This document shows, piece after piece, positions 1 to 64,000 of a stretch of 64,000 bases of DNA; the stretch's first letter is position 1, and every line of letters begins with the position of its first letter. Origin of the DNA: Teredinibacter turnerae (GTDB lineage Bacteria > Pseudomonadota > Gammaproteobacteria > Pseudomonadales > Cellvibrionaceae); contig NZ_CP149817.1 of NCBI RefSeq assembly GCF_037935975.1, positions 806,001-870,000 of the forward strand. Direction: 5' to 3'. The translations under genes and the position numbers were made by a program. A model generated the notes under the pieces. It worked only from the letters and a program-made list of their open reading frames with translations, had not been told where the DNA came from and made no database searches.

Positions 1-88
1 CACTTTCCTGCTCATCTTGGGCCAGCGCACCCTGGGCGAGAAATACTGTTAATGCTATTAGAAAAATACGCTGAAACCGGCCTTCCAT
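1..88 (-). CDS. Exported protein, N-terminus only (partial)
   Basis: The gene reads off the left edge, so only the first 29 codons are visible. They encode a short basic start, a hydrophobic stretch and an ALA-Q cleavage site, which is a normal Sec signal peptide followed by an acidic mature start (DEQES). The ATG at 88 lies inside the end of the upstream SH3/barrel gene, giving a 31-base overlap in another frame, so the two are probably co-translated. The neighbouring gene looks like one half of a pair of outer-membrane barrel proteins and this may be the partner, but the visible part is too short to name a family. Confidence 0.6.
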   Translation of the reverse strand, partial: MEGRFQRIFLIALTVFLAQGALAQDEQES

Positions 89-813
89 TCGTCAACCTCT
101 TCATTGCTTTCGCGCTCAGTTAAAAGTGTGTGATCGTTATATTCGACGCGGAATAAAAAACTGCGCGAAACATAAAATAAAAATCCGCCCCCTACAGTGA
201 GCACGCTATTGTCGCGTTCTTCTGTTTGGACGATATCAGAACTGGGGTTAATACGAATTACGCCAGTGCCCAGGGTAAAAAAAGGCGAGACTTTCCAGTC
301 CGGAAAAGGCTCGTGAAGAATATTCAACGCTAGCAATTTGCTGTTGGAAAACGAGCCAAAAGCCTGGGTATAGCGCAATTCCGTCGATAGGTTGCGGGTC
401 ATGTGCAGGCCCAGGTAGGTGCTAAGTGAGCGCGAGCCGGAGAAGCTGCCGCCGCCCACACCAAGCTCCCAGGTGCGATTGCGGTAGGCTTCTCGGTCGG
501 CTTCATTGAATACTATTTCTTCACCCTGCAAGCCAAGTGTATCGCGCAGCTCATCCCGGTGAACCCAACCAACTTTACCTTTGACGGTGCGGGCTTTATA
601 CCAGTCGGTGTAGCGCTTGGTGATGTGCAGTGTTTCGCCTTTTTCAACTACATGAAAAATAGGGTGTGAGTGACCTGGACCGGTGTGCATCTCGGCGTAG
701 GCGTCGGTGACTACAACGTCTACGCCTTTATCTTTGGCGAAGCCGGGGGCGCTCAGGAGGCCGATGCAGAGCAGTATCCACAAGCGGGTAACAAGGTGTG
801 TTTTTGGGGCCAT
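58..813 (-). CDS. SH3-domain plus outer-membrane beta-barrel protein
   Basis: About 251 residues. A signal peptide (residues 1-26, cleavage after GFA) is followed by a bacterial SH3 module (about residues 30-95, with a TGPG turn and a GWVHRDEL ending). About 130 residues of alternating strands follow and end in an aromatic FSVFF, as expected of an outer-membrane barrel. It resembles the OMP_myx_plus-type barrel proteins. It probably sits in the outer membrane with the SH3 module in the periplasm. The ATG at 813 is chosen because the signal peptide begins there. An ATG at 900 overlaps the upstream stop as TGATG and would allow coupling, but would add 29 non-signal-like residues. The substrate is unknown. 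Confidence 0.72.
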   Translation of the reverse strand: MAPKTHLVTRLWILLCIGLLSAPGFAKDKGVDVVVTDAYAEMHTGPGHSHPIFHVVEKGETLHITKRYTDWYKARTVKGKVGWVHRDELRDTLGLQGEEIVFNEADREAYRNRTWELGVGGGSFSGSRSLSTYLGLHMTRNLSTELRYTQAFGSFSNSKLLALNILHEPFPDWKVSPFFTLGTGVIRINPSSDIVQTEERDNSVLTVGGGFLFYVSRSFLFRVEYNDHTLLTERESNEEVDEWKAGFSVFF

Positions 814-899
814 GTAATAAATTCTATGTGTCCGTCGGTCGCTGCGGCGGGCGCAAAGTCTGACCAAAGTGGTTAATAGCTGTGGTACGGGTACTGGCA

Positions 900-3893
900 T
901 CAGGGCGCGTCAAACGGGTTGTTATAGTATTGCCCGCCGATATCCAGCCATTCTGCAATAAGTTTTAGTTCGGCGCCATCCAGATAACCTTCGTGAGAGC
1001 CGCCAGGTAGAAACGGAGCGAAGAACTGGTTTGAGCCCAGCGCCCCATTGGGCGACATAATCGCACCGTTGCGATTGCCCGTTTCCACCAAAATAGGAAC
1101 AGGGTTGCCTTCGCTATCGACTTCCAACACCAGTGCGGGAACCTGATTACCATTATTGTCCAGCACGGGGATCAGGTTGGGGTCGGTTGAGTTGATGGGG
1201 CCAGCCACCGGTTGGCCATTGGCATCGATGTAAACGTATTGCGGGACGTCATCGATAGTGAGCTGCACAGTTTGAAACTGGGGTTCACCGTCGATCACGA
1301 GTTGTTCGGTCTGGTTGCGCAAATTACCGTTCTCATCGATCTCTTGAATCAAGCTTCCGAACAGCAGCTGCGCGTAAGAGTTAACATAGTCGTCCCGTTC
1401 AGCAGACTGATTGGCGTTGAGATTCAGTTGCCGGTTGCCCGCGGGAATCATGGCGGCACCATTCGCATCGACGGTGTTGTGGCAGCTGGTGCAGGTAAAA
1501 TCGGCCACCAGCAGGTCTTCTTCGACGGGGTCGAAGAAACGGCGATCTTTGTCCCACAGTGGCTGAATGTGCTCGAGATAGTTGATGACCGTTCGGCACA
1601 GGCTGCTCCAATCGGTGATGCAGTCGGTGGGGGCGGCGGTCTCCAGATCACTGTAATTAAGGTCGAGCGTGGCAGTGCGGGGGCGGGTGCCGTCTTCGGT
1701 CCAATCGCTGTAGTCCACAATATTCATGTTCGGCTGACGCGGCCCGTTTAAGCGCGCATAGTATTCGGCCATGGTTTCGCCGACTTGTGGCGGTTCATGG
1801 GGGGTGCCGAACTCATCCCGCAACTGCGTGTTGGGGAAGGGCGCGCTGGCCAGCGCGCCAGGGTTAATCGAGGGGGGTTCCGCGCCGAAGCGCCCGTGGG
1901 GTGTTGGCGACTCCCCATTTGCGTGACAGCCGTTGCACTGGCGTACTTCGCCTGCGCGCAGGGCCATCCAGTACTCATGGCGTGGGCCCAGCGCGCTGGT
2001 GCCGTCAGCCGTTACCCGGCGGCCGCGTGCATCGAGAATAGAAAAGGTGAAAGCCACATCGGCGGGTACTTTGAACATCGCAGAACCGTCTGGCTCGATG
2101 GGTACGTACCCTAATATGTCTTTCATTTGCCCGCCGGACCGGCCGAAGGCGCTGTTGTCAAAATCCACTACATCATCATCCGCCATGGAAACTGCTTTGA
2201 GTATGCGCAGGAATCGTGCCGGTCGCTCACTTTCTGGGGTCTGTAGGGGGTCGGCGGTAGCGAGAATACCGTTGGGTGAGATATCGATCCCGTCCACATC
2301 GTAGACGCTGCGGATGTGCACGATCCCTACGTTTTCGTCCGCCAGTTTTTGGTCAAAGTCGATGCCGGGAATCGGGTCGGGGATGTAATTGGGTAGCGCC
2401 CGCGGCTGCATCACCAGGGCTTCAGTATTCATGGTGCCTAATTCTGAAAGCACCACTGGCGCTTGCGTCTGGGTCGTCGGGTCGAATATCCACAGGCCGT
2501 AGACGGGTGGCGCCAGTACGATGTTGTCCAGTTCGAGCGCCGCGGCTGTGCAGGGGAAGTTACCGACTTCATCAGAGTCAATGGTGATCGGCGTAGCGTT
2601 CTGTCCGAGGTCTTCACCGTCCTCGTCGACAAACTGGCCGTTTTCGCCAATCAACTGCAGATTTTCATCAATATAAATGCCCAGCTTGTAGCCGTTAAGC
2701 TGGCAGGGGCTCCAGCTCACCAGCATGCGGCCTGTGCCGTCATCAATTGGGTAGGCAGAATTGTAATAGCCCGCTGGCGAGGGTGAACCGTCGGTCACAA
2801 TTTCAGCGCCCACCAGGGAGGTTTGTGCGGGGCCACTGGCGCCGGTGCCACTGACTGCCACGTTGTATTCGGTGAACTCGGCAGTATCGATTGCCACCAT
2901 GCTGCCGCCGAGCCGCGCAGACTCGCGCGGGCGCAGCGTAACCTGTACGCGGCCATCATCCAGTTCGCGGGGTTTTACAAACACGCCTTCAGAGTCGTTG
3001 GTGCCCGTCATCTGGCTGTGAAAGCCGTACTCCAGTGTGACGTTACTGCCGTTGGGGTTGGCAGTGTAAAGGCTGAGGTGATCTTTACTGTCGCGGTAGT
3101 TATCCCAGCGCAGGAACATAATGCGCCCGTCGCTCAATTGGGTCGGGTAGAGATCGTGACTCTGGTTGAAGGTAATTTGCTTTATGCCGGTACCATCGTC
3201 CTCCATGACGTGGAGGACAAATGCTTCGGACTCCCCATTTTCAGTCAATGCGGCAAACTGTGGCTTGTTTTCATCAAGTAACACCGCGCGGGAACGACGT
3301 TGGCGGTTCGAGGAAAATATAATACGCCCATCGGCCAAGAATGCCGGATTAATATCCTGACCTTCTTCGGCGACGATATCAGACGTAATGATTCGCCGCA
3401 GCATTTCTGTTTCGAGGTCATATTCCCAAATGTTCCAGGTGGGTTGATCCTCTTCATCGGCGTTTTCAATCTCAGGCGCGCGCATGGCAAATAACAGCTT
3501 GCTGCCATCCGGGCTCACGGATAAATCTTTCACATCGTATTGCGGGCGAAAATCCTCAGGAAGTGGGATGTTCTCCCCGGTCTCCGGGTCCGTTTCCGCT
3601 GCGGGCATAAACGCGATATCGGTTAACACAATTTTTTCTGCCGGGACCGAGGCGCGTGCTTTAAACATTAACCGGGCACCGGGATTAAATGCGGTGACAT
3701 CCATAATGTTGCTGGCGATGAGTTCACCGTCTTCATCGCGGGGAAGGGGGCGCTCGATATAGGCGATCGGAAAATCCACGACTACCGGGTCCGGCGCCTG
3801 AGTGTCGCTGCCGCCACCGTTGTTGCTTACATCGCAACCAGACAGAGCTGCCAGAAGGGAGAGCCCTGCTAAATATCGCCTAATGTGCTTCAT
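900..3893 (-). CDS. Hydrazine-synthase-alpha-like di-haem lipoprotein
   Basis: About 997 residues. The lipobox LSGC puts the lipidated cysteine at residue 20. Residues about 50-300 contain WD40/PD40-type beta-propeller repeats (SPDGSKLLFA, ADGRIIFSSN, SDGRIMFLRW). Near residue 620 is an ILGYVPIEPDGS segment typical of the HZS_alpha middle domain. Covalent haem motifs are CNGCH (C653-H657) and CTSCH (C801-H805). Known relatives in proteobacteria are uncharacterised surface or periplasmic haem proteins; true hydrazine synthase is confined to anammox bacteria, so that activity is not implied. The SH3/barrel gene follows directly and may anchor or export it. Redox function in the envelope is inference. 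Confidence 0.75.
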   Translation of the reverse strand: MKHIRRYLAGLSLLAALSGCDVSNNGGGSDTQAPDPVVVDFPIAYIERPLPRDEDGELIASNIMDVTAFNPGARLMFKARASVPAEKIVLTDIAFMPAAETDPETGENIPLPEDFRPQYDVKDLSVSPDGSKLLFAMRAPEIENADEEDQPTWNIWEYDLETEMLRRIITSDIVAEEGQDINPAFLADGRIIFSSNRQRRSRAVLLDENKPQFAALTENGESEAFVLHVMEDDGTGIKQITFNQSHDLYPTQLSDGRIMFLRWDNYRDSKDHLSLYTANPNGSNVTLEYGFHSQMTGTNDSEGVFVKPRELDDGRVQVTLRPRESARLGGSMVAIDTAEFTEYNVAVSGTGASGPAQTSLVGAEIVTDGSPSPAGYYNSAYPIDDGTGRMLVSWSPCQLNGYKLGIYIDENLQLIGENGQFVDEDGEDLGQNATPITIDSDEVGNFPCTAAALELDNIVLAPPVYGLWIFDPTTQTQAPVVLSELGTMNTEALVMQPRALPNYIPDPIPGIDFDQKLADENVGIVHIRSVYDVDGIDISPNGILATADPLQTPESERPARFLRILKAVSMADDDVVDFDNSAFGRSGGQMKDILGYVPIEPDGSAMFKVPADVAFTFSILDARGRRVTADGTSALGPRHEYWMALRAGEVRQCNGCHANGESPTPHGRFGAEPPSINPGALASAPFPNTQLRDEFGTPHEPPQVGETMAEYYARLNGPRQPNMNIVDYSDWTEDGTRPRTATLDLNYSDLETAAPTDCITDWSSLCRTVINYLEHIQPLWDKDRRFFDPVEEDLLVADFTCTSCHNTVDANGAAMIPAGNRQLNLNANQSAERDDYVNSYAQLLFGSLIQEIDENGNLRNQTEQLVIDGEPQFQTVQLTIDDVPQYVYIDANGQPVAGPINSTDPNLIPVLDNNGNQVPALVLEVDSEGNPVPILVETGNRNGAIMSPNGALGSNQFFAPFLPGGSHEGYLDGAELKLIAEWLDIGGQYYNNPFDAP

Positions 3894-4498
3894 AACTTAA
3901 TCCAAAATATTTAACGCTGTCCGCCGCGATTGTGCCGATTATACGCACGCAAAACCGGGTGCCGCTGAACAGTTATCCGGGGAATGTAAACAAGCTTTGT
4001 GCCTACCTTGGATTTTCTGTGCGCGCTGCTCAGCAGAATTACGTTTTTTTACACTAATGCGGGAATTTTCAGAGAATATGGCTCTTTGAATAAAAATAAT
4101 GCCGCGACTGCCCTTTTCTGGGCAGGCTATTGAATAGCATGTGTGTAAGATTTTCTAAAAAAAATGTAAATCTTATCTTCCCCAATGAGTTTTTAAGAAG
4201 TGGGTCTCATTTCGCTCATGTTAATGGATTTTTGCCTCGCGCGGCGACATCGCAGGGAACAATTCCTGCGTTGTGCAAAAATACAACACGGTAGGTAATA
4301 GCGATTTTAGAGGGTTTGCTGGGTGTTAATCGCAGAGACTGCGACATCACTCACACTTTGCTTAATCGCCTCGTGGATTCAATAAATTGCTGTGTGACAA
4401 ATTTTGACGGAAGCCAACAAATTTTGCTCCGCATCGGTAAACAGTGCCGGGCTGGCAGGCTTTGGTTTCAGCCGCTAAACAAACCGAAAGGCTCAACG
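3894..4498. other. Divergent intergenic region, about 600 bases
   Basis: This region separates the HZS-alpha-like gene (minus) from the cytochrome gene (plus). It holds an imperfect inverted repeat at 4251-4270 (CGCAGG and CCTGCG arms) and two exact 10-base direct repeats ACAAATTTTG at 4397-4406 and 4417-4426, exactly 20 bases apart. I found no convincing gene: the reading frame that extends upstream of 4499 carries no signal peptide at its start and lacks a ribosome site there. The size suggests a regulated divergent promoter or a structured leader. Confidence 0.5.
4397..4426 (+). promoter_or_regulatory. Paired 10-base direct repeats upstream of cytochrome operon
   Basis: ACAAATTTTG occurs twice with a 20-base period, about 100 and 80 bases before the cytochrome start codon. 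Same-face spacing of two helical turns is typical of a regulator dimer site. No candidate regulator is adjacent except the MarR-like gene 6 kb downstream. Confidence 0.35.
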
Positions 4499-5746
4499 AT
4501 GATAAATGCTCACCCTCAACCCAGGGACGCGTCCGCTACGCACAAGCGTTCGACCTTGGGTGCCGCACTTGCGGGTCTTGCTTTAGCTGTCGCGTTCCCC
4601 GCGTTGGCGGACACACTCGATCAGGCCAAGCGAATTCACGATCGTATTGCCGGTGTGCCGCCCTCCGAGCAAGTGCTGCTCAACATGAAAGCTGAGCTGG
4701 ACAATAACGACGGTGTCGCCGCGGCCATGCTGGCGATGGAAGACGACAGTTTCTACAACGTCACCCTCAAAAACTGGGCTGCGCCATGGACCAATCGCGA
4801 GATGGATGTATTTGTACCGCTGAATGATTACGTGGCGACGGTGGTGGGTGCTGTAAGGGACGATCGCGATTTTCGTGAGATTCTGTACGCCGATATTCTT
4901 TACGTGGCCGACCCGGCTCTTGGCTTACCCGTTTACTCTAACAGCAATAACAATCACTACGCGCAGCTGGAAAGCGCGGGCCACAGCTTGAAAGATGCGC
5001 TCGTCGTTCGCAGCCAGGCATCGGTGACGGGCCTCCCCGCCGATGCCACCGCTGGCGTAGTGACCTCGCGCGCCGCTGCCCGCTCATTTTTTAAGGCGGG
5101 TACTAATCGCGCGAATTTCCGCTTCACCCTGCTTAATCACTTGTGTATGGATTTAGAGCAGGTACACGACGTAACGCGTGTACCGGATCGCATTCGGCAG
5201 GATGTGTCGCGCAGCCCAGGCGGCGACGCACGGGTGTTTCTCAATAACTGCCTCGGTTGTCATTCTGGCATGGACCCACTGGCTCAAGCCTTCGCCTATT
5301 ACGATTACGAATACGATGCCGACAATGATCTCACCGGTGAGAACGGCTCGATTTCATACAACGCCGAAGGCGCAATCGATCCTGCAACCGGGACTCGCGT
5401 AAAGGCGAAGTACCACATCAATAGCGCGACCTTTCCCTATGGTTACGTTACGCCTGACGATCACTGGACGAATTACTGGCGGGAAGGCCAGAACCAAGTG
5501 CTGGGCTGGGACAGCGCACTACCTGGTGAAGGCGATGGTGCGCGCTCAATGCTCATGGAGCTTTCACATTCGGAGGCGTTTGCCTCTTGTCAGGTGAAAA
5601 AAGTGTTCAAAAGTGTGTGTTTGCGCGAGCCAGGTGATGCGGCGGACCGTGCTCAGCTTGCCACTATGACCACCGATTTCAAAAATGCGAATTACAACAT
5701 CAAGCAGGTGTTTGCCGAATCTGCCGATTACTGCAAGGGTGAATAA
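4499..5746 (+). CDS. Secreted DUF1592/DUF1588-like c-type cytochrome
   Basis: About 415 residues. The ATG at 4499 is preceded by GAAAGG and opens a signal peptide (hydrophobic core about residues 18-35, ALA-D cleavage). The middle resembles DUF1592 (DFREILYADILYV). The later part resembles DUF1588, with an AGVVTSRAAARSFF stretch, then CLGCH (C251-H255) followed by MDPLAQAFAYYDY, the place where planctomycete DUF1588 proteins carry their haem motif and MDPL sequence. It is therefore a periplasmic mono-haem protein. The next two genes follow on the same strand and form the operon. Substrate and partner are unknown. Confidence 0.68.
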   Translation: MINAHPQPRDASATHKRSTLGAALAGLALAVAFPALADTLDQAKRIHDRIAGVPPSEQVLLNMKAELDNNDGVAAAMLAMEDDSFYNVTLKNWAAPWTNREMDVFVPLNDYVATVVGAVRDDRDFREILYADILYVADPALGLPVYSNSNNNHYAQLESAGHSLKDALVVRSQASVTGLPADATAGVVTSRAAARSFFKAGTNRANFRFTLLNHLCMDLEQVHDVTRVPDRIRQDVSRSPGGDARVFLNNCLGCHSGMDPLAQAFAYYDYEYDADNDLTGENGSISYNAEGAIDPATGTRVKAKYHINSATFPYGYVTPDDHWTNYWREGQNQVLGWDSALPGEGDGARSMLMELSHSEAFASCQVKKVFKSVCLREPGDAADRAQLATMTTDFKNANYNIKQVFAESADYCKGE

Positions 5747-5748
5747 TC

Positions 5749-8229
5749 ATGAGTCTGACAATGAGTAAATTCACCCGCGCTTTATATCCCGTTGTTTTGG
5801 TGGGTGCCGCTGCTGTGTTAGCGGCCTGTAGTGGTGGCAGTGGCGAGAAAGTGGAGCAGAGCCCGGACTTTTCGCGCGGCGATGGGGATAACACGATTCA
5901 GTACACCGGGCCCTCGCCCAGCACCGCAGACGTGCAAAACTTTAAATCCAGTATGTGGGACAACCTCACCAGCGAAGAGCGTTGCGGGTCTTGCCACGTT
6001 GAGGGTGGCACCTCGCCAGCGTTTGTGCGCCGCGATGACATCAATCAGGCCTACGCAGAAGCCAATTCCGTGGTGGACCTGGAGATTCCGGCGAACTCGC
6101 GCGTGGTGCAGAAAGTGGGTGGCGGTCACAACTGCTGGTCGAGCGATCCACAGGTGTGTGCCGAGATTCTCACCAACTACATTTCCTCCTGGGCGAATGC
6201 CTCCGGCACCGCCAGCAATGTCATTGTGCTGACGCCGCCGCCGGTCATTTCGGTGGCAGACAGCAAAAGCTTCCCGGCGGATAGCGCCTTGTTTGGCAGC
6301 ACGGTGCACCCGGTGTTGAAAAATTACTGTGCTTCCTGCCACTCGGAAGATTCTGCGCTTCAGCAGCAGCCTTATTTAGGCAGTGCAGATGTGGATGTTG
6401 CATACGATGCGGCGCGCAGCAAAATGAATCTGGATACACCGGGGTCGTCGCGCCTGGTGCTGCGGTTGGCGAACGAGTTCCACAACTGTTGGGAGAACTG
6501 CACCAGCGACGCTAACTATATGACCCAAAAGATCGCCGAGTTTGCCGCGGGAATTCCTGTCACAGAGGTCGATCCGAATCTCGTAGTCAGTGATGCGCTT
6601 GGCTTGCCGAACGGCATAGTGGTGAGCAGCGGTGGGCGCGTGGAATCCAATGTTATCGCGCTTTATGAATTCAAAAGTTCGTCGTTGCAGATTGCTTACG
6701 ACACCTCCGGGGTAGATCCCGCGCTGGATTTAAATCTTAGCGGCAACGTGCAGCGCGTTGGTGGTTGGGGTATCCGCATCAACGATGGCAAGGCGCAGGG
6801 TTCAACCAGTTCGAGCGCCAAACTCGCCAAGCTTATTCGCGCTACCGGCGAGTATTCTATCGAAGCCTGGGTTGTGCCGGATAACGTCAGTCAGGATGGC
6901 CCGGCCCGCATTGTGAGCTACTCGGGTGGCTCGGAAATACGCAATTTTATGCTTGGGCAAACGCTCTACAACTATAACTTTGCCAACCGGAGTTCCGGCA
7001 CTGACGGCAATGGCATGCCGATGGTCTCCACCGATGATGCCGCCGAAGTACTTCAGGCAACCCTGCAACATGTGGTGGCCAACTACAACCCCATCGAGGG
7101 TATGACACTGTTCGTCAACGGTGTTCAGGTGGCAAGTAACCCAGAGATGGCCGGCACCAACCTCAACGATTGGGACGATACCTTTGCGCTGGCATTGGGT
7201 AACGAAGTCGATAACCAATACTTGTGGCAGGGGGTCATTCGGTTCCTGGCTATCCATAACCGTACCCTGACCCCTGAGGAGGTGGTGACTAACTTTGATG
7301 TGGGTGTCGGCGAGAAATTCTATCTGATGTTCGGTGTATCCGAGCATGTGGACCTGCCAGAGAGCTACATTGTGTTCCAGGTGGAGCAATACGACAGCTA
7401 TAGCTATCTGTTCAACACACCGTTTTTCATCAGTTTGAGTGATCAGAGTCCTGCACAAGCCATCGCTATAGAAGGCATGCGCATCGGGGTGAATGGCCGC
7501 GAAGCGCCAGTCGGACAGGTTTACGCAAATTTGAATATGACGATAGATAGCGCCAACTACAATGCTGAAACCGGCACGACTCTATCGCCGTTGGGCACTA
7601 TCGTGGAGCTGGATAAGGGCCCGGACAACGACCAGTTCTTCCTGTCGTTCGATCGTATCGGTTCACACAGCTATAGCCGCACACCACCAGCAGCGCCCCA
7701 GCCACCGGTGCCTGCGGACCTGGAATACGAGCAATCCGATATCGGCTTGCGTCATTTCGCCGAGATCAACGCTACTATCGCACGCATGACGCGCACTCCC
7801 GCAGCGAGCACCCCGGCGAGTGTGAGTGAGGTCTATAACACCGTGCGTCAGCAATTACCGGTCACCGAAGCAATCGATACCTTCCTGGCAGCACATCAGG
7901 CGGGCGTCATGCAGCTTTCCGTGGCCTACTGTACGGCGTTGATCAAGGACAGCACGCGGCGGGCGACGGTATTCCCCGGGTTTAATTTCGCAGCCGATGT
8001 AACGCGCGCGAACGCAGATCTGCTGATAGACCCACTGCTCGACGGACTTTTGGCTAACCCGGTGACCGTTGATGGTTCGCCTGCCGTGATGGCGACCCAG
8101 GCTGACCCGGCAGCGCTGAAAACCGATCTTTACACCCTGGTGGACGATATGGCCGCTGCGGATACTGAAACCACGGCAATCGCAATCTGCGCCGCGACAG
8201 CGGGCAGCGCGGTCATGCTTATCCAATAA
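5749..8229 (+). CDS. Lipoprotein with duplicated CxxCH module and LamG domain
   Basis: About 826 residues, two bases after the previous stop, with AGGGTGA as ribosome site. The lipobox LAAC puts the lipid at C27. Two related units of about 115 residues follow: C79GSCH83 to HNCW (C129), and C194ASCH198 to HNCW (C247). Each carries a matching DLEIPANSR / NLDTPGSSR segment, so this is an internal duplication with an extra conserved Cys-Trp. Residues about 300-520 form a LamG/concanavalin-like sandwich (YSIEAWVVPD, MTLFVNGVQVAS). The last 300 residues are unassigned. Probably an outer-membrane-attached haem and carbohydrate- or protein-binding partner of the cytochrome upstream. Confidence 0.7.
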   Translation: MSLTMSKFTRALYPVVLVGAAAVLAACSGGSGEKVEQSPDFSRGDGDNTIQYTGPSPSTADVQNFKSSMWDNLTSEERCGSCHVEGGTSPAFVRRDDINQAYAEANSVVDLEIPANSRVVQKVGGGHNCWSSDPQVCAEILTNYISSWANASGTASNVIVLTPPPVISVADSKSFPADSALFGSTVHPVLKNYCASCHSEDSALQQQPYLGSADVDVAYDAARSKMNLDTPGSSRLVLRLANEFHNCWENCTSDANYMTQKIAEFAAGIPVTEVDPNLVVSDALGLPNGIVVSSGGRVESNVIALYEFKSSSLQIAYDTSGVDPALDLNLSGNVQRVGGWGIRINDGKAQGSTSSSAKLAKLIRATGEYSIEAWVVPDNVSQDGPARIVSYSGGSEIRNFMLGQTLYNYNFANRSSGTDGNGMPMVSTDDAAEVLQATLQHVVANYNPIEGMTLFVNGVQVASNPEMAGTNLNDWDDTFALALGNEVDNQYLWQGVIRFLAIHNRTLTPEEVVTNFDVGVGEKFYLMFGVSEHVDLPESYIVFQVEQYDSYSYLFNTPFFISLSDQSPAQAIAIEGMRIGVNGREAPVGQVYANLNMTIDSANYNAETGTTLSPLGTIVELDKGPDNDQFFLSFDRIGSHSYSRTPPAAPQPPVPADLEYEQSDIGLRHFAEINATIARMTRTPAASTPASVSEVYNTVRQQLPVTEAIDTFLAAHQAGVMQLSVAYCTALIKDSTRRATVFPGFNFAADVTRANADLLIDPLLDGLLANPVTVDGSPAVMATQADPAALKTDLYTLVDDMAAADTETTAIAICAATAGSAVMLIQ

Positions 8230-8251
8230 CTGCAATAAGGTAACCACACTC

Positions 8252-9880
8252 ATGGCCAGACGTTTTAAATCATTTCGCCCGGACGAGCCCTTACTGCACC
8301 CGGATCACCATCGCCCGCGCACTCGCCGCGAGCTGATTGCCCAGGGTTTTCGCGCAGGCATGGGCACTATCGCAGGCACCTCTATGTTTAGCCTGTTCGC
8401 CAATCCGCGCCAAGCCATGGCGCTGTCGGCGGACATCGACGCCCGCCGCGCGCCCTGCGGGATTACTGCAGGCGCAGGCAAAATTCCCTTCATCTGCTTT
8501 GATCTGGCAGGCGGTGCCAATATCGCCGGGTCTAACGTCTTGGTTGGCGGCGCTGGTGGCCAGATGGACTTTCTCGCGACCTCTGGTTACAGCAAGCAGG
8601 GGTTGCCTGGCGACATGGTGCCGGGGCTGGAAGAAGCCATGCCCGCAGCAGGCGGTAACGGCGACCACACCAACACGCAATTGGGCTTGGCGTTTCACTC
8701 AGACAGCGGCTATTTGCGGGGGATTCTCGAGCGCACAGCAGCGGGTACCCAACAAGCTGTTAACGGAGCAGTGATCGCGGCACGCTCAGAAAATGACACG
8801 GGTAATAACCCGCACAATCCGATGTACGCCATCAATATGGCGGGCGCCAATGGCGAATTGCTGGCGCTGTGTGGGTCGCGAACCAGCGACTCCGGCGGTA
8901 ATTCCATGGCACCGGCAGATCTGATTAACAATGAAGTACGTCCGACCAAAGTTGACCGCCCTTCTGATGTCACCGGTTTGGTTGACGTGGGGGATTTCGG
9001 TTCACTTAGTCCGTCCGAAGTGGTGGCGGTGATGGAATCGGTATCGCGCATGAGTGATCGCAAGCTGGGGCGAGTTTCGACCGGCATGAGCAACGATGAG
9101 GCGGTTAAAAATCTGGTCAGTTGCGCGTATGTGAAGAGTGCATATCTGGCAGAGAGCTTCCCCGACCCAGCGTTTCTCGATCCCGCGGCAGACCCGGACA
9201 TCGTCGGCCCTGCGGGGATCTTCAGCATCGACGAATTCAACAGTGATGGCGAATTCCGCAAAGCGGCGTCCATTATGAAGCTGGTTGTTAACGGTTACGC
9301 GGGCGCGGGCACTATTACCATGGGTGGCTACGATTATCACACGGGTGATCGCGCCACCGGCGAGATGCGTGATCTGCGCGCTGGTCGCTGCATGGGGGCG
9401 TGCCTGGAGTACGCGGCGCGCCGCGGCGTTCCACTGATGATTTACGTGTTTAGTGATGGCTCAGTGTTCAGTAACGGCATGACCGACGATTCCGAGCAGG
9501 GTCGGGGTAAAGGTGTATGGACTGGCGATAATCAACAGACGGCATCGGCGTTCTTTCTGGTATACAATCCAAACGGTCGTCCCGTATTAATGGGAGCAAC
9601 CCCGGAAGAGCAGGCGGTTCACCAGCAGATTGGCTATATGCGCGCGAGTGGCGATGTGGAGACCAGCACCAGTACTGATCGCCCGAACCCGGCGGCCAAT
9701 AACGTTAACTTGTTGGTTCAGACCGTACTGCTGAACTATATGGCGCTGCACGGCGGCAATGCGCAGGCGCAGTTTGAAACTGCGTTCAGTAGTCGCGGGT
9801 TGAGTCACGGCTTGGGTTCGGCCGGTATTATGGACAGGCTCACGGCATTTGAGCCGATAGTAAACGGAACAATTGTTTAA
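8252..9880 (+). CDS. DUF1501-like exported protein (Tat-type signal)
   Basis: About 542 residues. Near the N-terminus, TRRELIAQGF followed by a weakly hydrophobic run and a PRQAMA cleavage region resembles a twin-arginine signal of the kind seen in DUF1501 (alkaline-phosphatase-fold) proteins. The body is glycine-rich with motifs such as FICFDLAGGANIAGSN and GGYDYHTGDRA, also like DUF1501. In planctomycetes DUF1501 genes stand beside DUF1549/1553 or DUF1592/1588 cytochromes, which matches this operon. Tat export implies folding in the cytoplasm, perhaps with a metal. The enzymatic activity is unknown; older databases sometimes give unrelated secretion names to this family. Confidence 0.65.
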   Translation: MARRFKSFRPDEPLLHPDHHRPRTRRELIAQGFRAGMGTIAGTSMFSLFANPRQAMALSADIDARRAPCGITAGAGKIPFICFDLAGGANIAGSNVLVGGAGGQMDFLATSGYSKQGLPGDMVPGLEEAMPAAGGNGDHTNTQLGLAFHSDSGYLRGILERTAAGTQQAVNGAVIAARSENDTGNNPHNPMYAINMAGANGELLALCGSRTSDSGGNSMAPADLINNEVRPTKVDRPSDVTGLVDVGDFGSLSPSEVVAVMESVSRMSDRKLGRVSTGMSNDEAVKNLVSCAYVKSAYLAESFPDPAFLDPAADPDIVGPAGIFSIDEFNSDGEFRKAASIMKLVVNGYAGAGTITMGGYDYHTGDRATGEMRDLRAGRCMGACLEYAARRGVPLMIYVFSDGSVFSNGMTDDSEQGRGKGVWTGDNQQTASAFFLVYNPNGRPVLMGATPEEQAVHQQIGYMRASGDVETSTSTDRPNPAANNVNLLVQTVLLNYMALHGGNAQAQFETAFSSRGLSHGLGSAGIMDRLTAFEPIVNGTIV

Positions 9881-10193
9881 CTGTTTACAAAATAGCTATT
9901 TAGATGGTTAACAGTTAACTACTAGAATATACGTACATTTCTGTGAACCCCCGGCAGGTTGTCGGGGTCTTTAAGGATAGCTTCTTTCGGCCACGGAGCA
10001 AGGCCGCCTGAAAAACACAGCGCTTGCTGTTTATTCTGTCGCCTATTTTCACATTCTTATCGCCTTGAATGCGATATTTAAGTCTTTTTATTGAGTATTG
10101 TTTTTAGAAATACTTAATTAATGAATTTATTTTGTCATACCTTGACTATTCTTTTAGGGAAAGCTGATTTAACGAAAATTAAGGAATCTGTTG
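9881..10193. other. Intergenic region before MarR-type gene
   Basis: It contains a palindrome-like GTTAACAGTTAAC at 9907-9919 and a weak hairpin CCCCG(9 nt)CGGGG at 9949-9967 that may end the upstream operon, although its T-run is poor. The last 100 bases are AT-rich and presumably hold the promoter of the regulator gene. Nothing else recognised. Confidence 0.4.
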
Positions 10194-10634
10194 ATGACGG
10201 TAACACACGATAATCTTCCGCTGCTTCTATTAAAGGCTCGTGAAAGTTCTGTGGCCTGTATCCGCGCAGTTCTTAGCGACGCTAGTTTAACGGAGCAGCA
10301 GTGGCGCGTTATTCGTACGCTGGCATTGGCTGGAGAGCTCAACGCACAGGATCTTGCGAACCAAAGCTGTATTCTAAGCCCAAGCCTTTCGCGTATTCTC
10401 GCCCGCCTGGAAGCGGACAAAATTATTATCCGCAAAGTTGATGCAACTGATCAGCGTGCGCTTAACCTCAAGTTGAGTGCGAAGGGTAAGCGTCTGCATG
10501 ACCGGCTCGCCCCGCGCGTCGATAAACAGTATCAGATGCTGGTGAAAGAAGCGGGCAAAGACACCATTGCCAAGCTCGCGAACTTGTTAGAGAAATTTAA
10601 CACCTCCACCACACCGGCGGCTGAGAACGGCTGA
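10194..10634 (+). CDS. MarR-family regulator, HpaR-like
   Basis: About 146 residues with the MarR winged-helix layout: TEQQWRVIRTLALAGELNAQDLA, recognition helix LSPSLSRILARLEADKII, then the wing DATDQRALNLKLSAKGK. It is closest in feel to HpaR, the repressor of homoprotocatechuate catabolism, but no hpa genes are in the window. AAGGA lies 8 bases before the ATG at 10194; a TTG at 10191 is too close to it. It stands alone between long intergenic regions. It is a cytoplasmic DNA-binding dimer, and its target could be itself or the operon upstream. Confidence 0.8.
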   Translation: MTVTHDNLPLLLLKARESSVACIRAVLSDASLTEQQWRVIRTLALAGELNAQDLANQSCILSPSLSRILARLEADKIIIRKVDATDQRALNLKLSAKGKRLHDRLAPRVDKQYQMLVKEAGKDTIAKLANLLEKFNTSTTPAAENG

Positions 10635-11043
10635 TGATTCGCTCCCCGATATTTGCGTGAGGCAGGTATCTTGGGCGTGTTTTGGTCGCGCCTTTGTCGA
10701 GTAAGTTATCGAGTTAGTTGTCGAGGCCATCGGTTTCGAGTTACCCAACATGCCTGACTTCGGTTTGCGTAGGTAAGAGACGGTGTGTATGCGTCTGTGG
10801 GGGAACATCGACTGAGATACCGTTGACGAGGACTGTTGCGAAAGAACCGCAATAGCGCTCTTCCTTCCTTGATCTTGCCAGGCCTTTGTAGTCGTTTTGC
10901 TCCAGACTCTTTATGCAGGGTACTGGGGCGTGCCTCTTTTGCTGTGTGCATCCATACTTTTATTGTGAATTCAAGTCTGTGCCCCAGAGGGATTTTTGCG
11001 CATAATCGCTCGCCGTATATTGTTCGGAGAGTTAGTGCCCCCC
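10635..11043. other. Intergenic region with TCGAG repeats
   Basis: About 400 bases between the MarR-type gene and tex. TCGAG is repeated at 10697, 10709, 10721 and 10736, with a 12-base period for the first three. No credible gene or clear hairpin terminator is visible. The tex promoter should lie in the right half. Confidence 0.45.
10697..10740. repeat. Short tandem TCGAG repeat (12-base period)
   Basis: Three near-copies of TCGAGTTAGTTR in tandem, the third degenerate, plus a fourth TCGAG 15 bases on. Possibly a multi-site operator; possibly chance. Confidence 0.4.
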
Positions 11044-13365
11044 ATGATAAGTATTACCAGTCGCATAGCCCAGGAATTGAACACCCACGAACGTCAGGTT
11101 GCCGCTGCAGTGGCCCTGCTGGATGAGGGTGCCACCGTACCGTTTATTGCTCGTTACCGAAAAGAAGTGACCGGCGGCCTCGACGACAGCCAGTTGCGTT
11201 TATTGGACGAGCGTCTGGGCTATTTACGTGAGCTGGAAGACCGGCGCGAGACCATCCTCAACTCCATTGCCGAGCAGGAAAAACTAACCCCGGAGTTGGA
11301 AGCGCAGATTAAATCTGCCGAGACCAAAACCCAGCTCGAAGACCTCTACCTGCCATATAAACCCAAGCGTCGCACCAAGGCACAAATCGCCCGCGAAGCC
11401 GGTCTGGAGCCGTTGGCAGACCTGTTGTTAGCAGATCCCAGCCGCAGCCCTGAAGACGAAGCTGCTGCATTTCTCAATGCGGAACACAAAATTGACGATG
11501 CCAAAGCGGCATTGGATGGCGCCAAGCAGATTTTGATGGAGCGCTTCAGCGAAGATGCGCAACTCCTGGAGAAGCTGCGTAACTTCCTGACGCACGAGAG
11601 CTTTTTACAAGCCAAGCTGGTCGACGGCAAAGAGCAGGAAGGCGCTAAGTTTCGCGATTATTTTGAACACAGCGAGCCGTTTGGCAAAGTGCCAAGTCAC
11701 CGCGCGCTGGCAATGTTCCGCGGCCGCAACGAGGGCATCCTCACCTTGGCGCTTACTCTGGACCCCACCGCGGAGTCACCGGTTGGCACTGTGCATCCCT
11801 GCGAGATCTCGATTGCAGAGCACTTTGAAATAAAAGACCAGAGCCGCGCCGCAGACAAATGGCTTGCGGAGGTGGTGCGCTGGACCTGGCGGGTGAAGCT
11901 TTACACTCACTTGGAAACCGATCTCCTGGGTGGCCTGCGCGAGCGCGCGGAGGCTGATGCCATCGAGGTATTTGCCAGCAATCTCAAAGATCTGTTGCTG
12001 GCGGCACCGGCTGGCCCCAAAGCGACAATAGGCTTGGACCCGGGTCTGCGCACTGGGGTGAAAGTCGCCGTGGTGGATGCAACAGGCCAGGTGCTCGACC
12101 ACGGGGCTATTTTCCCGACTCCGCCACAGAATCGTGTGATGGAAGCAGAAGCCACGTTGGTCGCGCTCTGTAAAAAGCACAATGTCAGCTTGATTGCGAT
12201 TGGTAACGGCACGGCATCGCGCGAAACGGATAAGTTTGTCGGCGATATGCTCAAAGTCCATAAAGACCTGAAAATCCAAAAAGTGATGGTTAACGAAGCC
12301 GGTGCCTCCGTGTACTCGGCGTCAGAGTTTGCCGCCAAAGAGTTCCCGGACCTGGACGTGACAATCCGCGGTGCTGTGTCTATCGCTCGCCGCCTGCAGG
12401 ACCCGCTCGCTGAACTGGTGAAAATCGATCCGAAATCCATTGGTGTCGGTCAGTATCAGCACGATGTTTCGCAAACGCGATTGGCGAAGTCACTGGATGC
12501 GGTGGTCGAGGATTGTGTAAATGGCGTTGGTGTCGAGATCAATACCGCATCGGCGCCACTATTGGCGCGCGTGGCGGGCCTGAATGCCTCGGTGGCGAAC
12601 AATATTATCGACTTCCGCAATAAAAACGGCGCATTCAGCAACCGCAAACAGTTACTGGAAGTCTCTCGCCTGGGTGCTAAGGCGTTCGAGCAGTGCGCGG
12701 GATTTTTGCGCATCGCCAGTGGCGACAACCCGCTGGATGCCTCCGGTGTGCACCCGGAAGCCTATGAAGTGGTCGAGCAGATAGCCGCGCGCAACAAGCG
12801 TGAAGTAAAAGGTTTGATCGGCGATACTGGCTTTTTACGCGGGCTGAAAGCGGGCGATTACACCAACGAGAAGTTTGGTGTGCCCACGGTGACCGATATT
12901 TTGCAGGAACTGGATAAGCCCGGCCGCGATCCGCGCCCGGAGTTTAAAACCGCGCAGTTCCAGGAAGGCGTTGAGAAGGTCTCTGATCTGGAACCCGGCA
13001 TGATTCTGGAGGGTACGGTAACCAACGTGACTAACTTCGGTGCTTTTGTCGATGTGGGTGTCCACCAGGACGGTTTGGTGCACATTTCTGCGCTCTCCAA
13101 TACCTTCGTTAAAGATCCGCGCGAAGTGGTGAAGGCTGGCGATATTGTAAAAGCAAAAGTGATGGAAGTGGATGTGGATCGCAAGCGGATCGCGCTGTCC
13201 ATGCGGCTGGACGATACGCCTGGGGAAAAGACCAGCACGGCCGGTCAGTCCCGCCGCGCGCCCAAACAGCGTCAGTCGCAAGGTGCGCAGCCTAAGAACG
13301 GGGCGCCCAAAAACGGGACTATGGCAGCGCTGTTTGAAGCGGCGGCGAAAAAGCAAAAGCGTTGA
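11044..13365 (+). CDS. tex: Tex-family RNA-binding transcription accessory protein
   Basis: About 773 residues. The start at 11044 ([12 protein letters not shown]) matches the family N-terminus; the frame is open 16 codons further but without homology. The Tex helix-turn-helix opening ([17 protein letters not shown]) is followed by a YqgF/RuvX-like fold about residues 320-450 ([15 protein letters not shown]). Helix-hairpin-helix segments come next, then an S1 RNA-binding domain near residues 640-710 ([17 protein letters not shown]). A basic, Gln/Lys-rich tail ends the protein. Tex binds structured RNA and influences transcription, termination and toxin expression in other bacteria. The gene is monocistronic, ending in the strong terminator at 13434. 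Confidence 0.95.
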
Positions 13366-13433
13366 TCGGCGAATCTCTCACCAGATTACACCGGTGGGGG
13401 AGATTTTAAAGCACAGTTTAAATGCGTTATAAA

Positions 13434-13467
13434 AAAAAGGCGGCCCCTGTAAAGGGGCCGCCTTTTT
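13434..13467. terminator. Bidirectional rho-independent terminator between tex and tolC
   Basis: A perfect inverted repeat of 14 bases (AAAAAGGCGGCCCC and its complement) with loop TGTAAA, bordered by A-run and T-run. It can stop both the plus-strand tex transcript and the minus-strand tolC transcript. Confidence 0.93.
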
Positions 13468-13495
13468 CGTTTGCGCGTGTGACCTGAGGTGTTGC

Positions 13496-14872
13496 TTACA
13501 TGCTCACAGTAACGTTGCGGCTGGTGTCCAGCCACTGGTTCAATTCCGCCACATCTTCGGAAGAGAGGGTGCCTGCGGCTTGTTTCAACTCCAGGGTGCT
13601 CAGTACATAGGAGTAGAGAGCGTCGTAGTAGTCGCGTTGTGCCCGATACAGGTTACGCTGCGCATTCAGTACGTCTACCAGGTCGCGAGTACCTACGTCG
13701 TAGCCCGCCTGGGTCGCTTCCAGCGCACTCTGGTTGGAAACAATCGCCTGGGAGCGGGCTTTAACTGTAGCCACGTTGGTCAGTACGGTCAGATGGCGCG
13801 ACCGGGTTTGCTGGATCACGTCTCGCTGGGTTTGGCTCATCACTTCCCGCGCAGCAATATATTGCTTGGCCGCTTGACGTCGACTGGCTGATGTACCGCC
13901 GCCGTTGAAAATAGGCACTGACAGAACTACCCCAATCGTTTGCTCCTGGGTGTCGAACTCGCCATCTTGTCCAAAGTTCTGGCTGTAACCTTCATTTGTG
14001 TAATCGGAGTAGCCGGCTTCGAAGGTGACAGTTGGCAGGTGGTTTGCTGTCGCAGCCTTTTTGTTAAATTTGGCGGCATCGGCATTCAACTTTTCCACTT
14101 GCAGTGTGTTGTTGTTTTTCAGAGCCATTTCTACCCAAGCCGTGCGTTCTGCGGGTACTGGGCTGGCAACCGGCAAATCTTTCTTGAGCGGAGCCAGGCT
14201 GGACTGCGGGCGGCCAGTCAAAACTTCGAGTGCCTCGAAACTGATACCCAGCTGCCCTTCCGCTAACAGTCGCTCTGCGGTGGCAGAATCGAACACCGCT
14301 TGCGCTTCGTGTACTTCAGTAATGGCTGTCAGCCCCACTTCAAAACGCTGGCGGGTTTGCTCGAGCTGGTGCGATAGTGCGTTTTCTTCGGCTTTCGCGG
14401 TGGAGAGGTTATCCACCGCTTGCAAGGCGTCGAAGTAGGCGGTGGCGGTGCGCAGAATCAGGCTTTCCTCTGCGATATCAAACCGCTCTTCAGCGATATC
14501 GGAGGTGGCTCGTCCATTCTGGTAGCGGTACCAGGAATTCATATTGAATAGTGGCTGCCTCAAGGTAACCTGATAGCCGCTGGTAGTGCCGTCGACGGAG
14601 CTCTTGTCCAGATCGGTGCCATCGTCCAATTTGCCCGAGCTATCTGTCGTTTGCTCGGTGTAGCTCGCCGTTGCGTTCACGGATGGAAGCAATCCCGCGA
14701 GGCCAATTTTGCTGCTTTCTTTGCCAACATCCAGATTTGCTTGTGCAGCTTTGTAGGTGTGATCGCTTTCCAGCGCCTGTTGATAGATTTCTTCGAGCGT
14801 GGCCGCCTGGATACTGGTTGTTAATCCGCCAATCGCCACCGGCAATAAAATGGCAATGCATTTTTTGATCAT
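13496..14872 (-). CDS. tolC: TolC-family outer-membrane efflux channel
   Basis: About 458 residues. A signal peptide (IQA-A cleavage near residue 23) precedes a duplicated OEP/TolC layout: TLEEIYQQALESDHTYKAAQANLD opens the first half and AKFNKKAATANHLPTVTFEAGYSDY the second. Long alpha-helical hairpins include YDVGTRDLVDVLNAQRNLY, the conserved coiled-coil tip region. AGGAAG precedes the ATG. It forms the trimeric duct for type I secretion and RND or ABC efflux. Its place beside nudF-yqiB-cpdA-yqiA-parE is the same as in enteric bacteria. It is slightly shorter than E. coli TolC because the C-terminal periplasmic tail is lacking. Confidence 0.93.
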   Translation of the reverse strand: MIKKCIAILLPVAIGGLTTSIQAATLEEIYQQALESDHTYKAAQANLDVGKESSKIGLAGLLPSVNATASYTEQTTDSSGKLDDGTDLDKSSVDGTTSGYQVTLRQPLFNMNSWYRYQNGRATSDIAEERFDIAEESLILRTATAYFDALQAVDNLSTAKAEENALSHQLEQTRQRFEVGLTAITEVHEAQAVFDSATAERLLAEGQLGISFEALEVLTGRPQSSLAPLKKDLPVASPVPAERTAWVEMALKNNNTLQVEKLNADAAKFNKKAATANHLPTVTFEAGYSDYTNEGYSQNFGQDGEFDTQEQTIGVVLSVPIFNGGGTSASRRQAAKQYIAAREVMSQTQRDVIQQTRSRHLTVLTNVATVKARSQAIVSNQSALEATQAGYDVGTRDLVDVLNAQRNLYRAQRDYYDALYSYVLSTLELKQAAGTLSSEDVAELNQWLDTSRNVTVSM

Positions 14873-15098
14873 GGGAACTTCCTGACTCTAAATAATGGTA
14901 ACCGCAGCCAGCAGGCCGCATGAGATAGTGTGTCGTAAATTCTGGTTTGTGCCATTGCAGGCCGACCCCGCCAACACCAAAGTTTTCAACTTCAACGGGC
15001 TGCAAAAATCCGCATGCAGTCTACGTCTAACGCCAAGCGGAGATTAGAACACGAAGCCTGTTAAGAAAATGTCAATCTAATAAAAAACGTGAAACGCC

Positions 15099-15127
15099 TT
15101 TACACCATTGGCGCAACTTCATACACT
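15099..15127 (+). promoter_or_regulatory. Sigma-70-type promoter of thiD-thiC
   Basis: TTTACA at 15099 and TACACT at 15122 are separated by 17 bases, about 15 bases before the first riboswitch stem. Transcription would start near 15134, right for the riboswitch. Confidence 0.65.
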
Positions 15128-15139
15128 CGTCGGCCAATT

Positions 15140-15220
15140 AACACTTGTCGGGGTGCCGTTGTACGGCTGAGAAATACCCGCTGACCTGATCTGGATAGTA
15201 CCAGCGTAGGGAACAAGTTG
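15140..15220 (+). ncRNA. TPP (THI-box) riboswitch
   Basis: It contains the two invariant blocks of the thiamine pyrophosphate aptamer: GGCTGAGAAATACCC around 15165-15179, and ACCTGATCTGGATAGTACCA around 15184-15203 followed by GCGTAGGGAA. The P1 stem is ACTTGT (15143) with ACAAGT (15213). It lies between the promoter and thiD, so TPP would shut off thiD-thiC. No clear terminator hairpin follows; the thiD start is 45 bases downstream, so the switch probably acts on translation initiation. Confidence 0.95.
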
Positions 15221-15263
15221 CCCGCCTTGCTTGCGCCTGCTTCTTCCCCCGTCACAACACCCA

Positions 15264-16088
15264 ATGAATACGCAAATACCTGTGGTGCTTGCTATTGCCG
15301 GTAGTGACCCTCTCGGTGGCGCCGGTTTACAAGCCGATATTAAAACTGCTGCCGCACTCGGTGGCTACTGCTGTACCGTGACCACGGCCCTGACCGCGCA
15401 GAACAGCCGCGGTGTCAGCGCTGTGTGGCCAGTCGCGCCGGAACAACTACGTGCGCAATTTAGCGCCGTAACCGAGGATATAACGCCGGGAGCTATAAAA
15501 GTCGGCATGCTGGGCAACGCCGCTTTAATTACTGAACTCGCGAATTTACTGCGCGCTCAGCCTGAGGTTCCGGTTGTGCTCGATCCAGTTCTCGCGGCCA
15601 CCGCAGGCGGTGATCTGCTCTCCAACGCGAGCGGCGAACTAGTGGCACAGCTACTGCCGCGTGTCACTTTACTTACCCCGAATCTACACGAAGCGAGCCG
15701 GTTACTGAACTGCCCACCAGCGCGTGATGAAAGTGACATGCTTGTGCAAGCAAAAGCTCTGCGGGAAATGGGGCCACGAGCTGTATTAATCAAGGGCGGC
15801 CACCTGGCATCGAGCCGCGCGATCGATATTTTGGTGAGTGAAACGAATACAGTCCAACGTTTCGAAAGTCCTCGCTTAGCAGCGCGAAATACCCATGGCA
15901 CTGGTTGCACCCTGGCGACTGCCATCGCCACAGGTCTGGCGGCGGGTCATGCTCTGCCGGTCGCAGTTGCGTGCGCCAAACGATTTATCCAACAGGCAAT
16001 TGCTCACGCGGACAGTTTGAACCTGGTCGCCGAGAACGGGCCGCTGCAGCACTTTTTTACCGTTTCTGATCCTCCACGATTTCCGTGA
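15264..16088 (+). CDS. thiD: Hydroxymethylpyrimidine/phosphomethylpyrimidine kinase
   Basis: About 274 residues of the PfkB/ribokinase fold. VVLAIAGSDPLGGAGLQADIKT is the ThiD opening, TALTAQNSRGV follows near residue 45, and NTHGTGCTLATAIAT near residue 215 is the anion-hole and catalytic-aspartate region, although the usual Asp position reads as GTGC here, as is common in ThiD. It phosphorylates HMP and HMP-P in the cytoplasm for thiamine synthesis. The ATG at 15264 is chosen because the family begins there; no good Shine-Dalgarno is visible, consistent with sequestration by the riboswitch. thiC follows 90 bases later. Confidence 0.93.
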   Translation: MNTQIPVVLAIAGSDPLGGAGLQADIKTAAALGGYCCTVTTALTAQNSRGVSAVWPVAPEQLRAQFSAVTEDITPGAIKVGMLGNAALITELANLLRAQPEVPVVLDPVLAATAGGDLLSNASGELVAQLLPRVTLLTPNLHEASRLLNCPPARDESDMLVQAKALREMGPRAVLIKGGHLASSRAIDILVSETNTVQRFESPRLAARNTHGTGCTLATAIATGLAAGHALPVAVACAKRFIQQAIAHADSLNLVAENGPLQHFFTVSDPPRFP

Positions 16089-16121
16089 TATCTATTTTTT
16101 ACGCATGGATTCAGCTTTTAG

Positions 16122-18098
<1,977 letters not shown>

Positions 18099-18100
18099 CT

Positions 18101-18139
18101 TCAGTGGGAGTTGCCGAAGGTTTCAGTAACTCCCACTGA
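18101..18139 (+). terminator. Stem-loop after thiC
   Basis: Perfect 12-base arms TCAGTGGGAGTT / AACTCCCACTGA with a 15-base loop just after the thiC stop. No T-run follows, so it is either a weak terminator or an RNA-stabilising hairpin. Confidence 0.5.
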
Positions 18140-18181
18140 CTGAAATGTTATACCGCTAATAACTTACAAAGGTTAGCAACT

Positions 18182-18811
18182 ATGGCGAAGTTCGATACCG
18201 GTATGGGCAAGGAAGCCGTTAAGGTGTTAAGTGAAAAAACCGTATATGACGGTTTCTTTAAAATGTACGAAATTAAACTGCAACATAAAACTTTTGCGGG
18301 GGAATGGATGGAGCCTATACGCCGCGAGCTTTTCCACCGGGGCGAAGCCGCCGCGGCGATCTGCTACGACCCGGAAAACGACCTGGTTGGCCTTATTGAA
18401 CAGTTCCGCGTGGGCGCAATCGACTCGGATATGGGCCCCTGGTGCCTTGAGGTCGTGGCAGGTATGCTGGAAGAGGGGGAAACACCGGACGAGCTGATGG
18501 CTCGCGAGCTGGCGGAAGAGGCGGGTATTACCAATGCCACGCTGATTCCTATTTCCCGGTACTATTCAACGCCGGGCGGCTGCAATGAAAAAATATATCT
18601 CTATGCCGCGATCTGTAACCTTGCAAATGCTGGGGGTATTTTTGGTTTGGACGAAGAACATGAAGATATTCGCTTCGAAACCTACGCTGCTGAAGAAGTA
18701 TTTAAATCCATGTATGCTGGTCGCACCAATAACTCTGCAACCTTGCTAGGCTTGCAGTGGATACAGATTAATCGCGAGAAATTACGTCAGGGGGTAACTG
18801 AGTTTGAGTAG
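18182..18811 (+). CDS. nudF: ADP-ribose pyrophosphatase (Nudix)
   Basis: About 209 residues. The Nudix box is complete at residues 94-116: G94, E100, then R108-E-L-A-E-E-A-G-I. N-terminal strands RRELFHRGEAAAAICYD match the NudF dimer domain. It hydrolyses ADP-ribose to AMP and ribose-5-phosphate with Mg2+. The gene order nudF-yqiB-cpdA-yqiA-parE is conserved from E. coli. Its last 8 bases overlap yqiB, suggesting translational coupling. Confidence 0.93.
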   Translation: MAKFDTGMGKEAVKVLSEKTVYDGFFKMYEIKLQHKTFAGEWMEPIRRELFHRGEAAAAICYDPENDLVGLIEQFRVGAIDSDMGPWCLEVVAGMLEEGETPDELMARELAEEAGITNATLIPISRYYSTPGGCNEKIYLYAAICNLANAGGIFGLDEEHEDIRFETYAAEEVFKSMYAGRTNNSATLLGLQWIQINREKLRQGVTEFE

Positions 18812-19271
18812 TTCGCAGGCACCACAAAAGTTGCCCAGCGTAGATATTGGCGCGCATCACGCACTGTGCGAGATGAACTTCCACCGCCTGCTCACTCTAA
18901 TGCCGAACTGGCAGGAGGGCTGCCAGCAGTGGAACTTCACCTTGGGTGATCGCCACGTGCACGAAGTAAAGCTTAAGGTGGTGGACGCTGCCCCCTACAC
19001 GACAACGGTCGAAGTCGTGCAGCATTTGGTGGGTATTAAGCCGCCAAAACTGGTGGTAAGACTTTATCATGACGCCAATATGGCGGAAATTATCTCCTGG
19101 GACCGGCACCGAAACTGGAAGCCACAATACACCTACCCCAATCCCCAAATGTATGCCCCAGACGAAAAACTGGAGCTCAACCGCTTTCTCGGCGACTGGC
19201 TGGAATTTTGTCACAGCCAAGGCTACGCCCCTGCGTATAATTGTGAAAAGGTTCTCGTAAAGCGGAAATAG
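18804..19271 (+). CDS. yqiB: DUF1249 family protein YqiB
   Basis: About 155 residues. It carries the DUF1249 signature (MNFHRLLTLMPN, HDANMAEIISWD, a Tyr/Pro-rich PQYTYPNPQM and a NRFLGDWLEFC ending). Function is unknown in any organism. Position is conserved between nudF and cpdA. The likely start is a TTG at 18804, overlapping nudF, with AGGGGG about 10 bases upstream; no ATG occurs before residue 24, which is too far inside the domain. Confidence 0.9.
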   Translation: MSSSQAPQKLPSVDIGAHHALCEMNFHRLLTLMPNWQEGCQQWNFTLGDRHVHEVKLKVVDAAPYTTTVEVVQHLVGIKPPKLVVRLYHDANMAEIISWDRHRNWKPQYTYPNPQMYAPDEKLELNRFLGDWLEFCHSQGYAPAYNCEKVLVKRK

Positions 19272-19390
19272 TATTTCGCTTTCTCCGAAATCGATACCAC
19301 ACTGTAGTCAAGATAGTTCTCGCGTCTAAATGTGGTGTTTTATTCCTAACAAGGGTATTTTATTAGCACCTGCGCGTATATATACGGTGA

Positions 19391-19453
19391 GTTCCAAAGG
19401 TATGGAACTAAGTTGGAGTTTCTGGTACCAAAGTCTATATACCAGCAAACTCC
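19391..19453 (+). promoter_or_regulatory. Two stem-loops in the cpdA leader
   Basis: Hairpin one: GTTCCA (19391) with TGGAAC (19403). Hairpin two: GGAGTTTCTGGTA (19415-19427) with TACCAG-c-AAACTCC (19440-19453), 13 pairs with a single bulged C and a 12-base loop. Both lie between yqiB and cpdA, and the second ends about 54 bases before the cpdA start. No T-run, so not a plain terminator. Confidence 0.5.
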
Positions 19454-19506
19454 GTAACAGGATCTCCGTTCAATAGCGGATGTTGAATACGAACAGATAA
19501 ACGACT

Positions 19507-20292
19507 ATGCGTCCTTTTCGACTTTTACAGATAACGGATTGTCACCTGGGCAGTGTGCCGGGGGAAAAGCTCCTCGGCATGGATACTGATCAGAGCCTGC
19601 ACGATGTGCTACAACTGATTCAGGCCAACGAAGCCCCAGACCTGATTTTGGCCACTGGCGACATCTCCAATGATGGCGGTGTGGCGTCGTACGAGCGTTT
19701 TATCCAGTTGATCGAGCGCTACTTCCCTAATACACCCCTGGCATGGTTGCCTGGTAATCACGACGATCCCACCAATATGGACCAGGTAGCGCGCTTGCCC
19801 ATCGAGGCCCATTGCGTGCGCGGTGGCTGGAATATGATCTTCCTCGATTCCCGTATTCCCATGGAAGTGGGTGGCGATCTGGAAGACTACGAACTCGACC
19901 GTCTTGAGCGACTGCTGAGTGCATATCCGCGATTACCAGCGGCGATTTTCCTGCATCACCAGCCGATTCCTGTTGGCAGCGAGTGGCTCGATACCTACGT
20001 GGTGCGTAATAACAAGCCTTTTTTCAAAATCCTCGATAAATACCCGAACGTTAAAACCGTGTGCTGGGGTCATGTGCATCAGCAGTTCGACGCGGAGCGC
20101 AAAGGCGTTAAGTTACTGGCAACGCCGTCCACCTGCGTACAGTTCTTGCCGCGTTCGTCCGACTTCGGCGTAGACCGCGTAATGCCGGGTTACCGACGTT
20201 TCGAGCTGCACGCCAATGGCGAACTCACTACCCAGGTGTGCCGCATTAAAGACAAGGTCTACCAAATCGACTTTGCGTCAACGGGTTACTAG
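19507..20292 (+). CDS. cpdA: 3',5'-cyclic AMP phosphodiesterase
   Basis: About 261 residues of the calcineurin-like metallophosphoesterase fold. All metal ligand blocks are present in order: QITDCHLG, ATGDISND, PGNHDD, HHQPI and CWGHVHQ. It lowers cAMP in the cytoplasm and so tunes CRP-dependent genes. It lies in the conserved nudF-parE block with a 235-base leader containing two hairpins, which suggests separate post-transcriptional control. Confidence 0.92.
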   Translation: MRPFRLLQITDCHLGSVPGEKLLGMDTDQSLHDVLQLIQANEAPDLILATGDISNDGGVASYERFIQLIERYFPNTPLAWLPGNHDDPTNMDQVARLPIEAHCVRGGWNMIFLDSRIPMEVGGDLEDYELDRLERLLSAYPRLPAAIFLHHQPIPVGSEWLDTYVVRNNKPFFKILDKYPNVKTVCWGHVHQQFDAERKGVKLLATPSTCVQFLPRSSDFGVDRVMPGYRRFELHANGELTTQVCRIKDKVYQIDFASTGY

Positions 20293-20357
20293 ACGTCGCG
20301 CCGTATACTCACTCAAGCTCCAAGTCACCAACCCCCTGCGACCAATAAGTTCATATT

Positions 20358-20382
20358 ACACCTCCGCCTCTGGCGGAGGTGT
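20358..20382 (+). terminator. GC-rich hairpin between cpdA and yqiA
   Basis: Perfect 11-base arms ACACCTCCGCC / GGCGGAGGTGT with a 3-base loop. It lacks a T-run and may be a pause or processing hairpin. Confidence 0.45.
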
Positions 20383-20467
20383 GACAATCCCCGTTCAGAT
20401 CACCGCGCTAATCAACTGTCTTTACGTTAGAATTGTTCGTTGAACAACTCGAGGTAGCGCGCTCCCT

Positions 20468-21049
20468 ATGCAGTATTTGCTCTATATCCACGGTTTTCTC
20501 AGTTCCCCCCAATCGCTGAAAGCACGAGTAACCGCCAGCTGGATGACGGAACATCACCCCGGTATCACATTTCTCTGCCCGGAACTCTCTTCTTACCCAC
20601 AGCAGGCTTCAGCAGCGCTGAATGAACTAACCGCAGAACTACCCGCGGAGCAGCTTGGCGTTATAGGCAGTTCGTTGGGCGGTTTCTGGGCGACCTGGCT
20701 GCTTGAACGTCGACGCGCAAAACGCGCGGTATTGATTAACCCGGCGGTAACGCCGCAAAACCTGGTGGGCGAATTGCTCGATAAGCCGCTCAAAAACTAC
20801 TATTCCTCAGCGGAATACCGTTTGGATAGCTCCCATGTGGCAGCGCTAAAGGCCTGCGATTATGCTAACCTGCGTCGTCCCGAGGCCTATTGGCTAATGG
20901 TTCAGAAAGGTGACGAAACCCTGTCGTATGAGCAGTCTGTGGCCAAGTATCACGCGTCGCGTCAAACCATTGAAGAGGGCGGCAGTCACACATTTGACGG
21001 ATATGAAAACTGGCTGCCCGAGATACTAAGCTTTTTGCAAACGCCTTAA
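20468..21049 (+). CDS. yqiA: YqiA-type alpha/beta-hydrolase esterase
   Basis: About 193 residues. YIHGFLSSPQS is the oxyanion strand-turn, IGSSLGGFWA gives the nucleophile elbow (GSSLGG), and the C-terminal GGSHTFDGYE supplies the catalytic histidine. YqiA of E. coli is a short-chain esterase. Conserved position just before parE. No signal peptide, so cytoplasmic. Confidence 0.9.
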   Translation: MQYLLYIHGFLSSPQSLKARVTASWMTEHHPGITFLCPELSSYPQQASAALNELTAELPAEQLGVIGSSLGGFWATWLLERRRAKRAVLINPAVTPQNLVGELLDKPLKNYYSSAEYRLDSSHVAALKACDYANLRRPEAYWLMVQKGDETLSYEQSVAKYHASRQTIEEGGSHTFDGYENWLPEILSFLQTP

Positions 21050-21125
21050 ATTCTGGCGAGCGCGCACCAACTGGCCGCCACTCGTCGGGCGAATAATTAA
21101 AACCACGAAATCTAGTAAGCGAACC

Positions 21126-23012
21126 ATGGCAAATTACACCGCAGAAGATATTGAAGTTCTCACGGGCTTAGATCCGGTCAAAAAACGACCGGGCATGTAT
21201 ACCGATACCAACCGCCCCAACCACTTGGCACAAGAAGTTATCGACAACAGTGTCGACGAAGCGCTGGCTGGCTTTGCCCGAAAAATTCAAGTCACCCTGC
21301 ACAAGGATAACTCCATCAGTGTCGCCGACGACGGTCGCGGCATGCCCGTGGATTTACACCCCGAACAAAACAAACCGGGGGTAGAAGTTATTCTTTCCAC
21401 GCTTCATGCGGGCGGTAAATTTTCCAACAAAAATTACCAGTTTTCCGGTGGACTGCACGGTGTTGGGGTGTCGGTTGTTAATGCCCTGTCGAAAATTCTG
21501 GAAGTGACGATCAAGCGCGACGGCCAGGTGTATCGCATAGGGTTTCAAAGTGGCGATAAATCCGTCGATTTGCATGTGGTGGATACCTGCGGCAAACGCA
21601 ACACCGGTACCAGCGTGCGCTTTTTGCCAGATCCAAAATATTTTGATTCGCCCAAGTTCTCTGTTTCCCGTTTGCGACATGTACTGCGTGCAAAAGCGGT
21701 GCTCTGCCCTGGCCTGGAAGTGGTGTTTACGGATGAGCAGTCCGGCGAAACCGATACCTGGTATTACGAAGACGGCCTGCGCGATTACCTGACTGCTGCA
21801 ACGCAAGGGTGGGAAACCCTGCCTGCCGAACCGTTTGTTGGCAGTTTCAGTGCTGAATCTGAGGCTGCAGACTGGGCCGTGCAATGGCTGCCTGAAGGTG
21901 GTGAAATCACGCAAGAAAGCTACGTTAACCTTATTCCCACCGCGCAGGGCGGCACTCACGTAAACGGTTTGCGTACCGGGCTTATGGAGGCCATGCGCGA
22001 ATATTGCGAGATACGCAATCTAATTCCACGCGGCGTGAAGCTGGCGCCGGACGATATTTGGGCTAACTGCTGTTTTGTGCTGTCGTCCAAACTGGCAGAC
22101 CCTCAGTTTTCCGGGCAAACCAAAGAGCGATTGTCATCGCGCGAAGCGGCGGCGTTTGTCTCGGGCGTAGCCAAAGATGCGTTCAGCCTGTGGTTGAACC
22201 AACACACAGAAGACGGCGATAAACTGGCTGACTACTGCATCAGCAACGCACAAAAGCGCGTGCGATCGAGCAAAAAGATCGCGCGTAAAAAAGTAACCGC
22301 GGGCCCCGCGCTGCCAGGCAAGCTAGCCGACTGCTCTTCGGACGATCCAGCCGCAGGTGAGTTGTTTTTAGTGGAAGGTGACTCCGCTGGCGGTTCTGCC
22401 AAGCAAGCGCGAGACCGTGTAAATCAAGCCATTATGCCGTTGCGCGGCAAAATTCTTAACACCTGGGAAGTCGATAGTGCCGAGGTGCTCGGGTCCCAGG
22501 AAGTGCACGATATTTCCGTTGCGCTGGGTATAGATCCGGGTTCCGACAACCTGGAAAATCTGCGCTACCACAAAGTCTGTATCCTCGCTGATGCTGACTC
22601 CGACGGCCTGCACATTGCCACCTTGTTGTGTGCCTTGTTCGTTCGCCACTTTCCTTCGCTGGTTAAAGCTGGCCACGTATTTGTCGCGATGCCACCATTG
22701 TTCCGTATCGATATAGGCCAGGATGTTTACTACGCGCTCGACGAAAGCGAAAAACAAGGCATTCTCGACCGCATCGCCGCCGAAAAGAAAAAAGGCAAAG
22801 TCAACGTACAGCGCTTTAAAGGTCTGGGCGAAATGAACCCCATGCAACTGCGCGAAACCACCATGGCCGTCGATACCCGCCGCCTGGTTCAACTGGTAAT
22901 AGAACCCGGCGACGACACCCACCAAATAATGGATATGCTCCTCGCAAAAAAACGCTCTAGCGATCGCAAAGAGTGGTTGGAGACAAAAGGGGATATGGCG
23001 GAAGTGGGGTAG
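21126..23012 (+). CDS. parE: DNA topoisomerase IV subunit B
   Basis: About 628 residues. GHKL ATPase motifs QEVIDNSVDEALAG, VADDGRGMPVD and GGLHGVGVSVVNALS; transducer domain about residues 220-390; TOPRIM motif LVEGDSAGGSAKQARDR with metal-binding DADSDGLHI; C-terminal QRFKGLGEMNP. The short length without an insert and the ParE-like opening (GLDPVKKRPGMYT) separate it from GyrB. With ParC (not in the window) it decatenates daughter chromosomes. A strong terminator follows. Confidence 0.95.
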   Translation: MANYTAEDIEVLTGLDPVKKRPGMYTDTNRPNHLAQEVIDNSVDEALAGFARKIQVTLHKDNSISVADDGRGMPVDLHPEQNKPGVEVILSTLHAGGKFSNKNYQFSGGLHGVGVSVVNALSKILEVTIKRDGQVYRIGFQSGDKSVDLHVVDTCGKRNTGTSVRFLPDPKYFDSPKFSVSRLRHVLRAKAVLCPGLEVVFTDEQSGETDTWYYEDGLRDYLTAATQGWETLPAEPFVGSFSAESEAADWAVQWLPEGGEITQESYVNLIPTAQGGTHVNGLRTGLMEAMREYCEIRNLIPRGVKLAPDDIWANCCFVLSSKLADPQFSGQTKERLSSREAAAFVSGVAKDAFSLWLNQHTEDGDKLADYCISNAQKRVRSSKKIARKKVTAGPALPGKLADCSSDDPAAGELFLVEGDSAGGSAKQARDRVNQAIMPLRGKILNTWEVDSAEVLGSQEVHDISVALGIDPGSDNLENLRYHKVCILADADSDGLHIATLLCALFVRHFPSLVKAGHVFVAMPPLFRIDIGQDVYYALDESEKQGILDRIAAEKKKGKVNVQRFKGLGEMNPMQLRETTMAVDTRRLVQLVIEPGDDTHQIMDMLLAKKRSSDRKEWLETKGDMAEVG

Positions 23013-23394
23013 TGCTCACATTACATTCGTAGTGCCGAATTTTTCAGGCACATCTTAAAGCACATTTTAAAAAGCCTCGCCAAATTATTTTGCTGAGGCT
23101 TTTTTATATCTGGCTCGATTCCATTAAAAGTGCTTGTTTAATTGGCTGCATCGCCGTTGTAGCCACGCCTGAATGCGAAGAGCGTGCGCCCGAAATTACC
23201 GAATCGGCAGGAATGTACCTTTGGATATCTCGCTATCTCTAATATCCTTCAACCTATAGTTTTTCGATTAACTAAATGCCTATCGGTCAATTAATTCATT
23301 TATGCGTAGTGACAAAAATGCCTGGGCATGTGATTAGGCTATTTCAATCCTACTGCGCATCCGCATCGTATTTTTGATAAAAACTGGCCGAACC
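23013..23394. other. Convergent intergenic region parE / alaX
   Basis: About 380 bases. It contains the parE terminator at 23069-23106. The remaining AT-rich 290 bases show no gene, and no obvious terminator for the minus-strand cysteine operon. Confidence 0.5.
23069..23106 (+). terminator. Rho-independent terminator of parE
   Basis: AAAAAGCCTC (23069-23078) pairs with GAGGCTTTTT (23095-23104) and runs into a T-tract. The A-run on the other side makes it potentially bidirectional. Confidence 0.88.
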
Positions 23395-24123
23395 TCACCC
23401 CCAGCTGATTTCAATTCGGCGATTGCTTTTGCTCACTTTTTTAATTTTTGTACATACTACGGTATTTATTTCACTGGTGGTTTTTACATGGGTGCCGCCG
23501 CAAGGTTGGGTGTCGATTCCCTCGATTTTTACGAGTCGGATGCGGCCGTTATAGGCGGGTGGGGCGACGTCGGCGGACTTTATCAGGTCTGTGTTACTGG
23601 CAAGTTCTTCTGGGGTAATGCTGGCGGGTGTGACGGCTGCGGCTTTTTGAATCAGGGCGTTGAGTTCTTCGGTAATCCCTTCTTTAGTAACACTAGGCTC
23701 AGGCAGGTCGAAGTCCAGGCGCGCTTTGTCTTCACTGATATTGCAGCCAGTTACGGGAGCATCGACCAGCGCACATAGCAGATGCAGGCACGTATGAAAT
23801 TGCATGTGGCGGTAACGACGGTCCCAGTTCAGCGTTTGTACCGCAGAGAGGCCAATGTGTTCCTCGCTCAGCGGTGTGTCCAACTCCAGCCAGATTTGTT
23901 GGGTCTGCTCTCTATCTCGGTAGGTATTGGTGACGTTTCGGCTGGTGCCGTCGGGAAACTCCAGGGTACCCGTATCGCCAGGCTGACCGCCACCAAGCGG
24001 ATAAAAAATGGTTTTATCAAAAAGTGCGAAATTCTCTTTAATTGCAAGTAAACTGGCTTCCAGCGTTTTGCTGTAAGGTTCGTCATCGTAGATGGATTGG
24101 GTGGTTAATTCATGCAGACTCAT
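23395..24123 (-). CDS. AlaX-type alanyl-tRNA editing protein
   Basis: About 242 residues. It matches the stand-alone editing domain related to AlaRS: an N-terminal FYPLGGGQPGDTG segment, zinc ligands H110-x3-H114 (HTCLH) and C208GGTH212. AlaX proteins hydrolyse Ser-tRNA(Ala) or Gly-tRNA(Ala) in the cytoplasm. Its start overlaps the serine acetyltransferase stop by 14 bases, so it is the last gene of the cysteine operon and probably coupled to it. Presence of a serine-editing factor in a serine-to-cysteine operon is suggestive: it may guard against a mischarged pathway amino acid. That link is inference. Confidence 0.88.
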   Translation of the reverse strand: MSLHELTTQSIYDDEPYSKTLEASLLAIKENFALFDKTIFYPLGGGQPGDTGTLEFPDGTSRNVTNTYRDREQTQQIWLELDTPLSEEHIGLSAVQTLNWDRRYRHMQFHTCLHLLCALVDAPVTGCNISEDKARLDFDLPEPSVTKEGITEELNALIQKAAAVTPASITPEELASNTDLIKSADVAPPAYNGRIRLVKIEGIDTQPCGGTHVKTTSEINTVVCTKIKKVSKSNRRIEISWG

Positions 24124-25126
24124 TTAATCGTCCTTTCGCATTTATGGTCATGTTACGCAGCATATGGGTTAACTGTGGCGGGCTGATTAATGTAATTTCG
24201 TGCCCATCGTCTTTTAGTTGCAGGTGTAGCGGTTCCGCATAACTGGAGTGATCAATATCTTCTACGAGTTCCATTTTTAACACAACCACATGCTCGTGAG
24301 AGGACTGGGGAATAACGTTAATGGCGGATATTTCTATGTGGTTGTTGTCTACTATGCTAGCGGACAATCGAGTAAAGCCGTTGCATAGCAGTACAACTTC
24401 ATTTTGGTGGACCAGCGAGCCATACACTTTCGTAAACGGCGGCTGTGCGGGCAGGTGGGATTTATTAATCTGGATTTGGTTGACAATAGAAACCCGTGTA
24501 CCAGCGGGAATACTTTTTGTGACGACGCAATTGGGGCTGATAAAAACATCGTCGCCAATATCAATTGGGCCAAGAAGGCGCGCGTTAGAGCCGATCTGCA
24601 CGCGATCCCCAAGCGTTGGGTGGCGCTTGTCAGAAGCATTGCCCGAGATGCCGTAAGCGCCGAGAATAACGCCGCCGAGAATATAGCAATCTTTGCCAAT
24701 GCAGCAGGTTTCGCCAATGACGGTACCGAAGGCGTGATCCAGTACGAACCGTTTACCAATGCGCGCCGCGTGATGGATATCGATTCCCAAAGTACGTTTA
24801 CTAACTTCAGAGATCCTTACCGCCAAATGTTCCATTCCGGGTTCGTGAGCGCCGGCTAGCCAGAAAAAGTGGGCGATACGGTAATATACAATCGCCAAAA
24901 AAGATGATGAGTTCTCCAAAAGGAGATCCAACCGACCACCGGCAGCTGGGTCTTTGTCGGCAAACGCTTGCAGATCATCCATGAGATCCCGAACCAGTGT
25001 GCTCGACGTGCCAAATGGAAAAAGGCCCATATCTTTAATGCACTTTATTTCGAACCCTGTGAGGTGTTGATAAATAATACTGGTTAGTTTGCTTTCCATA
25101 CTCATGGCAGTTGTGGAAAAAGTCAT
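24110..25126 (-). CDS. Serine O-acetyltransferase with C-terminal extension
   Basis: About 338 residues. The N-terminal helical part precedes a left-handed beta-helix of hexapeptide repeats (about residues 115-212). Catalytic signatures of CysE/EpsC are present: GIDIHHAARIG and DHAFGTVIGET (His 131), then GDRVQIGSNARLLGPIDIG. It acetylates serine with acetyl-CoA to give O-acetylserine for the cysteine synthase gene directly upstream. The unusual feature is about 125 residues after the beta-helix (from residue 213) that ordinary enzymes lack; they look like a small alpha/beta or beta-rich domain I do not recognise. AAGGTGG precedes the chosen ATG. Confidence 0.85.
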   Translation of the reverse strand: MTFSTTAMSMESKLTSIIYQHLTGFEIKCIKDMGLFPFGTSSTLVRDLMDDLQAFADKDPAAGGRLDLLLENSSSFLAIVYYRIAHFFWLAGAHEPGMEHLAVRISEVSKRTLGIDIHHAARIGKRFVLDHAFGTVIGETCCIGKDCYILGGVILGAYGISGNASDKRHPTLGDRVQIGSNARLLGPIDIGDDVFISPNCVVTKSIPAGTRVSIVNQIQINKSHLPAQPPFTKVYGSLVHQNEVVLLCNGFTRLSASIVDNNHIEISAINVIPQSSHEHVVVLKMELVEDIDHSSYAEPLHLQLKDDGHEITLISPPQLTHMLRNMTINAKGRLNESA

Positions 25127-25146
25127 AACCCCACCTTGGCGCGTGC

Positions 25147-26067
25147 CTACTCAGAAAAATAATTCAGATACGAATCTACCTGGTCATAGGCCAGGGCGAT
25201 AACATTGCTGTTTTGTGGTATTTCTCGTTTAGCGAGTTGTGAAATAGCAACTAGGTTGGCGGCTGACGATAACCCAAGACTGATCCCTTCGTTGCGAAGA
25301 ATACGTTTGACCATGGATTTACAATCGGCCGTGCGAATTTGTACTGTATCGTCCAGCAGGCCAACATTAAGCACATCTGGCACTATGCCAACCGACAATC
25401 CCTGAAGGTCATGGGGCGCATGGATATTATTTCTAAGGTCGCAACCTTCTGGCTCAACGCCAATGACTTTGAGTTCAGGCCAGCGTTTTTTCAGTATTTC
25501 TCCCACACCGGTAATATGGCCTCCGGTGCCTATGCCGCCGACAAAATAGGCCAATCCCTGACGAGAGAAATCTTCAACAATTTCCTGTGACGTGGTTTCT
25601 CTGTGAGTTTGGGGGTTAGCTGGATTTTTTTGCTGATTAAGCATCACGTAATCGGGATTCGACAGCTGAATTTCCCAGGCTAATTCGCCGTGCGAGTTGT
25701 TACCTCGCGTACTGTCTGACAAAATAACATCAGCCCCGTAAAGGTGGAGTAAGCGTTGTTTTTCTACGCTGTAATTATCGGGAATGACCAGCACAAGCTT
25801 ATAGCCTAAAATATTTGCTGCCATCGCCAGTCCTATTCCGGTATTTCCACCGCTAGGCTCCAGAATAACCTGACCACTATTGGGTTTAAGTATGCCGCGC
25901 TTTTCCGCGTCTTTAATCATACCCAACGCAATTCTGACTTTATGGCTACCCCCGGGGTTAAAGCTTTCCATTTTTAAAAAAACATTGACACCCAGTTCGC
26001 GGGAAAGCTTTTGCAAAGTGATAACCGGGGTATTGCCGACCGTTTCTAAAATATTCTGATAAATCAT
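25147..26067 (-). CDS. PLP-dependent cysteine synthase (CysK/CysM family)
   Basis: About 306 residues of fold-type II. PLP lysine K43 lies in NPGGSHKVR, a variant of the usual NPxxSVKxR. EPSGGNTGIGLA is the substrate-binding loop (usual TSGNT), and GGIGTGGHITGVG binds the cofactor phosphate with His where Thr is usual. It beta-replaces the acetyl (or phosphate) of activated serine with sulfur. The neighbouring sulfur-carrier fusion and JAMM gene point to a protein thiocarboxylate as sulfur donor, as for mycobacterial CysM, rather than free sulfide. The product could be cysteine or a related thio-amino acid; the active-site variants leave this open. Confidence 0.85.
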   Translation of the reverse strand: MIYQNILETVGNTPVITLQKLSRELGVNVFLKMESFNPGGSHKVRIALGMIKDAEKRGILKPNSGQVILEPSGGNTGIGLAMAANILGYKLVLVIPDNYSVEKQRLLHLYGADVILSDSTRGNNSHGELAWEIQLSNPDYVMLNQQKNPANPQTHRETTSQEIVEDFSRQGLAYFVGGIGTGGHITGVGEILKKRWPELKVIGVEPEGCDLRNNIHAPHDLQGLSVGIVPDVLNVGLLDDTVQIRTADCKSMVKRILRNEGISLGLSSAANLVAISQLAKREIPQNSNVIALAYDQVDSYLNYFSE

Positions 26068-26081
26068 CCAGCGGTGTTCTC

Positions 26082-27512
26082 CTAATAAATTGGCATGCTG
26101 GTGTCTATATCACGGGTCCAGCCAACCATACCTTCGCGCAGCACATAAACTTTGGAGAAGCCGTGTTTGAGCATAAGATCAGCGGCGCGCTCGGCACGTC
26201 TTCCGGCCAGGCAGATGATGTAGTGGGTTTGTGATTTGTCGAGTCGGAACAATTGGTCTTCCAATTCGCCCAGTGGGATATTGATGACTTCCGGCAATAC
26301 GCAAATTTCGAGTTCTTGCATATCGCGTACATCCAGAAGTACGGCGTCTTGCATTAGGGTTGGGTCTTGCATCATGTGTGCAAGGTCGGTAGTTTGAATA
26401 TAGTGGTGTTCAGTCAACATGGTGAGCTCCGAGCTGCTGTCGCTGCAAGTTTGGGGGGTGTAAGTGAATTGTTTAATTGCATCTTTGTTCGCACAGGCTT
26501 TGCAATGCGGGTCTTTTTTAACTTTTACGCTGCGGAAGTTCATGCCTAGCGCATCAAAACGCAATAATTTCCCAGCGAGAGACTCGCCCATGTCCAACAA
26601 AATTTTTACCGCCTCAGTCGCCTGTATGGTGCCTACGACACCGGGCAATACGCCAATAACGCCACCAGCGCTGCAGTTAGGTGCAAGCTCAGCCGGTGGG
26701 CTTTCGGGAAATACACAGCGGTAGCAAGGTCCGCCGTCGTGGTTAAACACACTTATTTGGCCGTCGAATTGGTGAATCGAACCTGAAACCAAGGGTTTTT
26801 CAAGGAGTACGCAGGCGTCGTTTACCAGGTAGCGGGTGGCAAAATTGTCAGAGCCGTCAATAACCAAGTCGTAATCCGTAATTATGTCGAAAGCGTTATC
26901 GGGCGAGAGGGCGCAAGTGTGGGTTTGAATATTGAGATGTTTATTAATATCGAGTAATCGGGTTTTAGCCGATTCGACTTTAAGTTCGCCAATGGTGTTG
27001 TGACCGTGCACAATTTGTCGTTGTAGATTGCTCTCCTCGACGACATCAAAATCGATGAGCCCCAGCGTTCCCACGCCAGCTGCTGCTAAGTAGAGGGCGA
27101 TAGGCGAACCTAAACCGCCGGTACCAATAATTAAAACGCGCGCGGCTTTCAGTCTGCCCTGGCCTTTGCGACCAACGTTCGGCAACAACAAGTGGCGGGA
27201 GTAGCGCTCGACTTCCTCTTTACTCAGTTCCGCCGGCGTCAAATCTATGCCACCGGATGTGGCGAGTAGAATTTCTACCGTAGAATCGCTTGCCACCGAC
27301 TGGGCGAGGCTGCCGTGTTCGTCGTTTATGACCAGCATAAAGTGATTTTTAAACTCCCCGTTGGGGTGAAAAAAGTGGGCTTTTAATGCATCCACTTGCT
27401 CACAAACAGCGACTAATGCATCTTCGACAGTACTTGCCGCAGGCACGTCAAATTCGTTAGTGTCGAGTTTTACAATTTTCGCGACGCGATCTGGAACAAT
27501 GATCTTAGCCAT
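26082..27512 (-). CDS. Fusion: sulfur carrier (ThiS/MoaD-like) + E1-like adenylyltransferase + rhodanese
   Basis: About 476 residues from the ATG at 27512, preceded by GGAG; the frame is open far upstream, but that part overlaps the JAMM gene and has no homology. Residues 1-88 are a beta-grasp carrier ending in SGG (G87-G88). Residues 97-345 are a MoeB/ThiF E1: GTGGLG (130-135), catalytic-type C280 (NCSAGG), and zinc pairs C263xxC266 and C337xxC340. Residues 370-476 are a rhodanese with active-site loop C434LAGRR. The E1 adenylates a carrier C-terminus and the rhodanese donates sulfur to make a thiocarboxylate. It corresponds to mycobacterial CysO fused to MoeZ. The carrier GG is internal, so it needs release or acts in a different way. 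Confidence 0.88.
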   Translation of the reverse strand: MAKIIVPDRVAKIVKLDTNEFDVPAASTVEDALVAVCEQVDALKAHFFHPNGEFKNHFMLVINDEHGSLAQSVASDSTVEILLATSGGIDLTPAELSKEEVERYSRHLLLPNVGRKGQGRLKAARVLIIGTGGLGSPIALYLAAAGVGTLGLIDFDVVEESNLQRQIVHGHNTIGELKVESAKTRLLDINKHLNIQTHTCALSPDNAFDIITDYDLVIDGSDNFATRYLVNDACVLLEKPLVSGSIHQFDGQISVFNHDGGPCYRCVFPESPPAELAPNCSAGGVIGVLPGVVGTIQATEAVKILLDMGESLAGKLLRFDALGMNFRSVKVKKDPHCKACANKDAIKQFTYTPQTCSDSSSELTMLTEHHYIQTTDLAHMMQDPTLMQDAVLLDVRDMQELEICVLPEVINIPLGELEDQLFRLDKSQTHYIICLAGRRAERAADLMLKHGFSKVYVLREGMVGWTRDIDTSMPIY

Positions 27513-27522
27513 ACACAATCTC

Positions 27523-27981
27523 CTACTCTGTTTCCGTTTGTAAAAATCCATGCGCATCGTACTGGGCGATACAGGTGTAATCTCCGTCACGATAGGCGAA
27601 CAGTTTTGCTCCACGCGCACAGCCGTTGTTAATGTCCGCAACAAGATAGTTAACGTCGTAGATCGGCTCCCCCATGTAGAGCGCCTTGTCTTTATCTTCG
27701 CTGCTGAAATACGCCCCCACGTCGGGGTGCGAGTGGTAAATGATGGTCGCGGGATTGGCGGAGGAAAAGCTTCCCTCAAGAGCACGCACATCTTTGATGG
27801 AAAAGCTGTATCCGTTTTTTGCTGTGCGGGGATAAAGCTCAGGGTCACGTTTGTTAAGGTCGTTTTGAATATTAGTACCCTTGTAGACCGTTCCGTCTGC
27901 CGCAACAAATCCGCAGGACTCTTCTGGGTAGGTTTTCTCGCCGTGAGCGTAAATGTTCGTTAGCAAGGTATTGTCTAACAT
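27523..27981 (-). CDS. JAMM/MPN metallopeptidase (Mec/QbsD-like)
   Basis: About 152 residues. The complete JAMM zinc motif is present: E21 in EESCG, then H83-S-H85-P and S93-x-x-D96 (HSHPDVGAYFSSED). In mycobacteria the homologue Mec cleaves cysteine from CysO; in thioquinolobactin synthesis a relative trims the carrier to expose its Gly-Gly. Here it is the first gene of the operon, 10 bases before the carrier/E1/rhodanese fusion, so either role fits: release of the carrier after G88, or hydrolysis of the carrier-cysteine adduct. The ATG at 27981 has AGGCG upstream; a TTG at 28002 is less likely. Confidence 0.88.
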   Translation of the reverse strand: MLDNTLLTNIYAHGEKTYPEESCGFVAADGTVYKGTNIQNDLNKRDPELYPRTAKNGYSFSIKDVRALEGSFSSANPATIIYHSHPDVGAYFSSEDKDKALYMGEPIYDVNYLVADINNGCARGAKLFAYRDGDYTCIAQYDAHGFLQTETE

Positions 27982-28380
27982 CGATTGTCGCCTATAATTC
28001 AATGTGTATTTCGTTGCTAAAAAGTGTTACGGTGTTAACACTTCTTGCTAATCACTCTTAATTATTTGATTAAATGAATAATCCTATTTGTTTAATCGCG
28101 AGCGCTTTAAATGCCGCCGAAAATATCGAAATTTTCTGATATTTCAATGGCTTAACATTGCATTCGGGCAATGGAACTGCTTCTCTGCACTGCCGGTTAA
28201 CTTAGTGATTTTTATTGCCAGGCTGATAGAAACGACTGGCCCCTCTTTTTTGAGCGCGCGCTCACCCCTTCGCAATTAAGATTGCAAATCTGACATATCG
28301 GAATTTGAACCCGTAACAGGTTTTACATTTTTGAAAAGATTTTTTTCTTGGTAATCCGTTCTTTTTAGATTTTTATGGCT
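27982..28380. other. Leader of the cysteine operon / spacer to eamA
   Basis: About 400 bases between the JAMM gene (minus) and the end of the exporter gene (minus). It contains a perfect 22-base dyad at 28022-28043 just before the operon. The rest is AT-rich and shows no supportable gene; a 63-codon plus-strand frame at 28088 lacks a ribosome site and coding character. Confidence 0.5.
28022..28043. promoter_or_regulatory. Perfect inverted repeat, candidate operator of cysteine operon
   Basis: AAGTGTTA-cggtgt-TAACACTT, 8-base arms and 6-base spacer, 41 bases upstream of the JAMM start codon. Position and symmetry suit a dimeric repressor site; the regulator is unknown, the MocR-type gene nearby being one candidate. 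Confidence 0.5.
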
Positions 28381-29355
28381 TTACCTTCTATATGCCGGTT
28401 TTGCTGACCGCTCTGTGCCGTACATGTTTTCCAGTCGCCTTTTTAAGGTGTCGATTGGGAGCTTTGTTAAGCCAAAACCGATCAGCATAAGTGAAGAGAA
28501 GATGAAGAATTCCGGCGTCACAGTTTTGTTTTCGTATAGCGCGCCAATGCCGACCGCTACCACGGGAAAAATAATGAAAATAAACGACAAAATAATGGGG
28601 CTCATTCGTTTGAGCAGGTAAAAATACACGATAAAGCCACCCGCGGAAGCGACTACCCCCAGGTATAGCAAGGCTACCCAGCTGGCCTGGCTCGCAGCGC
28701 TCAGATCTGGTTTTTCAACCACAAGGCCTGCGCCACAGAGCAGAAATCCAGCGAGTCCGACTGGAAGGGTATTAAAAGTAAATACGTTGATGTCGGAAGC
28801 ATTTTTTTTGGAAAAGACATACAAGAAGCCATGCATCATGGCCGCACTGAGAATAGCCAGCACTCCTGTGAGCCCCTTGTGCGTGAAAATCAGTCCTTCT
28901 GATTTAAGGATTACTACCAGGCAACCAAACCCGATAGTAATGCCGATGATCTGGTTGATTTTTATTTTTTCGTTTAGCAGTAGCGCTGAAAATATGATGG
29001 AAAAAATGGGCATGGTACTGAAAAGAAGCGATGTAAGCCCAGATGAAACATATTGTTCACCGTAACTAATGAAGTAGTAGGGAACGGAAAAATAAAACAC
29101 TGTGAGCAAAACAAAAAAAATACGTCGATTTTTCGGAAAAAATACGGGCGCTCGCGCCAGTAAACAAATAATGAGCAAAAACGGGAATGCAATTACAAAT
29201 CTGGCGCCTGAGGCGGTGAGCGGCGGAATGCTGTCTACCGCGACTTTAATGCCGAGCCACGTCGTTCCCCACGTGAGGCACACAACAGAATAGAGAATGG
29301 CGGTAACCAGGGAACTCTGCCAAAAAATTCGGAGTTGTCGTTGGGTTATAGCCAT
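28381..29355 (-). CDS. EamA/DMT-family exporter
   Basis: About 324 residues with roughly ten membrane helices in two EamA halves (helix 1 around CLTWGTTWLGIKVAVDSIPP, the classical EamA opening). The C-terminus is basic. E. coli EamA exports cysteine and O-acetylserine, and other members export various amino acids. Here the gene sits upstream of the cysteine operon on the same strand and is divergent, by 70 bases, from the MocR-type regulator. Export of the operon product or of excess acetylserine is therefore plausible. AAGGA precedes the ATG. Confidence 0.85.
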   Translation of the reverse strand: MAITQRQLRIFWQSSLVTAILYSVVCLTWGTTWLGIKVAVDSIPPLTASGARFVIAFPFLLIICLLARAPVFFPKNRRIFFVLLTVFYFSVPYYFISYGEQYVSSGLTSLLFSTMPIFSIIFSALLLNEKIKINQIIGITIGFGCLVVILKSEGLIFTHKGLTGVLAILSAAMMHGFLYVFSKKNASDINVFTFNTLPVGLAGFLLCGAGLVVEKPDLSAASQASWVALLYLGVVASAGGFIVYFYLLKRMSPIILSFIFIIFPVVAVGIGALYENKTVTPEFFIFSSLMLIGFGLTKLPIDTLKRRLENMYGTERSAKPAYRR

Positions 29356-29425
29356 TTTTTTTGTCCTTGAAAAAAAGTTTTTTACTTTAAAAAAACGTCG
29401 CGGAGCATCTTAGTATGGAGATTCT

Positions 29426-30850
29426 ATGAGGGTCAACGAGAATAATGACACCGTGTCAATTGCCGAATTTTTGAAGGATTCATTAAATAAGGAATCGGGT
29501 CACATTTATTTGCGCATGGCGCAGGGGTTTAAACAGGCGATAAATCAAGGTGTCGTAAAAGCCGGATTTCGACTGCCTGCGCATCGAATCCTGGCGGATG
29601 CACTGGATGTAACTCCCGGCACGGTATCTCGGGCATATCGCGAGCTGGCAAAAATGGGATTGGTGGTTTCGCGTGTAGGCGATGGCACTTATATTAATGA
29701 TGAAAAAAGTCGGCAGCGATTGGATGATGAATTCACCAATGTGCCTGCAACGTATGCGCACCTCGTTGACCTTAGCCGTAATTTAGCCATCGATTTTGGC
29801 ACTGCCAATTTAATTTCTCAGGCGATGGATGCCTTGCAAAAAGATCAATCGCAATTGGCGACGCTGATCGGCTATACACCGGATACCGGTATCGACGCTT
29901 ATCGTCAGAGTGGCGCGCTTTGGATGAACCAGTGCGGTGTCTCTGTTGCGGTAGACGAAGTGGTCTGTACCAATGGCGCGCAGCACGCATTGATGTGCGC
30001 ATTGATGACATTACTGAAAGAAGGGGAGGCACTTGCGGCAGAATTTTTAAGCTACCCGGGGATGGTTTCGCTCGCCAAACGATTGCGCTTGCGGTTGGTG
30101 GGTATCGCCATGGATGAGCAGGGCATTTTACCTGCGGCGCTGGATGCCGCCTGTAATAAACAAAAAATATCCACGCTTTATTGCACTCCGTCGTTTCAAA
30201 ATCCAACTTCCGTTATTTTGTCGAGGGAGCGGCGTGAGGCCCTGGTGGATGTGTGCAACCGACACAACATAATGATAATTGAAGATGGCGCTGGAAGTGC
30301 GCTTGCTCCTGCGCAAGTTCCAACGTTGAAAAATCTTGCTCCAGAACGTACGGTATTTATTTCCAGTTTAAGTAAAGTGATTGCGGCAGGAATACGTGTC
30401 GGCTACATGGCGCCGCCTCGCTCGCTGCTTGAACATGTTGCCAAGACTCTGCGTGCAACCAGTTGGATGCCTAACCCGCTGGCGCACGGCATCGCCTCTC
30501 ACTGGATCAATAGCGGTATTCTTGCAGCCGTTGCCGAGCAGCAGAAAATTGAGATTCAACGCCGTCATATGCTGGTTGTACCTCACCTTAAAAGCCTGGA
30601 ATACAACGCGCATCGTCACTGCGGGCAGCTTTGGGTAAAAGTCCCTGCGCAATGGCGCACAGGGGAATTGGTTCTTGCGTTAAAAAAGCAGGGTGTGTTG
30701 GTGTTACCCTCGAGTGCATTCTGTGTCGATAAGCGCGCAGCGCCCAGATATATTCGCGTGTGCCTGACGGGGGCGGTCGATGATGCGAGCCTGGTGCGTG
30801 CGGCTCAATGCATATCGGCAACAATTCAAGGTGCACAGGAGGCGAGTTGA
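29426..30850 (+). CDS. MocR-type transcriptional regulator (GntR HTH + aminotransferase fold)
   Basis: About 474 residues. An N-terminal GntR winged helix spans about 25-92 (AGFRLPAHRILADALDVTPGTVSRAYREL), then a fold-type I aminotransferase domain. It keeps N259 (FQNPTS), D287 (IEDGAG) and the Schiff-base lysine K317 (SSLSK), so it should bind PLP or a PLP-amino acid adduct as effector. GGAG precedes the ATG. It is divergent from the eamA-type exporter, as expected for a regulator of that gene; it may also control the cysteine operon. The EDGAG segment replaces the more common EDDYD. Confidence 0.9.
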   Translation: MRVNENNDTVSIAEFLKDSLNKESGHIYLRMAQGFKQAINQGVVKAGFRLPAHRILADALDVTPGTVSRAYRELAKMGLVVSRVGDGTYINDEKSRQRLDDEFTNVPATYAHLVDLSRNLAIDFGTANLISQAMDALQKDQSQLATLIGYTPDTGIDAYRQSGALWMNQCGVSVAVDEVVCTNGAQHALMCALMTLLKEGEALAAEFLSYPGMVSLAKRLRLRLVGIAMDEQGILPAALDAACNKQKISTLYCTPSFQNPTSVILSRERREALVDVCNRHNIMIIEDGAGSALAPAQVPTLKNLAPERTVFISSLSKVIAAGIRVGYMAPPRSLLEHVAKTLRATSWMPNPLAHGIASHWINSGILAAVAEQQKIEIQRRHMLVVPHLKSLEYNAHRHCGQLWVKVPAQWRTGELVLALKKQGVLVLPSSAFCVDKRAAPRYIRVCLTGAVDDASLVRAAQCISATIQGAQEAS

Positions 30851-31241
30851 ATGCTGATGGTGCTTATATGTGTCGCTGTGGCGGTTCGTCGCCTGGGTTC
30901 ATTGCTGTCGCTGGCAGACGGCTCGTTAAAACTGCGGCCGCGAACTGTTGAGTGAAAAATAGTCGGGTAAGGATATAATTACGCTCGATCGCTCTGGAAC
31001 CTTTAAATACCGTCGCTCCTTACCCGCTGTTGGCGTCAAATGCGCTACTATAGATGCGTGCATAGGTTTACAGCGCACGCATTGAGCGACAGTTGTAAAC
31101 GCGCCGTGGAGCCACTGTCGCATAGCAGTTTCCGTGATGTGGCGTAGTTTTTTACGCTGCAATCGGCTCCCTCATGTTCATTCGTCAAATAAATAGAAAC
31201 GAACAGTCCTATACACCAACAACCATAAGTAGGTAGCCCTG
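30851..31241. other. Intergenic region before beta-helix gene
   Basis: About 390 bases. No gene, terminator or strong repeat stands out. A purine-rich stretch before 31242 does not form a clear Shine-Dalgarno beyond AGGTAG about 7 bases upstream of the start codon. Confidence 0.4.
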
Positions 31242-33095
31242 ATGCCTCTCAAATATCTGTCCGTCAAGCGGATTCTTTGTCTTTTACTTCTGATGCCGGC
31301 TTTAGCGGCAATGTCTGTTTTTGCGCAGCCTTCGGGCGGCCCCTATGGGCCTGTAGAAAAATCCTACAGCGTGCCGAAATCTGGCAATGTGATCTATGTA
31401 GCGCCCAACGGCAAGGCGAGTGCGGATGGTTCGTCCGTCGACAAGCCGACGACGCTGGAGGCCGCTATTTCACGTATCGTTACTGGCGATGCGGTGATTC
31501 TGCGCGGTGGTATCTATCGCACAGGTAATCTGGAACTCAACCAGGGTATTACCCTGCAACCCTACGCGGATGAAAAGCCCGTGTTGAAGGGGACGGAAGT
31601 CGCCACTGCCTGGAAATCTGCGGGGGAAGGGGTTTGGCAAACATCCTGGGAGAAACTGTTCCCCTCCAAACCCATGTTCTGGTGGCGTCGCGAGCGGGAA
31701 GAAGCGCGCACCCCTATGCACCGGTTCAATAACGATCTGGTGTTTATCGATGGCCGTTTTCTACAATCTGCGGGTAGTGTAAAAGAGCTCACTGCAGACA
31801 ATTACTACATCGATTACGATAAAAAGCGCGTGTATATCGGTACGGACCCTAAAGGTCACACCGTGGAAATTACTGCGCACGATACGGCGATTACTCGCAC
31901 AACTGCCAAAGTTCACGGCAAAGACGCGGACAAAAAAGGCCCGCAAATTCTGGGTATTACGTTCACCCAATATGCCTGGACAGCACTCGCCATTGAAGGC
32001 AAGCGCCACTTTACCCATTTAGACGAACCCGTCGACGAGCCGATTGGCCTGGCTGACCCTGCGACCTATGGTAAAGAAGTGGTGGGCACCCTGTTGGAAA
32101 ACGTGACTATCTCGTTCTGTGGTCGCGTGGCCGGGTATTTCCGTGGCGATGGACTGGTTATCCGCAACTCACTGTTTAGCGATACCAGCACTGAGGCTAT
32201 CTATGTGATTGGATCGTCCGACGTGCTACTGGAACGCAATATTGTTACCCGCAACAATATCGAAAACATCACCGGTTACTTTGCTTCGGCGGTGAAAATT
32301 ATCAATCAGACTCACCGGGTCGTGGTGCGGGATAACCTCCTGCTCGACCATGCGAACTCTAACGGTGTCTGGTACGACGTGGGCAACCGCGACGGAGTAT
32401 TTATCAACAACTATGTTGAAGGTGCGAACGTTGCGTTTATGTTTGAAATTTCACAGGGTGTAACGGTTACTGGTAACGTGTTCAATAGCAACCAGTTGGG
32501 CATGTGGATTTTGAACTCAGCAGACTCGTACGTGTACAACAATACCTTTGTGAACAGCCCCGCACGGATTTCCCGCACTGAGCGCAGTGCCCAGGGCGAC
32601 CACTTCGACTGGCACCCGGCAACCGGGCCCGGCGTGGAAGAACGCTTTGGTCATGTCTTTGAGAAAAACCTGATGGTTGCGGACGGCTTTGATACCGGTG
32701 CGCTATTGCGCATCGAGCAATGGCCAAAAGTGTGTACCAAATTGCCGGATTCACCAATGGCAGCCGTAGACGGCAATGTGTATGTGCGCCCGCATAATGA
32801 ATACAGTGCAGCGGCGGCGCCGTTAGTTAACTGGATTGATAGAAAAGCCGAAAACTGCGAAGTTGGCTACAGCGATCTGGCTGCCTTTCAGCAGGGCGCG
32901 GGCTACGATAAACACGGCCTGCAACTGGATGGCTCGGCGCGAAGCCTGTTCAAAGCATCTGATTTACGTAATTTTGGTTTGCGCGAAGCTTTGCCAATAG
33001 ACAAGTCTGTCTCTATACCGGCGGACGTCACCAAACTGTTGGGTTGGAGCAAGAAATCAGCGCAGCGCACGGTGGGGGCTTATCCTGCGAAGTAA
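31242..33095 (+). CDS. Secreted right-handed parallel beta-helix protein
   Basis: About 617 residues. Signal peptide (hydrophobic 11-26, VFA-Q cleavage). The mature start IYVAPNGKASADGSS with later GDAVILRGGIYR is the usual opening of DUF1565/pectate-lyase-like beta-helix proteins. Residues about 240-430 show coil repeats (VIRNSLFSDTSTEAIYV, LLERNIVTRNNIENI, VVVRDNLLLDHAN, VFINNYVEGANVAF). Such folds bind or cleave acidic polysaccharides, but I see no motif that fixes the polysaccharide-lyase family. Monocistronic, with its own terminator about 260 bases downstream. Confidence 0.75.
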   Translation: MPLKYLSVKRILCLLLLMPALAAMSVFAQPSGGPYGPVEKSYSVPKSGNVIYVAPNGKASADGSSVDKPTTLEAAISRIVTGDAVILRGGIYRTGNLELNQGITLQPYADEKPVLKGTEVATAWKSAGEGVWQTSWEKLFPSKPMFWWRREREEARTPMHRFNNDLVFIDGRFLQSAGSVKELTADNYYIDYDKKRVYIGTDPKGHTVEITAHDTAITRTTAKVHGKDADKKGPQILGITFTQYAWTALAIEGKRHFTHLDEPVDEPIGLADPATYGKEVVGTLLENVTISFCGRVAGYFRGDGLVIRNSLFSDTSTEAIYVIGSSDVLLERNIVTRNNIENITGYFASAVKIINQTHRVVVRDNLLLDHANSNGVWYDVGNRDGVFINNYVEGANVAFMFEISQGVTVTGNVFNSNQLGMWILNSADSYVYNNTFVNSPARISRTERSAQGDHFDWHPATGPGVEERFGHVFEKNLMVADGFDTGALLRIEQWPKVCTKLPDSPMAAVDGNVYVRPHNEYSAAAAPLVNWIDRKAENCEVGYSDLAAFQQGAGYDKHGLQLDGSARSLFKASDLRNFGLREALPIDKSVSIPADVTKLLGWSKKSAQRTVGAYPAK

Positions 33096-33494
33096 TCTCC
33101 GACAACATTCTCGGCTGCTGCAGAATCAGTGTCCGTAGGAATGTTGTAAGCAACATGCTTAGCGGTTTGTTAAGTGTATTAACTTGGCAATGAAACTTGC
33201 GAAGTTAATAAGCGGGGCTGGGAAGCACCGCTATTGCCCGGTGGGCAGTGTAAACCATTGAAATATCAGAAAATCCACACATTTTCGTCAGTATTTCAAA
33301 GGTGCGTGATCAAATGGATAGGATAATCTATGTGATCGCCGGGTTAATAGCTCAATAAAAAGCTCCGTGAATTTCACGGAGCTTTTTTTATGGCTGTATT
33401 TATTGTGAGAAGGGTTTAGCCCGTCGTCGGCCGAGGGGCCGTGTAAGCGTTTGGAATAGGGTATGCCGGGGAGCAGGCGGGGTAGATCTAAAAA
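33096..33494. other. Convergent spacer with terminator
   Basis: About 400 bases. It contains an AT-rich hairpin with arms TTGAAATA (33258) and TATTTCAA (33292), an inner AAAAT/ATTTT pair, and a strong terminator at 33357-33389. No gene seen. Confidence 0.5.
33357..33389 (+). terminator. Rho-independent terminator
   Basis: Nearly perfect palindrome: AAAAAGCTCCGTGAA then TTCACGGAGCTTTTTTT. It serves the beta-helix gene and, through the A-run, possibly the minus-strand methyltransferase gene. Confidence 0.88.
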
Positions 33495-34196
33495 TTACGG
33501 CTTATGGTCTGCGTTGCGACCGTATTCGTTGCCGTTGCTTGCCAGAAGGTTGATTAGCTGGTGCGCCATACGCAAATCCCGGTCGGAAAGCCGGGCGAGG
33601 CTCTCCATCAGCCATTCCGATAGTTTTTCTGTTTTTGCATTGCTGTGCGGTGCAAGAAATTCGGCAGCGCGGTTTTTCAGGTATTGTATTTGTTTGGTGT
33701 CTGGCACGTCGTCGTCGAGGCCGATGCGCGACTTAAGCTGACTTAGAGCGTAGCTGTACACCATGACTGCCTGGCCGAGATTAAGGGAAGGGTAGGGAGA
33801 CGCAAGTGGGATGTAGCTATAGAGGTCGCAGAGCGCGAGTTGATCGTTACTGAGGCCAGAGGCCTCGCAACCGAAAACCAGCCCGCAGCGGCCGCTCTGC
33901 TTGCTCAGTTGGCAGCTCAGTTCCGGCGGCGACAAATAGCGTCTTGCGCTTCCTCTTTCCCGCGCCGTTGTGCCAATTAACAGGTCAAAATCCGGCTTGA
34001 GGCTGGCAAGGTCTGGATAGCGTCTTGCGCTTTTTAGAATATCCTGAGCGCCGTGGGCGACCCACTGGGCTTCCTCATCCAGATGAATGTCGCTGCCCAC
34101 AAGTATCAGCTGTTTAAACCCCATGGTTTTCATCGCCCGGGCGGCAGCACCCACATTGGCGGGGCGTGCAGGGTTCACCAGAATAAAACTTAACAT
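33495..34196 (-). CDS. lasT: SPOUT RNA methyltransferase, LasT/TrmJ family
   Basis: About 233 residues. FILVNPARPANVGAAARAMKTMGF is the TrmH/SPOUT opening, GLVFGCEASGLSNDQL and YPSLNLGQAVMVYSYAL form the knotted SAM site. The sequence is nearer to enteric LasT than to TrmJ (which has ETSHTGNMGSAARAMK and a longer C-terminus). It should 2'-O-methylate an RNA in the cytoplasm; the target of LasT is not well established. Monocistronic, minus strand, starting 110 bases downstream of the sapC stop. Confidence 0.85.
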   Translation of the reverse strand: MLSFILVNPARPANVGAAARAMKTMGFKQLILVGSDIHLDEEAQWVAHGAQDILKSARRYPDLASLKPDFDLLIGTTARERGSARRYLSPPELSCQLSKQSGRCGLVFGCEASGLSNDQLALCDLYSYIPLASPYPSLNLGQAVMVYSYALSQLKSRIGLDDDVPDTKQIQYLKNRAAEFLAPHSNAKTEKLSEWLMESLARLSDRDLRMAHQLINLLASNGNEYGRNADHKP

Positions 34197-34253
34197 CGTC
34201 TTCAGCCGTCTTTTTTACCAGGGTTAGATTGGCGGAGTCATTTGGCAGGGTTA

Positions 34254-34283
34254 AAACAAAAAAGCCCGGCGTTGGCCGGGCTT
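34254..34283 (-). terminator. Rho-independent terminator of sapC
   Basis: On the minus strand AAGCCCGGC-caac-GCCGGGCTT is followed by TTTTTGTTTT, just after the sapC-like stop codon. Confidence 0.88.
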
Positions 34284-34306
34284 CGCGGTATAAATGGGAA
34301 CAGGAA

Positions 34307-35047
34307 TCAAGCTTCGCTGGTTTCTTCGTTGCTCTCTGCGCCTGCGGCTTCCAGAGATTTACGTTGACGCAGCACCAACTCGTGCATGGAGCCCAGAGAG
34401 TGAAGGTGCGCGTAAGACCAGGCAATCCAACCTTTTTTGAACCACTCGTGGGTCTCGTCTTTTTCGAGGCTCTCGTGGAGTTTTTTCTCGTTTACCGCGT
34501 AGAGATCATTGAGCTTTACGGTGTTGTTATCGTATTTCACGGTTGCGTTATACGGTTCGAACAGCTCTTTCTCGGCCAGTGCTGCGGCAAATTCTTCAGT
34601 CTGGCGGAAGCTTTTGTCAACCAGCTCAAGGAAGTTCACGATTTGCTTCAGAGTGTCAGAGGGCTCGTTTTCCGCAGCAAACAACTGATCGCCTGTCTCG
34701 GTGTTCAGGTGTGGGGCTTTGTTGTCGATCATGACCACCTTGTCGGCAGTGAGAACGAACGGATAGCGACGGATAAACGCGGGGACGTAAACGCCCTCCC
34801 AGTTATCTCCCATGTCGTGACTGGCTTCGCGCAGAGAAAGGATCGCCATTGGCAGGTACTTACCTTCGGCATTCTTGATAAACAGAATGGGGAAGTCCCG
34901 GCTCGCCTGGAAAAACTCCATGCCGCTGAGAGGCACAGAATTAACGGTTTTGGCGAAAGCGTAGTTTTGCGTGCGGTCTAGCTTAAGGTCAACGTGCTTT
35001 TTTTTCTCAAGAGGCACTGGCTCTTCATAAAACATGAGAGTGGACAT
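34307..35047 (-). CDS. SapC-family protein
   Basis: About 246 residues without signal peptide. It matches the SapC family (linked by name to S-layer genes in Campylobacter): LSGMEFFQASRDFPILFIK, YVPAFIRRYPFVL and a C-terminal ARLHALGSM-like segment (YAHLHSLGSMHELVLRQR). The acidic C-terminus (ESNEETSEA) is disordered. Widespread in marine gammaproteobacteria, often near TonB receptors and tryptophan halogenases, but none is here. Function is not established. Confidence 0.85.
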   Translation of the reverse strand: MSTLMFYEEPVPLEKKKHVDLKLDRTQNYAFAKTVNSVPLSGMEFFQASRDFPILFIKNAEGKYLPMAILSLREASHDMGDNWEGVYVPAFIRRYPFVLTADKVVMIDNKAPHLNTETGDQLFAAENEPSDTLKQIVNFLELVDKSFRQTEEFAAALAEKELFEPYNATVKYDNNTVKLNDLYAVNEKKLHESLEKDETHEWFKKGWIAWSYAHLHSLGSMHELVLRQRKSLEAAGAESNEETSEA

Positions 35048-35144
35048 AGTTATTACTTATCAGTTGGGGAGCCCCGGCAAAAGCGCGAGGCCCGGTTGTG
35101 GAACGGCCCTTCGTCCGCAAATAGGCGGTCGATGTTAGCAGGGT

Positions 35145-35921
35145 TCACTGTTCGACAAAAGCCCGTTCGATAACGTAATGGCCCAGGTTGCCGTTCCTCG
35201 CTTCAGCGAAACCCTGGGCGTCAAGAATTTCACAGGTTTCCTTCAGCATGCTTGGGCTGCCGCAGATCATAAATCGATCATTCTCGGGGCTGATAGCGGG
35301 CAGGCCGAGCTTCTCTGGCAGTTCGCCGTTGCGCAACTGGTCGGTGATGCGCCCCTGATTGCGAAATGCTTCGCGGGTCACTGTGGGGTAGTAGAGCAGC
35401 TTGGCGCTGATCTCTTCGCCAAAGTACTCGTTTTGCGGTAATTCGCGGGTGATAAAGTCCTGATAGGCCAGTTCGCCCACAGTGCGCACACCATGGGTGA
35501 GAATGACCTTGTCGTACAGCTCGTAGACTTCCGGGTCCTTGATAATGCTCATAAACGGCGCCAGGCCAGTGCCGGTGCTGATCAACCACAGATTTTTGCC
35601 CGGCAGCAAGGCATCGGTAATCAGGGTGCCGGTGGATTTACTGTTAATCAGAATTTCGTCGCCGGGCTGAATATGCTGGAGCTGTGAGGTCAGCGGCCCG
35701 TCCGGTACTTTAATGCTGAAGAATTCCAGGTGCTCTTCGTAATTCGCGCTGGTGATACTGTAGGCGCGCAATAGCGGGCGGCCATCGTTTTGAGCGAGGC
35801 CCATCATGGTGAAGTGGCCGTTGCGAAAACGAAATCCGGGATCGCGGGTGGTGCGAAAGCTGAACAGGTTATCGGTCCAGTGATGAACGTCGAGGACGGT
35901 TTCGCGCAACAAATTGCTCAT
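35145..35921 (-). CDS. fpr: Ferredoxin/flavodoxin-NADP+ reductase
   Basis: About 258 residues. FAD-binding RAYSITSANYEEHLEFFSIKV (RxYS motif), NADP-binding STGTGLAPFMS and CGSPSML, and the C-terminal ERAFVEQ typical of bacterial subclass I Fpr. The ATG at 35921 is preferred: AGGAG lies 8 bases upstream and the family begins MSNL; the ATG at 35927 is too close to the ribosome site. It shuttles electrons between NADPH and ferredoxin/flavodoxin in the cytoplasm, often in oxidative stress. It is divergent from a LysR gene, as fpr and finR are in pseudomonads. Confidence 0.93.
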   Translation of the reverse strand: MSNLLRETVLDVHHWTDNLFSFRTTRDPGFRFRNGHFTMMGLAQNDGRPLLRAYSITSANYEEHLEFFSIKVPDGPLTSQLQHIQPGDEILINSKSTGTLITDALLPGKNLWLISTGTGLAPFMSIIKDPEVYELYDKVILTHGVRTVGELAYQDFITRELPQNEYFGEEISAKLLYYPTVTREAFRNQGRITDQLRNGELPEKLGLPAISPENDRFMICGSPSMLKETCEILDAQGFAEARNGNLGHYVIERAFVEQ

Positions 35922-35996
35922 AGTCATGTCTCCTGAATTATTGTGAAAACCATACGCCAGGATTAGACTTCGGTAAAACGGGAAAATTAGCATTTC

Positions 35997-36018
35997 TATA
36001 TCGGTTATATCGATATAA
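35997..36018. promoter_or_regulatory. Palindromic site in the fpr / LysR divergent promoter
   Basis: TTATATCGATATAA (36005-36018) is a perfect 14-base palindrome, preceded by a half-site TATATCG at 35997. This spacing of palindrome plus half-site in a 187-base divergent region suits a LysR-type activator binding site. Confidence 0.5.
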
Positions 36019-36108
36019 TTTTTGGTTAGGCGATTCCCTGCGTTGGTCGCCGGACATTCATGAGTTATCCCTGAGTTATCTCTGCGTTAGTCAATTGGAG
36101 AGGGTCGT

Positions 36109-36993
36109 ATGCGCTTTACTCTGCGCCAGTTGGAAGTGTTTTTGGCTGTTGCACATCACCAGAGTATTTCCCGCGCGGCGGATGAGCTGGCAATGTCTCA
36201 GTCTGCGGTGAGTGGTTCGCTCAAGGAGCTGGAGCAAAAGCACAGCGCGCAATTGTTTGATCGCGTTGGTAAGCGCTTACAACTAAATGAGCTGGGCGCG
36301 CGTCTGCGCCCGTCGTGTGAATCCCTGCTGGTGCAGGCCGCGGAGCTGGAACAGGAATTTACCCAGCAGCGACGGGCCAGCGAAATACGCGTGGGCGCGA
36401 CACTCACGGTTGGCAACTATCTCTGTGTTGAATTAATTGATCGCTACCGCCAGCGCACGGGAGAGGGGCGGGTTCATTTGGAGGTTGCCAATACCCGGCA
36501 TATCGTCGGTGACCTGCTCGATTTTAATATTGATCTGGGGATGATCGAGGGCGAAGTGCAGCACCCGGATTTAAATATAATTCCCTGGCAATCCGACGAG
36601 TTGGTGTGTATTTGCGCACCGGAGCATCGTCTGGCGGTGGCTGGCGAGCTGGGCATTGGTGAGATCGGCGAGGTTGCCTGGATCTTGCGTGAGCCCGGTT
36701 CCGGCACCCGCCAAACTTTTGAGCGCGCGCTCCGTGGCCACTTGTCGCAGCTGAATATTTCCTTGGAATTGCAGCACACCGAGGCGATTAAGCGCGCGGT
36801 GCAGGCAAATATGGGGGTATCTTGCCTCTCGCGCATTGCGGTGGCAGACGCACTCATGCGCGGAGATCTGGTAGAGCTGGCGGCGCCTGCGCTGGACTTG
36901 CACCGCCAGCTCTACGTTATTTTGCACCGCCAGAAATACCTGAGTGCCGGGCTGCGCACCTGGCTGGCGGTGTGTGGGGTAGCCCCACGCTAG
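36109..36993 (+). CDS. LysR-family transcriptional regulator (FinR-like)
   Basis: About 294 residues. N-terminal LysR helix-turn-helix (LRQLEVFLAVAHHQSISRAADELAMSQSAVSGSLKELE) and a periplasmic-binding-like effector domain from about residue 90. Divergent from fpr, the same arrangement as finR/fpr in Pseudomonas, where FinR activates fpr in response to superoxide. The effector domain does not by itself prove this role. A palindrome lies between the genes. Confidence 0.87.
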   Translation: MRFTLRQLEVFLAVAHHQSISRAADELAMSQSAVSGSLKELEQKHSAQLFDRVGKRLQLNELGARLRPSCESLLVQAAELEQEFTQQRRASEIRVGATLTVGNYLCVELIDRYRQRTGEGRVHLEVANTRHIVGDLLDFNIDLGMIEGEVQHPDLNIIPWQSDELVCICAPEHRLAVAGELGIGEIGEVAWILREPGSGTRQTFERALRGHLSQLNISLELQHTEAIKRAVQANMGVSCLSRIAVADALMRGDLVELAAPALDLHRQLYVILHRQKYLSAGLRTWLAVCGVAPR

Positions 36994-37009
36994 CCTCTCG
37001 TTAGCTGTG

Positions 37010-38839
37010 CTAGAACTCGCCGAGGAAGCCGCCAGACTGCCGTGCCCACAGCTGCGCATACAAGCCGTTTTGCTCCAGCAGTTGCTGATGGCTGCCCTGC
37101 TCGATAATCTGCCCCTGATCCAGCACGATCAAGCGATCCATCGCGGCGATTGTCGATAGGCGATGGGCAATGGCGATGACAGTTTTGCCTTCCATCAGCT
37201 TGTACAGGTTTTCCTGAATCGCCGCTTCCACCTCCGAATCCAGCGCGGAGGTGGCTTCGTCAAGAATCAGGATGGGAGCGTCTTTGAGCAGTACCCGCGC
37301 GATCGCAACGCGCTGGCGCTGGCCGCCAGAGAGCTTAACGCCGCGCTCGCCCACATGCGCGTCGTAGCCAACGCGCCCGGCCGGATCGCTCAGCTCGGCA
37401 ATAAACATATCCGCTTTTGCCTGATGCGCGGCTTCAAACATTTCTTCATCGCTGGCATCCGGGCGACCATAGATCAGATTTTCGCGCACCGAGCGGTGCA
37501 GCAGCGAGGTGTCCTGAGTCACTACCCCAATTTGTTCGCGCAGACTCTCCTGGGTGACGTCGCTCACATCCTGCCCGTCCACGACAATCCGGCCACCTTC
37601 GGTGTCGTAGAACCGCAGCAGCAAATTCACCAGGGTGGATTTTCCAGCCCCGGAGCGCCCCACAAAGCCCACTTTTTCACCGGCGTTTATTAGCAGCGAG
37701 AAGTTTTCAATAACCCCTTCACCCTTACCGTAATGAAACGACACTGCGCGAAAATCGATTTCGCCACGGCTCACCCGCAATGGCTGTGCGCCTGGTTTGT
37801 CGGTTACTTCATGGGGTTGGGCAACGGTATTCATGCCGTCGCGGGCCGTGCCGATATTTTCGAACAGACCGGAAATTTCCCACATGATCCACTGGCTGAT
37901 GCCGTGCAAGCGCAACACCAGGCTGGTTGCAGCGGCAATGGCGCCCACGGTAATCAGACTGTTCGACCACAACCACACCGACAAGCTCACCACGGAGAAT
38001 ATCGCCAGTGCATTTAAGATCCACAGGGAAATATTGAGCCCGGTGGCCAGGCGCATTTGCGGATACACCGTTTTCAGAAAGCGGTTCATGCTCTCTTGCG
38101 CGTAGTCGGCTTCGCGCTGGGAGTGGGAGAACAACTTAACGGTGGAGATATTGGTATAGGTATCTACAATGCGGCCGGTCATTTCGGAGCGCGCATCGGC
38201 CTGCGCGGTGGAAATCGCTTCCAGTCGCGGCAGGAAAAAACGTAGCAACAGTACATAGGCGCCCAGCCAGCACACGAACGGAATCGCCATGCGCAGATCC
38301 AGCGCGGCGACCACCACAATTACGCTGCCAAAGTAGACGCAAACGTACACCATAATATCTAACAGCTTCATCACGGTTTCACGCACTGCGAGCGCCGTTT
38401 GCATGACTTTGGTGGCCACGCGCCCGGCGAATTCGTTTTGGTAAAAGCTATAGCTTTGGCCCAGTAGATAACGGTGCGCGAGCCAGCGAATGGCCATCGG
38501 GTAGTTGCCCAGCAGCGTCTGATGCACCAGAGTGGAATGCAGCGCGACGGTCAGTGGCAGAGCGACCAGCAACACCAGGGACATCATTACCAGCGAGTGG
38601 CGTTTCTCAGCGATTAACTGTTCGGGGGTATAGGTGGACATCCAGTCCACCACATCGCCGACAAAGCCCACCAGATTAACTTCTAGAATGGCTAAAGCGG
38701 CGGAAGACAGCGCGAGTAATACCAGATAAAACTCGCAGCCACGAGTGTAATGCCGCATAAACGCCACCAGTTTTGCGGGCGGCTGTTGTGGTGGTTCCGG
38801 TGGAAACGGTGTAATCAGTTTTTCAAAAAAAGCGAACAT
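37010..38839 (-). CDS. ABC exporter, fused permease-ATPase (MsbA/multidrug type)
   Basis: About 609 residues. Six membrane helices between about residues 35 and 325, then one nucleotide-binding domain: Walker A GRSGAGKS (394-401), Q-loop VTQDTSLLHRSV, signature LSGGQRQRVA, Walker B ILILDEATSALD and H-loop IAHRLST. A half-transporter that would act as a homodimer in the inner membrane. The substrate cannot be told from sequence; it stands alone between the LysR gene and yjbQ. The Pro-rich N-terminal 20 residues precede the first helix. Confidence 0.88.
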   Translation of the reverse strand: MFAFFEKLITPFPPEPPQQPPAKLVAFMRHYTRGCEFYLVLLALSSAALAILEVNLVGFVGDVVDWMSTYTPEQLIAEKRHSLVMMSLVLLVALPLTVALHSTLVHQTLLGNYPMAIRWLAHRYLLGQSYSFYQNEFAGRVATKVMQTALAVRETVMKLLDIMVYVCVYFGSVIVVVAALDLRMAIPFVCWLGAYVLLLRFFLPRLEAISTAQADARSEMTGRIVDTYTNISTVKLFSHSQREADYAQESMNRFLKTVYPQMRLATGLNISLWILNALAIFSVVSLSVWLWSNSLITVGAIAAATSLVLRLHGISQWIMWEISGLFENIGTARDGMNTVAQPHEVTDKPGAQPLRVSRGEIDFRAVSFHYGKGEGVIENFSLLINAGEKVGFVGRSGAGKSTLVNLLLRFYDTEGGRIVVDGQDVSDVTQESLREQIGVVTQDTSLLHRSVRENLIYGRPDASDEEMFEAAHQAKADMFIAELSDPAGRVGYDAHVGERGVKLSGGQRQRVAIARVLLKDAPILILDEATSALDSEVEAAIQENLYKLMEGKTVIAIAHRLSTIAAMDRLIVLDQGQIIEQGSHQQLLEQNGLYAQLWARQSGGFLGEF

Positions 38840-38912
38840 GCGTGGAGCCGGTAGTGGAGACTGAAAAAAGGCGCCCTATAATAAGCCCTCATCTTCGCGA
38901 GCCAAGTAAAAA

Positions 38913-39317
38913 ATGATCGATACATTGAAATTAACGGTACCCGGCCAGGGGTTGCACAGTTTCACACCCAAAGTCCACGATGTGGTACGTCGCTCTGGTA
39001 TTAATGAAGGTTTATGCACCTTGTTCGTCAAGCACACGTCTGCCAGCCTGTTAATACAGGAAAACTACGACCCCTCTGCACAGCGGGATCTTGAGCAGTG
39101 GCTTAACCGCCTGGTGCCGGAACGCGATCCGCTCTACACCCACACTCTCGAGGGGGACGACGACATGCCCGCCCACATAAAAGCCGCGCTTACCGCGACC
39201 ACCTTGAGTATTCCTGTGTTGGAAGGTGAGCTGGCGCTGGGGACCTGGCAGGGCATATACCTCTGGGAACATCGCCGCGCGCGCTCTACCCGTTCGGTTG
39301 TGGTTCATGTTGCGTAA
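38913..39317 (+). CDS. yjbQ: YjbQ family protein (UPF0047)
   Basis: About 134 residues, full length. Motifs FVKHTSASLLIQENYDP and the C-terminal GTWQGIYLWEHRR are those of the YjbQ/UPF0047 family, whose histidines bind a metal. Some members have weak thiamine-phosphate synthase activity; the physiological role is uncertain. The thiDC operon lies 23 kb away and gives no support either way. Confidence 0.9.
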   Translation: MIDTLKLTVPGQGLHSFTPKVHDVVRRSGINEGLCTLFVKHTSASLLIQENYDPSAQRDLEQWLNRLVPERDPLYTHTLEGDDDMPAHIKAALTATTLSIPVLEGELALGTWQGIYLWEHRRARSTRSVVVHVA

Positions 39318-39368
39318 CAGTGTGCGCGGTGGAAATTCTTTTCGGGGCAAGACAGGAGAACCGTTTTT

Positions 39369-40076
39369 TTGACTAAACGGCAAACTAAAACGGTGTTGCA
39401 GGTGGCCGGGCTCGAGGTAGCCGTAACCCGCAAGACCATGAAAAACATTCGTTTGCGTATTGTCCCTCCGCATGGGGATATACTGGTTTCTGCGCCGCAT
39501 CGGGTCAGCAATCGGGAGATAGCATCCATGGTTGCCGAGCGGGTGGGGTGGATCAATCGCGAGCGCGCTGAGTTGATCCGGCTATCTAAAAGTCATATCC
39601 CCCATTACGAAACCGGCGAAACCCATCGCCTCTGGGGCGAGGATTACTGCTTGCAAGTGCTCACCACACCGGGCCGACGCCATACCACCCTGGATACCGA
39701 ACGCAACATCAAACTCTATGTCCAAGCCGATGACGACATGCAGCAGCGAGCACATCAGCTGGACGAGTTTTATCGCCATCAGCTAAATCTGGCGCTAGAG
39801 CCACTGGCGGTGGCCTGGCAAAAAAAGACAGAGAAGAAAGTGAGTTTCTTTGGCTTCAAGCGGATGAAAACCCGTTGGGGCAGCTGCAATATTACCCGCG
39901 CGCGTATCTGGCTGAACGTGGAGTTGGCCCGTCATCCACTGCCTTGTTTAGAGTATGTGCTGGTGCATGAGCTGGTCCATCTTTACGAACCGGGTCATGG
40001 CGTGCGGTTTCAGGCGCTGATGGATCACTATTTGCCGAGCTGGCGAGAGTGGCATAGTTATCTCAACCGCAAATAA
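39369..40076 (+). CDS. YgjP-like metallopeptidase domain protein
   Basis: About 235 residues. WGSCNITRARIWLNVEL and HELVHLYEPGHGVRF carry the HExxH-x5-H zinc site of the YgjP/WLM-like (DUF45) family. The start is a TTG at 39369, with AGGAGA about 10 bases upstream; the first in-frame ATG lies 23 codons inside the conserved opening. The close gap to yjbQ suggests joint transcription. The family is described as SprT-like peptidase or nucleotide pyrophosphatase; the activity here is unproven. Confidence 0.83.
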   Translation: MTKRQTKTVLQVAGLEVAVTRKTMKNIRLRIVPPHGDILVSAPHRVSNREIASMVAERVGWINRERAELIRLSKSHIPHYETGETHRLWGEDYCLQVLTTPGRRHTTLDTERNIKLYVQADDDMQQRAHQLDEFYRHQLNLALEPLAVAWQKKTEKKVSFFGFKRMKTRWGSCNITRARIWLNVELARHPLPCLEYVLVHELVHLYEPGHGVRFQALMDHYLPSWREWHSYLNRK

Positions 40077-40170
40077 ATTCTGAAACCGGTTGCAAATTAC
40101 TTGCAGTTGTTCGGGTTTTGGCGCGTAAATTAATGTTATAAACTCGCGATTAACTTTATTCAGGGGATAT

Positions 40171-42615
40171 TTGTCAGTGGATCAGAGGACGTCTGAGGGG
40201 GCTGCCAACTCAAACACCGCAGGTTACAGCCTGATGCTGACGGGAGAAATCCGGGAGGGTTTTGAACCCGATCAGGTCAGGCAGTGGCTGGCACAGGCGT
40301 TGAAAATACCGCTTGCCAACGCGTCGGCCCTGCTCGCCGGGCGCAGTCGTTGTATCCGTCGGAATTTGACCGAACAGGACGCCACGCGATATCTGAAATT
40401 ATTCCAGTCCAAAGGGGTGGGGGTTAGGTTGAACTTGAGCCCGGTCTCTGCGATGACGGCGCGCAGTCAAACTGTGCCCTTAAGCAGTGACACCCAGGTG
40501 GTGGACACCCGCTTCTTTCAGGGGGATATTACTGCGAAACCTGCCTGGCACCTGCAAATATTGGCAGCCGTGTTAAGTGGCAGCGTGACCACCGTTATCT
40601 GCGGTGTTTATCTGCTATTGGTGCTGGCCTGTTTTGGCGGTGGTTTGCACTTTATCGTCAATGCGGCACTTTCTGTGGGTGACGCGCCCACAGCTTATGT
40701 GCTCGTACTCCACCTAATCTCAGGGCTGTTGTTGTTGAGCTTGTTCGGCTTGTTGTTGCGTCCGGTATTTGCTCAGCAAAATCCGCAGCGTATGTCGTTG
40801 GAGCTCGACCCGGCCAAGCAGGCGCGTCTGGTGCAGTTTGTTAATGACACCTTTGCCCAGGTGGGGGCGCCAACACCCGATAAAATACTCGTGAATTACG
40901 ATACAGAGGTAACGGCGGAGTTTTCCTGCCCGCCGTTTCGGCCCAAGCAGGGGACCGTATCCGTTACGCTGGGTATGCCGCTGATCGCAAATATTCGCAC
41001 GCCGCAATTGGCAGCTTTCATAGCGCACGAAGCGTCGATGATGCGGCCGCCAATGCTCGCCTGGTTGTTTGGCGTTGTTAAGCGGGTACGTCACCGCTTC
41101 GACGATTGCGCCGAGAATCAGGATCTCTGGTCGCGTCGCCTGGATGCGTGGGATCTGGACCAGGCCAGCGCAGTAAAAGGTTTTTTTGTCAGTGCGCTGG
41201 CAACGCTCAATCATTACAGTGCGCTGGTGTTTAAGCCGTTTTCCATCGCGCTCAATGGCGCCGGTGCTATGGCCAACCGCTATCTGGTGAACGCCGCCGA
41301 TTTTTACGCAGCACATCTGGTGGGTAGCAAAGCAATTGTTGAAAGCTTTCGCGAGCTCTCGATCACGCACCACGCGCTGCATCAGGCGGAAGAGAGGATG
41401 TTCGGGCAGGTTGGGGAGCGCCAACTCGTCAACAATTTGCCCGCTCTGGTTCATCATTTTGCCGCAGGATTGTCGCCTCGGGATTTGCGCGAGATAGAAG
41501 ACGCGATGAACCGTGCCGACACCAAGCGGGACTACGACTACCCGTCTGATCGCAGCAGGATTATCTTTGCTGAAGACCTGGATGCGTCTGGGCAAAGCTG
41601 TGTGGACTACCCGGCAGCGGAATTGTTTACCAATATCGGTGTACTCAACGAGCAGGTTACATTGCTCTACTACGGCAATTTGCAAATTCCATTTGCGCCT
41701 TTAGATCTCGTGGATGTGCATCGTCTCGCATCGCTTGCCGACAAGGATATGAAGCGCGAACAATTGAGCACCCAATATTTTAACAATTGGTTTGACCCGG
41801 ATATTTTTTGGAAAATTCCGGCCCCCACTGCAGTGCAAAACCTCAATGCCAAACAACGTCGCCACTGGCTCAATGAACTGGTTGCGGAAATTCGCCACAC
41901 CACGCCAGATTATTTGCAGTTGGTTGCCAGCGAACAAAAACTTTTAACCTCATTGGTGAATTATGCGTTCGTGTCGCAGGTGCGCAAAGCGGGTTATAAG
42001 CTGACTGCCGCCGATACCGGGCTCAGCGAGGCACAGCTGAAAACACTGGACGAAACCTACGCGCAACATCGCGTTGAATACAACCATTTCCAGTCGCGGC
42101 TCGGCCGTTTTCGCGAAGTGATGGGAACGCGTTTATTTTTGGCTGTGTCGCTGCATCCAGATGCGGCCAAGCGAAAAGTGGGGGTGATGTTGCTGCAGAT
42201 GTTAGCCACACTAAATCAACATTCAGAGCGATTGACGTCGCTTCAGGTCCGCGTGGCCTACCTGCCTAAACTGGCGGTGCGTGAGCGGGATAAAAAAGAG
42301 GATGCTCATGGCAAGCGCATCCAGCGAATTATGGCCGATGTCGCCCGCTACGGTGCCGATGCGCTCAATTCGTTAACGCAGTTCAAGTGTACGTTTAATA
42401 ATGCCCATGAAAATCTCGCACAATTTGTGGCGGCACATATGAAGCAATCGGCGACCCTGGATGCACCCAAGCCCCTTGAGACGGTTGCTTACTTCACTGA
42501 GATAAATCACGGTCTGGCAGAGAGCAATCGGATGATCAACCATCAAATTGCGATGATTGCGATGGAATCGGAGCTACTGAATAAGATTACCCCGGTGCGC
42601 TTGGCTACAGCGTAG
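40171..42615 (+). CDS. Membrane protein with degenerate M48 peptidase-like region
   Basis: About 814 residues. Residues about 18-90 are a small alpha/beta module (GYSLMLTGEIREGF to SKGVGVRL) that recurs at the N-terminus of many gammaproteobacterial membrane proteins. Two membrane segments lie near 130-155 and 175-198. Then comes an M48-like region where the zinc helix reads AHEASM (286-290): the second histidine of HExxH is lost, so it is probably not a peptidase. The remaining 500 residues are alpha-helical and unassigned. Start choice: GTG at 40177 sits 9 bases after AGGGGA, TTG at 40171 only 3; the longer form is given. Function unknown. Confidence 0.65.
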   Translation: MSVDQRTSEGAANSNTAGYSLMLTGEIREGFEPDQVRQWLAQALKIPLANASALLAGRSRCIRRNLTEQDATRYLKLFQSKGVGVRLNLSPVSAMTARSQTVPLSSDTQVVDTRFFQGDITAKPAWHLQILAAVLSGSVTTVICGVYLLLVLACFGGGLHFIVNAALSVGDAPTAYVLVLHLISGLLLLSLFGLLLRPVFAQQNPQRMSLELDPAKQARLVQFVNDTFAQVGAPTPDKILVNYDTEVTAEFSCPPFRPKQGTVSVTLGMPLIANIRTPQLAAFIAHEASMMRPPMLAWLFGVVKRVRHRFDDCAENQDLWSRRLDAWDLDQASAVKGFFVSALATLNHYSALVFKPFSIALNGAGAMANRYLVNAADFYAAHLVGSKAIVESFRELSITHHALHQAEERMFGQVGERQLVNNLPALVHHFAAGLSPRDLREIEDAMNRADTKRDYDYPSDRSRIIFAEDLDASGQSCVDYPAAELFTNIGVLNEQVTLLYYGNLQIPFAPLDLVDVHRLASLADKDMKREQLSTQYFNNWFDPDIFWKIPAPTAVQNLNAKQRRHWLNELVAEIRHTTPDYLQLVASEQKLLTSLVNYAFVSQVRKAGYKLTAADTGLSEAQLKTLDETYAQHRVEYNHFQSRLGRFREVMGTRLFLAVSLHPDAAKRKVGVMLLQMLATLNQHSERLTSLQVRVAYLPKLAVRERDKKEDAHGKRIQRIMADVARYGADALNSLTQFKCTFNNAHENLAQFVAAHMKQSATLDAPKPLETVAYFTEINHGLAESNRMINHQIAMIAMESELLNKITPVRLATA

Positions 42616-42635
42616 AGCATGCAATGCGGCCGGGT

Positions 42636-43076
42636 TCACTCTGCGATGGCTGCCTGGCGCATAAAATCGGCGTAGTCGCGACACCAGGCCATGGCAGCTT
42701 GATGGTTGTGGAAAATTTCCACTTCCCAGGACAGATCGTCGGCGAGAAATTTATACCAGGCCACTAACGCATTACCGGTGGAGTCGGGATTGACGATTGA
42801 CGCGCTTTTTGCATTCGGGCAAATCACGCTGATTGGACGCAGGCAGGCGACCAGCGCTTTGATATCCTCAGGACTTATATGGATATTTGTGGCACCGCTC
42901 CAATCGCCAATAATAAACTTCACCTGATCAAACCGAATATCGCCGCTTTTTTGCAAACTCGCGTCAATAAGATCCTGCCCCGTCACATCGCCTGTGTAGC
43001 GGGTTAAAATCAAGCTGTTGTTGTTAATCCAGTAATCTGTGATCACAGTATCCAGCGTATGTTGGTGCGCAAACAC
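42636..43076 (-). CDS. Hypothetical protein, STAS/SpoIIAA-like
   Basis: About 146 residues, no signal or membrane segment. The order of short strands and helices (LILTRYTGDVTGQDLIDAS, VKFIIGDWSGATN, DIKALVAC) resembles the SpoIIAA/STAS-like fold used in sensor or scaffold proteins, but this is a weak impression. The likely start is a GTG at 43076; no ATG occurs in the first 30 codons and no clear ribosome site is seen. It lies convergent to the M48-like gene. Confidence 0.55.
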   Translation of the reverse strand: MFAHQHTLDTVITDYWINNNSLILTRYTGDVTGQDLIDASLQKSGDIRFDQVKFIIGDWSGATNIHISPEDIKALVACLRPISVICPNAKSASIVNPDSTGNALVAWYKFLADDLSWEVEIFHNHQAAMAWCRDYADFMRQAAIAE

Positions 43077-43164
43077 TTATTAATCTAGATGGCTGAGTTT
43101 GGCGGCGCAAGTGCCACCGGGCACTTCCTGTTTAAAAATACCCACTTCTCCACTAAGGAACCGC

Positions 43165-44943
43165 ATGCGAGGCCAAAAAACCGACATTGCCTTTAAAGAT
43201 GTTAACTGGAAATCTCTCCTGACGCTTATTCCCTATTTGCTCGAGTTCCGGGCGCGGATTTTAGTTGCACTACTCTGTCTGGTCGGTGCAAAGCTGGCGT
43301 CGGTTGGCATGCCTTTCATTCTCAAACATATTGTCGACCATATGGATGACAAGGGTGCGACAGAAATCTTAACAGTTCCGCTCGGCCTGCTGGTGGCATA
43401 CGGCGTCGTCCGTTTTTCGAACGTTATTTTTGGCGAGTTGCGCGATTCTCTCTTCGGGCGGGTTACCGAACGCGCCATGCGCCGTGTCGGGCTAAAAGTG
43501 TTTAAGCATTTGCACGCGATGGATCTCGATTTTCATCTCAACCGGCGCACGGGGGGATTATCGAGGGATATCGAGCGTGGCGTGAGTGGAATCAGTTTTC
43601 TAATGCGGTTTATGGTCTTCAATATCGGGCCGACATTACTCGAAATCGCCATGGTAGTTGGCCTGTTGTTGATGAATTATCGCCCGGCATTTGCGCTTAT
43701 TGTAGTGGCCGCGGTGGTGGCCTATGTGGGCTGGTCAGTGGTGGCGACCGAGTGGCGAACGCGGTTTATTCGCATGGCGAACCAGGCTGAATCTGCTACT
43801 AGCACGCGCGCGGTGGACAGTTTAATGAACTACGAAACCGTAAAGTATTTTACCAACGAAGAGTACGAATCGCGCATGTACGACGCGGACCTGGAAAACT
43901 GGGAAACCGCGCGGCGCAAAAACCGGCTGACGTTATTTGCGCTCAATTCCGGGCAGTCGCTGGTGATTGCAGGTTCCATGACCGCCGCGATGGTCCTGGC
44001 GGCTATGGACGTGAGTTCCGGGCGCATGACGCTGGGCGATTTTGTTTTGATCAACGCATTTATGATGCAAATTTTCATGCCGCTCAACTTGTTGGGCTTT
44101 GTGTATCGCGAAATGAAAGGCTCGATGGCGAATATCGAAAAAATGTTTGATTTGCTCGCGATGCAACCTGATGTTGCAGAGGTGGAGGGCGCGCCGCAGA
44201 TTAAGGTCACGGGTGGCAGCATCGAATTTCGCAATGTCAGTTTTCACTATCATCCGGATCGACCCATCCTCAAAAATCTCAATTTCCGGATTGGCGCTCA
44301 TGAAAAAGTAGCTGTGGTTGGCAGCAGTGGCGCGGGTAAATCGACTCTGTTGAAATTACTGTTTCGCTTCTACGATGCCAGTGCCGGAGAAATTCTGATT
44401 GATGGGGTGAACATACGCGAGGTAAGCCTGCGCTCTCTGCGCGCGCAAATAGGTGTGGTGCCGCAGGATACCGTGTTGTTCAATACCAGTATTCTCGAGA
44501 ACGTACGCTATGGTCGCATTGATGCAAGTGATGAAGATGTGATGATGGCGATTAAGCGCGCGCACCTGGATGCCTTCATCACAGGGCTTCCAGAAGGGGT
44601 TAACACGCTCGTTGGTGAGCGCGGATTAAAATTATCCGGCGGCGAGAAGCAACGGGTGGCCATCGCCCGTACCCTGTTGAAGCAACCGCCGATTCTGGTT
44701 TTCGACGAGGCGACGTCGTCGCTCGACAGCAAGTCTGAGCAGGGAATTTTACAGGCGTTAAATGAAGTGGCCAGTGCGCACACCAGCCTGGCTATAGCGC
44801 ATCGTCTTTCGACCATTGTCGATGCCGATAAAATACTGGTGCTGGATAACGGAGAAATTGTGGAACAGGGTAATCACCAGGCGCTGCTCGCTCTCGGCGG
44901 CAAATATGCTCAGCTTTGGCAGCTGCAACTGAAATCTGCGTGA
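43165..44943 (+). CDS. ABC transporter of the ATM1 type
   Basis: About 592 residues from the ATG at 43165 (AAGGA 7 bases upstream); the frame extends upstream without homology. Six membrane helices, then a nucleotide-binding domain with VGSSGAGKST, LSGGEKQRVA and LVFDEATSSLD. The sequences NLLGFVYREMKGSMANIEKMF and NYETVKYFTNEEYE mark the ATM1/ABCB7 subgroup, which exports glutathione-linked or persulfide sulfur species and gives heavy-metal tolerance in bacteria. It is followed after 2 bases by the SixA-like gene, so the two form an operon. Confidence 0.88.
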   Translation: MRGQKTDIAFKDVNWKSLLTLIPYLLEFRARILVALLCLVGAKLASVGMPFILKHIVDHMDDKGATEILTVPLGLLVAYGVVRFSNVIFGELRDSLFGRVTERAMRRVGLKVFKHLHAMDLDFHLNRRTGGLSRDIERGVSGISFLMRFMVFNIGPTLLEIAMVVGLLLMNYRPAFALIVVAAVVAYVGWSVVATEWRTRFIRMANQAESATSTRAVDSLMNYETVKYFTNEEYESRMYDADLENWETARRKNRLTLFALNSGQSLVIAGSMTAAMVLAAMDVSSGRMTLGDFVLINAFMMQIFMPLNLLGFVYREMKGSMANIEKMFDLLAMQPDVAEVEGAPQIKVTGGSIEFRNVSFHYHPDRPILKNLNFRIGAHEKVAVVGSSGAGKSTLLKLLFRFYDASAGEILIDGVNIREVSLRSLRAQIGVVPQDTVLFNTSILENVRYGRIDASDEDVMMAIKRAHLDAFITGLPEGVNTLVGERGLKLSGGEKQRVAIARTLLKQPPILVFDEATSSLDSKSEQGILQALNEVASAHTSLAIAHRLSTIVDADKILVLDNGEIVEQGNHQALLALGGKYAQLWQLQLKSA

Positions 44944-44945
44944 AT

Positions 44946-45476
44946 ATGAAAACCCTGTATTTATTACGCCACGCTAAATCCTCCTGGAAGAACCCGGCGC
45001 TGGCCGATATGGATCGTCCACTGAACGCACGTGGTAAACGCGATGCACCGCAGATGGCAGCGCTGTTTCGGGATTGGCTCAGTGACAACTCTGGCGTTGT
45101 GCCGCAGTCTATTTTGTGCAGTCCGGCAAAGCGTGCGCGGCGCACGGCTCGGGCGTTCCGGCGGGCGCTGGCGTTACCCAATCATTGCAGAGCGGTCGAT
45201 GCCCGACTCTATTTTCAGGGCGTTGACGCAATGCTGACGCTACTTTTATCGCTGGACGATACCGTGGAGTCAGTGCTGCTGGTGGCGCACAACCCCGATC
45301 TCACAGGTTTGCAAAATCGCCTGTCCGATGCGCCAATCGACTGGTTGCCTACTGCGGCTCTGGTGGGGCTGCGTTCTCCGGCGGCGCATTGGCAGGACCT
45401 GCTGGAGCAGCCTCTGGAACAATTTTATTCTGTGTACCCGAAGCAACAACTTTTGAAGCACCAGCTTTTAAAGTAA
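44946..45476 (+). CDS. SixA-like histidine phosphatase
   Basis: About 176 residues. The phosphohistidine motif LRHAKSSW opens the protein and AHNPDLTGL supplies the second catalytic histidine. SixA removes phosphate from phosphohistidine in E. coli phosphotransfer proteins; relatives also act on small molecules. It starts 2 bases after the ABC transporter stop. Its last 43 codons overlap the end of the opposite-strand binding-protein gene by 128 bases, and the end of the protein is a Leu/Gln/Lys tail beyond the fold. Confidence 0.82.
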   Translation: MKTLYLLRHAKSSWKNPALADMDRPLNARGKRDAPQMAALFRDWLSDNSGVVPQSILCSPAKRARRTARAFRRALALPNHCRAVDARLYFQGVDAMLTLLLSLDDTVESVLLVAHNPDLTGLQNRLSDAPIDWLPTAALVGLRSPAAHWQDLLEQPLEQFYSVYPKQQLLKHQLLK

Positions 45477-46371
45477 CAGCGTTTGAACCAACAACGCTCG
45501 CTGGGGTGAACCACAGTTCAGCGCGGGACAGTGGGGTGAGCGGCGGCAGATCAGGATTGCTCAGTTCGAAAATTCGCTTCGTCTCCAAGTGAGCTGCGCG
45601 AATATCGGCATCAAAAAAATGGTGGAACAATCGGTCGAACACGCCGTTTTTGATAATTGTTTCAAACCCCGCCTCCAACCGTTGTGCAAGTGCTTGATTA
45701 TGTTTGGCGACATAGAAATACACTGCTGCCGGGTAGTGCAAGGCGAGGGAATGTTCAATCTCAATGCCGTGATGCCGCAGGGTTTGTGCTTCGTAAAAAA
45801 TTTCGTTCAAACCACGCGGAAAGTAGTCGATACGCTCTTGCCGCAACAAATGAATAATACCCTCCCAGCTGTCGCTGGTGCGCACCCGGAGACCGGCACT
45901 CTTTAAAATGGGCGTATCCGGCCAATCGTGCCCTTGGCCGGCCCAAAATGTCTGCAGTTGCTCCAGGCTGGTAACGTCTTTTAGCTTGTTGGCCGTACTC
46001 TCGCGGGCGAGCAGCAGCCGCCAGCCAATCAGTCCCTTGTAGATAGGAATTCGGATAGGTCGCAGCTGTTTCTCGCGCGCGGAGTTTGTATTGAGCCAGG
46101 CGACATCGATGCGACCCTTCTGCAGGTGAACAGTGTTGCGGGTGGACGTGGCCACGGGGAAGGCGACTTTCTCGACGACACACTCTTCGCAGGAAGCATT
46201 GAGTACATGCTCCAGCAATACCAGAAAGTAGCTGTAGCGCTTATTGTAGGCGCCCTGGTTTTCAATCTCGTGCACGCGCACGGGGATTGGCTCTGCTGCC
46301 TTGGCGGGAGGTAACCCGCTGGCGAGCAGGGCAAGTGTGAGCGCTATCCTGGGGAGTCGCTGTACCAGCAT
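45349..46371 (-). CDS. Periplasmic solute-binding-like protein (SBP_bac_3 type)
   Basis: About 340 residues. Signal peptide (AKA-A cleavage near 25). The body resembles type-3 solute-binding domains without an associated transporter (GRIDVAWLNTNSAREKQLRPIRIPIYKGL, LLRQERIDYFPRGLNEI). About 50 residues at the C-terminus are Ala/Pro-rich and low in complexity, and it is this tail that overlaps the SixA-like gene on the other strand. Orphan binding proteins of this kind are common in Cellvibrionales. Ligand unknown. Confidence 0.75.
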   Translation of the reverse strand: MLVQRLPRIALTLALLASGLPPAKAAEPIPVRVHEIENQGAYNKRYSYFLVLLEHVLNASCEECVVEKVAFPVATSTRNTVHLQKGRIDVAWLNTNSAREKQLRPIRIPIYKGLIGWRLLLARESTANKLKDVTSLEQLQTFWAGQGHDWPDTPILKSAGLRVRTSDSWEGIIHLLRQERIDYFPRGLNEIFYEAQTLRHHGIEIEHSLALHYPAAVYFYVAKHNQALAQRLEAGFETIIKNGVFDRLFHHFFDADIRAAHLETKRIFELSNPDLPPLTPLSRAELWFTPASVVGSNAVTLKAGASKVVASGTQNKIVPEAAPAGPANAPPENAAPPEPQ

Positions 46372-46537
46372 GAGAGTCGTCCGTCCATTGCCTCAATCTG
46401 CGTGATGAGCTTGGCTGAGTGTGTTCTCGCCGTATCAGCCCATAGGCTTGAGCAGGGCAAGGATTGACTCAATTGTGTTCAAGTATATTCAAGTATGGCG
46501 GTGCGGGTCGATAGCCGCAGAAATGAGGGGTAAGCGG

Positions 46538-47587
46538 CTAGCGCAAGATTTCCTGGCGGGCAGTTTTGGCACTGTGAACATTCACGCCAGCGAGCCCGAG
46601 CGTGATATCCAGCAGCAGATTCCAGATGTCACCTTTGGCGCTGCCCTTGGCGATGCGATCAGCCAGTGCTGTTTTGCGCAACAGGCCGTAGAGCTGGGGC
46701 AGTTTGTGGCGTTGGGTCGCCTGTTTGAACAGCGGTTTGCGTTTATCCCATACGCCGTTGCGCTTAGCGGCCAGGTCGAAGTTCTCTCCCGCTTGCAGGC
46801 CTTCTTTGATATTGGTGAGCGTGCGAATATCGCGGGTTAGCGCCCACAGCAGCGCCAGGGCTTCGGTGCCTTCAGCACGCAGCCCCTGCAAACTTTCTGC
46901 TGCCGCGCGACTATCGCCAAAAATGGCTTTATCGACCATGCCGAAGGTGTCGTACCGCGCGGAATCCATAACCGCGTTGGCCATCATCTGCGCATCGATA
47001 AAATTGCCTTCAGCGACCAGCTTGAGTTTTTCCACCTCTTGTACCGCGGCAAGTAAATTGCCCTCGGTTTTGGCACAGAGAATATCGATGGCTTCACTGT
47101 CAGCGTTGAGACCGGCTTGCTTCAAACGGGTATCCACCCAGCGTGGCAATTGTGCAGGTCCAACCGGCCAGATGGTGATGACTTCCCCGGCCTGATCTAT
47201 CGCTTTGTACCACTTACTGTTCTGGCTGCGGGAGTCGATTTTCGGACTTACCAGGAGCAGTAAGGTGTCGTCATTGATATTGGCGCAAAACTCCAGAATC
47301 GCCTTACTGCCCGCGTCACCGGGTTTGCCATTGTGAATACGGATTTCGATAATTTTTTTGTCTGCGAACAGGGACATGGCGTTGGTGGCGTTGTACAGCT
47401 CGTCCCAGCTGAAGCCTGCATCTGTGTGATACAGCTCGCGCTCAATAAAGCCCTGCTTTTTTGCCGCCTGGCGAATCGCATCGCAGGACTCCTGACTCAA
47501 CAGAGGTTCGTCGCCGGTAACCAGATACACCGGTGCCAGGCGCTTTTTCAGCGCACCTGGAAGTTGGTCGGCGCGAAGCTTGGCCAT
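46538..47587 (-). CDS. holA: DNA polymerase III delta subunit
   Basis: About 349 residues. APVYLVTGDEPLLSQESCDAIR is the HolA opening, with the AAA-like fold (LLLVSPKIDSRSQNSKWY) and C-terminal collar domain. It opens the beta clamp within the clamp loader. Its ATG overlaps the lptE stop (TAATG), giving coupled translation. Order leuS-lptE-holA is the standard gammaproteobacterial one. Confidence 0.95.
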   Translation of the reverse strand: MAKLRADQLPGALKKRLAPVYLVTGDEPLLSQESCDAIRQAAKKQGFIERELYHTDAGFSWDELYNATNAMSLFADKKIIEIRIHNGKPGDAGSKAILEFCANINDDTLLLLVSPKIDSRSQNSKWYKAIDQAGEVITIWPVGPAQLPRWVDTRLKQAGLNADSEAIDILCAKTEGNLLAAVQEVEKLKLVAEGNFIDAQMMANAVMDSARYDTFGMVDKAIFGDSRAAAESLQGLRAEGTEALALLWALTRDIRTLTNIKEGLQAGENFDLAAKRNGVWDKRKPLFKQATQRHKLPQLYGLLRKTALADRIAKGSAKGDIWNLLLDITLGLAGVNVHSAKTARQEILR

Positions 47588-48122
47588 TAATCCGCCGTCA
47601 CTTCGGCGCGGGATAGCTCGGGTACCGCATCGAGCATCCGCCAGGCCAATTCTTCGCGCATCTCCTCGCGTAACGCCTGCTCTTCCTGGTTTTTGGCAAC
47701 GATAATCTTCGGGTCGAAATCGTAAGTGCGCCAGCTGGACACTTCCTGCACCGCGCTGCGCAGCGGTTGGGCTGAAGCGGCTCCCTGGCTGTAGTGATAG
47801 CGCACGGTCAGCACAAGCTGATACTGCGCTGTCACTCCGGTTTCGCTTACTGACAGCGGACGTTTTTCCAGTCGTACGTCATCCAGTTCGAGCGTGAGAG
47901 CCGCTGCGCTGGTGGGGTGTATATTTTTGCTGGTGAGGATGCGGCGCAGCGTCCGCGCCATGGCACTGTTGGGTTCACGGGCCAACACGTGGAGTTCGCC
48001 TGGCAGCGCAGTGCTGGTGGAATGCGGATTAACCCCGCGCAACTGCCAGCCACAGGCACTCAGTACCAGGCATAGCGCGCAGGCAAACAGCGCGCTGGTT
48101 TTCGGGAAAGGTGAGCTATTCA

Positions 48123-48123
<1 letters not shown>
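47587..48123 (-). CDS. lptE: LPS-assembly lipoprotein LptE
   Basis: About 178 residues. The lipobox LSACGWQLRG is characteristic of LptE (C24 lipidated). It plugs the LptD barrel and helps deliver LPS to the outer leaflet. The start is a GTG that overlaps the leuS stop (TAGTG), so its translation depends on leuS. Confidence 0.93.
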
Positions 48124-50678
<2,555 letters not shown>

Positions 50679-50689
50679 TTAGGCGCTAC

Positions 50690-50717
50690 TTGAAACTGTT
50701 AATTGTTAGGGTACTAT
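50690..50717 (+). promoter_or_regulatory. Sigma-70-type promoter of the FKBP gene
   Basis: TTGAAA (50690) and TACTAT (50712) with a 16-base spacer, about 49 bases before the FKBP start codon. Confidence 0.6.
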
Positions 50718-50765
50718 TCCCGCTCCTGCCGACAGGAACCAATAATAATCAAAGGGTGAAATATT

Positions 50766-51500
50766 ATGCGAAAGTCTATCTTGGCTATGGCAGTGCTCGG
50801 TATCGCACTGGCTGGCTGCAAAAACGAGGCGCAGCAAGCGCCGGCCCAACTTTCCTCGGACGAGCAGCGCGAAGCCTACGCTGTGGGCATGTACATTGGT
50901 GAGAAGGTTAAAGATGTCGCCGATGAAAATCTTGGCGTAGACCCGAATTTCGATGTCGACCTGTATTTGCGCGGAATTATGGATACAGTCAAAGGCGATA
51001 TGCAAATGTCGCAAGAAGACGCAAAAGCGGTGTTTCTGGCGCTACAAAAAGAAGTTCGCGAGTATAAGCGTGCGGAACAACAGCGCCAACGAGAAGAAAA
51101 TCTCGTCAAGGCGCACGCGTTTATGGAGGAAAACAAAGCCAAAGAAGGGATTCAGGTTACTGAAAGCGGCTTGCAGTATCGGGTGTTGAAAGAAGGCGAT
51201 GGCGAATCGCCGGGCAAGCAGGATCGCGTATCGGTGCTATACAAGGGAACCCTGACCGATGGCGCGGTTTTTGATCAAACCGAGCCGGGTAAACCTCGCC
51301 AGTTTCAAGTGAATCGCCTGGTTAAAGGCTGGACCGAAGCGCTGCAACTGATGAAGAAAGGCGAGAAGATTGAGCTGTTTGTGCCGCCTGAACTGGGCTA
51401 CGGCAATCAAGACCGCAGCCGCATCCCGCCTAATTCTGTACTGGTTTTCGAATTGGAGCTGGTTGATATCGCCAAGCGCGAAGCGTCGAAAAAATCCTAG
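50766..51500 (+). CDS. FKBP-type peptidyl-prolyl isomerase lipoprotein (Mip/FkpA-like)
   Basis: About 244 residues. Lipobox LAGC (C18). An N-terminal helical dimerisation domain about 30-125 and an FKBP domain about 130-235 (VSVLYKGTLTDGAVFDQT, FVPPELGYGNQ, IPPNSVLVFELELVDI). It catalyses proline isomerisation and chaperones proteins in the periplasm or at the outer membrane. AGGGTGA precedes the ATG. Monocistronic. Confidence 0.92.
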   Translation: MRKSILAMAVLGIALAGCKNEAQQAPAQLSSDEQREAYAVGMYIGEKVKDVADENLGVDPNFDVDLYLRGIMDTVKGDMQMSQEDAKAVFLALQKEVREYKRAEQQRQREENLVKAHAFMEENKAKEGIQVTESGLQYRVLKEGDGESPGKQDRVSVLYKGTLTDGAVFDQTEPGKPRQFQVNRLVKGWTEALQLMKKGEKIELFVPPELGYGNQDRSRIPPNSVLVFELELVDIAKREASKKS

Positions 51501-51548
51501 CCGTTTGCTTTCCCGCCCCTGGCTAGCGCCCGCGCGAATTGCGCGGCG

Positions 51549-53411
51549 CTACTTGCGTTGTTGTTCTACCAGTGCTGTGACCTGCTCCGTGTAGGTCGCA
51601 GCACTGCCCGCCCAGCTTTCCATCAGCTTTTTGAAATAATACAGATTGGTCGCCCGGTTCGCGACCGAAGGCCCGCTGCTGGCATCTTCCGTATTGCGGT
51701 GATCCTCCATTGTCATAAAGGTTGCGCCGTTAGGTGCCTTTAGCGCCATGCGAATGCCTGCTTGGCCCGCTTGCGCGATGATGGTCTGCTTAATTCCCGG
51801 GGTTTCGGGGGCAAAAATATAGAGGTCGATTAACGCCGCCTCCATCCGGATCGCGCCTGAATCCTCGTTGTCCACCACAGTCCAACCCTCTGCGCGAAAG
51901 GCGTTTTGTAGGGATTTTGTTAGCTCGGCCGCGTAGGTTCGGGAAATTTGCGCCTGATAGCTGGTGGAGGTTTTCGCCTGGAAGCGCTTCAACCAGATAT
52001 CGGCAAAATGCACGGCGACTGGCTCGATAGCGATCTTCCGCGCAAACGGCAGGTTAAACGTTTCTGCCAACATCAGTTGATTAAATTCCGGTACGTTCAC
52101 CGGACTGAGTTTGGGCGCGAGCGCCTGCGGGCGGGCTTTGATTGCCACTTCAGGTTTTGGCATTGGTACCTGTGCCAGTAGCAGGTGCTGATAATGCCGT
52201 GCAGCGGTTGCTGCAATGGGGGCTGCTGGCGGAGCCGCCACAGCACTCGTGGCCTGTGGGGCAGCGACGGGTGCGGTTTGGGTGGTCGCGATGGGCTGTA
52301 TTGCGTCAGGTTCGTCTTTGGCCGGTAGTGGGTTGGCGGGGAGTGGGTTGGGCAACTCGGCGGATATAGGCGGAGTGGTTAGTGTGGCGCCATTGTTGGG
52401 TGTTGGCGCATCCGGGCGGGGTGCAATGTCGGTGGCACTCACATTCATGGCGATGGCGAGCCCCGCCGCACAGCATACTGCTGAGAGCCGCTCGGCGATT
52501 CGCGATTCCCCCACCGCTGGGGTAAACAGGCGTTGTATTCGTGCCAGCAGCAGATTTCTACGGCCTCGCGCAGCAAGCACGGCATTCTGGCGCAGATTGA
52601 TTTCGGCGATACTGGCCAGGCCAGCGGCAAACTGCTTGGGGTTGCCACAATAGGTGATGGCAATATCGTCGCAGGCGTTTTCGCGCTCCTGATCGATCCG
52701 GCGGCAAATCCACAACACGGCTGGATTAAAAAACAGCAGATGGCGGAAAACGCTCTGCAGCAAATTCACCAGATAATCGTGGCGGCGGATATGCGCTAAC
52801 TCATGTAATAGCAGTGCTTCCAGTTGCTCGCGCGGCAGTTGGGTCAATAAGCCCAGTGGCAACAGTATGACCGGGCGCCAGTGACCCATGGTGCAGAGAC
52901 TGGACACTGCCGGAGACTCAAGTAAGCGCACCGTTTGTTTTATTGCCAGCGTATCGCGCAGCCGGTCGGTGATGACCTGCCACCCGTTAGCGGTTGGTGT
53001 CGCCTGAGCACGAAGCCGCCAACTGTAGGCAATATTCGCGAGATCCGCCAGCGCGTGAACGACAAATCCAACCAGCCAGCAAATTACAAGGGTGTGTAGA
53101 TGCGGATTGAGCGCACTGTACGTTTGGTGCCAGATACCGCTGGTCACCCGCAGGTTTGCGCCAACAACATCGGTTTGCGCGCTGACTGCTCCTTGATATA
53201 GCTGCCAAAAGCTGGTGACCAATACTGAAACACAGGCGCAGAGAGCGAAACAGCTCACCAGGTAGCGAACCCGCGCTGATCGCGCTTGGTTAAAATGCAG
53301 CCAGGCAGCGAGTAGCAGTGCGATAATGGCAGATTGCCACAGGGAGTGTATCAGCGCCCAGGCGGCCGCATAAATAAGGTTTGGGTCGAGCATTGATTGG
53401 AGTGTGGCCAT
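51549..53411 (-). CDS. BlaR1/MecR1-like M56 membrane peptidase with non-beta-lactam sensor end
   Basis: About 620 residues. Membrane helices in the first 130 residues, then the M56 zinc motif HELAHIRRHD (HELAH at 203-207) and a further helix near 310. The linker from about 330 to 420 is Pro/Ala/Thr-rich. The last 200 residues do not form the penicillin-binding sensor of BlaR1; they resemble DUF3313-type periplasmic domains (FADIWLKRFQ, LQNAFRAEGWTVVD, LIDLYIFAP). The enzyme probably senses an envelope signal and cleaves the BlaI-like repressor encoded one base upstream. The signal is unknown. Confidence 0.78.
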   Translation of the reverse strand: MATLQSMLDPNLIYAAAWALIHSLWQSAIIALLLAAWLHFNQARSARVRYLVSCFALCACVSVLVTSFWQLYQGAVSAQTDVVGANLRVTSGIWHQTYSALNPHLHTLVICWLVGFVVHALADLANIAYSWRLRAQATPTANGWQVITDRLRDTLAIKQTVRLLESPAVSSLCTMGHWRPVILLPLGLLTQLPREQLEALLLHELAHIRRHDYLVNLLQSVFRHLLFFNPAVLWICRRIDQERENACDDIAITYCGNPKQFAAGLASIAEINLRQNAVLAARGRRNLLLARIQRLFTPAVGESRIAERLSAVCCAAGLAIAMNVSATDIAPRPDAPTPNNGATLTTPPISAELPNPLPANPLPAKDEPDAIQPIATTQTAPVAAPQATSAVAAPPAAPIAATAARHYQHLLLAQVPMPKPEVAIKARPQALAPKLSPVNVPEFNQLMLAETFNLPFARKIAIEPVAVHFADIWLKRFQAKTSTSYQAQISRTYAAELTKSLQNAFRAEGWTVVDNEDSGAIRMEAALIDLYIFAPETPGIKQTIIAQAGQAGIRMALKAPNGATFMTMEDHRNTEDASSGPSVANRATNLYYFKKLMESWAGSAATYTEQVTALVEQQRK

Positions 53412-53412
53412 G

Positions 53413-53781
53413 TCAGTTTTCCTCCAGGTTTTGCAAAAAATGCCGAATCTCCGCGAGTTCTTCGGGCGAAACGGCTTGGGAACCCAGTAGTTGCATCACC
53501 ATGCGGCTGCGAGATCCGTCGAATGTCGACTCCACAAAGCGTGACAGCAGGGTGTTTTTGGTTGCATCTTCGGCAATTGCTGGTGCGTAGACGTGGCTGC
53601 GCCCGTCGCGGCGGCGCTGCAAAAGCCCTTTTTGCTCCATCACCTGCATGGCTTTCAATGTGGTGGTGTAGCCGATGTCCTTCTGCTGGGACAAAAGCGC
53701 ATGCACCTCCGGCACGCGTGCCTCGCCCGATTTCCAAAGGATATTAAGAATTTCCAATTCCGCTTGGGTTGGTGTGATCAC
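53413..53781 (-). CDS. BlaI/MecI/CopY-family repressor
   Basis: About 122 residues. Winged helix with TQAELEILNILWKSGEARVPEVHALL, recognition helix YTTTLKAMQVMEQKGLL and wing GRSHVYAP, then the dimer helix with the cleavable region. The start is a GTG at 53781 with GAGGAA about 8 bases upstream. It forms a two-gene signalling operon with the M56 peptidase and presumably represses it through the dyads just upstream. Confidence 0.9.
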   Translation of the reverse strand: MITPTQAELEILNILWKSGEARVPEVHALLSQQKDIGYTTTLKAMQVMEQKGLLQRRRDGRSHVYAPAIAEDATKNTLLSRFVESTFDGSRSRMVMQLLGSQAVSPEELAEIRHFLQNLEEN

Positions 53782-54124
53782 TGGGTGATTCCTCGCTTAC
53801 TACGATAAAGCTCGTAGTTAATTTTGTACGATGGTTGTCGTAGTTGCAACAGATGTTTTCCAGAATTACAAAATAATGGCGTGTAAATTGGTGCATTCTG
53901 CGGTCTAGCAGGGTGGAAGAGATAAAATTTGGTGCAGTTATTATGGCGAAGAACTATTTATGCCCGTTAAAGCCATTTTAAATGTAAGGCAACTCTGTGG
54001 CCTTTAGCTTAATCTTGTCTCTATTAGGTGCGTTTTTGCTAAGAAGACAAAAAAGATAAATTTGGCCCCAGTAGTGGTATGAGGGTTGCTAAGCTCCTTG
54101 CAATGTTAACAATGTAGAATTTCG
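53782..54124. other. Divergent region blaI-type / NIT-like gene
   Basis: About 340 bases. The left third holds two operator dyads overlapping a promoter for the repressor gene. The right part is AT-rich, presumably the promoter of the NIT-like gene; no small gene seen. Confidence 0.5.
53799..53849 (-). promoter_or_regulatory. Repressor operator dyads over the blaI-type promoter
   Basis: Dyad one: ACTACGA-taaagc-TCGTAGT (53799-53818). Dyad two: TACGA-tggttg-TCGTA (53827-53842). On the minus strand a promoter TTGCAA / CAAAAT with a 17-base spacer (53849 to 53821) overlaps dyad two, so repressor binding would block polymerase. The half-site TACGA is shared. Confidence 0.7.
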
Positions 54125-55114
54125 ATGAAAGAGAAGTCTTCACTGACTGTGGAACCGGAGATTGATTTGTCGGCCCTGGACGACCTGACGATTGAGCAGC
54201 TAGCAAACGAAGAAGCCCTCGGCAGCTTTTGCCTGGCGTTTCGTCAGCGCGAGGACGTGCTCAACTTAATCCACCAGATCAACTTGTTGATCAAGGCCGT
54301 GCAACGTCGTCGTGGTTTGAGCTTGGGTTTACTGGCTGGCGAGCAAGCTTTCCGCAATCGGTTTGAACAATTACAAAGTCAGCTGGCGAACGGTCTTGCG
54401 ACCCTCGAGTGGTTTGCTAAAAATACTGGGGATCTGCTCTCTCCTCGCGAGAAAGAAAATCTGCATCTGGCGTGGTCTACCATCAGTCATAACTGGGAAG
54501 AAGACCAGCTCAGTGATAACTTCGAGCTGCACTCGCATTTTATTGAGCAGTTGCAAAGCATGCTGGTGTCACTTGCGCGTCAATTGGAGCCGCCTCTGGT
54601 GCCTCAGTTGATCGAACAGGGCGACGACAGCAGCTATCCACAGCAGTTTAAGAAAATTGAGGTGCTCAATTTTGTCGCCCGGCAGTTACCGGAGATGATT
54701 GAGCAGATTGCCAAGGTACGCGGGCTTTCCGTGTATGCGGCTTCGCTGGGTAGCGTCGATTTCTACAATGACCGCAAGTTGCGCTTTTTGTTGAAATACG
54801 CCCGTGAGCAAAGCGATAAGTTACGCCATCAGGCGGAGCGCATTAATGAACTGTTGAACAACAGTTTTCGCTCGGTAGGCGACCTCAAGAACCTGGAACT
54901 GAAACTGCTCTATCTGCTGAATACAGTAGAGCAGGACGTACTTTCAGGGCGTGAGATCAAAACCAGCAGTCAGCAGTTTTTTACTCTGGCGACGGAAATT
55001 ATCGACGTGTACTGGACTGTGGTAAACGATGGTTTGATGCTGTTGCGTCGCTGGCACTTGAACGATCTGGAAGCATGGCAGTCGCTTTCTCATAAAGAAG
55101 CAACTGAAATGTGA
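54125..55114 (+). CDS. Stand-alone NIT-like helical protein
   Basis: About 329 residues, all-helical, no signal or membrane segment and no output domain. Residues about 40-75 (LNLIHQINLLIKAVQRRRGLSLGLLAG) resemble the first helix pair of the nitrate/nitrite-sensing NIT domain, with RRGLS in place of ERGLS. Residues about 180-215 (LPEMIEQIAKVRGLSVYAAS) resemble its second half. Classical NIT domains are fused to kinases or to the ANTAR domain of NasR. A free one would need a partner protein. Assignment is by pattern only. Confidence 0.5.
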   Translation: MKEKSSLTVEPEIDLSALDDLTIEQLANEEALGSFCLAFRQREDVLNLIHQINLLIKAVQRRRGLSLGLLAGEQAFRNRFEQLQSQLANGLATLEWFAKNTGDLLSPREKENLHLAWSTISHNWEEDQLSDNFELHSHFIEQLQSMLVSLARQLEPPLVPQLIEQGDDSSYPQQFKKIEVLNFVARQLPEMIEQIAKVRGLSVYAASLGSVDFYNDRKLRFLLKYAREQSDKLRHQAERINELLNNSFRSVGDLKNLELKLLYLLNTVEQDVLSGREIKTSSQQFFTLATEIIDVYWTVVNDGLMLLRRWHLNDLEAWQSLSHKEATEM

Positions 55115-55135
55115 CCGATGGCGTCAGGCGCAGAC

Positions 55136-56008
55136 TTAGTCCGCGCCTGACATCTCGTGAAAATCTTCGCTAAAGCGTTCCACGCGCGCGATAAATCGGG
55201 CGCGTTGTTTCCCTTCGAGCCCATTGAGTAGATCGGCGAGAAACGTGTAAGACTTCTCCTGATTTTCATCCACAATTTTCTCCAGCTCTGGGTCCCAGTG
55301 GTCGGTGTGAACGAAAATAAGTTTGCGCAGGCCCGTTTCCAGTATTTCTCGGTTATCTCTTTGTGCTAAAACCTCTGCTAGCTCTTTACCCCAAATTTCC
55401 TGCTGCGCCAGGGTTAACTTCTCATAGGGTACCAAGCCTTGGCTCCAGTCGAGCATGGCGGCTTCCTGCTCCTTGTTAAACCTGCGGATCACCAGATTGA
55501 GGTTGCTTTCGAGCTCCTTCACTCGGGCGGCATGTAACTCCTCAGTGCTGACATCGATATATTTTTTCCGATAGTCCGCTCTGTCTTCGGCGATGCTGGC
55601 CAATAATTCTTCCACCTGCTCGTCACTGAGGCTCGCGGCTAGATCCACCAGCGAGGGCATCAGGTGTTCAATGCAGGCATCCAGATACACTTGTAGCTGG
55701 TCCACTTCGGCGTGCATCTGATTGCCAGTAAGCGGGGCTTGTTGGTAGCGGTTTTTAAAATCGGCCATGTAGGAGGAATACAGTGGCAACTGGGTGGTTC
55801 TGTGCCATTGGTGGAACGCTTCCATCTCCTCTTTTAGCTTCTTTTTTTGCGGTTTATCCAGCTCGACATACTTTTCAAGTGTCCAGATCAGAGCAAAATC
55901 CAGATAGTGGTAGGCGATTTTGGTGGCGCAGCCATTGAGCAGGAACAGAACGGCGACGGCCAGCAGCAGTCGTTTGGCAATACGGGGGCAGTAATGACGC
56001 ATGATCAT
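55136..56008 (-). CDS. DUF6279-like lipoprotein
   Basis: About 290 residues; the likely start is the ATG at 56002 or 56008. Lipobox LLNGC near residue 27, then YHYLDFALIWTLEKYVELDKPQKKKL, the typical opening of DUF6279 lipoproteins. The remainder is helical and charged. Function unknown. It is convergent with the NIT-like gene, and its product is probably held in the outer membrane. Confidence 0.8.
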   Translation of the reverse strand: MIMRHYCPRIAKRLLLAVAVLFLLNGCATKIAYHYLDFALIWTLEKYVELDKPQKKKLKEEMEAFHQWHRTTQLPLYSSYMADFKNRYQQAPLTGNQMHAEVDQLQVYLDACIEHLMPSLVDLAASLSDEQVEELLASIAEDRADYRKKYIDVSTEELHAARVKELESNLNLVIRRFNKEQEAAMLDWSQGLVPYEKLTLAQQEIWGKELAEVLAQRDNREILETGLRKLIFVHTDHWDPELEKIVDENQEKSYTFLADLLNGLEGKQRARFIARVERFSEDFHEMSGAD

Positions 56009-56133
56009 CCGTGGGGTTTTGAGGGTTCCCCCGGATTATAACGGGAAAGTCTTACGAGTCTGTAACCGAACAGTAAACAGGCAGCGGAGAGCGGAGGAGA
56101 TATCGAAACCTTGCTCCGCACTCCGCTCAGGTG

Positions 56134-58053
56134 CTAAAGCGTTTTCAAGTACTCCACCAAGGCCCAGCGGTCGGCGTTGGACATGGGCGGCAGCCACTCC
56201 AACTGGGGTTTGCCGTTCTCGTCCAGGATAGGCCGATTGGCAGCATCCAGGCGCAGTACCGGTGTTTTGCCCGCTGCATATTCGTGGCCAGCGTTGCTGT
56301 TACTTGGCAGACGCGTGTCGAACACGAATAAGCCTGGATATTCAGCCGCTGAACGCTGTACATAGCCGACTTTATCCGGATCAAACTCGCGGCTCCCCAC
56401 GGTGAACTCGACAGACCGGCAGGTTTCCCCCGGTGTTGTATCGCCAGCTAACAGTGCTTCACTATCGCATTGCGGTAAAAACAGCTCGTAAAGGTTGGGT
56501 ACCGAGCCATTGTGTAGATAGGGCGCGGTCGCCCAGATGCCATTGAGCGGTCGCCCCTTGTAAGCGCGCAGGTAGGTTGGAAATTCGTCGCTGGCAACAA
56601 AATCCAATTGCCTTAAGTCGTCGGGTGCCGGATTTTCGCGTACCGCCGTGATCACATCATACAGGCGCTCGAACAGGCGGCGGATATAACTTTTGTCCGG
56701 GTCCGGCTGCTTCACAATCCCCTCTCCCGCGGTGACCAGCATGGGCAGGACGGATGTTTTTTCCGGATAGCGCGGGCCTATGACGTCGACGAATTTCTTG
56801 GGTGCGGCGCGCTCATAGAAATACCCGGTTTTTCCCTGGTATGCGATGGCATTGTCGACGGCTGTGGCGTCTGTGCCAATTAACTCGAGACTGGCCATTT
56901 GGGCGAACACCTGCCGTTTGGGATCGTCCCGGATAATCGCCTGGTGGCACTGATGGCATCTGTAGTCGACAAAGACTTCTTTGCCGCGAGCGGCGAGGGT
57001 CTCGTCGACTGGGGGTAAAATATCGGCGGGCCAGACCGGGGAATAGAGTTTTGCCAAATGGTGTTCGAGACGCACAATATTGCGCACATCCACGGAGGAT
57101 ACGTAGCCTTTGCTGCGGGTTTCACGGCTTAGATCCATGGAGCCGAAAACCCCCATGACTTCCCCCACGTTGCGCCCGAGTGCGCCGGTTTTGGCATTGG
57201 CGCCGACCCCGTTCCACTGCACATAGTCGTGTTGCGGGGTGTCCCACAGGAAGGGGTAGCTGACCGGTGCATTGGCAGGGTTGAAGTTGAAATCGTCCGG
57301 TGTGAGCTGGTGCAACACCCGGTTGTAGATGCGCCCGAAGGCATCCAGTCGGCCGTAGCCGTAGGCCACCAGTTGCGGGCCGTGCAGTGGCGCGTTGATA
57401 TAGTTATAGGCCTTGCGCCGTTGATGGGTTTCATCGAGCAGCGCACGCAGCTCGTCGCTGCCTTCGGGGTAGTGCTTTCCGAGCACATTTTTGGCAAGGC
57501 GGGTGAATTTTTCGTCGTCTTCCAGCGATGCCAGCAACGCAGCTTCCAGCCCGTGCATAAAACCATCCATATCCGCCAGGGGTGGTGCTCCGTCGACACG
57601 AATGCCTAAGCCCTGATAGTTCATCTGGTTGGTGTGGCAGGCAGCGCAGGTAAACCCCATGTATTCGCGGCCGAGGTAGGTGTCCTTCACCATGCCGACA
57701 GGCAGGCCGTCTGGGTTGTCCTTGGTGGGGTTTTGTACCAGATACCGATAGCGGCGCATATTTTCGTCCGAGCGAAACAGGCTGCGGCTGTCGGCTTGCT
57801 CGAGATAGAGAAAAATGTCGTACGGCAGCAGGTCGGAACCTTGAGTGGTGTTGTAAAACCACAAACTGTCGGCCGGGCCCCAGTTTTGCTCCAGATAGAC
57901 GATGCGGTTGGCGTGATCACCAAACAGATCTTCGCCTGCGGCTTGCGCACCGCGGGTTTCCGGCGCCCATACGCCTTGCGTTAAGTAAGTACAGCCGTTG
58001 AGCAGCGTACAGGTGGCTGCGAGAGCTAACACACGGAAAAAACCTGTTTTCAT
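56134..58053 (-). CDS. Di-haem c-type cytochrome, RoxA/peroxidase-like lipoprotein
   Basis: About 639 residues. Lipobox LLNGC (C21). An opening segment WFYNTTQGSDLLPYDIF recalls RoxA-type rubber oxygenases and related di-haem proteins. Haem motifs CAACH (C136-H140) and CHQCH (C366-H370) are followed by the peroxidase-type ATAPYLHNGSVPNLYELF. It should act at the outer membrane or periplasm as an oxidase, peroxidase or dioxygenase. The substrate is unknown; rubber cleavage is only one activity of this superfamily. It lies downstream of lnt after a 197-base gap and is probably transcribed separately. Confidence 0.78.
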   Translation of the reverse strand: MKTGFFRVLALAATCTLLNGCTYLTQGVWAPETRGAQAAGEDLFGDHANRIVYLEQNWGPADSLWFYNTTQGSDLLPYDIFLYLEQADSRSLFRSDENMRRYRYLVQNPTKDNPDGLPVGMVKDTYLGREYMGFTCAACHTNQMNYQGLGIRVDGAPPLADMDGFMHGLEAALLASLEDDEKFTRLAKNVLGKHYPEGSDELRALLDETHQRRKAYNYINAPLHGPQLVAYGYGRLDAFGRIYNRVLHQLTPDDFNFNPANAPVSYPFLWDTPQHDYVQWNGVGANAKTGALGRNVGEVMGVFGSMDLSRETRSKGYVSSVDVRNIVRLEHHLAKLYSPVWPADILPPVDETLAARGKEVFVDYRCHQCHQAIIRDDPKRQVFAQMASLELIGTDATAVDNAIAYQGKTGYFYERAAPKKFVDVIGPRYPEKTSVLPMLVTAGEGIVKQPDPDKSYIRRLFERLYDVITAVRENPAPDDLRQLDFVASDEFPTYLRAYKGRPLNGIWATAPYLHNGSVPNLYELFLPQCDSEALLAGDTTPGETCRSVEFTVGSREFDPDKVGYVQRSAAEYPGLFVFDTRLPSNSNAGHEYAAGKTPVLRLDAANRPILDENGKPQLEWLPPMSNADRWALVEYLKTL

Positions 58054-58250
58054 CCTTGAGGTGTCCTTGGCGATAGGGGTGAGTGTTTACCGACAATTAC
58101 CCTGGCATAGGAGTGCGACAACCTGTGTGTCACGGCAAAATCCTATGTCGCGGTCGAGAACCTTCTGGATGTTTTAGCCTGAACTCAGGCGGCAGATTTT
58201 TCGCAACCGGGCCAATTAACCCTAGTTAGCAAAAGGGCGGTGTGCAAATG

Positions 58251-59810
58251 TTAACGTGCGAAAAGAATGCGTTTGCCAAAGTTCGCCAGGCCCAGCAGGA
58301 ATAAGCCTAACAGCACGATTGGCCAAGAGCCTGTTTGGGTAAAAGGGGTGGTGCCATGCATGCGGTATACATGGCCGCGCAGGCTTTGGGAGATGAATTG
58401 CTGGCCGCTGGCGATCGTGCGGCCGCGCGGATCGATAATGCCGCTCAGTCCGGTGTTGGTGCCGCGGATAACGTAGCGGCCGGTTTCCAATGCACGCATT
58501 TGCGCCATCTGATAGTGCTGTAGCGGACCGATGGAACGTCCAAACCAGGCATCGTTGCTGATGGTGACTATCACTTCTGCACCGTTCAGATTACTGGCCA
58601 CGAGATCCGGGTACACGACTTCGTAGCAGATGTAGGGGGCGACGCTGTAGCCGCCAACCTGCAAGCCAGTTTGGTTGGCTGGGCCCCGGTTGATCACCGA
58701 ATTGGGGAGATCGAAAAAAGCGATCAGCCCCCTCAGCCATTTTTCCAGAGGCATATACTCGCCGAACGGCACCAGGCGTTGTTTAAAGTACATGTTGTGT
58801 GCAGTGCCGAGCCCGAGAATCGCGTTGAAGTATGTATCGTGCTCTATGTCGTCGAACAGCAGGCCACTTATGAGTGCGGTGTTTGTATCCTGCGCGCGCG
58901 TTTCCAGTTCATCCAGCAAGCCTTTGGCGTCGTGGTAGAGGTAGGGAATCGCGGCTTCCGGCCACAACACGATGTCCGATTGCCACTCCGGTTCGGTCAG
59001 TTCCAGTAATGTGCGCACGATCTGTGGCCGGTAGAGTGGGTTCCATTTCAGTTCCAGTGGAATGTTGGGCTGTACCAGACTGACTGTCAGTTGGTCGGTA
59101 TCGTTGTGATGGGTCCAGCGCACCTGCTGCAGTGCTAACCCGGCTCCCCACAGCAGAGTACAGAGCCCCGTGAGGACCGCACCGAAACGCCAGCCAAATT
59201 TTTGCGCCTGCCAGAACGGAAGCGCACGGCGGCCGATAAACCCAATTGCCGTCGCGGTAAACACTGCTATAAAACTGACAGCATAGACCCCACCGACCGG
59301 AGCCCAGCCCGCCAGGGGGCTGCCAATATGCCCGTAGCCGAAATAGAGCCAGGGAAAGCCCGTAAGAAACCAGCTTCTTGACCATTCCCCGAGCACCCAA
59401 ACTGCTGGAAACACCAACAACAGGGTTACGGGAGTGATTGTTTGCCAGCGCCGGTAGGCCAGAAAAGGCAGTGAAAACACCAGCGCGAGGAATGCGACAA
59501 ATACGGCGGTCATGAACGCCGCGAGAAAAGCGCCGGTGAACCCGAAATCGTGAATGCTGACATACACCCAACTTACGCCACCGCCAAACATACCGAGCCC
59601 AAACACAAAACTTCGCCACCACACGCGCTTGTTGGGCTGCCCTGGCAGCAAGTGTGCAAAAATTGCGGCACCCAGAAGTCCAACCATCCACAGGTCAAAC
59701 GGGGCGAAATTAAGCGTTAGTGAAGCACCAGCGACAAACGCGAGTATATCAGCCGGCCAGCGGCGGCGAGACGTGGGTTTGGCGTCCGCAATAGGGTGGG
59801 CTGAAAGCAT
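58251..59810 (-). CDS. lnt: Apolipoprotein N-acyltransferase
   Basis: About 519 residues. Six to seven membrane helices in the first 200 residues, then a periplasmic nitrilase domain with the Glu-Lys-Cys triad: LWPEAAIPY, FKQRLVPFGEYMP and YICYEVVYPD. A final helix anchors the C-terminus. It adds the third acyl chain to lipoproteins in the inner membrane, needed for the many lipoproteins of this region. It is 11 bases downstream of corC, in the conserved block. Confidence 0.94.
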   Translation of the reverse strand: MLSAHPIADAKPTSRRRWPADILAFVAGASLTLNFAPFDLWMVGLLGAAIFAHLLPGQPNKRVWWRSFVFGLGMFGGGVSWVYVSIHDFGFTGAFLAAFMTAVFVAFLALVFSLPFLAYRRWQTITPVTLLLVFPAVWVLGEWSRSWFLTGFPWLYFGYGHIGSPLAGWAPVGGVYAVSFIAVFTATAIGFIGRRALPFWQAQKFGWRFGAVLTGLCTLLWGAGLALQQVRWTHHNDTDQLTVSLVQPNIPLELKWNPLYRPQIVRTLLELTEPEWQSDIVLWPEAAIPYLYHDAKGLLDELETRAQDTNTALISGLLFDDIEHDTYFNAILGLGTAHNMYFKQRLVPFGEYMPLEKWLRGLIAFFDLPNSVINRGPANQTGLQVGGYSVAPYICYEVVYPDLVASNLNGAEVIVTISNDAWFGRSIGPLQHYQMAQMRALETGRYVIRGTNTGLSGIIDPRGRTIASGQQFISQSLRGHVYRMHGTTPFTQTGSWPIVLLGLFLLGLANFGKRILFAR

Positions 59811-59821
59811 CGCGCGGCGGG

Positions 59822-60679
59822 TTATTCGGTGTGGCGGGTGGCACGTACCAAATGTATCTGGCGGCCGTCGGAGAAGAGCACGCGAAAGGTAAACTCGCCG
59901 AGAGTTACCGTCTCGTTGCGACTGGGCATATGGCCAAATGCCTGGGTGATGAGCCCGCCAATCGTATCGAACTCTTCGTCGCTAAAGCCGGTTTTAAAGT
60001 AGAGGTTAAACTCCTCGATGGGGGTGAGTGCCTTCAGGATGTAATCGCAATCGGAAACCTGACGGATAAACTCTTCGTTGTCTTCATCGGTTTCATCTTC
60101 GATATCGCCCACGATCTCTTCGAGAATATCTTCGATGGTAACCAGGCCGGAGATGCCGCCATATTCGTCGATCACCAGCGCCATGTGATAGCGCTTCTCG
60201 CGAAAATCTTTAAGCAGCACGTTCAGTCGTTTGCTCTCGGGAATAATGTTCGCTGGGCGCAGTACGGATTTAAAATCGAAGCCCTCCTGGCCCTGCAGAA
60301 TCAGCGGGAGCATATCTTTTGCGAGCAAAATGCCCTGTACATCGTCGCTGGACTCACCAATAACAGGAAAGCGGGAGTGGCCACTTTCAATGACTTTAGG
60401 GAGAAATTCTTCAGGGGTTTCGTTGGATTTGATTACCACCATTTGCGAACGGGGAATCATGATTTCGCGGACTTGCAGATTCGCGACGTCCAGCGCGCCT
60501 TCGATAATGTTCAGTGCTTCCTGATCGACCACCTTGTTTTCGGCGGCACCTTTGATGATGTCCAGGAGTTCGTCGCGGGATTTGGGTTCACTGGTAAAGC
60601 TGGGGAACATGCGTTCGAGCCAGGATCGGGATCGTTGTTCGCTACCTGAGGAGCTACTCGACGAGGGGTCTTCCGACAT
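59822..60679 (-). CDS. corC: CorC (YbeX) CBS-domain protein
   Basis: About 285 residues. Two CBS motifs about 70-195 (VREIMIPRSQMVVIKSNETP, HSRFPVIGESSDDVQGIL) and the CorC_HlyC C-terminal domain from about 205. It lacks the membrane CNNM domain, as YbeX does. Linked to Mg2+/Co2+ resistance and to ribosome maturation. Part of the ybeZ-ybeY-corC-lnt block. Confidence 0.93.
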   Translation of the reverse strand: MSEDPSSSSSSGSEQRSRSWLERMFPSFTSEPKSRDELLDIIKGAAENKVVDQEALNIIEGALDVANLQVREIMIPRSQMVVIKSNETPEEFLPKVIESGHSRFPVIGESSDDVQGILLAKDMLPLILQGQEGFDFKSVLRPANIIPESKRLNVLLKDFREKRYHMALVIDEYGGISGLVTIEDILEEIVGDIEDETDEDNEEFIRQVSDCDYILKALTPIEEFNLYFKTGFSDEEFDTIGGLITQAFGHMPSRNETVTLGEFTFRVLFSDGRQIHLVRATRHTE

Positions 60680-60737
60680 GTTAACTAAATTCTCCGAGAG
60701 GGATTAGAACGGCGAGCATGCGCCCGACCTGTAAAAA

Positions 60738-61205
60738 TTATTGTTCATAGGGCGGGGGAAAGTCCAGTGCCTGCAAAATTTCGGTCTCCAGAGCTTCCAT
60801 GGCATCCGCCTCATCGTCCTCAATATGGTCGTAACCGAGTAAATGCAAGCAGCCGTGCACAATCATATGCGCCCAGTGTGCGGCGGGTGCCTTCGCTTGT
60901 TCTTCGGCTTCGCGTGCAACAACCTGCGCGCAGATAACCAGGTCGCCTAAAAGCTCGATGTCGACCCCCGGCGGCAATTCGGCGGGAAACGACAACACAT
61001 TGGTGGGTGAGTGTTTCCCCCGATAGGTGCTGTTGAGTTCCTCGCTTTCGGCCTCGTCCACCACGCGCACACAGATACTGGGCTCGGTAAACGTTGCCGG
61101 CTGGCTGGCGAAAACTGCGTTAAGCCACGACAGTAGGTCACGCTCATTGGGCAGTGCGCTCGTTTCCGTAGAGGAGGCGTTCTGGAAGTCCAGTTGAATG
61201 TGCAT
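60738..61205 (-). CDS. ybeY: YbeY endoribonuclease / rRNA maturation factor
   Basis: About 155 residues. The zinc motif [15 protein letters not shown] (H3xH5xH pattern) is intact, and TNVLSFPAE is the conserved strand before it. It takes part in 16S rRNA 3' processing and ribosome quality control. Its ATG overlaps the ybeZ stop (TAATG). Confidence 0.95.
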
Positions 61206-62188
61206 TAGTCGCGGGCTTGGTTGCCTTCGGCCCGGTCGTACGCCTCGACGATACGCTGCACAATCGGGTGGCGCACAACGTCTTTAGCAGTAAAAAAAGT
61301 AAAGCTGATCCCTTCTACGCCGTCCAGAATGCCAATCGCATGTTTCAGGCCGGACGCCTGCCCCCGGGGCAGGTCAATCTGCGAGGGGTCGCCGGTGATA
61401 ACCGCGGTTGAGCCAAAACCAATACGGGTGAGGAACATTTTCATCTGTTCGCGCGTGGTGTTTTGGCTTTCGTCGAGAATAACGAACGAATTGTTCAGGG
61501 TGCGTCCGCGCATGTATGCCAGCGGGGCGACTTCAATAACATTGCGCTCTATAAATTTAGCGACCGTTTCGAAGCCGAGCATCTCGTAGAGCGCATCGTA
61601 GAGGGGGCGCAGATAAGGGTCGACTTTCTGCGACAGGTCTCCCGGCAGGAAGCCAAGTTTTTCACCGGCTTCCACCGCAGGCCGGACCAACAGAATGCGC
61701 TCGATTTCGTCTTTCAGCAACGCCTCTACAGCGCAGGCCACGGCCAGGTAGGTTTTACCCGTGCCCGCCGGGCCAATACCGAAATTAATATCGTTGGTGC
61801 GCACTGCAGCAACATAGCCCTGTTGGTTGACACCACGGGGTTTGATGGTGCATTTTTTGGTGCGGATGATGCTGACTGCGTCGAACGCTTCTTTAACATC
61901 CGTTGCGGTGGGAGAGTCCATGTTGGATTCCTGTATCGCCAGGTGTACTTCGTCGGGTGTGAGTTCGCGCCCTTCGTCGGTGAGGGCGTAAAGCTGCTCG
62001 ATCACCGCGGCGGCCGCGGCATACCCTTCGCCGTGAATACGGTAGACATTGCCGCGGCTGAGTATTTGAACACCCAGGCGTTTTTCGATTTGTTTGAGGT
62101 GGCCGTCAAACTGGCCGTTCAGGTTAGCCAGGCGACGTGAGTCGCTGGGCTCCAGCGTGACGCTGGTGGAGTCGCTTGTGTCAGTCAA
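61205..62188 (-). CDS. ybeZ: PhoH-like ATPase YbeZ
   Basis: About 327 residues. Walker A GPAGTGKT near residue 140, Walker [10 protein letters not shown] and [12 protein letters not shown] PhoH-family RNA-linked ATPase acting with YbeY. Translationally coupled to ybeY; miaB lies 54 bases upstream on the same strand, the usual arrangement. Confidence 0.94.
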
Positions 62189-62242
62189 GTTGAGTAATAC
62201 GCCAAATTACGGGAGTAGGGCATAGCCTACTCCAAAAAGAGG

Positions 62243-63598
62243 TCAATCATCCAGCTCAGACCCCAACAAAATTCCACGCAGGGAATTTGGCAGCGCCTCC
62301 TCGATAAGCACATCGGCAAACTTGCCAATGAGTTCCGCCTGGTCGCAACGGAAATTGACCACCCGATTGTTTTCCGTACGGCCGGACAGCTGCCCCGGGT
62401 CCTTCTTGCTATAGCCGGTTACCAGCACCCGCTCGGTGTTGCCCACCATTTTGCGGCTGATGTCCTGCGATTGCTGATTAATCCGCTGTTGCAACAGCGC
62501 CAGGCGCTGCTTTTTCACGTCTTGCGGGGTGTCGTCTTTCATATCCGCCGCAGGCGTACCCGGGCGGGCGCTATAGATAAAGCTGAAGGACATATCGAAG
62601 CCGATATCGGCAATCAGTTTCATCGTCGCTTCAAAGTCCGCATCGGTCTCGCCGGGGAAGCCCACGATAAAGTCGGAGGAGAAACAGATATCCGGGCGCG
62701 CCTGACGGATGCGGCGCATTTTGGATTTGTACTCGAGTGCCGTGTGACCGCGCTTCATCGCCATAAGGATACGGTCCGAACCGCTCTGCACAGGCAGGTG
62801 CAGGTGGCTGACGAGCTCGGGAACTTCAGCGTAAACCTCGATCAATGAGTCCGTGAACTCTACCGGGTGTGATGTGGTAAAGCGGATGCGGTCAATTCCG
62901 TCGATTTTGGCGACCAGCGTAATCAATTCGGCGAGATCGACAACACCATCCGGGCCGTCACCGCGGTAGGCGTTCACATTCTGCCCCAACAGGTTGATTT
63001 CGCGCACGCCCTGGCTTGCCAGATGCGCGCACTCTTTGAGTACGTCGCGGGCGGGGCGGCTGACTTCTTCACCGCGGGTGTAGGGCACCACACAGAAGGT
63101 GCAGTACTTGGAGCAGCCCTCCATCACTGAAACAAACGCCGTGGCGCCGTCCGCTTCCGGTTCTGGCAGACGATCGAATTTTTCGATCTCTGGGAAGCTG
63201 ATGTCCACTACAACGGCGCCGTTATCGCGCGGGGTTTCGATCATTTCCGGCAGGCGGTGCAGGGTTTGCGGGCCAAAGATCAGGTCGACAAAAGGCGCGC
63301 GCTTGGCGATGTTTTCGCCTTCCTGGCTGGCCACGCAGCCACCCACGCCGATAATCAATTCCGGGTTCTTTTCTTTCAGGTGTTTCCAGCGCCCCAACTG
63401 GTGGAACAGTTTGTCTTGCGCCTTTTCCCTGATCGAGCAGGTATTCACCAGCAGGACATCCGCTTCGTCGGGGTTGTCGGTAGGCTCCATCTGGTGGGAA
63501 GCGCCGAGTAAATCCTGCATTCGCGCGGAATCGTACTCGTTCATCTGGCAACCGTGGGTTTGGATAAACAGCTTTTTCGTAGTAATTTCGTCAGACAT
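62243..63598 (-). CDS. miaB: tRNA-2-methylthio-N6-isopentenyladenosine synthase
   Basis: About 451 residues. N-terminal cluster cysteines start with HGCQMN, and the radical-SAM motif is [15 protein letters not shown] (CxxxCxxC), followed by a C-terminal TRAM domain ([14 protein letters not shown]). It adds the methylthio group to i6A37 of tRNAs reading UNN codons. The 155-base region upstream is divergent from the DUF1820 gene. Confidence 0.96.
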
Positions 63599-63751
63599 TC
63601 AGCTTGCAGCTCAAAAAGTGAGCGCGCATTATAGCGATAGGTTTTTGCCATCTCTACTGATTTCGGGGCTTGAAAAAATCTCCGGTGATGCCATATTCCC
63701 GCAACGTTTCCTATCAATCGAGGCGCTAGCGCCCAGGACAGTAGCATTCAC

Positions 63752-64000
63752 GTGTATAAAGTCGTTTTTTACAACCGCAACCAACTGTACGAAGTATACG
63801 CCCGAGCAATTTTTCAAAGCGAGATGTATGGTTTTATCGAAGTTGAAGAATTCGTGTTTGGCGAACGCGCCAAGCTGGTCGTCGATCCGAGCGAAGAGAA
63901 GCTCAAAAACGAGTTTGCCGGGGTTAAGCGGTCGTACATTCCCATGCACAACATCGTGCGTATCGACGAAGTTGAGAAAGAAGGCCCCGGTAAAGTGGTT
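63752..64000 (+). CDS. DUF1820 family protein (partial)
   Basis: The first 83 codons, running off the right edge. The reading starts with a GTG at 63752 (AGGA about 14 bases upstream) and gives YKVVFYNRNQLYEVYARAI, then MYGFIEVEEFVFGE and VKRSYIPMHNIVRIDEVEKEG, which match the DUF1820 family of small gammaproteobacterial proteins. Function unknown. Divergent from miaB. Confidence 0.85.
   Translation, partial: MYKVVFYNRNQLYEVYARAIFQSEMYGFIEVEEFVFGERAKLVVDPSEEKLKNEFAGVKRSYIPMHNIVRIDEVEKEGPGKVV

Follow-up and report, generated by a model that had tools for sequence, protein, structure and literature searches.

A conserved gene cassette of Teredinibacter turnerae and Pseudomonas species, with a carrier-E1-rhodanese fusion and a tRNA editor, as a candidate pathway for an O-acetylserine-derived sulfur amino acid

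Described systems with comparable parts

In mycobacteria, CysO, Mec, CysM and MoeZ are separate proteins, Mec being the JAMM peptidase and MoeZ the E1-rhodanese, and the sulfur carrier ends in a free Gly-Gly. In Mycobacterium tuberculosis, CysO serves CysM, whose pathway has O-phosphoserine as substrate, and oxidative and hypoxic stress induces moeZ, mec, cysO and cysM (PMC11361707). Iyer, Burroughs and Aravind grouped in 2006, as operon type 4c, genes for ThiS/MoaD, E1-rhodanese, JAB and cysteine synthase, found in proteobacteria (Paer, Rpal) and other organisms (PMC1779556). The thioquinolobactin, PDTC and thioplatensimycin systems have a carrier, an E1-type enzyme and a JAMM protease; their capped carrier is trimmed by a protease, as capped sulfur carriers typically require, and they sulfurylate the carboxylate of a siderophore or antibiotic (PMC6006322). 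In fluorothreonine clusters, a tRNA deacylase (FthB) and an exporter (FthC) are retained (PMC7408626). Among tRNA editors, FthB is related to ProXp-ST1, and AlaX proteins have Ser- and Gly-tRNA(Ala) as targets (PMC11295145).

Gene content of the cassette in Teredinibacter turnerae

The window, i.e. the whole stretch of DNA that was analysed (64,000 nucleotides), contains the cassette, which has six genes on the minus strand, in the reading order EamA, JAMM, carrier-E1-rhodanese, PLP enzyme, serine acetyltransferase-like protein (SAT) and AlaX, and a divergent regulator. The features are as follows (window positions, with E-values of profile matches):

29426..30850, plus strand: MocR-type regulator with GntR (1.1e-11) and aminotransferase (3.6e-25) domains, divergent from EamA
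29356..29425, no strand: MocR-EamA divergent control region, from coordinates
28381..29355, minus strand: EamA (DMT-type) exporter (Pfam EamA 8e-44)
27523..27981, minus strand: JAMM/JAB peptidase, from its ATG start; alternative TTG at 28002 (Prok-JAB 2.4e-12)
26082..27512, minus strand: carrier-E1-rhodanese fusion, 476 aa (profile matches and homologues)
27249..27512, minus strand: ubiquitin-like sulfur-carrier domain of the fusion, residues 1-88, ending at an internal Gly-Gly
26499..27203, minus strand: E1/ThiF domain of the fusion, residues 104-338 (ThiF 5.4e-82)
26112..26387, minus strand: rhodanese domain of the fusion, residues 376-467 (Rhodanese 9.9e-13)
25147..26067, minus strand: GGSHK-type PLP beta-replacement enzyme with cysteine-synthase fold (PALP 3.4e-69)
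24110..25126, minus strand: SAT with an extra C-terminal domain (cysE 2.9e-42, Hexapep 9.3e-14)
24137..24436, minus strand: predicted beta-rich C-terminal domain of the SAT, residues 231-330 (predicted structure)
23395..24123, minus strand: AlaX-type free-standing tRNA editing protein (AlaXM 2.5e-55, tRNA_SAD 5.2e-14)
23387..23405, minus strand: possible terminator-like hairpin at the operon end (weak)

Profile matches and motif reading bear out the seven genes listed in the earlier note, with their motifs intact. Its picture of a single unit also holds, except that MocR, divergent on the plus strand, lies outside the operon. The SAT and AlaX frames overlap by 14 bases. The hairpin is weak evidence of an operon end, since a scan of the region gave 13 terminator-like sites against 10.1 in shuffled sequences. 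An Rfam scan gave no match near the cassette; a single TPP riboswitch was found at 15139-15229 of the window. Comparison of the MocR-EamA gap in 79 regions established no motif common with the window. TCAAT repeats were seen by eye in this gap in Pseudomonas loci; the window has none.

The JAMM motif and the HxxxH and CGGTH motifs of AlaX proteins are known functional motifs. In the sequences compared, (i) HSH-x7-S-x2-D is present in the JAMM protein of the window and in all 79 extracted relatives, (ii) HxxxH and CGGTH are conserved in all 78 extracted AlaX relatives, and (iii) the E1 motifs GTGGLG and CYRC/CKAC and the rhodanese motif CLAGRR can be read from the window sequence. PHROGs matches of the JAMM protein to phage tail proteins were set aside as ordinary domain sharing. 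The carrier domain has a weak model match of its own (SAMP1, 4e-5) and is backed by homologues and by a free-standing 88-aa version in a cyanobacterial locus (L093). In the fusion protein of a relative, the carrier (residues 152-234) is modelled confidently; the whole model has a pTM of 0.46, and its inter-domain confidence is too low to place the carrier tail. The carrier ends in A[AT]SGG in 79 of 80 carrier-bearing loci, the lone exception being L093, where AAGGYS stands at the carrier C-terminus and the GG is capped by YS. This GG is internal, with E1 next, in the window; likewise, the carrier frame is joined to E1 in 78 of the 80 carrier loci. JAMM is separate from a three-part carrier-E1-rhodanese fusion in 16/86 loci. 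An internal carrier GG fused to E1-rhodanese, and to JAMM too in a four-part fusion in 60/86 loci, is apparently new.

The PLP enzyme of the window was compared with E. coli CysK/CysM, the paralogues of its own genome and Poribacteria enzymes. It has SHK, SGGNTG, GTGGH and SYL in place of the canonical features S[VI]K, TSGNTG, GTGGT/GTTGT and GERYL/GDRYL, and scores under the NCBIfam cysteine synthase cut-offs. GGSHK, GGNTG and GTGGH are shared by 79 of 82 loci, and the cysteine synthase that stands near JAMM genes in Poribacteria lacks these changes. On these sequence features, the cassette enzyme is assigned to a clade separate from canonical cysteine synthases. The D-cycloserine cluster also contains a serine acetyltransferase and an exporter, and is not known to include a sulfur carrier. 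O-ureido-L-serine synthase of D-cycloserine biosynthesis (PDB 3x43), third in the PDB match list for the cassette enzyme, is likewise a cysteine-synthase-fold enzyme of a secondary pathway, but has GGSVK and TSGNVG where the cassette enzyme has GGSHK and GGNTG.

The cysE core of the SAT reaches 144 bits against an NCBIfam cut-off of 210.65, and its DH and RHP active-site residues are conserved in an alignment judged by eye. The usual C-terminal tail of CysE is replaced by a domain of about 100 aa with a pLDDT of 76-90 per ten-residue block. No Pfam family was found in residues 231-330, and Foldseek gave no match against the PDB at E<=1e-3; the best one, immunoglobulin-like at 3.4e-3, was rejected as a known fold for this domain. 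The AlaX protein is free-standing, has a tRNA_SAD domain with HxxxH and CxxxH, and its AlaXM match falls under the NCBIfam cut-off. It is the only tRNA_SAD match of synthetase-independent size in the genome (open frames of 669, 873 and 242 aa).

The cassette shares with the mycobacterial pathway a carrier, a JAMM peptidase, a PLP synthase and an E1-rhodanese (PMC11361707), and differs from it in its SAT, exporter and editor, and in a carrier that is fused to E1 instead of standing alone with GG at an open C-terminus. The statement of the earlier note that it represents the same set was too strong, because the PLP enzyme is of another clade and the carrier GG is internal. The presence of a SAT gene suggests that the PLP enzyme may use O-acetylserine instead of O-phosphoserine. 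The cassette contains the four core functions of type 4c in one operon, with JAB, an E1-rhodanese fusion, a carrier and a cysteine-synthase-fold enzyme; it is set apart by the fusion of the carrier to E1-rhodanese, often with JAMM too, and by the distinct PLP clade. The available part of that description (PMC1779556) makes no mention of SAT, AlaX, EamA or MocR, and their membership is apparently new. Where the siderophore and antibiotic systems act on a carboxylate, the cassette has a PLP enzyme and a SAT. The combination may be undescribed as a full cassette, for which no paper was found in the literature searched (most subscription papers lie outside its coverage); the four-gene core was described as type 4c in 2006.

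Conservation of the gene set and carrier-free sister clusters

The comparison took in 86 loci, mostly of Pseudomonas (P. simiae, L031, among them), chosen through the 80 top-ranking JAMM relatives out of at least 279. All seven genes occur in identical order and orientation in 76 of them, whereas the nine genes flanking the cassette in the window were matched at one locus (L021, 4/9). Among 293 genomes of the order, the same seven are marked by the JAMM clade, the PLP-enzyme clade, a SAT of nearly full length and the closest AlaX clade (weakest AlaX match 6.2e-119), and JAMM and the PLP enzyme mark the same six of 398 genomes. AlaX presence alone is weak evidence, since 14 of the 293 genomes lack the cassette and yet have AlaX proteins of other clades. 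Across 11 loci, the pairwise identities of six genes correlate at 0.92-0.97, values that track species kinship and prove little. Co-occurrence in relatives, the check set beforehand, was borne out: gene order and genome-wide co-occurrence rule out chance neighbours, and the seven genes form a real unit, mostly in Pseudomonas species. A plasmid-borne element was ruled out by the lack of matches in 72,556 plasmid records to the PLP enzyme (E<=1e-60), JAMM (1e-8) or the sister-cluster PLP enzyme P0001 (1e-30). The cyanobacterial locus keeps JAMM, its carrier, a PLP enzyme of cassette type and EamA together, AlaX, E1 and MocR being absent nearby.

Carrier-free sister clusters (type II, the cassette being type I) contain AlaX, an MFS exporter, a GGSHK enzyme and a SAT, the MFS exporter occupying the place of EamA in five of them; no such cluster surrounds the SAT of genome G219 (L158). 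The relationship of type I and type II PLP enzymes was supported at 98/96 in one tree and lost resolution once remote outgroups were added. The separate PLP clade with its carrier-free sister clusters is apparently new. Editor and exporter are thus conserved beside biosynthetic genes in both types. Fluorothreonine clusters follow the same logic of a small amino acid, a deacylase and an exporter, and are not relatives, having other chemistry and another editor family.

Proposed pathway and alternative explanations

We consider the cassette to be, with a probability of roughly 0.6, a self-contained unit for the biosynthesis, export and self-protection of an O-acetylserine-derived sulfur amino acid. 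From the gene content, we infer the following route: (i) the SAT would convert serine to O-acetylserine, (ii) JAMM would cleave after the internal Gly-Gly, so that the carrier ends in an exposed GG, (iii) E1 would adenylate this end and the rhodanese domain would aid its conversion to a thiocarboxylate, (iv) the GGSHK enzyme would form aminoacrylate from O-acetylserine and add the carrier sulfur, (v) after an S-to-N acyl shift, JAMM would free the product (cysteine or an amino acid much like it), (vi) EamA could export the product, (vii) AlaX could clear mischarged tRNA of the product or of serine that builds up, and (viii) MocR may tune expression. The recurrence of an exporter and a tRNA editor around the O-acetylserine enzyme, with or without the carrier, speaks less for a cysteine reserve than for an amino acid that is exported, could be mischarged and is made with self-protection; by analogy with fluorothreonine clusters, AlaX editing is proposed to shield the producing cell from the amino acid it makes. 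Should JAMM act like Mec, plain cysteine would result, and this needs no special editor.

A mycobacterium-like second cysteine pathway, making L-cysteine for own use under stress, with EamA as an overflow valve and AlaX guarding against serine mischarging only, would draw on the same kinds of parts (carrier, E1-rhodanese, JAMM, cysteine-synthase fold), in keeping with the stress induction of the M. tuberculosis genes and the tRNA targets of AlaX proteins given above. We regard it as unlikely: the PLP enzyme lies outside the canonical clade, exporter and editor are retained even without the carrier, and cysE, cysM, a cysK-like gene and sulfite reductase genes occur elsewhere in the genome. The housekeeping pathway that the earlier note had proposed to look for is thus present, and these ordinary genes make the cassette an additional pathway. 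That note's suggestion of cysteine under stress is insufficient, because it leaves unexplained the retained exporter and editor, the carrier-free sister clusters and a Paraburkholderia locus (L085) where a divergent AlaX, 25% identical to that of the window, replaces the usual one; its alternative, a related thio-amino acid, is given more weight.

That carrier, E1 and JAMM serve protein tagging, beside a PLP/SAT/AlaX product unrelated to sulfur, would fit the carrier-free working of the sister clusters, the ubiquitin-like carrier and an E1 resembling Uba4, but is very improbable given that rhodanese is fused in 76 of 80 carrier-bearing loci and that JAMM, carrier and cassette-type PLP enzyme stay together even in the cyanobacterium. 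Least tenable is a division into two adjoining units, an independent MocR-EamA exporter pair beside a cysteine operon, which the EamA-JAMM gap of 379 bases in this genus (counted to the JAMM TTG start) and the lack of MocR at two loci (L019, L093) would allow, as MocR is adjacent in 78/86 loci and EamA lies beside JAMM in 80/86, including the cyanobacterial one, and overlaps the JAMM gene in two (L012, L014).

More tentatively than the self-contained unit itself, the cassette could belong to a modular cluster family for secreted non-proteinogenic O-acetylserine-derived amino acids, with the GGSHK enzyme clade and AlaX self-resistance, in which type I might take sulfur from a self-excising JAMM-carrier-E1-rhodanese polyprotein, the carrier being excised like ubiquitin from ubiquitin precursors, and type II another nucleophile. 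If the proposed reading is correct, many soil and plant Pseudomonas species would secrete an unnamed small sulfur amino acid, with a protein thiocarboxylate in its synthesis and a tRNA editor as safeguard, and an operon type uncharacterised in 2006 (PMC1779556) would gain a function. It would also provide a bacterial case of a JAMM peptidase cutting a ubiquitin-like carrier from its own polyprotein, and a GGSHK enzyme beside a SAT, AlaX and an exporter would be the search key for the wider cluster family.

The cassette and its genome

The cassette, hereafter type I, is composed of six minus-strand genes and a divergent regulator, and the families of all its genes were confirmed by profile searches.

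23395-29355, minus strand: EamA exporter, JAMM peptidase, carrier-E1-rhodanese fusion, PLP enzyme, serine acetyltransferase-like protein (SAT) and AlaX, in reading order
29426-30850, plus strand: MocR-type regulator, divergent, facing away from the minus-strand genes

The genome (G000:C1:806001-870000 for the window; 5.35 Mb, one contig) also encodes housekeeping proteins: a sulfite reductase, a CysM with 70% identity to its E. coli counterpart, a CysK-like protein 42% identical to CysK, and two CysE that exceed the cut-off. GC content is 48.0% in the cassette block vs 53.5% in the window, and within the sample the cassette is carried by this genome and G269 of the genus but by 0 of 11 other family members; this low GC and patchy presence fit a possible horizontal gain. 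Elsewhere in the window, a TPP riboswitch (15139-15229, plus strand, 74.4 bits), located 5' of a ThiC-like ORF (16179-18098), represents ordinary thiamine regulation.

Conservation as one unit

Among 293 genomes of the order, JAMM was found in seven, and the six JAMM loci besides that of the window contain all other cassette genes, except that MocR is missing from L019. The PLP clade marks the same seven genomes. SAT marks ten, JAMM's seven over nearly full length and the remaining three only in the acetyltransferase core; AlaX marks 21, JAMM's seven at E 6.2e-119 or better and the other 14 at E 8.7e-87 or weaker. In the phylum sample, JAMM and the PLP enzyme mark the same 6 of 398 genomes.

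A scan of genome contigs with the JAMM alignment confirmed at least 279 relatives, the best 80 of which (70 Pseudomonas, six uncultured genomes and one locus each from Paraburkholderia, Vreelandella, Parendozoicomonas and the cyanobacterium Atlanticothrix) were compared together with the six loci of the order sample. This set of 86 loci (L016-L101), chosen by JAMM similarity and dominated by Pseudomonas, apparently counts one locus twice (L020 and L091). By tblastn, it contains JAMM (86), the PLP enzyme (82), EamA and the carrier (80 each), E1, SAT and AlaX (79 each), and MocR and rhodanese (78 each). The complete set has identical order and orientation in 76 of the 86 loci, the exceptions being L019, L085 (rearranged), L089 (deletion), L093 (the cyanobacterium) and L096-L101 (uncultured). 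The nine window genes flanking the cassette have no match in these loci except in L021 (4/9). The cassette genes thus form one unit.

In the reduced cassette of Pseudomonas sp. 21 (L089:10455-11713), a natural loss, the frame ends inside E1 and is followed by the second half of AlaX only; this internal deletion has removed rhodanese, the PLP enzyme and SAT. AlaX, E1 and MocR were not found near the L093 cluster, where a 184-aa open frame (L093:8368-8922) between SAT and EamA is HD-domain-like by eye and has no NCBIfam match. Repeated TCAAT elements in the MocR-EamA gap of L016, L022, L023, L084 and others could be MocR sites; none was seen in the window's own 70-base gap.

Carrier fusion, PLP enzyme and sister clusters

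In 79 of 80 carrier-bearing loci the carrier terminates with A[AT]SGG, in most cases separated from E1 by five variable residues. JAMM, carrier, E1 and rhodanese share a single open frame in 60/86 loci, JAMM is separate in 16/86, and the four-part fusion is divided over two frames in L071 and L080; the L089 fusion is truncated, the L093 carrier is free (C-terminus AAGGYS) and no carrier was detected in 6/86. For the 621-residue L016 fusion, AlphaFold gives a model (mean pLDDT 75.2, pTM 0.46) that is confident in the carrier, E1 and rhodanese regions, has pLDDT <50 at residues 236-260 (the linker after GG), and matches Uba4, MoeB and ThiF in Foldseek. Capped carriers typically require a protease, e.g. 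QbsD in thioquinolobactin (PMC6006322). JAMM would cleave after the carrier GG, in the four-part version within its own chain.

The window's PLP enzyme is 35% identical to E. coli CysM and 37% to E. coli CysK. Five features (GGSHK at the PLP lysine, [ST]GGNTG, GNNSHG, GTGGH and C[DS]L) are present in 79 of 82 loci and missing only from the three Poribacteria enzymes. The Poribacteria enzymes are canonical, yet near JAMM, and a carrier-like gene was read in L097, so the PLP changes track the cassette and not carriers as such. In an unrooted tree of 21 rows with long branches, the enzymes of type I and of carrier-free sister clusters (type II) stand apart from canonical ones (support 98/96), a split that is not resolved when three remote rows are added. 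Judged by sequence, the cassette enzyme is no ordinary cysteine synthase. The Poribacteria neighbourhood L097:7049-10708, which encodes a canonical cysteine synthase, a PAPS reductase, a carrier-like protein (C-terminus AGGRFL) and JAMM, is a predicted sulfate-assimilation version of the same machinery.

The type II clusters were reached via the three core-only SAT genomes among the 293; the SAT of G219 (L158) was rejected as a member, its locus containing no such cluster. G176 and three further genomes of one genus (L139, L155, L156, L157; the three further ones found with P0002, the PLP enzyme of G176, which matched 4/14 genomes searched) encode a divergent MocR-type regulator, then AlaX, an MFS exporter, the PLP enzyme and SAT. 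G069 (L138) encodes SAT, AlaX, MFS and a PLP enzyme matching only its own genome among 12 searched, with no MocR among the open frames. The window's JAMM, carrier-E1-rhodanese and EamA have no match at E<=1e-8 in the five sister stretches (13-15.5 kb). GGSHK, GGN[TF]G and C[DS][LTS] occur in 5/5 sister PLP enzymes by pattern search, and GGSHK, TGGN and EP[ED]GCD are kept in the two of five sequences read. The Paraburkholderia cluster L085 is a mosaic with a type I core: its AlaX is 42% identical to that of L138 vs 25% to the window's, and its SAT 51% vs 46%. A beta-rich domain of no known family at the SAT C-terminus (window 24137-24436, minus strand) is present in 16/17 aligned relatives and absent from L085. 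In L139, L155, L156 and L157, a 211-264-aa protein 3' of SAT (81-90% identical to the L139 version) is nitroreductase-like by eye.

Proposed function

The core operon corresponds to row 4c of the operon survey of Iyer, Burroughs and Aravind (PMC1779556); none of its retrieved passages mentions SAT, AlaX, an exporter or MocR, and a text search for 'alanyl' and 'serine acetyl' gave 0 matches. No description of the full cassette was found in the literature searched, most subscription papers lying outside that search.

All cassette reactions are proposed from sequence. SAT and the PLP enzyme would perform O-acetylserine chemistry, with carrier, E1, rhodanese and JAMM providing sulfur supply and release, for which the mycobacterial pathway (PMC11361707) and thiocarboxylate natural products (PMC6006322) offer functional parallels. 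Ser-tRNA(Ala) and Gly-tRNA(Ala) are substrates of AlaX proteins (PMC11295145), so the mischarging that the editor guards against may involve serine, cysteine or some unusual small amino acid. Exporter and editor are retained both with the sulfur module (type I) and without it (type II). A plain internal cysteine pathway seems less likely than the main reading given below. Against that main reading, the product is cysteine if JAMM works like the mycobacterial Mec; the lack of AlaX, E1 and MocR near the cyanobacterial cluster and the make-up of the locus set also count against it. Recent work on P. aeruginosa CysK/CysM describes ordinary sulfide and thiosulfate routes (PMC12895370). AlaX of other clades occurs in 14/293 genomes without the cassette, so the case for an editor depends on AlaX keeping its fixed position and on its having been replaced, not lost, in L085.

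In its logic the cassette most resembles the fluorothreonine clusters, in which a tRNA deacylase and an exporter are kept (PMC7408626). Our main reading, with a probability of about 0.58, is that the product is an exported sulfur amino acid, cysteine or an analogue, made with self-protection. More tentatively, and overlapping with this reading, types I and II may belong to a family of clusters with non-proteinogenic products.
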